Below are positions 1-32,640 of a stretch of 32,640 nucleotides of DNA, one piece after another. The first letter of the stretch is position 1. Each line of letters begins with the position of its first letter. The notes under the pieces were generated by a model. The model did no database searches and was not told the DNA's origin. It saw nothing but the letters and a program-made list of their open reading frames with translations. This DNA is from Kiloniellales bacterium (GTDB lineage Bacteria; Pseudomonadota; Alphaproteobacteria; Kiloniellales; JAKSBE01): the NCBI GenBank assembly GCA_022361275.1, contig JAKSBE010000294.1:1-32640 (forward strand), in the 5' to 3' direction. Both the position numbers and the translations under genes were made by a program.

Positions 1-1955
1 AAGAAGAAGAAGTCGTCCGGCCCGCCGACCTGCTGCCGCATCTTCGGCATCAGCGACCAGGTGAACTGCGGATAGAGGCCCTCGTTCTCCACCCCCTGCT
101 CGGAGTCCTCCAGCGAGGGTGCCTCGAGCAGGGCGTTCTGCCAGATCTCCTCGGTGCTGCCCGCGCTCTGAAGGGCGTTCTCCAGGTCCCGGCGCATGAT
201 GGTGGTCTTGCTGACCGGCACCCCGAGCTCGGTCAGGACGACGCTGATCTCCTCGATGTGCCGCGGCACATGGGCCGCCACGGCCCGCGCGCCGCGCCCG
301 ACGGCCCGCGCCGGGTTGCGGTAACGGTCCTGGGAGAAATGCACCGTCGCCCGGCCGCCCTGCATGTCAAAGCGCTCGCCCTGGAAGCCCTGCCGCTCCA
401 GCTCCGCGAAGACCTGCTCAGCCACGCGGCGGAGCTGGTCCCTGGGATCGGCGGGCTCGGCGCCCTCGAAAAAAGCTTCGGTGGTCGGGTCCGGCTCGGG
501 GAAGAGGCCCAGCCATTTCGGATCCGGCGGCTCGACCAGGGCGATGGGGCTGCCGGTCAGGCTCACTGAGCGCAGGAGGTCCTGCTTCTCCAGGACGATC
601 TCCCAGTAGTCCTCGTCCTGCCGGGTCGCCACGATCCGGACCCGGTCGACCGGCCCGTTCAGCTCCGCCCGGGCGACCTGCAGGGCCGCCGTCGCCAGCG
701 CCGAGGCGCTGGGCCTGGGCGATTCGATCGGCACCCGGAGGATCGCGTCCGCGTCCTCGTACTCGATGTCCGACACGGTCACGCCGAGCCTCTCGAAGTC
801 CTTGAAGAGACGCTCCACGGTCAACGTGCGGTCCATGGCCTCGGGCAGCCTCAGCATCGCCTGCTGGGCGGCGATGGGTTGGCCAGCAACGGGGCCGTCC
901 ATGCCGTAGGTCGGGTCCTGCCGCGGCTGGACCTTCGGCGCCGGCACGTCGAGCTTGGGGAATCCCTTGTCTTTCATGAAGTTGGCGCTGAGGCTGGTCC
1001 GTAGCATGAACTGGTTGCCGCGCTCCAGGCCGGCGGAGAGCCGCCACCAGGGGAAGACGTCGTACTCCATGGCGACGTTCAGCGGAAAGTCGACGTCGAA
1101 GGTGTTGCCGAGCGGCTCGTCCTGGTAGCTGTTGCCGTCGTACTCGAGCTTGAACCTGAGGCCGTCGATGGGCGCGAGGTACTCGATGCCACCGAAGAAG
1201 GCGATCTTCTCGCCACGGTAGAAGTCGAAACCCAAGCCGCCGGCACCGCCGGACTCGCCCCGTTCCTTGGCGCTGTCCGAAAGCAGGCCGAAGGGGTTGT
1301 CGACGTGGCCGCGGCTGCCGGCGTTGCCCCAGGCCACGCCCAGGGTGAAGTCCCAGTTGTAGTAGCGCCGGCTGGCGACCAGGAACTCGCTGCCGAAGAG
1401 GTCGGTGCCGCCGATGTCGCGCAGGCCGACCGCGATCTGCGGAAAGTGCTGGGTCTCCTCCAGCATCAGGATCTTGAGATCGACGCTGCGGTCCTTGTAG
1501 GTCTGATCGCCGCTGAAGTCCCGGTTGCCGCTGTAGAGGCGGTTGCTGACGTCGGTATAGCGGAAGGTCCCCTCCAGCCAGTCGAAGAGCTGAAGGGTGA
1601 AGAAGCCGCGGGTGTAGGGGTCGACGTAGGAGACGCCCAGGTGCATCTCGCCTTCCGGATGGAAGCGGGCGTTCGGCATCTGCATCAGGCCGGTGTTCCC
1701 GAAGTCGTTCACCGAGGGCGAGTACTCCAGGTACTCGGCATCGCTCAGCGCATTGACTTCATCGGCCGGCCAGTCCTGAGGCGCGGCCTGCTCCTGCTGG
1801 TCCTCCTGCCCCGGTTCCGAGAACGCCCCCGGTTCCGAGAACGCCAGGGCGGTCTCCGCCCGCGGGCCGGTGCCATGCAGTCCGACAAGAATGACGAACG
1901 TGACGCCTAAGGCTTTAAAAGAAAGCCGCCTCAGACCAGGGCTGTGTCCCCCCAT
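1..1955 (-). CDS. YjbH-family exopolysaccharide outer-membrane lipoprotein-like protein (C-terminus cut by window edge)
   Basis: The reading frame is open from ATG at 1955 to the left edge, giving 651 codons without a stop, so the end of the gene is missing. The N-terminus is a signal peptide with hydrophobic core GVTFVILVGL and likely cleavage after ETALA. The mature protein then has the opening typical of the YjbH/DUF940 family: NDFGNTGLMQMPNARF, then SYVDPYTRGFFTLQLFDWLEGTFRYTDV, rich in aromatic beta-strand segments. YjbH/GfcD proteins are outer-membrane beta-barrel proteins needed to release exopolysaccharide or group 4 capsule. The gene lies 46 bases downstream of the SLBB export protein on the same strand and is probably in its operon. 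An ATG 7 bases further upstream is in another frame and soon meets a stop. The family is clear; the exact transport role is inferred from E. coli Yjb/Gfc. Confidence 0.85.
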   Translation of the reverse strand, partial: MGGHSPGLRRLSFKALGVTFVILVGLHGTGPRAETALAFSEPGAFSEPGQEDQQEQAAPQDWPADEVNALSDAEYLEYSPSVNDFGNTGLMQMPNARFHPEGEMHLGVSYVDPYTRGFFTLQLFDWLEGTFRYTDVSNRLYSGNRDFSGDQTYKDRSVDLKILMLEETQHFPQIAVGLRDIGGTDLFGSEFLVASRRYYNWDFTLGVAWGNAGSRGHVDNPFGLLSDSAKERGESGGAGGLGFDFYRGEKIAFFGGIEYLAPIDGLRFKLEYDGNSYQDEPLGNTFDVDFPLNVAMEYDVFPWWRLSAGLERGNQFMLRTSLSANFMKDKGFPKLDVPAPKVQPRQDPTYGMDGPVAGQPIAAQQAMLRLPEAMDRTLTVERLFKDFERLGVTVSDIEYEDADAILRVPIESPRPSASALATAALQVARAELNGPVDRVRIVATRQDEDYWEIVLEKQDLLRSVSLTGSPIALVEPPDPKWLGLFPEPDPTTEAFFEGAEPADPRDQLRRVAEQVFAELERQGFQGERFDMQGGRATVHFSQDRYRNPARAVGRGARAVAAHVPRHIEEISVVLTELGVPVSKTTIMRRDLENALQSAGSTEEIWQNALLEAPSLEDSEQGVENEGLYPQFTWSLMPKMRQQVGGPDDFFF

Positions 1956-2001
1956 CGCCCATCGAGTCCCCCTGCGAGAACGTTTCTATGGTTATGGCCG
2001 C

Positions 2002-4911
2002 CTAGTTGCTTATGACCGCCAAGGAAGCTGCCGAAATCGCCAACTTGCTCATGATCTCCACCAAGGTCACCGAGAACGCCGTCAGGTCGAAGGGTTTCGG
2101 GTCGCGCGGTACGACGATGGTGCTACCTGGGGGGATTTGCGCCGCGTCGTAGTTCCAGGAGGAGACCGAGATCGGTTGTGCCTCGCCGTTGGGCAGGACC
2201 ACGAAGATCCGGCCCTCGTCGGCAGCTTGCTGGGTGCCGCCGGCCGCCCGGATGTAGGCGTCCGCCGCCTTGCCCGAGCGGAACTGAATGGTGCCCGGGT
2301 TGAGCACCTCCCCGCTGACCGTCACGTGGTTCGGCCGCTTGGGCACGTGCAGGCGGTCGCCGGGCTCCAGGATGGTATCCAGCTCGGGGCGCGCATCGAG
2401 CACCGTCGGATCGGATTCCACGACCACGCGGCCCACGGCCTCGGTCTGGCGCAGGCGAGCGGCCAGATCGCGGACCGCCAAGACGACCGCCTGCGGGTTG
2501 GCGTCGCCCTTCTGCTGGATGTTGCCGCTGGCCAAGGCCTCGGCCAGGCCGGACTCCAGGTCGAGCGCAGCGCGCTGGAAGGCCGCCTGCTCCTGCTCCT
2601 TGACCCGGGCCCGGGTGAAGACCGAGCCCTCGGGGTAGGATTCCGAGGTCAGGCCGCCGGCCCGCGCGACGATCTCCGAGAGCTTCTCGCCCCGGCGGAT
2701 CGTGTAGACCCCCGGCCGCCTGAACTCGCCGGACAGGAACACGCTGCCGGCGTCGCGCTGCGAGAAGCGCGGGTTGAAGCGCACGATGTCGCCGGGATGC
2801 AAGGGCACCCTGGCCAGCGAGTCCTTGCGGGCGTCGATGGTGTTGCGGACCGACGACTGGCTGCCGCCGTCCTCGGTCACCTCGAAGCGGGACAGTTCGA
2901 TCTGGGCCAGGTCGACCTCGGGGGTCAGTCCCCCGACGACCGGTACCAGGGCGCCTGCCGAGGTCCCCGGCGCGACCGGATAGACACCCGGAATCCGCAC
3001 CTCGCCCTGGACCGCCACGACGTAGTCGAGGACGAAGGGCAGCAAGTTCGGGTAGCGGTCGAAGACCTCCGGGCAGCGCCCGCTGACCGGAACCGCGGCC
3101 TCGGTCTCGGGATTGAGGAAGAGCCGTGCCTTGGCGAAGCGCTCGGAGCGGCTGCGCGAGACCACCGAGGCCAGGCTGTAGAGCCCTTTGCAGGCGGAGA
3201 GTCTGGAGCCCGAGGGGTCGCCGACCAGCGGCGATCCGGCGGTGTGCCCGACCGGCCGCGCCAGGCCGCCCCGCGCCGTGTCCGCCCTCGGCCCCAGGGC
3301 CGCGGCGGAAAAGCCGTCCCGCTCGCTTTCCAGCAGGTCGCGCGCCGAGAGGCCGCCGCCGTCCCTGGCCTCGCCGCCCAACCCGACGCCGCCGAAGAGC
3401 TCGCCGGCGATGACCTCATCGGGGTTCTCGCCGTCGATCACCGCCTGCACGGCGGCCGAGGACAGGAAGCGGACGTCGTCCATGCCGAGGACGATCAGAC
3501 GGTCGTTGGGCTTCAACGGCACGTCCGACTCTCCGGCGGCCACGCGGCCGAGGTCGAGCGGCACCAGGTGCCTGGCCTTGGTCACGGGATCCGTAGTCTC
3601 CAGCGCCGCGAACAGCAGGTAGGGGTTCTCCTTCAGGATGTCCGAGGCATTGACCACGCTGCCCACGGTCCGGTCCCAGCGCAGCGAGCGCGGGCCGGGC
3701 ACCGAGACGTGGCCGTCGACGAAGAAGGCGCCTTCCCAGGAATAGCCCATCTTGGCGACCAGGATCATGTCGCCGCGCCGTATCGGGGCGCCTTGCGGAT
3801 CGTCGACCTCGAGCACCGTGTCGCCACCCTCCTCGTCCGAGGTCATCACCAGGTAGCGGTAGCCGGAGGGACGCAGCGTGCCGCCGGCCATGTCGACCGC
3901 TTCGCCGACGCTCATGTCGTCGGCCCGGCCGTTGACCTCGTAGATCCCCGGCCGCTGCACGTCCCCGGCGACGCCGATGGTCTTGCCGATCGGCGGCACG
4001 AAGACCCGGTCGCCCTCCATCAGGGCGAGTTCGTCGTCGAGCTGCCCGGTCAGCAGCAGGTCGTAGAGGTCGACCCCGAAGGAGCGTCCGCCGCGGATCA
4101 GCTGGATGTGCCGCATCGAGCCGGACTTCTGGACACCCCCGGCGGAAGCAATGGCGTCGAAGACGCTGGCCACGCCGGTCATGCGATGGACGCCCGGCTG
4201 CCTGACCTGGCCCAGCACCATGACCGGGAAGTTGCGGACCCGGCCAAGGGAAACGAAGACCTCGGTGCGCAGCAGGGAGGCCTCGGCCTGGCGTTCCAGC
4301 TCTTCGCGGAACTGCCCGAAGCTGAGGCCGGCCGCCGGCACCGGCGGCATGTTCGGGAGGAAGATCTGGCCCTCGCGGTCGACCGCCGTGCGATAGCTTT
4401 CGTTGCTCTGCCCGCGGAAGGTGATGACCAGCTCGTCGCCGATGCCCAGGCGATAGCTGTCGTTGATCGCCCCGCCGGTGCCCGGCTCCTGCAGGCCCGA
4501 GAGGTTGCCCAGAAGATCGTAGCCGAACTGCTCGAGGGGCTTCTTGCCGAACTCCGGCGCCTGAACGGCGATCCGCTCGGCGTAGTCGTCCTCGAGGCGG
4601 GAGGCCGCTTCCGGCCGCAAGGGATAGGCGCGCTGCGTGACGACCCGGCCATCCAGCTCCATGGAATCGACCGGCGAGACGATTTCTCTGGTCGTCTCGT
4701 TGAGCAGAGGCGGTTGGGTTCCGCCGAGGCGCTGCTGCAAAGACGGATCCAGGCGCCGCAGGTCCTCGGTGAAGGACTGCGCCATCGTGTGGTCGACAGG
4801 CGGAAGCAAGACGGCCAATATGGCCAAGCTAAATAACAGTGTCGCTATCGGGGTAAAGCCATTGCCATTGCCTTTGCCCGCGCGCCAGACATTTGGACCA
4901 TGTGGAAACAT
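2002..4911 (-). CDS. Multi-SLBB polysaccharide export protein (Wza-like)
   Basis: About 969 residues. A signal peptide (core IATLLFSLAILAVLLPP, likely cleavage near TMAQ) is followed by a Poly_export domain (RLGIGDELVITFRGQSNESY, about residues 135-230). After it come several SLBB-type beta-grasp repeats recognisable by G(E/Q/D)V..PG(V/I)Y/H: GQVRQPGVHRM, GDVQRPGIYEV, GHVSVPGPRSL, GEVRIPGVYPV, GEFRRPGVYTI, GEVLNPGTIQF. Wza is about 380 residues with fewer repeats, so this is a long version. A linker around residues 480-620 holds one Cys in SACKGLYS and one in SGRCPEVF, possibly a disulfide. The C-terminus ends in a hydrophobic stretch rather than a Wza-type amphipathic helix. Start: an ATG at 4917 is also in frame, but the run GGGGGGGA is well spaced only for ATG 4911. 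The role inferred is periplasmic/outer-membrane passage of the polymer made by the genes to the right. Confidence 0.9.
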   Translation of the reverse strand: MFPHGPNVWRAGKGNGNGFTPIATLLFSLAILAVLLPPVDHTMAQSFTEDLRRLDPSLQQRLGGTQPPLLNETTREIVSPVDSMELDGRVVTQRAYPLRPEAASRLEDDYAERIAVQAPEFGKKPLEQFGYDLLGNLSGLQEPGTGGAINDSYRLGIGDELVITFRGQSNESYRTAVDREGQIFLPNMPPVPAAGLSFGQFREELERQAEASLLRTEVFVSLGRVRNFPVMVLGQVRQPGVHRMTGVASVFDAIASAGGVQKSGSMRHIQLIRGGRSFGVDLYDLLLTGQLDDELALMEGDRVFVPPIGKTIGVAGDVQRPGIYEVNGRADDMSVGEAVDMAGGTLRPSGYRYLVMTSDEEGGDTVLEVDDPQGAPIRRGDMILVAKMGYSWEGAFFVDGHVSVPGPRSLRWDRTVGSVVNASDILKENPYLLFAALETTDPVTKARHLVPLDLGRVAAGESDVPLKPNDRLIVLGMDDVRFLSSAAVQAVIDGENPDEVIAGELFGGVGLGGEARDGGGLSARDLLESERDGFSAAALGPRADTARGGLARPVGHTAGSPLVGDPSGSRLSACKGLYSLASVVSRSRSERFAKARLFLNPETEAAVPVSGRCPEVFDRYPNLLPFVLDYVVAVQGEVRIPGVYPVAPGTSAGALVPVVGGLTPEVDLAQIELSRFEVTEDGGSQSSVRNTIDARKDSLARVPLHPGDIVRFNPRFSQRDAGSVFLSGEFRRPGVYTIRRGEKLSEIVARAGGLTSESYPEGSVFTRARVKEQEQAAFQRAALDLESGLAEALASGNIQQKGDANPQAVVLAVRDLAARLRQTEAVGRVVVESDPTVLDARPELDTILEPGDRLHVPKRPNHVTVSGEVLNPGTIQFRSGKAADAYIRAAGGTQQAADEGRIFVVLPNGEAQPISVSSWNYDAAQIPPGSTIVVPRDPKPFDLTAFSVTLVEIMSKLAISAASLAVISN

Positions 4912-5617
4912 GACCATTCCCCCCCATTTCTCTTTATCTCGACGCCTTGCCTTGTTGACCGCTTCAAGCTTTTTAGTTTCGGCCTGCTCGGAAACAATTG
5001 ATTCAGCGAGCGAAAGTTTCGGCCTAATTGTCGGCGGTCAGGAAGGAGCCCCTATAAGTCGAGATAAAATCAATTCTATACCATATGCTTCTATCGCCGC
5101 CAAGATCGGCAAAGGGCCGAGATCACTAATTATTTTAGGAAAGGTTTACGGCGACAATCTTCATTGGATTACGGCGGACCGAAAAGCACTTGTTACGCGC
5201 AACGGCCGTCTGGTCCAAACGGCGGGCCTGCAGGCCAATCTGCGCCGCAGCCAGCTTCTCGACGACGATCCTCTGTCCGGGCCTCTGTCCGGGCCCCTGT
5301 CCGCGCCGGGCGCCGACGCCGAGACGGCAGCGGCGCTGCGCTTTCGGCGGCTGCTGGACTTCGACCAGCCCCAGCGCTACGGCATCATGATCGCGTCGCG
5401 CTTCCAGGATCTCGGGCCGGAGTCCCTGGTCATCGCCGAGCTCGAATGGGACACCCGGCATGTCCGCGAGACCTGCACGGCCCGGGAGATCGACTGGAGC
5501 TTCCAGAACGACTATTGGATCGACCCCCAATACGGGCTGGTCTGGAAGAGCGTCCAGCACTTCCACCCCGAGATGCCGCCGGTCGTGATGGAGCTGCTCA
5601 AGCCACCCGCCCGCTGA
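4910..5617 (+). CDS. YjbF/GfcB-family exopolysaccharide lipoprotein
   Basis: 235 residues. The N-terminus is a lipoprotein signal: basic SLSRRLALL, hydrophobic core, and lipobox LVSAC with Cys at residue 26. The body carries family-like segments IPYASIAAKIGKGPRSLIILG and WITADRKALVTRNGRLVQTAGL, and a C-terminal WKSVQHFHPEMPPVVMELLKPP. This matches the YjbF/GfcB group (DUF2886-type) lipoproteins that accompany YjbH in capsule operons. The start codon shares bases with that of the divergent SLBB gene, and no good ribosome site precedes it. The first 85 codons or so are much richer in A/T than the rest, probably because they hold the promoter of the opposite operon. A 12-base repeat, three copies at 5270-5305, encodes GPLSGPLSAPG. 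No later in-frame ATG keeps the signal peptide, so I chose 4910. Confidence 0.8.
   Translation: MTIPPHFSLSRRLALLTASSFLVSACSETIDSASESFGLIVGGQEGAPISRDKINSIPYASIAAKIGKGPRSLIILGKVYGDNLHWITADRKALVTRNGRLVQTAGLQANLRRSQLLDDDPLSGPLSGPLSAPGADAETAAALRFRRLLDFDQPQRYGIMIASRFQDLGPESLVIAELEWDTRHVRETCTAREIDWSFQNDYWIDPQYGLVWKSVQHFHPEMPPVVMELLKPPAR
5075..5103 (-). promoter_or_regulatory. Candidate promoter for the SLBB-yjbH operon, inside the yjbF-like gene
   Basis: On the minus strand a TTGGCG (-35, 5103-5098) is separated by exactly 17 bases from TATAGA (-10, 5080-5075). Each box matches 4 of 6 consensus bases. It lies in an A/T-rich island (about 4930-5170) that is unlike the surrounding coding sequence and would give a leader of roughly 155 bases to the export gene. 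Since the two divergent genes leave no intergenic space, the promoter must lie inside one of them. Confidence 0.35.
5270..5305 (+). repeat. Three tandem 12-base repeats within the yjbF-like gene
   Basis: Two identical units CCTCTGTCCGGG are followed by a third diverged unit CCCCTGTCCGCG. They keep the reading frame and encode the low-complexity GPLSGPLSAPG linker. Repeat number could vary by slippage without breaking the gene. Confidence 0.85.
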
Positions 5618-5676
5618 CCCCGGCCCGCCGGGACCCGCCGCCGCCTTCACCAAGCCCCCCGGCCGAGGCGTCGGGG

Positions 5677-6528
5677 TCAGCCGGTGCCGTCTCTCAGCCT
5701 CGCCACATGGTCCAGGCCGCCGGCCCGGGGCCCGGTCGGGAAGGCCCGCCCGGCGTGGCGCTGCCTGTAGAGCTCGAGGGCGGCCGCCAGCTCCGGCTCG
5801 CCGAAGTCCGGCCAGAGGCAGTCGACGAAGATCAGGTCGCTGTGCGCCGCCTGCCAAAGCAGGAAGTTCGACAGGCGCCGCTCGCCACTGGTCCGGATGA
5901 TCAGGTCGGGGTCGGGCACGTCCGGAAGCTGCAGCGCCCCGCGAAAGCAGGCCTCGTCGATCTGCTCCGGCGCCAAGGCGCCCGCCAGGGCGGCGGCGGC
6001 CAGGCGCCGCGCCGCCGCGGTCAGCTCCTGCCGACCGCCGTAGCTGAGGGCGACGATCAGATCGAGCCGCCCTTCCCCGGCCGTGGCGGCTTCCGCTTCG
6101 GCCAGCAGGTCGACGACGTCGGGCGGCAGGCGCTCGCGATCGCCCAGGGTCCGAAGCCGAACCCCTTGATGCTGAAGTGACTCGACCTCGCTATGAAGGA
6201 AGCGGCGCAGGAGCGTCATGAGGTGCCCGACCTCCTCCGGCGGACGGCGCCAGTTCTCGGGCGAGAAACCGTAGACGGTCAGGTAGCGGAGCCCCAGCTT
6301 GGCGGCGGCCCCGACGCTGCGGCGCAGGGCCTCGACGCCGTGACGGTGCCCCGCGGCACGGGGCAGCCCTCTGGCCCGCGCCCAGCGGCCGTTCCCGTCC
6401 ATGATCAGACCGAGGTGGCGCGGCGCGGCAAGCGGCTCCTCGCGGGCAAAGACCTCCCGATCGCGGCGATTCCGCGTCCCGCGACCGGTCGGCAGCTGGC
6501 GTCCTCTGTTCGCTGGAGTCGTCGTCAC
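5677..6528 (-). CDS. uppS: Polyprenyl diphosphate synthase (cis-prenyltransferase, UppS family)
   Basis: 283 residues. All hallmark cis-prenyltransferase motifs are present: HLGLIMDGNGRWA with the Mg-binding Asp at residue 44, the GHRHG basic loop near 60, YGFSPENWRRP, ALSYGGRQEL, and IIRTSGERRLSNFLLWQ..HSDLIFVDCLWPDF near the end. These enzymes condense isopentenyl diphosphate onto farnesyl diphosphate to make the C55 lipid carrier on which WbaP starts the glycan. The usual NYGGR is SYGGR here, a substitution I do not regard as damaging. The start is GTG at 6528 with GGGGGAC upstream; the first 36 residues are a basic, poorly conserved extension. It is convergent with the yjbF-like gene and sits outside the usual frr-uppS-cdsA context, so it may be a second, polysaccharide-dedicated copy; the housekeeping copy is not in view. 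Confidence 0.93.
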   Translation of the reverse strand: MTTTPANRGRQLPTGRGTRNRRDREVFAREEPLAAPRHLGLIMDGNGRWARARGLPRAAGHRHGVEALRRSVGAAAKLGLRYLTVYGFSPENWRRPPEEVGHLMTLLRRFLHSEVESLQHQGVRLRTLGDRERLPPDVVDLLAEAEAATAGEGRLDLIVALSYGGRQELTAAARRLAAAALAGALAPEQIDEACFRGALQLPDVPDPDLIIRTSGERRLSNFLLWQAAHSDLIFVDCLWPDFGEPELAAALELYRQRHAGRAFPTGPRAGGLDHVARLRDGTG

Positions 6529-6738
6529 CCGTCGTCCCCCGTCGCAGCCAAGGCTTCACGGCCAGCGTTAACAAGGGCTTAAAACCAACGCCAAAAAGAC
6601 ACGGCTTCGGGGGAGTCTTGAACACACTCCTTGGTATCGCCGCCATCCCGGGCCGATACTTCGGGAGGTCCAAAAGCGAGAGGCCGGGCTGCCGCTTCCG
6701 GCACCCGGCCCCGAGCCGTCTATGCAGCGATGAACCGC

Positions 6739-7032
6739 TCAGTCGGCGGTCTGGGTCGCCGTCGTCGTGCTGTTGGAGTTGCCGCCGCCGCCACCATCGC
6801 CGAGCAGCAAGGCCGCAGCCGCACCGCCGCCGGCCACGAAGGGAAGCGCGAAGAGCGCGCCTTCAAACTCGCCGTCAGAGCTGTCCTGGGCCTGCTGAAC
6901 GGTCGCCGCCGAGCCGGTGCCGGCCGCTTCCAGACTGCCCTTATTGACCGTGGTGTCCTGCGCGAAGGCCAAGGCCGGGCCCAGCGCCAAAGCCGCCGCA
7001 GCCACGCCTCCCAAAATCGATTTGTTACCCAT
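6739..7032 (-). CDS. Small exported Thr/Gly-rich protein, YjbE/GfcA-like
   Basis: 97 residues. A clean signal peptide (ILGGVAAAALALGPALAFA, cleavage before QDTT) precedes a short polar stretch, a hydrophobic Gly/Ala segment (ALFALPFVAGGGAAAALLLG, about residues 60-79) and a tail of Gly, Asn and Thr. The same layout is found in E. coli YjbE/GfcA, the first product of the yjb/gfc operons, whose biochemical role is unknown. Similarity at residue level cannot be judged by eye for such low-complexity sequence, so the assignment rests on layout and on the YjbF and YjbH neighbours. The start is well supported by GGAGGGGG nine bases upstream of ATG 7032. Confidence 0.65.
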   Translation of the reverse strand: MGNKSILGGVAAAALALGPALAFAQDTTVNKGSLEAAGTGSAATVQQAQDSSDGEFEGALFALPFVAGGGAAAALLLGDGGGGGNSNSTTTATQTAD

Positions 7033-7520
7033 AATACCGAGCCCCCTCCAAAGCTATCTCAAGATCTAAAGTGCCTGCAATCTTATCGGAATTCAAGTGA
7101 AAACCTTAACGGAAGGTGAACATCAATTGCCGATAGGCCATAAGACTTAAGATGCCGCTGGAGAATTTAGGCTGCACCGGATCGTGGTGAAGGCAGCCTA
7201 GATCCGGCCCGCGGACTGACTGCCCGACCCGGAGTTTGCTGTTAGAATCTCGGTGGAAGCTGAAGATAACACTAGACTTTCGAACCTCTCAAGGCCGGCG
7301 AAAGGCAACCAGAAGTAACGAGCGGCCCGTCTGATCACAACATCACTGACCAATCAATCGACCGGACGCGGTCGTTGTATCGCACGCCTACAGCGAAATA
7401 ACCTGGCCAAACGATTAAGATTCTATGCAGACAAGTCGAAACATTAGTGCTAATTTTCCATAAAATGAAGAACAAGGCTCTTCTGGGGGATGAGACTTTG
7501 CACAGGGAGGGGCTCGGACG
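7033..7520. other. Divergent intergenic region between the yjbE-like gene and the WbaP-like gene
   Basis: 488 bases, A/T-richer than the neighbouring genes, with no credible coding sequence. It must carry the promoters of both flanking genes. I see a short inverted repeat CGACCG-gacg-CGGTCG at 7359-7374 and a pair of near-matching inverted boxes TATCGG (7083-7088) and CCGATA (7130-7135) beside the yjbE-like start. A TAGAAT box near 7243 lacks a convincing -35. No sigma-54 type GG/GC pair is present. Ribosome sites are clear at both ends (GGAGGGGG for the left gene, GGGAGGGG for the right gene). Confidence 0.5.
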
Positions 7521-9095
7521 ATGGCCGAGTTGCGAAGGACTCCGGCGGGGGTGGCTTCGGCTACCAGCCTTCGCAAAGCTCCGAAGGGATCCGTAAGCAC
7601 CAAGAGCGCGAGCTTCGATTGGCAGATCCTGGCGGCAGACTTTGCGATTATCGCGTTGGGCGTCGGTTTGTTGCGCCTGGCATTTCAACAGGTCGATTGG
7701 ACCGTTCTGGGGACTTGGGCAACCGCGTTCTCCGGTGACGTTGCGTCGTCTGGGGCATCATCCGGGCCGGCTTGGCCCGTTCAGGCCTTCACCTTGGCCT
7801 CGGCGCTTGGCAGCGCGGCCGTGGCGACGTGGTACTTCTGGTTGCGCGGTCACTATCTTCGGCGGCGCTCGTCCTGGGACCGGCTCGGCGATCTCGCCTT
7901 CATCTCCGGCTGCCTGATCGCCGCGGAGGTTCTCGCCGTCTGGAAGGGCCTGCCCGGCGGACTGCCGCTGCCGGCAGTGCTGCTGCTGTGGGCGGCGCTC
8001 GGCGGGCTCTTGCTGGCGGGGCGCCTTGGACTGCGCCGCTACCTGGAAGGAAGGGGCGCCTGGCGGCGCCCGACAGTGATCCTCGGCAGCGGCCGGCGGG
8101 CGCGCGAAGTCGCCCGTGCCGTCGCCGAGGACGACGACCTCGGTCTCGACATCACCCACATACTTCGGATTTCGGGATCGGAACCTGAGGGTGAACCCGA
8201 GAGGACGACCTTGGTCGCCGGCCGCGAGGTGCCCATCCTCGCCACCCAGGACCCCCTGGCGGCGCTGTTCCTGCGGTTTCGCGACCACGTCATCCTGATC
8301 GCGGCGGCGCCCGAGCAGTTCGCGGCGGTCGACAAGCTGGTGCCGACCCTGACCAGCCTCTGTCCGACAGTCGGCGTCGCGCTCCCGACGGTCGGTCTCG
8401 CCGTCGAGGGCGCCGCGACCCAGGTGCTCCTGAGGCGCGACGTCGCGCTGGTCTGGATGCAGAACCGGCTGATGCGCCCGGAATGGCGGGCCCTGAAGCG
8501 CTGCTTCGACGTGATTGCCACGGCCAGCATCCTGATCGTCACCTCGCCGGTCCTGCTCGCCGTCGCCCTGCTCATCCGCTGCCTGGACGGGGCACCGGTG
8601 TTCTTCGCCCAGGAACGCGTAGGCCGCAACGGCAAGATCTTCCGGATGATCAAGTTCCGCACGATGGTCAACGACGCCGAGGAGATCCTCGCCGCGTGGA
8701 AGGCGGAGCACCCCGAGCGCTGGGAGGCCTACCGGGAGAACAACTTCAAGCTCAGCGAAGATCCGAGGGTGACGCCGCTGGGGCGCCTGCTCCGGCAGAC
8801 CAGCATCGACGAACTGCCGCAGCTCTGGAATGCCCTCAGGGGCGACATGAGCCTGGTCGGCCCGCGGCCGCTTCTGCGCCGCGAGATCGGCGACTACGGC
8901 GGCAATATCCAGCTCTACCTGACCGCCCGGCCGGGGCTGTCCGGCCTCTGGCAGGTCAGCGGCCGAAGCGAGACCCGGTTCTCGGACCGAGCCCAGCTGG
9001 ACGGCTGGTACGTGCGCAACTGGAGCTTCTGGTACGACATCGTCATCCTGTTCAAGACGGTGCGGATCGTCCTCGGCCGTGGCGGCGCCTACTGA
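7521..9095 (+). CDS. WbaP-type undecaprenyl-phosphate sugar-1-phosphate transferase (glycan initiation)
   Basis: 524 residues. It transfers a hexose-1-phosphate (glucose or galactose in known WbaP/WcaJ relatives) to the lipid carrier at the inner membrane. The N-terminal half has four hydrophobic segments (about 34-52, 86-105, 123-140, 147-165) and a Rossmann-like nucleotide-binding-fold region around [14 protein letters not shown] reentrant helix at about 330-352 precedes the catalytic bacterial sugar transferase domain with [40 protein letters not shown] and [14 protein letters not shown]. Length agrees with full-length WbaP relatives rather than the short PglC type. The start ATG has GGGAGGGG eight bases upstream. 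As the first gene of the plus-strand set it is probably the committed step for the polymer. Confidence 0.93.
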
Positions 9096-9174
9096 CGGCG
9101 CCTGCCCGGCGGCGACGTGACCGGGATCGTCGGCCTCCTGGTTCTGGAGGCGGTCTTAACCCTGGCTTTATTTG

Positions 9175-9233
9175 AGGTACACCTTAGCCCTTACTTAATT
9201 CGCGCATTTTTTGCTATAATTTACAGTGTACCT
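9175..9233 (+). promoter_or_regulatory. Extended -10 promoter with flanking inverted boxes, upstream of the Wzz-like gene
   Basis: A perfect TATAAT (9215-9220) is preceded by TG one base away (TGCTATAAT), an extended -10 that can work with a weak -35; the nearest -35 candidate is TTACTT. The element lies in an A/T-rich island between two GC-rich genes, about 90 bases before the Wzz-like start. Two perfect inverted 8-base boxes, AGGTACAC (9175-9182) and GTGTACCT (9226-9233), flank it at 51-base spacing, about five helical turns, and may bind a regulator. Confidence 0.6.
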
Positions 9234-9309
9234 TGCGTGTGCATGATTGATGATCCAAGGATCCCCTTGACGATCATCGGCGCGAGCGCCGCTCCAGGAC
9301 GGGAAGCCC

Positions 9310-10335
9310 ATGGCCATTGAACCCTTGAAGGCAGGCACGCCATCCCCGCCGCCGCCGCAACCGGCCCGGCAAAAGCCCAAGATCGCGCCCGGCAGCGGCC
9401 TGCGGCTCGACCTGGTGCTCCAGGACCTGCTGCGGAACTGGTACGTCCTTCTGGCCGGCGGCGTGCTGGCGTTGCTCGCCGCCCTGACGGTCGTCCACTT
9501 CAAGGGACCGAGCTTCCAAGCCAGCATGATCCTGGCCCCGGTCACCGACGATGCCCTCAACAAGGTGCAGTTCTACGGCAGCAGCTACAGCTTTTCGGAC
9601 GACAATCCGCTTCTCGGCGGCTTCGGCGGCGGCCAGCCGAAGGAGTTCGACCAGTTCATCGTCCTGTTGCAGACCCACCGGGTGGCGGAGATCCTGGAGA
9701 ACAACCATCGGGTGAGCCGGATCCTCTTCTCCTCGCTCTGGGACGAGGAGAACCAGAGCTGGACCCCCCCGGGCGGCCTGCTGTTCGGGATCAAGGACTT
9801 CGCCCGGGGCCTCTTCGGCTATCCGGATTGGGAGCCGCCGCGCGCCAAGGAGGTCCAGGCCTATCTGCGCAAGAACCTCGATATCGCGCCCCTGAGCCGG
9901 GGCGCCATGCGCTCGGTCTCGCTCTCGGGCAAGAATCCGGAGGGGCTGGCGCAGATTCTGCTCTGGCTCTTCGAGGAAACGAGCACCTTGATGCGGGAGG
10001 AGCGCAATGCGGCGCTGAGCAACAACATCAACTACCTCCAGGACCGCCTGGTTCAGTCCCGGATCGACATCTATCGGGACTCCCTGATCTCGCTGCTCGC
10101 CGATCAGGAGCGCGAGCTCATGCTGTCCCAGACCGAGCAGCCCTACGGCGCGATCCTGCTGGAGGCGCCGGTCCGTCCGCGCCTGCCGAGTGGGCCGGAG
10201 CCGCTGGTGCTGCTCGTCCTGGCCTTTCTCGGCGGTCTGTCTTTCGCGGGGCTCCTGGTCCTCGGCGTCACGGTCCCGCGCCGCCGTCTGGCGCCGGCGG
10301 AGCGCCATCCCGTCGCCGCGCCGAGATCCCTGTGA
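9310..10335 (+). CDS. Polysaccharide co-polymerase / chain-length determinant (Wzz-like)
   Basis: 341 residues. After a Pro-rich cytoplasmic leader there is a transmembrane segment (WYVLLAGGVLALLAALTVVHF, about 43-63), then a periplasmic region with helical, coiled-coil-prone sequence around residues 225-280 (ALSNNINYLQDRLVQSRIDIYRDSLISLL), and a second transmembrane segment (LVLLVLAFLGGLSFAGLLVLGV, about 297-318) with a basic tail. This two-helix layout with a Pro-rich approach to the second helix is that of Wzz/PCP proteins, which set polymer length or couple polymerisation to export. There is no Walker motif, so it is not fused to a tyrosine autokinase. It has its own promoter upstream and lies between the initiating transferase and the flippase. 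Confidence 0.8.
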   Translation: MAIEPLKAGTPSPPPPQPARQKPKIAPGSGLRLDLVLQDLLRNWYVLLAGGVLALLAALTVVHFKGPSFQASMILAPVTDDALNKVQFYGSSYSFSDDNPLLGGFGGGQPKEFDQFIVLLQTHRVAEILENNHRVSRILFSSLWDEENQSWTPPGGLLFGIKDFARGLFGYPDWEPPRAKEVQAYLRKNLDIAPLSRGAMRSVSLSGKNPEGLAQILLWLFEETSTLMREERNAALSNNINYLQDRLVQSRIDIYRDSLISLLADQERELMLSQTEQPYGAILLEAPVRPRLPSGPEPLVLLVLAFLGGLSFAGLLVLGVTVPRRRLAPAERHPVAAPRSL

Positions 10336-10373
10336 CCCTTCGCCGCCGCGCGCCGGGCCGTCCCGGTCTATCG

Positions 10374-10400
10374 TAGCGTGACGGGCCTAGCGTGACGGGC
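10374..10400. repeat. Tandem direct repeat, two copies of TAGCGTGACGGGC
   Basis: Two identical 13-base units are separated by a single C (period 14) in the spacer between the Wzz-like gene and the flippase. They could be paired binding sites or simple slippage; nothing further can be said from sequence. Confidence 0.85.
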
Positions 10401-10451
10401 TCGATCGCCCCCGGCGCTCATACCAAGGAGCGTTGATAGTGCCTCATTTGA

Positions 10452-10546
10452 CCGGGTTTGCTTGCCCGCCCGCGGCGTTCCGCTCCGCTTACGGTACACC
10501 GCACCGCTGCGCGAAGCGCGCCTGGCAGGCGGGCAAGCAACCCCGG
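10452..10546. repeat. Long inverted repeat (19-base arms) upstream of the flippase
   Basis: CCGGGTTTGCTTGCCCGCC at 10452-10470 pairs with 10528-10546 with one mismatch. The 57-base centre contains its own small hairpin around GCGCGAAGCGCG. The element lies just before the flippase gene and would fold in its leader RNA. It is too far from a T-run to be an intrinsic terminator. It may be a leader structure or the remnant of a miniature mobile element. Confidence 0.8.
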
Positions 10547-10578
10547 CCTTCGGTGGCGCGCGGCGGCCCGCCGGCATC

Positions 10579-11985
10579 ATGAAAGACGAAGCCATGACTC
10601 AGGTACCGGCAGACAGCGATCTGATCGCGGCGCGGAAAGCGCCGGCGTCGCTGCTCCGCTATTTCCTGGCCCACGGCAGTTCGGCCGCGGCGATCAAGCT
10701 GGCCGCCGTCATCCTGAGCTACCTCTTCCTGATCCTTCTCGCGCGCAGCGTCGACGAGGCCGAGTACGGCCGCTACGGCTTTGCCATCAGCCTCACGGTC
10801 TTTCTGGGGATCCTGGCGAACTGCGGCCAGGGCATGGCGATCCTCCGCTTCTGGGCGCAGTTCCAGGCCAAGGACGACCCGGCCCGCGCCAAGGGGGCGA
10901 TGCTGCGAAGCTACCTCACGGTCCTGATCGGGGCCGGAGGCGTCGTCGGCCTGGCCTTCCTGGGCGTCGCCCTGGCAAAGCTCCTGAACCCCGCGCTCGA
11001 TGCCGGATATCTCTACGCCGCCGCCTTCCTGACCTTCCCCTCCGCGATCGCCGCCTACCAGGGCGCCGCGATGCGGGCCCTCGGCTTCGTCGCCCGGGCC
11101 ATGCTGCCGACCGACATCTTCCACCGCGGGGTCATGGTGCTCGCCCTGCTCTACCTGTTGGGAAGCAGCCTGCAGCTCTCCGCGGAGCTGGTCCTGTGGA
11201 TTTCGGGTGGGCTGTGGCTGGTCCTCCTGATCCCGCAGGCGGTCAGGATCGTCAGGGAGACGCGGCGCCAGGCCCCGGCGGCCAAGGCCGACCTGGACAT
11301 CCCGGCCTGGCGCGGCGCCAGCCTCGGGCTCTGGGGCCTGGGCGTGCTCGGCATCCTGAGCCAGAGCTCCGACGTGGTGGTGCTCGGCCTCTACTACGGG
11401 CCGGAGGAAACCGGAACCTACTTCGTCGCCCTCAAGGTCGCCTCCATATTCCTGATCTTCTTCGCAACCGCGAACGTCCTGACCGCCCCGATGATCTCCA
11501 GGGCCTTCCACGGCGGCGACCACGACGAGGTGCAGCGGATCTGCCGGACGATCTGCGCGCTTCTGATCCTGCCCGCGGGCTGCGGTCTCCTGATCGTCGT
11601 CTTCGCCGGTGACCTCCTGCTCGGGCTCTTCGGGGCCAGCTTTGCGGAAGGTCACCTGGTCCTGGGCGTCCTTTCCGCCGGCTTCGTGATCTGCGTCCTC
11701 TCCGGCCCCGCCAACATGCTGCTGACGATGACCGGCCATGAAAACAAGTACCTGCAGATCCTGGGCGCGACCCGGATCGCCATGGTCCTCGCCCAGGTCC
11801 TGCTGATCCCGCTCCTCGGACCCTTGGGCGCCGCCGTCGGAAGCGCCTTGGGGCAGCTTGCGCTGGCGGTCTGGAGCCGGAGCTTCGCCGTCCGCCACCT
11901 GGGCGTCGACCCGAGCGTGCTCTGCCTCCTCGAGCGGCAGCCGAGACCGGCCGATCTCACGCAGCCGGATGGCGGCCAGGATTAG
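10579..11985 (+). CDS. Lipid-linked oligosaccharide flippase (Wzx/MATE-like)
   Basis: 468 residues from this start. The protein is almost entirely hydrophobic with about 12 membrane helices. The N-terminal FLAHGSSAAAIKLAAVILSYLFLILLARSVDEAEYGRYGFAISL is typical of polysaccharide transporters of the Wzx/MATE-like superfamily, where the first helix pair is followed by a G-x-Y/G-x-Y turn. It is expected to flip the lipid-linked repeat unit across the inner membrane. The frame is open upstream to 10462, but that would begin inside the long inverted repeat and encode an unlikely basic leader; ATG 10579 or ATG 10594 is more reasonable. Neither has a strong ribosome site. It ends 16 bases before the following glycosyltransferase start. 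Confidence 0.85.
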   Translation: MKDEAMTQVPADSDLIAARKAPASLLRYFLAHGSSAAAIKLAAVILSYLFLILLARSVDEAEYGRYGFAISLTVFLGILANCGQGMAILRFWAQFQAKDDPARAKGAMLRSYLTVLIGAGGVVGLAFLGVALAKLLNPALDAGYLYAAAFLTFPSAIAAYQGAAMRALGFVARAMLPTDIFHRGVMVLALLYLLGSSLQLSAELVLWISGGLWLVLLIPQAVRIVRETRRQAPAAKADLDIPAWRGASLGLWGLGVLGILSQSSDVVVLGLYYGPEETGTYFVALKVASIFLIFFATANVLTAPMISRAFHGGDHDEVQRICRTICALLILPAGCGLLIVVFAGDLLLGLFGASFAEGHLVLGVLSAGFVICVLSGPANMLLTMTGHENKYLQILGATRIAMVLAQVLLIPLLGPLGAAVGSALGQLALAVWSRSFAVRHLGVDPSVLCLLERQPRPADLTQPDGGQD

Positions 11986-12001
11986 TAGTTTAAAGCGTTT
12001 A

Positions 12002-12946
12002 ATGCCTTACATCATAAACTTCATACATGACGACAAAGCTCTCTACCCAACGATCCGCGGCTATAGGGACTTCTTCTCAGGCAGCTACGAGGTCAGGGAG
12101 ACCTCCCTGCGCCAGTACCTGAAGCAGGGCGATCCCGAGCGCTCGGTCCTCTGGTTCATGATGGGCTTCTATCCCTTGCCGGCGCCGCCCGCCTTGGCCA
12201 CGATCCACGACTACCGCTCCTTGTCGGTGGGCCTGCTGGCGCCGCTCAAGGATCGGCTGAAGGCGCTCTGCAACTTCAAGCCCGACCTGCGGATTCTGCA
12301 GAACGAGGTCATGAGCGACATGATCGGATTCGCGGACGGCGTGCCGCAGCTCTTCCTCGGCATGGGCGTGCCCTCGTCGCTGCCGGCGAAAGCCCGGAAA
12401 CCGGCACCGGGGCCGCCCGACTTCGACTTCGTGTACATCGGCACCGTGTCGAAGGAGCGACGGAGCGGCGCGCTGATCGACTCCTTCCTCCGCCGCTACC
12501 CCAGCGGCCGCCGGCTCCTGCTGATCGGCCCGGCGGACCCCGGCATCGTCAAGGCCTACAGGGGCTGCCGGAGCGTCGTCTTCGCGGGCCGGCTCACGCA
12601 GGCGGAGACCTTCGATCTCGTGATGAGGAGCAAGGTGGCGGTCAGTCATTTCCCGTCGCACCGGCCGCACAGCTACCAGACCCCCACCAAGCTGATCGAG
12701 TATGCCGCCCTCGGCCGGCCTATCCTGGCCAACGACAGCCCGATGAACCTGGCGACCATACGCCAGTACGACATCCGTGCGACGGTGACCTCCGGCGACA
12801 TCTTCGCCACGGCGCCCGAGCCGGAGGAGATCGCCGAGAGCCCGGTACCCGACCCCTGCCCCTACACCTGGACCGCGGTGATCGCCAAGAGTGGCATCGA
12901 GGCGCGCCTGAAGGCGCTGATCGCCGCCCGCGAAGCGAGGAACTGA
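12002..12946 (+). CDS. GT-B fold glycosyltransferase (GT4-like)
   Basis: 314 residues. The C-terminal half shows the GT4-type nucleotide-sugar site: FDFVYIGTVSKERRSGALIDSFL opens the second Rossmann domain, RLLLIGPAD follows, and SYQTPTKLIEYAALGRPILAND is the conserved acceptor/donor-binding helix of these enzymes. The N-terminal domain is short and diverged. Sugar specificity cannot be told. It is the only elongating glycosyltransferase in this window, so others must lie elsewhere if the repeat unit has more than two sugars. An in-frame ATG at 11969 overlaps the end of the flippase by 17 bases and is an alternative start with possible translational coupling; both have weak ribosome sites. 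The bases around the start are A/T-rich compared with the rest. Confidence 0.82.
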   Translation: MPYIINFIHDDKALYPTIRGYRDFFSGSYEVRETSLRQYLKQGDPERSVLWFMMGFYPLPAPPALATIHDYRSLSVGLLAPLKDRLKALCNFKPDLRILQNEVMSDMIGFADGVPQLFLGMGVPSSLPAKARKPAPGPPDFDFVYIGTVSKERRSGALIDSFLRRYPSGRRLLLIGPADPGIVKAYRGCRSVVFAGRLTQAETFDLVMRSKVAVSHFPSHRPHSYQTPTKLIEYAALGRPILANDSPMNLATIRQYDIRATVTSGDIFATAPEPEEIAESPVPDPCPYTWTAVIAKSGIEARLKALIAAREARN

Positions 12947-13061
12947 AGATGCAGCGACAGCGAGAAAACCGGGCTCCGGCCCGCAGTTCTCACCGTGGTC
13001 ACGACGGAAGATACGAAGGCGCTCAGGCCGCGACGCGGCGAGTTCCCGGAGGACAGGGCCG

Positions 13062-14054
13062 ATGACCGAAGCGGCCGTCCTGGTCACCGGCGGCGCCGGC
13101 TACATCGGCAGCCACGTGGTCCTTGCCCTGCTCGACGCCGGCTATCCGGTCGTGTCCGTCGACGACCTTTCGACCGGCCGGCGCGACGCCGTGGCGCCGG
13201 CGGCCAGCTTCGTCGAGGGCGACATCGGTGATGTCGAACTGATCGCCGAGACGATCGCGCGCCACCAGGTCGACGCGGTGATGCATTTTGCCGGCTCGGT
13301 CGTCGTCCCGGAGTCCGTCGCAGATCCTCTGAAATACTATCTGCAGAACACCTGCAAGAGCCGGGGCCTGATCCAGGCCTGCGTCGAGGCCGGCGTGCGG
13401 CGCTTCGTCTTCTCCTCGACCGCTGCGGTCTACGGCAGCGTCGGCGACGGGCCGGTTCCGGAGTCCGCCCCGACCCTGCCTGCCAGTCCCTATGGGACCT
13501 CCAAGCTGATGACCGAATGGATGCTGCGCGACGCCGCGTCGGCCCATGATCTGACTTATGCGGCGCTGCGTTACTTCAACGTCGCGGGGGCCGACCCGCA
13601 GGGCCGAAGCGGCCAGTCGACCCCCGGCGCGACCCACCTGATCAAGGTCGCCTGCGAGGTGGCGGCGGGCCGGCGGTCGGCCATGGAGATCTTCGGCGAG
13701 GATTACGAGACGCCCGACGGCACCTGCGTCCGGGACTACATCCATGTCGCGGACCTGGCGGAAGCGCACCTTGCCGCGCTTCGTGACCTGGAGACCCGCG
13801 GCCGGAACCTGACGCTCAACTGCGGCTACGGCCGCGGCTACTCCGTCAAGCAGGTCCTGGCGGCGGTGGAGCGGGTCGCCGGTTCCCCGCTCGAGGTCCG
13901 AAGCGGGCCCCGACGCCCGGGCGACGTCGCCGAAATCGTCGCCGACACCACGCGCATCCGCGAAGAACTCGGCTGGCAGGCCCGACACGACGACCTCGAC
14001 GGCATCGTGCGCGACGCGCTCGCCTGGGAACGAAAGCTCGCCAGCCGCCCCTAA
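13062..14054 (+). CDS. galE: UDP-glucose 4-epimerase
   Basis: 330 residues, the usual GalE length. The NAD-binding GGAGYIGSH motif is near residue 10, the catalytic pair is in FSSTAAVYGS (Ser/Thr) and SPYGTSKLMTE (Tyr-x-x-x-Lys), and the substrate-binding region is LRYFNVAGADPQGRSGQ followed by DGTCVRDYIHVADLAEAH. It interconverts UDP-glucose and UDP-galactose in the cytoplasm and would supply galactose units or the WbaP substrate. Ribosome site GGAGGA precedes the ATG. About 115 bases separate it from the glycosyltransferase, so co-transcription is likely but not certain. It is the last plus-strand gene of the polysaccharide set; the next gene is convergent. Confidence 0.95.
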   Translation: MTEAAVLVTGGAGYIGSHVVLALLDAGYPVVSVDDLSTGRRDAVAPAASFVEGDIGDVELIAETIARHQVDAVMHFAGSVVVPESVADPLKYYLQNTCKSRGLIQACVEAGVRRFVFSSTAAVYGSVGDGPVPESAPTLPASPYGTSKLMTEWMLRDAASAHDLTYAALRYFNVAGADPQGRSGQSTPGATHLIKVACEVAAGRRSAMEIFGEDYETPDGTCVRDYIHVADLAEAHLAALRDLETRGRNLTLNCGYGRGYSVKQVLAAVERVAGSPLEVRSGPRRPGDVAEIVADTTRIREELGWQARHDDLDGIVRDALAWERKLASRP

Positions 14055-14075
14055 TTCGGAAGGCTTCTCAGGCCT

Positions 14076-15212
14076 CTAACGCTGAGTGTTGTACCAGCGC
14101 ACGAACTCCTCGAAGAGCTGTTCCCTTTGCTGGGCGGAGATGTTCTGCACGCCGGAGGACTGCTGGAAGCTGGCCAGGAAGCGGTTGAAGGCGGTCTTCA
14201 GTTCGCTGTCCGGCGCCTCGCTGTCGGTCGCCAGCCACTCTTCGGCCGGCTTGAACCGGGTCCAGCCGGGCACCTCGGCCGCCAGGTTGATGTCTTTCCA
14301 CTTCGGATGGCGCGGTTCCTTGCGGAACTCATCGAAGTTGTCGAAGAACTTCTTCACGAAGCGCGCCAGCTTGCGGTACTGCGGCGTGTTCTCCGGCCAG
14401 TTGTAGACCGCGAGGACCGCGCCGCTGGCCACGGTCGGGATCGTCTGCCCCTGCGGGATCAGGCCCGGATAGTCTTCGTGCCTGAGCGACGCCGGCAGAT
14501 AGACCTCCAGGAGCCGTCGATACCTCGGATCGCCGGGGTCCACCCCGATGAAGTGCAGCCCCTGTTCGGACAGGAGGTCCTTGTAGCCCTTGACCGGGGC
14601 GCCGGCGAGCAGGCTGGTGGCCGCGACCTCGCCGGTCTTCATCTTCTCCAGCGCCAGCTGGGTGTCGATATTGATGATGTCGGCGTCGATCCCCATCAGC
14701 TTGAAGACCGTGCGCCCGCCGATGTCGGTCGCGCTCCAGGGCTTCCAGAAATTGACCGTCTGGCCGCGCAGATCGTCCAGGGTCTTGAACTCCTTGCGCG
14801 CGACCAGGTGAAACTCGGCGTTGTAGAGCTTCGTGACGTAGTGCACGTAGCGGTCGACGTTGCCGTAGACCGCCGGGTTCTCCTGCTTGAAGAAGGTCAG
14901 GTGGTCCTGCTGGGTGATCCCCATGTCGACGCCCTTGAGAAACAGGACGTCCAGCACGTTCTGGCCGCCGCCCCGCCCCACGATCGGCAAGACCCTGAGG
15001 TCGTTGGTCTCCGGGTCGTCCAGGACGTTCGCCAAGTCCGTGGCGAAACGGATGTAGGTGCCGGATATCCCGCCGCCGATGACGCTGACCGTGCTCCTGT
15101 TCCGCTCCTGCTTGGCTTCGATCAGGCTGTTTTGCGCAAGACCCTGTGAGGCCAGGAGACCGGATAGGACAAAGATTGGAATAGACCTGGTAACGACTCG
15201 TAAAGAAATCAC
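14076..15212 (-). CDS. TAXI-family TRAP-type periplasmic solute-binding protein
   Basis: 378 residues. A signal peptide (SIPIFVLSGLLASQGLAQ) is followed by the TAXI fold hallmarks: VIGGGISGTYIRFATDLANVL, then NVLDVLFLKGVDMGITQQD, the domain switch ARKEFKTLDDLRGQTVNFW, and VYNWPENTPQYRKLARFVKKFF near the end. TAXI proteins deliver ligands such as glutamate or other dicarboxylates to fused TRAP permeases, but no TRAP membrane gene is present on either side, so this is an orphan. It could serve a transporter elsewhere or act as a periplasmic ligand sensor. The start is GTG at 15212 with GGAGG five bases upstream. It is convergent with galE, about 20 bases apart. Confidence 0.88.
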   Translation of the reverse strand: MISLRVVTRSIPIFVLSGLLASQGLAQNSLIEAKQERNRSTVSVIGGGISGTYIRFATDLANVLDDPETNDLRVLPIVGRGGGQNVLDVLFLKGVDMGITQQDHLTFFKQENPAVYGNVDRYVHYVTKLYNAEFHLVARKEFKTLDDLRGQTVNFWKPWSATDIGGRTVFKLMGIDADIINIDTQLALEKMKTGEVAATSLLAGAPVKGYKDLLSEQGLHFIGVDPGDPRYRRLLEVYLPASLRHEDYPGLIPQGQTIPTVASGAVLAVYNWPENTPQYRKLARFVKKFFDNFDEFRKEPRHPKWKDINLAAEVPGWTRFKPAEEWLATDSEAPDSELKTAFNRFLASFQQSSGVQNISAQQREQLFEEFVRWYNTQR

Positions 15213-15244
15213 GACAACCTCCAGAGAACGACCAAACCAGCATC

Positions 15245-15272
15245 ATTTTAGGACAAACACTTCCGAGAACAA
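15245..15272 (-). promoter_or_regulatory. Candidate promoter of the TAXI binding-protein gene
   Basis: On the minus strand TTGTTC (15272-15267) is followed after 16 bases by TAAAAT (15250-15245), 33 bases before the GTG start. The -10 matches 5 of 6 consensus bases; the -35 is weak. It lies in a locally A/T-rich stretch. Confidence 0.35.
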
Positions 15273-15790
15273 TGGTTATTCTCATGGAGACTTGGTTAAG
15301 GAAGCTTAACAAAAGGATAAACCGCCCCGAGCATAGGTCTTTTGGGGTATTTTGCGGCGGCTGCCTTAACCTCTGTGAACTTTTGAGCCAGGTTCCGGCG
15401 ACGAGCGGCAGGACCGTCCGCACGACAAGCAGCGATGCCTTGCTGAGCCGGCCGGGCGAAAACATGGGGCTCCCAATGGTTCCGCGCCGGCCGGAGCGCC
15501 GCTCCAGGCGCTGGTCGTGACGAGCGCGCAGAGGTGTCGGCGCCGCCACCGCGCGCGGCCCTCTGCGGCCGCCACGCCGGGGCTGACGTTTTTCGACACG
15601 GTGTCATCACGAAGCTGGCACAGGGCTTCTTCACCCTTCCGGGACCGAAATCGCCCGGAGTCACGATCGTGTAGAAGCTTTGTTTACCAAGTCCCCTTCA
15701 ACATCCGGCCGGCGACGACAAAGCCGCGCCCGTCACGGCATGGTCGTCCCGCGCCGATCGATCGACACGACCGAAGGGGACGAAGACAAA
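15273..15790. other. Non-coding stretch between the TAXI gene and the HExxH lipoprotein
   Basis: The first 100 bases are A/T-rich and belong to the promoter side of the TAXI gene. The rest is GC-rich with several inverted repeats; the best is CGCAGAGG (15527-15534) with CCTCTGCG (15560-15567). Short open frames here lack ribosome sites and recognisable sequence, so I call none. The leader of the lipoprotein gene must start in the right-hand part, but I see no good promoter. Confidence 0.5.
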
Positions 15791-16303
15791 ATGCCAGAGC
15801 ATTCGATCCGCACGGACTCGGTACCGCAGACCCGCAGCTTCGGCCATACAGGCCGCGGGCGCCGCGCCGCGTCCCGGAGCCTGATCATCGGCGCGTTGGC
15901 CGGCCTGACCGTCCTGCCGGGCTGCGTGGCGCCGATGCCGCTGACCGAAGGGCCGCGGGCCCGCCTGATCTCGGGCATCGCCGAGCCGCGGGACCGCAAC
16001 GACATGGACATCACGCTCTACGAGTACTCCGTGACCGCCTGGGGCAAATGCCTCGAGCTGGCCAGCACCCGCTCGCCGATTTCCGCCGTCTTTTCGGTGG
16101 TCACCCTGTCGCCCTATCACGCCTGCTCGGTGGTGCCCAAGGACCACGAGCTGAAAGCCGGCCAGCGGCCTTGGTGCATCGTCGCGGTCCCGAAGGGCGA
16201 CGAAGAGCTCCTCGAGCACGAGTTGCGCCACTGCGAGGGCTGGGCCGCACCCAAGGCGAACACGGCACGGATGCGCGACTGGCCCGACGACGTCGACGGC
16301 TGA
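15791..16303 (+). CDS. Putative lipoprotein with HExxH metal-binding motif
   Basis: 170 residues. A long basic N-terminus (GRGRRAASRS) leads into a hydrophobic core IIGALAGLTVLPGC with a lipobox-like Cys at residue 45, although Pro at -2 is unusual. The mature part ends in LLEHELRHCEGW (about 141-151), an HExxH motif followed by Cys-Glu-Gly-Trp. Similar HE..HCxGW motifs occur in small alphaproteobacterial proteins of unknown function; HExxH usually binds zinc in metallopeptidases. Other Cys residues (87, 112, 129) could form disulfides. Catalysis is only an inference. The frame is open upstream to 15680, but ATG 15791, preceded by a GGGGA stretch, gives the most sensible signal peptide. The preceding neighbour (TAXI) is divergent and the following gene is convergent, so it is probably transcribed alone. 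Confidence 0.7.
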   Translation: MPEHSIRTDSVPQTRSFGHTGRGRRAASRSLIIGALAGLTVLPGCVAPMPLTEGPRARLISGIAEPRDRNDMDITLYEYSVTAWGKCLELASTRSPISAVFSVVTLSPYHACSVVPKDHELKAGQRPWCIVAVPKGDEELLEHELRHCEGWAAPKANTARMRDWPDDVDG

Positions 16304-16331
16304 ATCCCGGCCTTGCGCCTCAGGTTGGTCC

Positions 16332-16763
16332 CTACTCCCAGGCGACCACGGCTTCGCGGGTCGCTTCGTCGAGCAGCACGCGCACCGCGTGGAAGACGAA
16401 GTCGTCGGGATTGCCGTCGCGCAGGAGACGGCTCTTCTTGGCGTTGAGATCGTCGAGGGACCGCAGGACGATCTTGCGGAACTCCTTCTCGAAGCGCAGC
16501 CAATCGAAGCGCGCGTGCGGCAGATAGCGCCGGGTCGCCAGGAGGATGCCGAAGCCGACGTGCCGGCTGGACAGGCGTTCCACGTAGGCAACCAGGCGCT
16601 TGGCCGCAGCCCGGCGCTCCGGGCTCAGCTCGCCTTCCGCACCGAGAAGCTCCAATTCGTAGCAGAGCCACTGGAAGACGAACTCGTGGTAGTCGGAAGG
16701 GCTGCCGCGCTGCAGCAGCTTGGGATTGACCGGTACGACGCCGCCAACCTCCTTTTGAGCCAA
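16332..16763 (-). CDS. Uncharacterised 143-residue protein
   Basis: I do not recognise this family. The protein is charged, soluble and mostly helical by composition, with conserved-looking blocks SPSDYHEFVFQWLCYELELL near the start, RHVGFGILLATRRYLPHARFDWLRFEKEFRKIVLRSL in the middle, and GNPDDFVFHAVRVLLDEATREAVVAWE at the end. There is no signal peptide or membrane segment. The frame is open upstream to a GTG at 16913, but that extension is Arg/Gly-rich and looks like untranslated GC-rich DNA. The best start is TTG 16763 with AGGGGGCGG upstream. The coding assignment rests on codon-position composition, sensible protein texture and the convergent, closely spaced end with the lipoprotein gene. 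Confidence 0.6.
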   Translation of the reverse strand: MAQKEVGGVVPVNPKLLQRGSPSDYHEFVFQWLCYELELLGAEGELSPERRAAAKRLVAYVERLSSRHVGFGILLATRRYLPHARFDWLRFEKEFRKIVLRSLDDLNAKKSRLLRDGNPDDFVFHAVRVLLDEATREAVVAWE

Positions 16764-16946
16764 GATCCGCCCCCTGCCTCGGAGCCGCGCGGCCCCGCGA
16801 TCACGTTGTGGTCCTTCGCCGGGCCAAGAGCGCCAAGGTGCCGACGCCCCGACCGGCCAGAAACCTCGCTCCGAACACCGGGTCCGGTCAAGTCCCCAGC
16901 GCGGTTCCGCCACGATAGGCGCCGGCCGGCCGCGATCGTCTCAGGA

Positions 16947-17999
16947 TCATCGAGGGGCAGGCTTTGCCCGGTGGTACTCGAAGGTCTCGTTGATCTTGTC
17001 CAGAAGATGCTGGCCGCCCGTGGTCGGCGGATACTTCGGCGGATCGTCGGGACCGCTGCAGGTCGGCAGCACGACCACGTCCGCCTCGAAGTTCGGATCG
17101 AAGAAGAAGGGCATGGAGTAGCGCTCCCGGCCCGAGGCGTTGATGACCCGGTGCCGGGTCGAGGCGAAGCGGTCGTTGGTCCAGCGCGCCATCATGTCGC
17201 CGATGTTGACGACGAAGGTGCCCGGAATCGGGGGGGCGTCGATCCACTTGCCGGCGGCGTTCCGGACCTGAAGGCCGCCGACCGGGTCCTGGGCCAGGAT
17301 CGTCAGGCAGCCGAAGTCCGTGTGGGCGCCGGCGCCGATCTGCTTTTCCGTGATCCGCCCGCTCTGCGGCGGATAGTGCAGCGGGCCCAGGGTGGTCATC
17401 GGCTCGGTCAGCAGGGCCGTGAAGTGCTCCTCCTCCAGGCCCAGGGCGAGCGCGAAGGCGCGCATGATCTGCCGCCCGAGATCCTCGAGGGCATCGAAGT
17501 AGCGCTGCATCGCGTCGCGCCAGCCCGGAAGGCCGGCGGGCCACTGGTTGGGGCCGTGGAGCGCCAGGCCCTGCGTCACCCGCGGATGCGCCGGGCCGAG
17601 ATCGCGGCCGATCTTGATCCCTTCCTTCAGGTCCCCCGCTTCGGTCTGCTTCGCCGGGTCGAGGTTCTCGCCGCCGACCGCGAAGTAGCCCCGGTGGCAG
17701 GCCGATCTCTCGATCGCGATCTCCCGCTTGCGCGCCATCGGCTGATCGAAGAAGCGTTTGGCCTCGGCGAAGCTCCCAGCCACCAGGGATTCGGGAACGC
17801 CGTGGTTCTTCAGGTAGAAGAAGCCGATGTCGCGGCAGGCCCGGCCGATCGCCTCGGCGACCTTTCGGCGTGCCTGCAGATCGCCGACCAGGAAGGGCCC
17901 GAAGTCGATCAGGGGCACCTCGTCGAGGGCCAGCCGTCGGCCGCGCAGGCCCTGCGCCAGCTCGATCTCTTTTCCCGGTTCGTCTTGCTCAGGTGTCAT
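16947..17999 (-). CDS. 2-oxoglutarate/Fe(II)-dependent oxygenase, isopenicillin-N-synthase-like
   Basis: 350 residues. The N-terminal DIOX_N part reads VPLIDFGPFLVGD..ARRKVAEAIGRACRDIGFFYLKNHGVPESL. The C-terminal catalytic jelly roll has the iron ligands His226 and Asp228 in GAGAHTDFGCLTILAQD and His283 in STRHRVIN, and the 2-oxoglutarate anchor RYS (Arg293, Ser295) in RERYSMPFFFDPN. All ligands are intact, so an active enzyme is likely. Bacterial members oxidise small acids or modified amino acids; the substrate cannot be told. It is divergent from the TIM-barrel/DeoR pair across a 238-base region, which suggests joint control by that regulator. ATG 17999 with GCGGGG upstream was chosen over the longer open frame. 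Confidence 0.9.
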   Translation of the reverse strand: MTPEQDEPGKEIELAQGLRGRRLALDEVPLIDFGPFLVGDLQARRKVAEAIGRACRDIGFFYLKNHGVPESLVAGSFAEAKRFFDQPMARKREIAIERSACHRGYFAVGGENLDPAKQTEAGDLKEGIKIGRDLGPAHPRVTQGLALHGPNQWPAGLPGWRDAMQRYFDALEDLGRQIMRAFALALGLEEEHFTALLTEPMTTLGPLHYPPQSGRITEKQIGAGAHTDFGCLTILAQDPVGGLQVRNAAGKWIDAPPIPGTFVVNIGDMMARWTNDRFASTRHRVINASGRERYSMPFFFDPNFEADVVVLPTCSGPDDPPKYPPTTGGQHLLDKINETFEYHRAKPAPR

Positions 18000-18121
18000 G
18001 AGCCCCGCAGCCGTGAGACCAGATGGGCGATCACCGCCGTGCGCCCGTCCGGGATGATCCCGATCAACCCGCCGCTTGACGAAGGTACCACGCTTTCCTT
18101 GGTGATTCCAACACGCATTGT

Positions 18122-18149
18122 TGTATCTGCCACACCTATCTGCGATACA
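18122..18149. promoter_or_regulatory. Candidate operator in the divergent oxygenase / TIM-barrel region
   Basis: TGTATC (18122-18127) and GATACA (18144-18149) form a perfect 6-base inverted repeat 16 bases apart, about 90 bases before the TIM-barrel start. The region also offers TTGTAT-N17-GATACA as a weak promoter overlapping the same boxes. Either could be the control point for the DeoR-type regulator encoded just downstream. No closer statement is possible by eye. Confidence 0.3.
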
Positions 18150-18237
18150 GAGGGCGCAAGAAGAACGCAAAGCCATGTTCCGGGCATACGGGCCGGGCAT
18201 GAGGGGACCGCGCCCAAGGACACAGGGAAGCCGAGCG

Positions 18238-18903
18238 ATGGAGTTCATCTTCATGCTGACCCGGGCCGATCAGACGGTCGAGGACTGTCTGGAGGTTTTC
18301 GAGCAGATCCGGGGCACCGGCCTGCGCCACGTCGGCTTCAAGGACATCGGCGCGGACCGGCCGACGCTGAAGGAGCTCAACCGCCGGATCAAGGACAGCG
18401 GTGCCACCAGCTACCTGGAGGTGGTGAGCGAGAGCGAGGAAGCCTGCCTGACCTCGGTCCGGGCGGCGCTCGACATCGGGGTCGACCGGGTCATGGGCGG
18501 GACCCAGGCCGAAGCCATCCTCGAGGTCCTGGGAGGCAGTGGAATCGCGTACCTCCCCTTCCCCGGCAGACCGCTCGGCCATCCGACCGAACTCGGCGGC
18601 TCGCCCCAGGACATCGCCGCGCACTGCCGCCACTTCGAGGAAATCGGCTGCGCCGGCGTAGACCTGCTGGCCTATCGGGCGACCGATGCGGACCCGCTCG
18701 ATCTGGTGCGGGCGGCACGCGGGGCGACCAAGGGCTGGCTGGTGGTGGCCGGCAGTGTCAACTCTCCGCAACGGATCCGGGAGCTGAGCGGCGCGGGCGC
18801 CAATGCCTTCACGATCGGCTCGGCCGCCTTCGACGGCTCCTTCTCGCCGCGCAAGGGGGCGCTGAACTCCCAGATCCGCGACATCATGGCCGCCTGCGCA
18901 TGA
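18238..18903 (+). CDS. Predicted phosphate-binding TIM-barrel protein
   Basis: 221 residues. Repeating beta/alpha units are visible: FIFMLTRADQTVEDCLEVFEQI, HVGFKDIGAD, SYLEVVSESEEACLTSVRAALDIGVDRVMGG, GCAGVDLLAYRATDADPLDLVRAA, KGWLVVAGSVNSPQRIRELSGAGANAFTIGSAAFDGSF. The last one carries the Gly-rich phosphate-binding loop typical of HisA/HisF, aldolase-like and related barrels. The exact reaction is unknown; a sugar-phosphate or hydroxy-acid substrate is plausible. The ATG chosen follows AGGGAAG; longer frames upstream add a sequence with no similarity to a barrel strand. Its stop codon overlaps the next gene start (ATGA), so it is coupled to the DeoR regulator. Confidence 0.75.
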   Translation: MEFIFMLTRADQTVEDCLEVFEQIRGTGLRHVGFKDIGADRPTLKELNRRIKDSGATSYLEVVSESEEACLTSVRAALDIGVDRVMGGTQAEAILEVLGGSGIAYLPFPGRPLGHPTELGGSPQDIAAHCRHFEEIGCAGVDLLAYRATDADPLDLVRAARGATKGWLVVAGSVNSPQRIRELSGAGANAFTIGSAAFDGSFSPRKGALNSQIRDIMAACA

Positions 18904-19691
18904 GCGGCCCCGAGCAAGGCCGCGGCGGACGCCTGGTCAAGGCCCAGCGGCACGAGCGGATCATCGCCGAGCTGCGCTCCAACCCCACCGTGCGCATCTC
19001 GCACCTGGCCCAGGCCTTCGGGGTCTCCACCGAGACCGTGCGGCGGGACATCGACGACCTCTCCAACCGCGGCCTCGTGGCGCGCACCTACGGCGGGGCG
19101 GCGGCCCCCATGGGCCGCGAGCCGGCGGTGCAGGAGCGCAGCACCGCCATGGTGGCCGAGCGCGAGCGCATCGCCCGGGTCGCGGCGGCGATGGTCTCGC
19201 CCGGGGATGTCGTGATGATCGATTCCGGGGCCACGACCCTGCATCTGGCCCGCCAGCTCGCCCTCGCCCAGCCCGAGATCACGGTGATCACCAACGGCCT
19301 GGAGGTCGCCCACAGCCTGGGCGCCCGGGACCGGATCCGGGTGATCCTCTGTCCGGGCAGCTACTTCGCGCGCGAGAACGGGGTCTACGGCCAGGACGCC
19401 TGCGACTTCCTGCGCCGCTTCCACGCCAACATGGCACTGACCAGCGCCGGCGGCCTGACCAGCGGCGGCATCACCGACGTCGATTCCAATGCGGTCTGGA
19501 TCAAGCGGACCATGTTCCAGCGGGCCGCCCGGCGGGTCTTCCTGGTCGACCATACCAAGTTCCAGGTGCCGCTGCTCGAGGTCGTCGCGCCCCTGGGCAA
19601 CCTGACCGACGTCGTCACCGACCGGCCGCCGCCCGCGCCCCTTGCCGAGGCCCTGGCCGCCGCCGAGGTGAAGGTCACCCTGGCCGACTAA
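18900..19691 (+). CDS. DeoR/GlpR-family transcriptional regulator
   Basis: 263 residues. The N-terminal DeoR helix-turn-helix is clear: KAQRHERIIAELRSNPTVRISHLAQAFGVSTETVRRDIDDLSNRGLVARTYGGA, followed by the linker EPAVQERS. The DeoR_C sugar-phosphate sensor domain follows: MVSPGDVVMIDSGATTLHLARQL, VITNGLEVAHSL, CPGSYFARENGVYGQDA, SAGGLTSGGITDVDSNAVWIKRTMFQRAARRVFLVDHTKF. These regulators usually repress neighbouring catabolic genes until a phosphorylated sugar binds. Likely targets are the coupled TIM-barrel gene and the divergent oxygenase, and perhaps the SDR/FGGY operon 5 kb to the right, whose kinase could make its effector. The last point is inference. Confidence 0.93.
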   Translation: MSGPEQGRGGRLVKAQRHERIIAELRSNPTVRISHLAQAFGVSTETVRRDIDDLSNRGLVARTYGGAAAPMGREPAVQERSTAMVAERERIARVAAAMVSPGDVVMIDSGATTLHLARQLALAQPEITVITNGLEVAHSLGARDRIRVILCPGSYFARENGVYGQDACDFLRRFHANMALTSAGGLTSGGITDVDSNAVWIKRTMFQRAARRVFLVDHTKFQVPLLEVVAPLGNLTDVVTDRPPPAPLAEALAAAEVKVTLAD

Positions 19692-19699
19692 CCACCCCT

Positions 19700-19790
19700 C
19701 CAGATCAGACGCGAACGCGTCTGACCTGGTCTGGACAAGCAAAAGGGCGCCTCCTTCCTGGAAGCGCCCTTCGCCAGTCCGGTACCGGAC
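19700..19790. terminator. Row of three palindromes downstream of the DeoR gene
   Basis: Immediately after the stop there are three inverted repeats in 90 bases. First, TCAGACGCG-aa-CGCGTCTGA (19705-19724) is extended by CCAG/CTGG with one mismatch. Second, AAGGGCGC (19743-19750) pairs with GCGCCCTT (19764-19771), with an inner TTCC/GGAA. Third, GTCCGGTACCGGAC (19777-19790) is a perfect palindrome. None is followed by a real T-run, so they are stem-loop 3' ends or repeats rather than a textbook intrinsic terminator. They would stabilise or end the DeoR transcript. Confidence 0.5.
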
Positions 19791-20001
19791 AATACCCTGA
19801 CCAAACACCCCAAAAAGATTCTGCCCGGCCACGAACTTCACTCTGGAAACACTGTACATAAGGTTTACGCGCGACGCGAGCATAAAATATGCCTGCGATA
19901 TATCGACATTAAAACAAATATTTAGGGAGAATTTTCCGAGGAAGCTGTCATATTCCAGGAAAAGAGTCTGTACCGGTCGCCATTTTATCCACAGCCCTGT
20001 C
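19791..20001. other. A/T-rich intergenic stretch before the GST gene end
   Basis: This 211-base stretch is strikingly A/T-rich against its surroundings and holds no credible gene. It contains a perfect palindrome CGATATATCG (19896-19905) and a nested inverted repeat TTTTCC (19932-19937) with GGAAAA (19958-19963). Both flanking genes end toward it, so it is not expected to carry their promoters. It may house a small RNA or be a relic. Confidence 0.4.
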
Positions 20002-20646
20002 TCAGTAGTCGAGTCGGCCGAGGAGCTCATGGAAAGGTTGCATGACATGGGTCTGATAGGCCGGACGTCGGGTCAGGCGGCGGTACCAAGCCTCTAAGCC
20101 AGGCAGCAGGGGTCGATCGATCTCGAGCTGGAAGTAACGGTAGAGCGTCGCGCCGGCCGGGACGTCGGCCAGGGTGAAGTCCGCCCCCGCCAGGTGGTTC
20201 CGCGCCGTGAGCTCACGGTCCAGCAATCGATAGTGCGCCTCGAGGCGTGCCTTGGCGCCCCGGATGGCCCGCCAGTCCCTCTGCGGCGCGGGCGTACGGT
20301 AGAAGCCCCAGAAAAGAGCCATGAAATCCGGCTGCAGGCTGGTCTGGGACCAGTCCATCCAGCGGTCAGGCAGGGAACGGGCGCCGGCATGGGCCGGCCA
20401 GAGCGCCGCGCCGCCGTAGCGGGCGGCAAGATAGCGCAGGATGCTGTGCGATTCCCAGACGATCGTGTCGCCATCCTCGATCACCGGGACACGGCCATGG
20501 GGGTTTTTCGCTTGAAAATCGGGATCCTCCAGGCCACCGAAGACCCCGCCGACCTCGATCTGGCGGTGCGCGAGCTCAAGCTCGCCGATCAGCCAGGCCA
20601 CCTTCTGTACGTTGAGGGCGCTGCGCCGTCCCCAAAGCGTGAGCAT
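20002..20646 (-). CDS. Glutathione S-transferase family protein
   Basis: 214 residues, the normal GST length. The N-terminal thioredoxin-fold domain reads LTLWGRRSALNVQKVAWLIGELELAHRQIEVGG, then the cis-Pro glutathione site GRVPVIEDGDTIVWESHSILRYLAARYG (Val-Pro and Glu-Ser motif). The C-terminal helical domain contains DFTLADVPAGATLYRYFQLE, the conserved N-capping Asp segment. The first active-site residue is Ser/Asn-like (RSALN), not Cys or Tyr. Substrate is unknown. It is convergent with the DeoR gene and divergent from the YtoQ gene. Confidence 0.9.
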   Translation of the reverse strand: MLTLWGRRSALNVQKVAWLIGELELAHRQIEVGGVFGGLEDPDFQAKNPHGRVPVIEDGDTIVWESHSILRYLAARYGGAALWPAHAGARSLPDRWMDWSQTSLQPDFMALFWGFYRTPAPQRDWRAIRGAKARLEAHYRLLDRELTARNHLAGADFTLADVPAGATLYRYFQLEIDRPLLPGLEAWYRRLTRRPAYQTHVMQPFHELLGRLDY

Positions 20647-20873
20647 GCCAGCCCTCCCCTGCGCGCTGGACCTCCGGTCTCAAAGGGTCCAGACTCGGTC
20701 CCGGCTCCGGACCGACCCGGCGGAGGATAGCCCGGAATCCCAGGAGCCCGATCGGGATTCGCTCCATAGCGGTCCTCCGCATGGTGCTGCCGGAACAGCG
20801 GCTTGCGCGGCAGCGGCGCTGTGCTAGATCTTCACTCGAGTTATCGGTCGTTTCGACAAGGAGACCACGGGAC

Positions 20874-21362
20874 ATGAGCGCGCGTGAGTGGAAGGTCTAT
20901 CTTTCCGGGGAGATCCACAGCGACTGGCGCGCCCGCATCGCCGAGGGCGTCCGCGAGGCCGGCCTGCCGGTCCGCCTGGACGCGCCGATCTGCGTCCACG
21001 AGGACAGCGACGACTGCGGCGCGATGATTCTGGGCGCCGAGGAGCAGGCCTTCTGGCACGACCGCAAGGGCGCCTCGATGAACGCGATCCGGACCCGGAC
21101 CCTGATCGGCGAGGCCGACGTCGTGGTGGTCCGCTTCGGCGAGAAGTACCGGCAGTGGAACGCCGCCTTCGACGCCGGCATGGCCGCCGCCCTGGGCAAA
21201 GCCCTGATCACCCTGCACGATCCTGCGGCAAACCACGCTCTGAAGGAGGTCGACGCCGCCGCGCTCGCGGTCTGCGAGACCCCCGAGCAGGTGGTCCAGA
21301 CCCTGGCCTATGTGATCCGCGGCGAGCTGCCCGGCCGCAAGGGCAGCCTGGCGGCGGAGTAG
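20874..21362 (+). CDS. ytoQ: YtoQ family protein
   Basis: 162 residues. The sequence runs KVYLSGEIHSDWRARI at the start, then CVHEDSDDCGAMILGAEEQAFWHDRKGASMNAIRTRTLI, and VVVRFGEKYRQWNAAFDAGMAAALGKALITLHD, which I recognise as the YtoQ family, a nucleoside 2-deoxyribosyltransferase-like Rossmannoid fold. Biochemical function is not established. ATG 20874 was chosen because AAGGAGA lies 11 bases upstream and the family starts at KVYLSGEIH; the longer open frame upstream adds unrelated sequence. It stands alone between a divergent GST gene and a convergent lipoprotein gene. Confidence 0.85.
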   Translation: MSAREWKVYLSGEIHSDWRARIAEGVREAGLPVRLDAPICVHEDSDDCGAMILGAEEQAFWHDRKGASMNAIRTRTLIGEADVVVVRFGEKYRQWNAAFDAGMAAALGKALITLHDPAANHALKEVDAAALAVCETPEQVVQTLAYVIRGELPGRKGSLAAE

Positions 21363-21405
21363 GCCCGGGATTTCCGCGGCTTTCGGACGGACTGGAAAGA
21401 AATCT

Positions 21406-22278
21406 TTACGGCGCAGCCTCGCGCAGCACCGCTTCGATCGCGGCCGCCCAGGCGGCGAGGTCGAAGTTCTGGGGGTCGTCGTGGCCGTCCTCGAAACCCT
21501 TGTCCATGACCGCATGGAAGGCCGGGATCAGGCCGCGGCCGGCGCGCAGGGACGCCGCGACGTAGAGCTCGGCCGCCCGGCGGTACTGGAGACCGGAGAA
21601 GCCCGGCTCCGGCGCCAGGGCGTCGTTGTCCGGTTCGCCCTCGGGATGCCGGCGGCGGGGCTGGACCAGCTCGATGTGCAGGAACAGGCCCTTGGAGGGC
21701 GCCCCGACGTGGCGATTCAGCTCCAGCTTGGTCGCCCGCCAGGGCTCCCGGAAGTCGTGCCCGGGATAGACCTCGCCCCGGCGATTGACGAAGACGTGCG
21801 CCGCCGGCTCTTCGCTGCGGTAGTAGGCCAGAAGATTGATCCGCCGGTCCCCGTCGAGGTCCGCCGGGAAGGGCGCGGCCTCCAGGAAGGGCGTGCTGGT
21901 GTCGTGCAGGACGAAATAGCGCGCCGGCGCGCCCCAGAACGCATCGTCGTGGGACCGCGACAGCCGACGGTCCAATGGACCGCCGACCTGCGCCTCGGAC
22001 AGCCCCTGCCGCGCCAGATAGGTCCGGAAGGCCACCTTGCTCAGCGGCAGCGGCGCATCGACGAGCCGCTCCAGGGCCTCCGGCAAACGCGCGTGGGCCG
22101 GGCCCAGCTCCTTGAAGGCCTTGACCGGCCGCAGCAGGCAGCGGGCCTGTTCCCTCGCCGTGCCGGCGAAGCTCATCGCCGCCGTATCGAAGCGGCAGGG
22201 CCCGTAGACTTCCGGTGGTGCACAGGCGAGAAGCCCGGCGGCGAGGCCAGAAGCAAGAATGCCGCTGCGCGTCCCCAT
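21406..22278 (-). CDS. Lipoprotein with a degenerate amidase-like (Amidase_2-type) domain
   Basis: 290 residues from ATG 22278. The lipoprotein signal is ILASGLAAGLLAC with Cys19. The C-terminal two thirds follow the order of an N-acetylmuramoyl-L-alanine amidase: ARYFVLHDTST (His125) resembles the first zinc-ligand strand, HVFVNRRGEVYPGHDF (161-176) resembles the HxxIxxxGxIYQ segment, GLFLHIELVQP (197-207) resembles the GIEL strand, and GFEDGHDDPQNFDLAAW (about 261-277) resembles the final GHxDxxPxxKxDPGxxFDW motif. The match is by pattern only and several ligands are shifted, so peptidoglycan cleavage is a hypothesis. The segment DADLDGDRRINLLAY-like (DLDGDRRINL, 140-149) resembles a calcium-binding loop. 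Next on the same strand to the left is nothing; it is convergent with YtoQ. Confidence 0.65.
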   Translation of the reverse strand: MGTRSGILASGLAAGLLACAPPEVYGPCRFDTAAMSFAGTAREQARCLLRPVKAFKELGPAHARLPEALERLVDAPLPLSKVAFRTYLARQGLSEAQVGGPLDRRLSRSHDDAFWGAPARYFVLHDTSTPFLEAAPFPADLDGDRRINLLAYYRSEEPAAHVFVNRRGEVYPGHDFREPWRATKLELNRHVGAPSKGLFLHIELVQPRRRHPEGEPDNDALAPEPGFSGLQYRRAAELYVAASLRAGRGLIPAFHAVMDKGFEDGHDDPQNFDLAAWAAAIEAVLREAAP

Positions 22279-22430
22279 CTTGAGCGATACCTCTTCTTGG
22301 GCCGTTCGGCGGCCGGGACTGGGAGCCTTTGCTTTTCGCCCGTCCAGGTGATCCGACAAACACCGACCGGATCCCTGCGCCCGCACTATGGCAGAAGGAT
22401 GCCTCGTCTTCTTCCTCGGCGAAACCTCGC

Positions 22431-22485
22431 TAGTGTCCCGATTCTGAAATTCGCGAGAGCGAATTGCAGAATCAAAGGGACACTA
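22431..22485. repeat. Intergenic palindromic element 1 (TAGTGTCCC ... GGGACACTA)
   Basis: Perfect outer arms TAGTGTCCC (22431-22439) and GGGACACTA (22477-22485) enclose ATTCTG/CAGAAT (22441-22446, 22467-22472) and AATTCGC/GCGAATT (22448-22454, 22459-22465) around a GAGA loop. The 55 bases would form one long hairpin in either strand. It lies between two lipoprotein genes on the minus strand and looks like a dispersed intergenic repeat. Confidence 0.85.
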
Positions 22486-22499
22486 ACTCGTTGAATCTC

Positions 22500-22559
22500 G
22501 TGTGATTCAGCTTCCAAATCTCGGCACATGAAATGTGCCGAACTTTGAAACCATCACAC
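22500..22559. repeat. Intergenic palindromic element 2 (GTGTGAT ... ATCACAC)
   Basis: Outer arms GTGTGAT (22500-22506) and ATCACAC (22553-22559) enclose a perfect stem CGGCACAT-gaa-ATGTGCCG (22522-22540), with a further nearly matching TTCCAAA/TTTGAAA between. It follows element 1 by 14 bases. It ends 40 bases from the stop of the BamE-like lipoprotein gene and could act as its 3' hairpin. Confidence 0.8.
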
Positions 22560-22599
22560 TAGGACGAAGCCGGAGGCCGGCCGCGGCGGGTGCCCGGCG

Positions 22600-22971
22600 C
22601 TATTCCCCGATCGGGCCGAGGTGGATCGACTGCAGCGTCCCGAGGTCCGTTCCCGTGGAGTCGCGATAGTCGAGGACCAGCCCGATGGTCGCCGGTGGGT
22701 CCCGGCTCTCGTCGCGGGCATCCGAGCCGTAATAGACTTGGCCGTCGATCGGCGAATACTCGGGTGGGCCGAGCAGGCCCTCGACCTGGTCGCGCGGCAT
22801 CCCCAGCTCCAGAGCCGCGTGCAGGGTGACGAGGCTCCGGTAGCTGCGCTCGGCCTGGTACTGCCGGGAGGCCGCGTCGAGCGCGGCGTTGTTGCAGCCG
22901 GCCAGCGCCAGCAGGAAGACGACGCAGAGCGCCGGTGCCCTGCGCCGGGGCTCAGCCGAAACTGTAGCCAT
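22600..22971 (-). CDS. BamE/SmpA-like small lipoprotein
   Basis: 123 residues. The signal peptide ends in lipobox LALAGC with Cys26. The mature domain has the pattern of the SmpA/OmlA (BamE) fold: ALELGMPRDQVEGLLGPPEYSP, where a helix G-M-P-x-x-Q-V is followed by a Leu-Gly-x-Pro turn, then strands DGQVYYGS, LVLDYRDSTG and LQSIHLG. BamE itself belongs to the outer-membrane protein assembly complex, but many unrelated small lipoproteins share the fold, and genuine alphaproteobacterial BamE is usually longer, so function is uncertain. ATG 22971 has no strong ribosome site. It lies downstream of the glutamine-synthetase-like gene on the same strand, 172 bases away. Confidence 0.7.
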   Translation of the reverse strand: MATVSAEPRRRAPALCVVFLLALAGCNNAALDAASRQYQAERSYRSLVTLHAALELGMPRDQVEGLLGPPEYSPIDGQVYYGSDARDESRDPPATIGLVLDYRDSTGTDLGTLQSIHLGPIGE

Positions 22972-23143
22972 CGTTCTTCAACCGGGCGACCAAACCGAGG
23001 TAGAAGGCCGCATGAACCCCAAGGGCGGCCCTCCCCTCCTGCCAAGCCGGTCCGGGCGGGACACAGCAGGCCGTGGTTGGCCGCAACCCTGGCCGCGAAG
23101 CAAAGGCTCTGTCAGTGAAGCCGGACACAGGCCGATCGGCTGA

Positions 23144-24472
23144 TCAGTAGACCTCGAGGTACTCCTTGCGCTCCCAGTCGGTCACGTGGCTGCGGAAACG
23201 GGCCAGTTCGGCGCGCTTCACCGCCATGAAGAGCTTGATGAAGTCCTCGCCCAGGAGCTTGCGCAGCGGCATGTCGGCCTCCAGCGCCTCAAGCGCCACC
23301 TCCAGGCTGCCGGCCAGCTTCTCGTGCCTGGGGTCGTCCTCGCAGGGGCCTTCGGACTGGGCTGGCAGCCTGCCCTTGCCCCTCAGCCCCAGCAGACCGG
23401 CGGCGATCACCGCGGCGGCCGAGAGGTAGGGGTTGGACAGGCCCGAGGCGGCGCGCATCTCGACGTGGCAGTCGGCCTCGCCCGGGTGCTTGATCCGGAC
23501 CATGGCGGTGCGGTCCTCGACGCCCCAGGAGATGTTCGAGGGCGCGAAGGTGTGCGGCTTCAGGCGGTGGTAGCAGTTCGGCGTCGGCCCGATCAGGGGC
23601 TGAATCGCCTTGGCGTGGTCCAGGATCCCCCGGGTGAAGGCCCGGACCTCGTCGTTGAGGCCGTCGGGTGCAGCCTTCTTGAAGAAAGCCGGTTTCCTGG
23701 TCTCGCGGTTGATCAGGCTGACGTGGACGTGGCAGCCGCACCCCGCCATGTCGCTGGCCGGCTTGGACATGAAGGTCGCCAGCAGGCCGCTGCGATGGGC
23801 CAGTTCCTTGATCGCGTTCTTGAAGGTGAAGGCCTTGTCAGCGCCCTCCAGCCCGATCCCGGGGCCGAAGTTGATCTCGTACTGGGAGGGCGCATACTCG
23901 CAATTGTGGGTGATGACGTCGATCCCGGCCGCCTGAAGCTGGTCCAGCAGGCCGTCGAGGAAGGGCAGGTAGTGGTTCCGGGTCGCGTTGAAGATGTGCA
24001 CCCCGCCGAAGAGCGGCTGCTTGGTCTCGGGGTCGAGCAGGTAGAACTCGAACTCGTGGCCCATCATGACGTCGTAGCCCAGGGTCGCGGCCTCCTCGAG
24101 CAAGGCGCTCAGCACCATTCGCGGCGTCGCCTTGATCGGCTCGCCCGGCCCCCATTGCGCATCGCAGACCACCTTGGCCGTGCCGGGCAGCCAGGGCACC
24201 GGGCGCAGGCTCGAAGGATCGGGGATCAGGACCTGGTCGCGGTAGGCGACCTCCTCGGCGACCCCGGTGCCGCCGATCACCCCGGAGGCGCTGTCGAGGC
24301 CGATGGTGCCGCCGTAGAGGTTCAGGCCCTTGCGGGCATAGGCCTCGACCTTGTCGATCGGGACCACCTTGGTCCGGCTGGTTCCGTGGAGATCCGGCAG
24401 CTCGAAGCGCAGGTAGCGCGCCCGCATCTTCTTCAACGCCGCCATCATCGTCGTGACCTGATCGCCGGCCAT
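23144..24472 (-). CDS. Glutamine synthetase family protein (gamma-glutamyl-amine ligase type)
   Basis: 442 residues. Beta-grasp N-terminal region YLRFELPDLHGTSRTKVVPIDKVEAYARKGL is followed by the catalytic barrel. Metal and substrate motifs are visible: GHEFEFYLL (Mg Glu), YEINFGPG, GCGCHVHVSL (ATP-site His), NCYHRLKPHTFAPSNISWGVEDRTAMVRI (glutamate-binding Arg), and EMRAASGLSNPYLSAAAVIAAGL. The C-terminal adenylylation loop of GlnA type I is absent. The overall make-up fits the PuuA-like ligases that join glutamate to amines in amine catabolism more than housekeeping GlnA, but the amine cannot be told. ATG 24472 follows GGAGGGG closely. It is divergent from the SDR/kinase operon with a shared control region. 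Confidence 0.9.
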   Translation of the reverse strand: MAGDQVTTMMAALKKMRARYLRFELPDLHGTSRTKVVPIDKVEAYARKGLNLYGGTIGLDSASGVIGGTGVAEEVAYRDQVLIPDPSSLRPVPWLPGTAKVVCDAQWGPGEPIKATPRMVLSALLEEAATLGYDVMMGHEFEFYLLDPETKQPLFGGVHIFNATRNHYLPFLDGLLDQLQAAGIDVITHNCEYAPSQYEINFGPGIGLEGADKAFTFKNAIKELAHRSGLLATFMSKPASDMAGCGCHVHVSLINRETRKPAFFKKAAPDGLNDEVRAFTRGILDHAKAIQPLIGPTPNCYHRLKPHTFAPSNISWGVEDRTAMVRIKHPGEADCHVEMRAASGLSNPYLSAAAVIAAGLLGLRGKGRLPAQSEGPCEDDPRHEKLAGSLEVALEALEADMPLRKLLGEDFIKLFMAVKRAELARFRSHVTDWERKEYLEVY

Positions 24473-24524
24473 GGTCCCCTCCCTGCCCTGCGGTTTATTG
24501 TTCCCCTGCGGCGCGTCGTGGCGC

Positions 24525-24545
24525 GCCAAGGTTGGCATGTGCCAA
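24525..24545. promoter_or_regulatory. Candidate operator between the glutamine-synthetase-like gene and the SDR/FGGY operon
   Basis: Three alternating half-sites lie end to end: GCCAA (24525-24529), TTGGC (24532-24536) and TGCCAA (24540-24545). TTGGCA-tg-TGCCAA is a perfect 14-base palindrome. A further related box TTGCAAGCGCCAA follows about 10 bases on. Position in a 133-base divergent region makes it a good candidate for a shared repressor or activator site. Confidence 0.5.
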
Positions 24546-24605
24546 ACAATATGTTGCAAGCGCCAAGTCGCGCAAGATAGCTTCGAGGGAAACCCGGGAG
24601 GCAAG

Positions 24606-25379
24606 ATGCGCCTACAAGGCAAGAGGGCCCTGATCACAGGAGCCGCCGCCGGCATCGGACGGGAAGCGGCGCAGCGCTTTGCCCGCGAAGGCGCGGCGCT
24701 CGCGCTGGCCGACCTCGATCTGGCGGCCGTCGAGGCACTCGCCGCCGAGATCCAGGCCGAGGGCGGCCGGGCCACGGGCATCCGGGCCGACGTCGCCGAG
24801 GAGGCCTCGGTCCAGGCCATGGTGGCGGCCGCGGAGGCGGCCCTGGGCGGGCTGGACATCGCCTTCAACAACGCCGGCGTCATGCTGGCCGGGGACCGCG
24901 GGCCCGAGGACACCCCGCTGGAGGTTTGGCAAAAGACCCTGGCGGTCAACCTGACCGGGGTCTTCCTCTGCTGCCGCCACGAGATCCCCGCCCTCGAGCG
25001 CAGCGGCGGCGGGGCGATCCTCAACATGTCCTCCCTGGTGGCCTACATGGGCGCCGCCGAACCGCAGATCGCCTATACCGCCAGCAAGGGCGGCGTGCTG
25101 GCCCTGACCCGGGAGATCGCGGTGCAGTACGGCCGCGCCGGCATCCGTGCCAACGCGCTCTGCCCCGGCCCGGTCGGCACCGCGCTGACCGAGGCCCTCT
25201 TCGACACGCCGGAGAAGCTGGAGCGGCGCCGGGTCCACATGCCGATGGGCCGCTTCGCCGAGCCGGAGGAGGTCGCCGAGGTCGCGCTCTTCCTGGTGTC
25301 CGACGCGGCCAGCTACGTCACCGGCGCCGGCTGGCTGGTCGACGGCGGCATCGCCTCGGCCTACGTGACCGCGGAGTAG
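24606..25379 (+). CDS. Short-chain dehydrogenase/reductase (SDR)
   Basis: 257 residues, classical SDR. The cofactor motif TGAAAGIG is near residue 11, FNNAGV at about 88, the catalytic Ser in NMSSLVAYMG, Tyr-x-x-x-Lys in IAYTASKGG, and NALCPGPVGTALTE after it. The Asp in ALADLDL at the end of the second strand favours NAD(H) over NADP(H). The C-terminal GAGWLVDGGIASAY is typical. Given the sugar kinase seven bases downstream, a polyol or sugar-acid dehydrogenase role is likely. ATG 24606 has GGGAGG six bases before it; the open frame upstream runs into the divergent promoter region. Confidence 0.93.
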   Translation: MRLQGKRALITGAAAGIGREAAQRFAREGAALALADLDLAAVEALAAEIQAEGGRATGIRADVAEEASVQAMVAAAEAALGGLDIAFNNAGVMLAGDRGPEDTPLEVWQKTLAVNLTGVFLCCRHEIPALERSGGGAILNMSSLVAYMGAAEPQIAYTASKGGVLALTREIAVQYGRAGIRANALCPGPVGTALTEALFDTPEKLERRRVHMPMGRFAEPEEVAEVALFLVSDAASYVTGAGWLVDGGIASAYVTAE

Positions 25380-25386
25380 CGCGGCC

Positions 25387-26910
25387 ATGGCGGCGCGGGA
25401 CCGGGCGTATCTTCTCGGCATCGATCTCGGCGCCGGCAGCCTCAAGGCCACGATCGTCGACGAGGCCGGCGGCCTGATCGGGGAGGCCAGCGATCCCATC
25501 GCAACCCGGAGCCCGCAGCCCGGCTGGTCGGAGCAGGCCCCGGAGGACTGGTGGCGGGCCTTGCGCAACGCCCTGCCCCGCGCCCTGGCCGCCGGCAAGC
25601 TGGCGGGCGGCGACATCGCCGCGGTCGGGATCTCCGCCGGGGCCCACATCGCGGTGCTGACCGATGCGGCGGGCCAAGTGCTGCGCCCGGCCATCCTCTG
25701 GAACGACCAGCGCAGCGCCGCCGAGGCCGAAGCCCTGCATGCGCGCGCCGGCGCGGAGATCATCGAACGCTCGCTGAACCGCGCCAATCCGACCTGGACC
25801 CTGGCCCAGCTCGCCTGGCTGAAGCGCCACGAGCCGGAGCTCACGGACCGGACCGCCCGCCTCTACGTCGCCAAGGACTACCTGCGCGGCCGCCTGACCG
25901 GGGATTGGACCACCGATTTCTCCGACGTCGTCGGCGCCCTCATGGCCGACGCCCGGCGGCGGGACTGGTCGCCGGAGCTCTGCGCCCTGATCGATTGGCC
26001 GACCCGCACCCTGCCACCGGTCGCGCGGCCCCAGGACATCGCCGGTACGGTCACCGAGACGGCGGCGCAGGCGACGGGGCTGGCCGCGGGCACCCCGGTG
26101 GTGGTCGGCTCCAACGACACCACGGTCGAACTCTTCGGCTGCGGGGCCGTCAATCCGGGTGATGGTGCGATCAAGCTGGCGACCGCCGGCGTCGTCTTCC
26201 TGGCCGTCGACCGCCCCGAGGTCCATCCGCCGGTGTCCTGCTACCCGCACATCGTCGCGGACATGTGGTACATGGCCTCGGGCATCAACGCCTGCGCGAC
26301 CGCGCACCGTTGGGTGCGCGACCGCTTCTTCGCCGATCTGGACCCCGAGACCGCCTTCGCCGAGATGGACCGCCTCGCCGCCTCGGTCCCGCCGGGCTCC
26401 GACGGCCTGCTGTTTCACCCCTACCTTCAAGGCGAACGGGCGCCGCATTGGGACCCGAAGCTGCGCGGCGACTTCCTCGGCCTGACCCTGTCCCACGAGC
26501 GCGCACACTTCGCCCGTGCCTGCTACGAAGGCATCGCCCTGGCGCTGGGCGACGTGCTGCGCGAGGCCAAGCGGCTGTCGGGCGCCGAATTCGGGGCCTT
26601 GCGCCTTCTGGGTGGCGGCGCGCGCAGCGCGACCTGGCGGCAGATCATCGCCGATGCCACCGGCCTGCCGATCAGGCAGCCCGGCAACGGCGACGCCTCC
26701 TTCGGCGCCGCTCTGCTCGCCGGCCTCGGCACCGGGGTCTTCGCCTCGCCGCAGGACGCCGCACGCTGCGCGGAAATCGTCGCCGAGACGCAGCCGGACC
26801 CGGGAGGCCAGGCGGTCTACGCGCGCCTCTTCACGCTCTACGACGAGTCGCGCCGGCGGCTCACGGAGATCAGTCACGCTCTCGGCGCAGACATCGCGGG
26901 GGCTTCCTAG
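25387..26910 (+). CDS. FGGY-family carbohydrate kinase (xylulokinase-like)
   Basis: 507 residues. The N-terminal actin-like domain begins YLLGIDLGAGSLKATIVDEAG (usual D-x-G-T is D-L-G-A-G-S here), with ILWNDQRS as the family's W-x-D-x-R motif. The catalytic Asp is probably in VVVGSNDTTVELFGCG. The C-terminal domain has DGLLFHPYLQGERAPHWDPKLRGDFLGL and the ATP-site motif LRLLGGGARSATWRQIIADATGLPI. It phosphorylates a ketose or polyol; xylulose is the best guess from overall likeness. Seven bases after the SDR, so one operon: oxidation followed by phosphorylation, as in polyol catabolism. No dedicated transporter accompanies it. Confidence 0.92.
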   Translation: MAARDRAYLLGIDLGAGSLKATIVDEAGGLIGEASDPIATRSPQPGWSEQAPEDWWRALRNALPRALAAGKLAGGDIAAVGISAGAHIAVLTDAAGQVLRPAILWNDQRSAAEAEALHARAGAEIIERSLNRANPTWTLAQLAWLKRHEPELTDRTARLYVAKDYLRGRLTGDWTTDFSDVVGALMADARRRDWSPELCALIDWPTRTLPPVARPQDIAGTVTETAAQATGLAAGTPVVVGSNDTTVELFGCGAVNPGDGAIKLATAGVVFLAVDRPEVHPPVSCYPHIVADMWYMASGINACATAHRWVRDRFFADLDPETAFAEMDRLAASVPPGSDGLLFHPYLQGERAPHWDPKLRGDFLGLTLSHERAHFARACYEGIALALGDVLREAKRLSGAEFGALRLLGGGARSATWRQIIADATGLPIRQPGNGDASFGAALLAGLGTGVFASPQDAARCAEIVAETQPDPGGQAVYARLFTLYDESRRRLTEISHALGADIAGAS

Positions 26911-27069
26911 GCCTCGCCATTAACCATTTTTGCATATTATATAAACCAAAAGATATATCATCGCGAGGCTCAGTGCCTTCGCCACTCAACTCTGATGTGT
27001 GGCTTTTATCACTTCGCCATCGCCACACTTCCGACATCATCCGGTTCTTGCAGTCTGGTCTATCCCCTT
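26911..27069. other. Spacer after the FGGY kinase gene
   Basis: A large inverted repeat GCCTCGC (26911-26917) and GCGAGGC (26963-26969) starts right after the stop codon, enclosing an A/T-rich loop of 45 bases. TTGCAT-N18-TATATC within the loop could be a promoter, but it points to a terminator 100 bases on. No gene is supported in this spacer. Confidence 0.4.
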
Positions 27070-27097
27070 TGGCCGCCATTTAGGCGGCCATTTTTTT
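27070..27097 (+). terminator. Intrinsic terminator of the SDR/FGGY operon
   Basis: The stem TGGCCGCC-attta-GGCGGCCA (27070-27090) is perfect and is followed at once by seven T residues. A partial copy of the 3' arm with another T-rich stretch (GGCGGCCTTATTTTTG) follows. This is the clearest rho-independent terminator in the window. Confidence 0.9.
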
Positions 27098-27210
27098 GGC
27101 GGCCTTATTTTTGCCCTGCCGCCGCTCGTGCATTGCCACCTCCGGGCGGTAGATTTTCCGCCCGAAGCCGCTAGGCTGTCGCCGCCCGCCACAAAGCCGA
27201 GGGATGGCCG

Positions 27211-27612
27211 ATGCTGCTTTCGATTCCGCTGTTGATCCTTGCGGTCGGTCTCTACAACGTCCTGGCTCTGACCGGTGGACCATCGGTCGACGCTCCGGCG
27301 CTGTCCCTGACGCTGCCCTCCGGGACCCTGCTGCCCCTGTCCTACGGCGACCTGCTGGTGATCCTCGGTCTGGTGCTGCTGTTCGTCGAGATCTTCAAGG
27401 CGACCCGGACCGGCACAGCTTCGATCATCGACCACCTGCTGTCCGTCGGCCTCTTCGTGTTCTGCCTGATCGAGCTGATCCTCTTTCCGGCCTTCGGCAC
27501 CACCATCTTCCTCTTCCTGACCCTGATGACCCTGATCGACGTCGTCGCCGGCTTCACCGTGACCATCTCCACGGCGCGCCGGGACATCGGCCTCGACGAG
27601 GCGATCCGATGA
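27211..27612 (+). CDS. Small inner-membrane protein, four predicted helices
   Basis: 133 residues with hydrophobic segments at about 1-20, 45-65, 72-92 and 96-117 and a polar loop after the first. No catalytic or known family motif stands out; the acidic FVEIFKATRTGTASIIDHLLS between helices 2 and 3 is the most charged part. I do not assign a function. The start ATG follows GAGGGAT at proper spacing. Its last codons overlap the start of the esterase gene (ATGA), so the two are translated together and the membrane protein may help or host the exported esterase. Confidence 0.8.
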   Translation: MLLSIPLLILAVGLYNVLALTGGPSVDAPALSLTLPSGTLLPLSYGDLLVILGLVLLFVEIFKATRTGTASIIDHLLSVGLFVFCLIELILFPAFGTTIFLFLTLMTLIDVVAGFTVTISTARRDIGLDEAIR

Positions 27613-28451
27613 AGCCCTTCCGGTCCGGGCAGGCGCGCGCCGCGACCCGCCTGCTCCCGGCCTTTCTCGTCGCGCTCCTGGTCGCCCTCGGCGCCGAGGA
27701 GGCCACGGCCTGCGGCCCGGACAGCGACTGCCGGCTGGGCGAGCGGACCTACCGGGTCCGCATGCCGGCCGGACACGACGGCGACGGCTTGGTCGGCGCG
27801 ATCATGTATATGCATGGATACCGCGGAAGCGCCGCCGGGAGCATGCGGAACAAGGCGCTCGGCAAGGCGGTCGCCGACCTCGGTCTGGCGCTGGTCGCCC
27901 CCAAGTCGCTGGGCGACGACTGGTCGATCCCCAACGCGCCCAGGGAATACACCGACGACTTCGCCTTCTTCGACCGCCTGCTCGAGGAGATCACGACGCG
28001 CTTCGCCATCGACCCGAAGCGCATCATGGCGACGGGCTTCTCGGCGGGCGGCATGATGGTCTGGAACCTGGCCTGCGAAATGGGCGAGCGCTTTGCCGGC
28101 TTCGCGCCGATCGCCGGCACCTTCTGGGCGCCGATCCCGCAGAGCTGCGCCAGCACGCCGGTGCACCTGCTGCACACCCACGGCACCGACGACAAGATCG
28201 TGCCGCTGCGCGGGCGGCCGATCCAGAAGACCCATCAGGGCGACGTCTTCGAGGCCCTGTCGCTTTTCGGCAAGGCCGGCAACTTCGGTGCCGCCGCGGC
28301 CTACGAGGTCCTGGACCTGAAGTGCGAGCGCCGCCTCAACCCGGAGGGACACGCCCTGGAGCTCTGCCTGCATCCGGGCGGCCACAGCTTCAAGAGCGAG
28401 TACGTCGTCCGCGCGTGGCGCGAGTTGGAGGCTCTGGGCGCTCTGAACTAA
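27609..28451 (+). CDS. Secreted alpha/beta-hydrolase, PHB-depolymerase/feruloyl-esterase-like (LpqC family)
   Basis: 280 residues. A signal peptide (LLPAFLVALLVALGAEEATA) precedes CGPDSDCRLGERTYRVRMPAG. The fold's markers are all present: oxyanion region IMYMHGYRGSAAG, nucleophile elbow ATGFSAGGMM with Ser145, acidic residue in HGTDDKIVP (Asp194/195), and the catalytic His259 in LHPGGHSF. Four or more Cys residues suggest disulfides in the periplasm or outside. The substrate could be a polyester or aryl ester; sequence alone does not decide. It overlaps the upstream membrane-protein gene by four bases and has no partner downstream. Confidence 0.88.
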   Translation: MKPFRSGQARAATRLLPAFLVALLVALGAEEATACGPDSDCRLGERTYRVRMPAGHDGDGLVGAIMYMHGYRGSAAGSMRNKALGKAVADLGLALVAPKSLGDDWSIPNAPREYTDDFAFFDRLLEEITTRFAIDPKRIMATGFSAGGMMVWNLACEMGERFAGFAPIAGTFWAPIPQSCASTPVHLLHTHGTDDKIVPLRGRPIQKTHQGDVFEALSLFGKAGNFGAAAAYEVLDLKCERRLNPEGHALELCLHPGGHSFKSEYVVRAWRELEALGALN

Positions 28452-28549
28452 GGCGCCTCCCCTCGCGCGCGGTCGGCGGTCCTCGTCCTCTCTCAGTTTC
28501 GTTACCATCCGGCTCCCACTGTGTCCGCCGCGACGCCGGGCGTTTCTCC

Positions 28550-28578
28550 TTGACAGCGCGCGGGGCGCCGAGGATCTT
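28550..28578 (+). promoter_or_regulatory. Candidate promoter for the YkgJ-like gene
   Basis: A perfect -35 TTGACA (28550-28555) is followed after 17 bases by GATCTT (28573-28578), a poor -10. It lies 45 bases before the TTG start. Perfect -35 boxes are rare in such GC-rich DNA, but the -10 makes this tentative. Confidence 0.3.
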
Positions 28579-28622
28579 CCGCGCGACCGCGCAGCCCCGA
28601 TCCGGCAAGAAAGCAGAAGCCC

Positions 28623-29009
28623 TTGGCGAAGAAGCTTTACGACTGCGACAACTGCCCCAGCTATTGCTGCTCCTATCCCAGGATTCAGCTCGAGGACGGA
28701 GACCTGGAGCGGCTCGCCGCCCACTTCTCCCTGTCCAGGAAGGAAGCCAAGAAGCGCTTCACCGAAAAGGACAGCTGCGAAGCGGAGAACGGCAAGTCCC
28801 TCCGCATTCTGCGGCATAAGGAAGACGATATCTTCGGCACGATCTGCACCTTCTTCGATCACGGCAACCGGAGTTGCGGCATCTACGAGGCCCGGCCCCA
28901 GACCTGCCGCGACTACCCCGGGCGCAAGCGCTGCGGCTACTACGAGTTCCTGAGCTTCGAGCGCGATGCCCAGCAGGATCCCGACTACATCGCCGTGACC
29001 GGCAACTGA
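28623..29009 (+). CDS. YkgJ-family cysteine-cluster protein
   Basis: 128 residues. Cys occurs at 8, 11, 15, 16, 52, 75, 85, 95 and 104, in the pattern of the YkgJ/UPF0153 family (CxxCxxxCC, later CxIYxxRPxxCRxYP). Such proteins are thought to bind zinc or an iron-sulfur centre; their role is not known. CGIYEARPQTCRDYPGRKRC is the most diagnostic part. The start is TTG at 28623, weakly supported by AGAAAG upstream; no ATG in frame precedes the first Cys pair. Probably monocistronic, since the next gene begins 124 bases later. Confidence 0.88.
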   Translation: MAKKLYDCDNCPSYCCSYPRIQLEDGDLERLAAHFSLSRKEAKKRFTEKDSCEAENGKSLRILRHKEDDIFGTICTFFDHGNRSCGIYEARPQTCRDYPGRKRCGYYEFLSFERDAQQDPDYIAVTGN

Positions 29010-29133
29010 TCCGCCGGGGTTTCGCACCGGGCCGGATGGCTGTTCCTCCGGCTCCGGGGCCGCTATGCTGCGCGGCGTCGGACGCCCCTTTCTCGCAGGG
29101 CCGACGCCTTCGCTCGCCGATCCTGGAGCTGCG

Positions 29134-29550
29134 ATGACGAGGCTGACCTTCGTTGTCTTGCTTGGCCTGACGACCGCCGGCTGCTCTACACCCCAGCCCG
29201 TGCTCTATCCCAATGCCCATCTCGAGCGCGTTGGCTCGGCGGCGGCGGAGCGCGATATCGACGACTGCCGGGTCAAGGCCGAGGCCTATGGCGCGTCGGC
29301 GAAGGACGGGACGGCCGGCAAGGTGGCCGGCAGCACGGCTGTCGGCGCCGGCGCGGGCGGCGCCGTGGGAGCCGCCGGTGGCGCGGTTCTGGGCCGCCCC
29401 GGACGGAGTGCGGCCGTGGGCGCAGCCACCGGCGCCACGGCCGGTTTCCTGCGGGGCCTCTTCAAGCCGCGCCAGCCCAGCCAGGTCCACAAGCGCTTCG
29501 TTGAGAAATGCCTTCGGGACCGCGGTTATGAACCGATCGGCTGGGACTAG
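29134..29550 (+). CDS. Glycine-zipper lipoprotein
   Basis: 138 residues. Lipoprotein signal TFVVLLGLTTAGC with Cys17 is followed by a polar segment and a long Gly/Ala-rich zipper (about residues 60-110: VAGSTAVGAGAGGAVGAAGG ...) that alternates small residues every four positions, as in glycine-zipper outer-membrane-associated proteins. A basic C-terminal part HKRFVEKCLRDRGYEPIGWD closes it. Function unknown; such proteins often insert in or stabilise the outer membrane. The start has GGAG six bases upstream. The stop TAG is the first three bases of a palindromic repeat, so the repeat inserted at or replaced the gene end. Confidence 0.85.
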   Translation: MTRLTFVVLLGLTTAGCSTPQPVLYPNAHLERVGSAAAERDIDDCRVKAEAYGASAKDGTAGKVAGSTAVGAGAGGAVGAAGGAVLGRPGRSAAVGAATGATAGFLRGLFKPRQPSQVHKRFVEKCLRDRGYEPIGWD

Positions 29551-29652
29551 AGCAGCCCGCGTTCATTCGAACGCGGATAAGCTGCTCTAACTCTATGGAA
29601 TAGATCAAATGATCTCCGCTCAATTGGACCCAATTGAGCGGAGTTTGATCTA
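29548..29652. repeat. Two-hairpin intergenic repeat, copy 1
   Basis: Hairpin A has perfect outer arms TAGAGCAGC (29548-29556) and GCTGCTCTA (29581-29589) enclosing CCGCGTTC-attc-GAACGCGG. Hairpin B has TAGATCAAA (29601-29609) and TTTGATCTA (29644-29652) enclosing perfect 14-base arms CTCCGCTCAATTGG and CCAATTGAGCGGAG around an AC loop, with a TGAT bulge on the left. The same A+B order recurs about 800 bases to the right. The first three bases are the stop codon of the glycine-zipper gene. Confidence 0.92.
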
Positions 29653-29780
29653 GAGCTAACTTGCGCGTCACCCCCAGCCCTTGATAAGGCGTGTACGCGC
29701 AGCTTGTGATCAGTGCCCTCACTTCAAGGTATGAGCACATGCCTCCCCGCCAGACGCGAAGGCGCCTGATCGGGAGTGCG
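29653..29780. other. Spacer between repeat copy 1 and the YciI-like gene end
   Basis: No gene. A small stem CAGACGC-gaag-GCGCCTG (29752-29769, one mismatch) lies just past the YciI-like stop and could be its 3' hairpin; it resembles the first palindrome after the DeoR gene. Confidence 0.4.
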
Positions 29781-30077
29781 CTAAACCAACTTCTCGAAGT
29801 TGAAGAAGGCCTTGCGCCAGCGCACCACCTCGATGCCGGCGAAGAGCCCGGCCTTGGTGAAGGGGTCGTTCTGGATGAAGGCCTCGGCCTCGGCGCGATC
29901 CTCGGTATCGACCAGGATCACACCGCCGTAGCCGCCCTCGCCCTCGTCGTCGATCTTGGCGCCGGCGGCCAGCAACTTTTCCTTGTTCGCTTCCAGATAG
30001 GCCAGGTGCTCGGCCCGCGTCTGGTTACGCAGACCAAGGCTGTTCGGCTTGTCGACGGTGATGATCGCATAAGGCAT
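29781..30077 (-). CDS. YciI-like (YCII domain) protein
   Basis: 98 residues. The YCII alpha/beta ferredoxin-like fold is recognised by MPYAIITVDKPNSLGLRNQTRAEHLAYLEANKEKLLAAGAKIDDEG, where the His in AEHL is the family's conserved residue, then GVILVDTEDRAEAEAFIQNDPFTKAGLFAGIEVVRWRKAF. Most members are uncharacterised; some are dehydrochlorinase-like or decarboxylating enzymes. ATG 30077 is preceded by GGAG. The gene is enclosed on both sides by palindromic repeat elements and reads against the lipoprotein gene. Confidence 0.9.
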   Translation of the reverse strand: MPYAIITVDKPNSLGLRNQTRAEHLAYLEANKEKLLAAGAKIDDEGEGGYGGVILVDTEDRAEAEAFIQNDPFTKAGLFAGIEVVRWRKAFFNFEKLV

Positions 30078-30245
30078 GAGCGATGGCTCCGGAGGCTGTT
30101 CGGCTGACGGGTAAATCAGGGCCACTGGCAGGACAGACCCCGATTGTGCCACAGCATACCCAGGAAAACCGTCAAGGTCAGCCGGTCCGGGAGCGGAAGG
30201 GGCCTGCTTTCGGCAAAAACACTACCGCGCAGCGCACCACCGTCC

Positions 30246-30294
30246 TAGAGCGGGATGATTTGAAGCCAACGCGGCTTCAAATCATCCCGCTCTA
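30246..30294. repeat. Perfect 22-base-arm palindrome (hairpin C)
   Basis: Arms 30246-30267 and 30273-30294 are perfect inverted copies around the loop AACGC. Like its neighbours it begins TAGAGC and ends GCTCTA. It would form an extremely stable hairpin in RNA or a cruciform in DNA. Confidence 0.95.
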
Positions 30295-30305
30295 CTTCAA
30301 CGGTT

Positions 30306-30357
30306 TAGAACATGATTCAGACGTGAGGCCGATTCGGCCTCACGCCATCGTGCTCTA
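30306..30357. repeat. Palindrome (hairpin D) sharing its end with repeat copy 2
   Basis: TAGAACATGAT (30306-30316) pairs with ATCGTGCTCTA (30347-30357) with two G-T type changes. Inside is the perfect GTGAGGCCGA (30323-30332) with TCGGCCTCAC (30334-30343). Its last TA overlaps the first bases of copy 2, so the units abut through CTAG. Confidence 0.88.
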
Positions 30358-30460
30358 GGGCAGCCTGCGTTCAGTTGAACGTAGATAGGCTGCTCTATCC
30401 ATATGAAACAGACCAAATGATCTCCGCTCAATTGGACCCAATTGAGCGGAGTTTGATCTA
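30356..30460. repeat. Two-hairpin intergenic repeat, copy 2
   Basis: Same order as copy 1. Hairpin A' has TAGGGCAGCC (30356-30365) pairing with GGCTGCTCTA (30388-30397), and CGTTC-agtt-GAACG inside. Hairpin B' has the identical 14-base arms (30422-30435 and 30438-30451) and ends TTTGATCTA (30452-30460). The B part is almost unchanged between copies, while A has drifted with paired changes. The last three bases, read on the minus strand, are the TAG stop of the next gene. Confidence 0.92.
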
Positions 30461-30745
30461 GGACTTGAGGTTCACGGCCTCGACGATGAAACGGCCACGG
30501 CCACGACGGACCGCATAGGCCGCACCGCGCGGGATACGGATTTTATCCATCAAGGGACTCAACGCGTTCTCGATCAACTCGATATTCGGATCAGAGATGT
30601 CTTCGCCACCGGTCTGATCCGTATACCACTTGATGAAGGCTTCGTTCGCGAGCTCTTCACCAATGGACTTTCTCAGGGCGTTGAGCTTGCGCAGTTCGCC
30701 CTTGGTCAGTGCAGCCTCGTCTATCTTAACTTGCTTTTTTGGCAT
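30458..30745 (-). CDS. Small uncharacterised basic protein
   Basis: 95 residues. It has no signal peptide or membrane segment. Lys/Glu-rich KKQVKIDEAALTKGELRKLNALRKSIGEELANEAFIKWYTDQT looks helical, and the second half IRIPRGAAYAVRRGRGRFIVEAVNLKS has a basic Arg-Gly stretch that could touch nucleic acid. I do not recognise the family. ATG 30745 has AAGGAGT six bases upstream, which supports real translation. Its base composition is clearly A/T-richer than the neighbouring genes, a hint of transfer or weak codon selection. The stop codon lies in the palindromic repeat copy 2. Confidence 0.75.
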   Translation of the reverse strand: MPKKQVKIDEAALTKGELRKLNALRKSIGEELANEAFIKWYTDQTGGEDISDPNIELIENALSPLMDKIRIPRGAAYAVRRGRGRFIVEAVNLKS

Positions 30746-30929
30746 TCTTTACTCCTTGCCTGCGAGCAAGCACAGAGTTAACCAGTCAATTTGCAAGGGA
30801 ATCAATACCTAGATTCGCCTCGGAGTCCATACCCGCCGACCGGATTCGCGATCCAACGGGATTACTTTACTAGATGGGTGTCAGTTTCGGGATTTGGAAT
30901 CCCTTGCAGGACCTCCGTAAGTACCATCC
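30746..30929. other. Spacer between livF and the small basic protein gene
   Basis: No gene is supported. A short stem GGGATT-tgg-AATCCC (30889-30903) lies about 27 bases past the livF stop and may be its 3' hairpin; there is no T-run. The promoter of the small protein gene should be in the left part. Confidence 0.4.
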
Positions 30930-31631
30930 CTAGATTCCGAGATAGGCTTCCTTGACCCGCTCATTGTCGAGCAGGGCTTGACCGCCGTCGCAGAGGACAA
31001 TCTTCCCAGTCTCGATGACGTAACCGCGGTCGGCTATCTTGAGCGCGGCGAAGGCGTTCTGTTCGACGAGGAAGACCGTCACGCCCTGAGACTTCAGGGC
31101 CAGGACCGCCTCCAAGATCTGGTCAACCAGAAGCGGCGCCAGTCCCATGCTCGGCTCATCGAGCAGCAACAGGCCGGGATTGGCCATCAGAGCCCGGCAG
31201 AGCGCGAGCATCTGCTGCTGGCCGCCCGAAAGCGTGCCCGCGGGCTCGGCCCGCTTCTCCTTCAGCACCGGGAACATCGCGTACATGCGCTCCAGGTCCG
31301 CCGCGACGTCGGCGCCGCGGCGTTTCACGGTGCCGAGCCGCAGGTTGTCCTCGACCGAGACCGGGCCCCAGACCTGACGGCCTTCCGGGACCTGGCAGAT
31401 CCCATGGCTCACCCGGGCCGCCGGGCTGGCCCGGGTGACGTCCCGTCCGCAGAAGGTGATGCGTCCGGTGCTCGCGGGCTGCACGCCCGAGAGCGTGCGC
31501 AGCAAGGTGGTCTTGCCGGCACCGTTGCCGCCGACCAGGGCGACCAGTTCGCCCTCGGCGATCTCGAGATCGATGCCCTTGAGGGCCTGGATGCGGCCGT
31601 AGTGGCTGGTCAGTCCCTCAACCTTGAGCAC
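30930..31631 (-). CDS. livF: Branched-chain amino acid-type ABC transporter, ATP-binding protein LivF
   Basis: 233 residues, typical LivF length. Walker A GGNGAGKTT is at 34-42, the ABC signature LSGGQQQMLALCRAL at about 138, Walker B LLLLDEPSMGLAP and the switch His position replaced by Gln/Asn (VEQNAF), which is normal in LivF. The start is GTG at 31631, overlapping the end of livG by 14 bases, so the two are co-translated. It is the last gene of the operon. HAAT-type transporters carry branched-chain amino acids, but also urea or short amides; the ligand cannot be told without the binding protein. Confidence 0.96.
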   Translation of the reverse strand: MLKVEGLTSHYGRIQALKGIDLEIAEGELVALVGGNGAGKTTLLRTLSGVQPASTGRITFCGRDVTRASPAARVSHGICQVPEGRQVWGPVSVEDNLRLGTVKRRGADVAADLERMYAMFPVLKEKRAEPAGTLSGGQQQMLALCRALMANPGLLLLDEPSMGLAPLLVDQILEAVLALKSQGVTVFLVEQNAFAALKIADRGYVIETGKIVLCDGGQALLDNERVKEAYLGI

Positions 31632-32406
31632 GGTCGAACTCCTGCTGGCCCTGGGCGCCGAGGTAGGCCGCGACGACCTCGGGATTGCTGCGGACCTGCG
31701 CGGCCGTGCCCTCGGCCAGCTTGCGGCCGTAGTCCAGCACCAGGATGTGGTTGGAGATGTTCATGACCAGGTGCATGTCGTGCTCGACCAGGACCACGGT
31801 CACGCCCCGCTCGGCGATCTTCTGGATCAGGTCGTCGATCTCGCGGGTCTCGGCCGGGTTGCAGCCGGCGGCCGGCTCGTCCAGCAGCAGCATCTTCGGC
31901 TCGGCGGCCAGGGCCCGGGCGATCTCGAGCCGCTTCAGGGCGCCGTAGGGCATGGACCCGGCCGACTCCGCCGCATAGGCCCCGAGACCGACGAAGTCGA
32001 GCAGCTCCCGCGCCCGCGCGCGGCAGGCGGCCTCGCTGCGCCGCTGCGACGGCAGACGCAGGACGTGCGCGATGGGATTCTTCGGCTCGCGCAGGTGCCG
32101 CCCGACCATGACGTTCTCCAGGGCGGTCATGCGGAAGAAGATCTGCAGGTTCTGGAAGGTCCGCGACATGCCCTTGGCCGCCAGCCGGTGCGGCGGCTGG
32201 CCGGTGACGTCCTCCTCCTCGAAGCGGATGCGGCCGGCGGTCGGCCGGTAGAGTCCGGTGATCAGGTTGAAGAGGGTCGTCTTGCCGGCGCCGTTGGGGC
32301 CGATGATCGAGTGGATGGTCGCCGCCTGGATGTCGAAGGACAGGTCCTCGATGGCATGGACGCCGCCGAAGACGATCGAGAGGTTCTCGACCTCAAGATG
32401 GCTCAT
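31618..32406 (-). CDS. livG: Branched-chain amino acid-type ABC transporter, ATP-binding protein LivG
   Basis: 262 residues. Walker A GPNGAGKTT is at 36-44, followed by MSRTFQNLQIFFRMTALENVMVGRH, the LivG-specific Q-loop segment. The signature is MPYGALKRLEIARAL, where LSYGxQRRLEIARAL is common; Walker B MLLLDEPAAGCNPAE and the switch VEHDM follow. Its ATG overlaps the livM stop (ATGA) and its end overlaps livF, showing a tightly coupled operon. Confidence 0.96.
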   Translation of the reverse strand: MSHLEVENLSIVFGGVHAIEDLSFDIQAATIHSIIGPNGAGKTTLFNLITGLYRPTAGRIRFEEEDVTGQPPHRLAAKGMSRTFQNLQIFFRMTALENVMVGRHLREPKNPIAHVLRLPSQRRSEAACRARARELLDFVGLGAYAAESAGSMPYGALKRLEIARALAAEPKMLLLDEPAAGCNPAETREIDDLIQKIAERGVTVVLVEHDMHLVMNISNHILVLDYGRKLAEGTAAQVRSNPEVVAAYLGAQGQQEFDRAQG

Positions 32407-32640
32407 GACCGGCCTCCCTGCCCCGCACCGCGCGGCAGGGCCGCGGCCAGGCTCGGCAGGATGCCGCGGCGCAAGAAGATCATGCAGAGCATGATCACTA
32501 GGCCCAGCAGGGCGTGCTCGTACTCCTGGAACACGGTCAGGAACTGCGGCAGCGCGGTCAGCAGAGCGGCGCCGATGATGCCGCCGAAGGTCGAGGCCAT
32601 GCCGCCGAGCACGACCATGGAGACCAACCAGATGGAATGC
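32403..32640 (-). CDS. livM: Branched-chain amino acid-type ABC transporter permease LivM (C-terminal end only)
   Basis: Only the last 78 residues lie in the window; the gene continues past the right edge. HSIWLVSMVVLGGMASTFGGIIGAALLTALPQFL is the conserved permease coupling region of LivM (VLGGxGTxxGPxxGA type), followed by a last membrane helix LLGLVIMLCMIFLRRGILPSL and a short basic tail. It overlaps livG by four bases. Confidence 0.92.
   Translation of the reverse strand, partial: HSIWLVSMVVLGGMASTFGGIIGAALLTALPQFLTVFQEYEHALLGLVIMLCMIFLRRGILPSLAAALPRGAGQGGRS

Follow-up and report, generated by a model that had tools for sequence, protein, structure and literature searches.

The window, that is, the whole stretch of 32,640 nt that was analysed, contains towards its end a gene for a glycine-zipper lipoprotein and one for a basic protein of 95 amino acids, which enclose a YciI-like gene and six hairpins (Table 1). 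The hairpins lie where the initial annotation had placed them, with D joined to A' through a common CTAG, and its claim of a duplicated two-hairpin unit held in that AB is repeated, with the correction that the real units are AB and CD. The six hairpins constitute three such units, namely AB, CD and a second AB (A'B'), all built on one plan, in which two hairpins separated by a spacer of about 11 nt stand between terminal CTAGs. The AB copies are direct repeats of 107 nt with 88% identity, and CD belongs to another sequence family, in which hairpin C is perfect over 22 bp. On the minus strand the CD spacer reads AACCGTTGAAG, so that D represents the A-like and C the B-like half. A family search gave no match for the basic protein, and an Rfam search of the window gave none either. 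The YciI-like gene also occurs in the congeners G001 and G002, without the elements, and is a host gene lying outside them.

Table 1. Genes, two-hairpin elements and CTAG sites in the window (positions of the window; z, folding energy against dinucleotide shuffles).
Feature	Position	Strand	Evidence and parts
Further CTAG...CTAG two-hairpin element, other family	22430..22562		TIR CTAGTGT; spacer ACTCGTTGAAT; fold z -8.3
Glycine-zipper lipoprotein gene	29134..29550	+	Pfam Gly-zipper_OmpA, E 1.3e-6; stop used as or at insertion site
AB copy 1	29547..29653	+	107 nt; direct repeat; DNA fold z -11.5; at least 40 genome copies; CTAG, hairpin A 29548-29589, spacer ACTCTATGGAA 29590-29600, hairpin B 29601-29652, CTAG
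Left CTAG of AB copy 1	29547..29550		TAG 29548-29550 is the lipoprotein stop codon (ORF list)
Right CTAG of AB copy 1	29650..29653		Sequence
YciI-like gene between elements	29781..30077	-	PF03795, E 2.3e-21
CD element	30245..30358	+	25 full CD copies; fold z -12.6; Rhizobium homologues; CTAG, hairpin C 30246-30294, spacer CTTCAACGGTT 30295-30305, hairpin D 30306-30357, CTAG
CTAG common to CD and AB copy 2	30355..30358		Sequence
AB copy 2	30355..30461	+	Fold z -7.9; A' 30356-30397, spacer 30398-30408, B' 30409-30460
Right CTAG of AB copy 2	30458..30461		CTA 30458-30460 is the minus-strand stop codon of the 95-aa protein
95-aa basic protein gene	30458..30745	-	ORF list; flanking gene

The folding energies of the three units were far outside those of dinucleotide shuffles (Table 1). 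Across 52 aligned AB copies, 97.4% of cells pair, and both sides had changed in 92 cells, compared with 30.9 in shuffles (0/500) and at most 19 in slid controls. Within the window, the 14-bp arms of B are identical between both copies, as initially noted, while the paired changes reported between A and A' amount to one compensated pair (C-G to T-A), in agreement with that report, and two G.T changes, which are not. A 4-nt bulge occupies the inner arm of A in 46/52 copies and that of B in 45/52, the remaining copies having it on both arms or neither and never on the outer arm alone; given this inner position in both hairpins, the two are mirrored. The paired arm changes would probably be hairpin-templated (quasi-palindrome) corrections. 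The ATAA/TTAT bulge is gained or lost on both arms together among these 52 copies, possibly a natural record of quasi-palindrome templated mutation.

The hairpins are not confined to the window. The G000 genome (5.95 Mb in 615 contigs), searched with a 120-nt query, contains at least 40 AB units of 85-92% identity in both orientations, a lower bound for which 40 of 174 candidates were scored, and similar numbers were found in G001 and G002. A profile search of the retrieved loci identified 72 distinct full AB copies and 25 CD copies, of which 55 and 14, respectively, have CTAG at both ends. This tetranucleotide is strongly depleted, with 18 occurrences observed against 99 expected in the window and 258 against 1,164 in 383 kb of a congener. 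A raw count of TAGAGC-N-GCTCTA (73) was dropped as a measure of copy number, the reversed control pattern having returned 72, nor do we claim that AB is biased in its orientation towards the gene (25 vs 11), a difference that weakened once CD was placed in homologous orientation. The genome G025, from the same order, yielded 60 hits for TAGAGC-N15-45-GCTCTA, the control pattern yielding 20, and represents another lineage rich in such palindromes.

Units of other sequence with the same plan were found at L099:17444, in L114 and at 22430-22562 of the window, the last having relatives beside the L010 element and in L093 (about 11042-11193). By eye, the spacers are alike once read in the same direction: ACTCTATGGAA in AB, AACTGTTGAAA in CD, AACTTATGGAA, ACTCTCTGAAGG and, in the element at 22430-22562, ACTCGTTGAATC. 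A short spacer (about AACTnnTTGAAA/T) appears to be common to families with differing hairpins, namely AB and CD in G000/G001/G002 and those of Rhizobium (L197-L208), and this likeness suggests either common descent or a bound site. In a Rhizobium sp. Q54 MAG, an element at L185 2134-2249 combines an AB-type A hairpin with a second hairpin of another kind, as though families had swapped hairpin modules; it starts with TAG, possibly a stop codon.

All three elements are absent from the window locus in G001 and G002. The CTAG of the basic protein is present without an element in both G001 (TTCCTAGGACTTGAG) and G002 (TACCTAGGACTTGAG), and since this stop CTAG (CCTAGGACTTGAG) occurs in both element-free congeners, it is older than the elements; the CTAG at 30458-30461 is the ancestral target. 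Element-free relatives have a single CTAG where the window has CD and AB sharing the CTAG at 30355-30358, an arrangement that reflects insertion of one element into a terminal CTAG of the other. At the opposite end of the locus, the lipoprotein of G001, which lacks AB copy 1, terminates at the same codon, there TGA (GGCTGGGATTGA).

About 20 other loci were compared at their junctions after their anchors had been mapped to G001/G002 in a concatenated-anchor search, which was used instead of an earlier BLAST of G000 loci against G001 stretches picked for elements, where few orthologues were found. Both flanks align and the empty allele holds exactly one CTAG in the pairs L019/L156, L038/L130, L038/L121 and L002/L124; a pre-existing CTAG stop lies on one flank at L022, L024, L027, L033, L039, L045 and L012; and elsewhere the congener ends the gene with another stop codon, at the same position or close to it (for example TGA at L013 and TAA at L019/L155). 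Moreover, different CTAG hairpin elements adjoin the stop at L002 in G001 and the one at L021 in G002, which indicates that the same site was used independently. Strong stem covariation and a position at gene ends would also suit intergenic structures that are conserved and immobile (RNA elements or transcription terminators, for instance), but such structures are very hard to reconcile with orthologous loci that lack the elements at precise boundaries, with two congeners devoid of all three window elements, and with one stop codon bearing different elements according to species (the L002 locus in G001, the L021 locus in G002); this explanation is therefore extremely improbable, a secondary role as terminators being possible. 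The proposal that the hairpins form a BIME-like family that is mobile and dispersed and has CTAG junctions is borne out by the dozens of copies in both orientations and by the clean empty sites that the congener comparison revealed.

The outer TAG is the stop of a coding ORF in 42/71 testable copies, compared with 50/216 other CTAGs (Fisher p = 6e-8) and ~21% of random positions (both strands counted), coding ORFs being judged by codon-usage score and the 216 other CTAGs being a sample from G001. Two convergent genes have their stop codons at the two ends of the L019 element; in G002 they share one CTAG. Both outer TAGs of the window locus act as stops of the flanking genes, as the initial annotation recognised (Table 1). 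Its further statements, that the hairpins 'supply' stop codons and are 'able to redefine gene ends', had to be abandoned, as the stops or stop positions already exist in element-free relatives, both in the congeners and at the Rhizobium empty sites described below, and the insertions hit pre-existing CTAG stops with the gene end unchanged. Creation of the stop codons by the elements is ruled out by these two sets of empty sites; the stop codons are landing sites, and the elements leave gene ends where they are.

Palindromic CTAG at both ends fits, taken alone, a 2-bp duplication, a 4-bp duplication or single-strand insertion beside CTAG, and cannot separate them. The two ends of L040 differ, one being TTAG and the other CTAG, with TTAG as the empty site in G002, and L042 displays the same asymmetry; wherever ends are unequal (TTAG...CTAG), the inner G and C are constant. 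L040 and L042, few copies as they are, fit a TA duplication inside CTAG/NTAG better than one of 4 bp. This has a bearing on a possible origin as MITEs that would belong to an IS5-type element, or to another DDE element, and duplicate 4 bp (CTAG/YTAR). MITEPsy1 provides a model for such an origin, as an element of 100 nt that duplicates CTAG or YTAA (PMC3189936), and the copies counted above with CTAG at both ends agree with it. The constant inner bases and the TTAG empty site are better explained by TA duplication, however, and IS630 elements with GAGC ends are present in the same genomes, so that an IS5-type origin is considered unlikely.

IS630 inserts at the TA in CTAG according to Tenzen and Ohtsubo (1991), as cited in PMC2170065, and the IS630 family duplicates TA (PMC2170065). 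A complete IS630-type element was identified in L112 (1398-2454), where both ends, CTAGAGCG, enclose a DDE_3/IS630 transposase (NF033545, E 1.9e-39), and further IS630 termini in L189, L190, L191, L192 and L193 all meet CTAG. An IS630 of Bosea carries TAGAGC at each terminus and is bordered by CTAG on either side; a related IS630 of Sinorhizobium has TAGAGC at one end. The hairpin elements have CTAGAGC plus 1-4 nt in common with the resident IS630 ends, with no longer homology, and some ends differ, GATC, GCGC, GGGC or GTGT taking the place of GAGC in some elements. No autonomous IS630 copy carries the hairpins, and the draft assemblies contain few IS630 copies. As in an IS630-type MITE, the elements are non-coding, short and multicopy, with precise empty sites, and show CTAG-preferring insertion at TA with duplication of the site, where duplication of TA only is read from the few unequal-end copies.

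A REP-type or IS200/IS605 transposase acting in trans, suggested in the initial annotation, was not supported. G000 and G001 each have a single Y1 gene, partial in G001, and G002 has two; the transposases of L065, L108, L109 and L110 are of two kinds, with their own long, unrelated repeats (GGGGTCAGAGTC..., GGGGACAGTATAC...), resembling the TIR-flanked tyrosine transposases ('TIRtrons') of PMC3733652. No CTAG hairpins were found beside the examined Y1 genes in the flanking sequence retrieved from the three genomes searched, and a matching RAYT/IS200-type partner was accordingly rejected as a candidate, the Y1 genes being associated with other repeats. A REP/REPIN (BIME) identity, with movement by a RAYT or IS200/IS605-like tyrosine transposase and single-strand insertion beside CTAG, would account for the two mirrored imperfect hairpins with their inner-arm bulge, the length of about 107 nt, the extragenic position and the many copies, and GTAG REPs are known to give flanking ORFs TAG stop codons (PMC3733652). 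Yet the tag of these elements is CTAG at both ends and not GTAG or CGTC at one, as the definition in PMC3733652 has it, and the tetranucleotide is pre-existing target DNA rather than a sequence carried in by the element; together with the few Y1 genes and their unrelated repeats, this renders a REP/BIME identity quite unlikely.

We consider it likely that these hairpin units represent miniature transposons (MITEs) of the IS630/Tc1-mariner type, non-autonomous and targeting CTAG. Each comprises two quasi-palindromic hairpins, mirrored and joined by a spacer of 11-12 nt, and would be moved in trans by an IS630 transposase. The target is a CTAG, rare in these genomes and often a TAG stop with C before it, and insertion at its TA, with TA presumably duplicated in preference to all 4 bp of CTAG, turns CTAG into CTAG-element-CTAG. 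Because the duplicated site re-creates an outward TAG on both sides, each flanking gene keeps its stop, which makes the insertion harmless and explains why the elements are found at gene ends.

The CD unit as query also matched Rhizobium plasmids, in which the homologous two-hairpin CTAG elements measure 116-118 nt; the homologue L197 (117 nt, CTAG at both ends) was located 1,490 times across 378 plasmid records, of which 356 are from Rhizobium. The CDS ends exactly in the terminal CTAG at 9/11 annotated Rhizobium loci, most of which were picked for a CDS lying under the match, a way of choosing loci that favours such an outcome. Empty and filled alleles were recovered here as well: L214 reads GATGC-CTAG-AAGCG where L200 reads GATGC-CTAG-element-CTAG-AAGCG, L212 and L206 form a likewise empty and filled pair, and the last base of the annotated CDS is the same whether the element is there or not. 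The Rhizobium elements are probably RIME1 repeats (Rhizobium-specific intergenic mosaic element). Osteras et al. are said to have described RIME1 in 1995 as a repeat of about 108 nt with two large palindromes, intergenic and dispersed in rhizobia; the Rhizobium CTAG elements would be alike in their two palindromes and their intergenic, dispersed occurrence. Neither insertion at CTAG or stop codons nor a link to IS630 was found described for RIME1 in the literature searched; PMC2573895 treats intergenic repeats of rhizobia as sequences whose function is unknown. On balance, we lean towards a wider reading, in which two-hairpin MITEs of Kiloniellales and rhizobia, probably including RIME1, would use TAG stops as a safe harbour, IS630-type insertion at CTAG re-creating an outward stop at both ends, even at overlapping convergent stops (L019), with neither protein changed.

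Such a landing rule is simple and offers a testable mechanism for dispersed alphaproteobacterial palindromes, the probable RIME1 among them: the self-complementary CTAG holds TAG on both strands, so that after insertion at a stop both flanking genes would keep theirs. It also corrects a likely misreading, in that repeats seeming to 'provide' stop codons may have just landed there.

Among known systems, the IS630/Tc1-mariner elements IS630 and ISY100 show the TA duplication, and the resident IS630 has the same TA-GAGC ends as the elements; however, unlike these insertion sequences, the elements described here encode no protein. The RUP repeat of Streptococcus pneumoniae, likewise a non-autonomous repeat of 107 bp, has the same terminal repeats as IS630-Spn1, which has been proposed to move it in trans (PMC3049150), and is the accepted parallel, the comparison concerning mechanism only. 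RUP is densest 50-150 bp from genes (PMC3049150), whereas the present elements lie exactly at stop codons, and RUP is described as folding with its terminal repeats paired together instead of forming two separate hairpins. GTAG REPs, REPINs and BIMEs with RAYT resemble the elements in their mirrored hairpins, extragenic position and a foot TAG that is often a stop (PMC3733652), but differ from them in that the latter have CTAG at both ends, no RAYT partner and a tetranucleotide that is duplicated target. MITEPsy1 of Pseudomonas syringae, finally, is likewise a MITE of 100 nt at CTAG sites, but has 18-nt ISPsy2-type terminal repeats and a 4-bp duplication, with two-hairpin structure going unreported in the available part of its description (PMC3189936).
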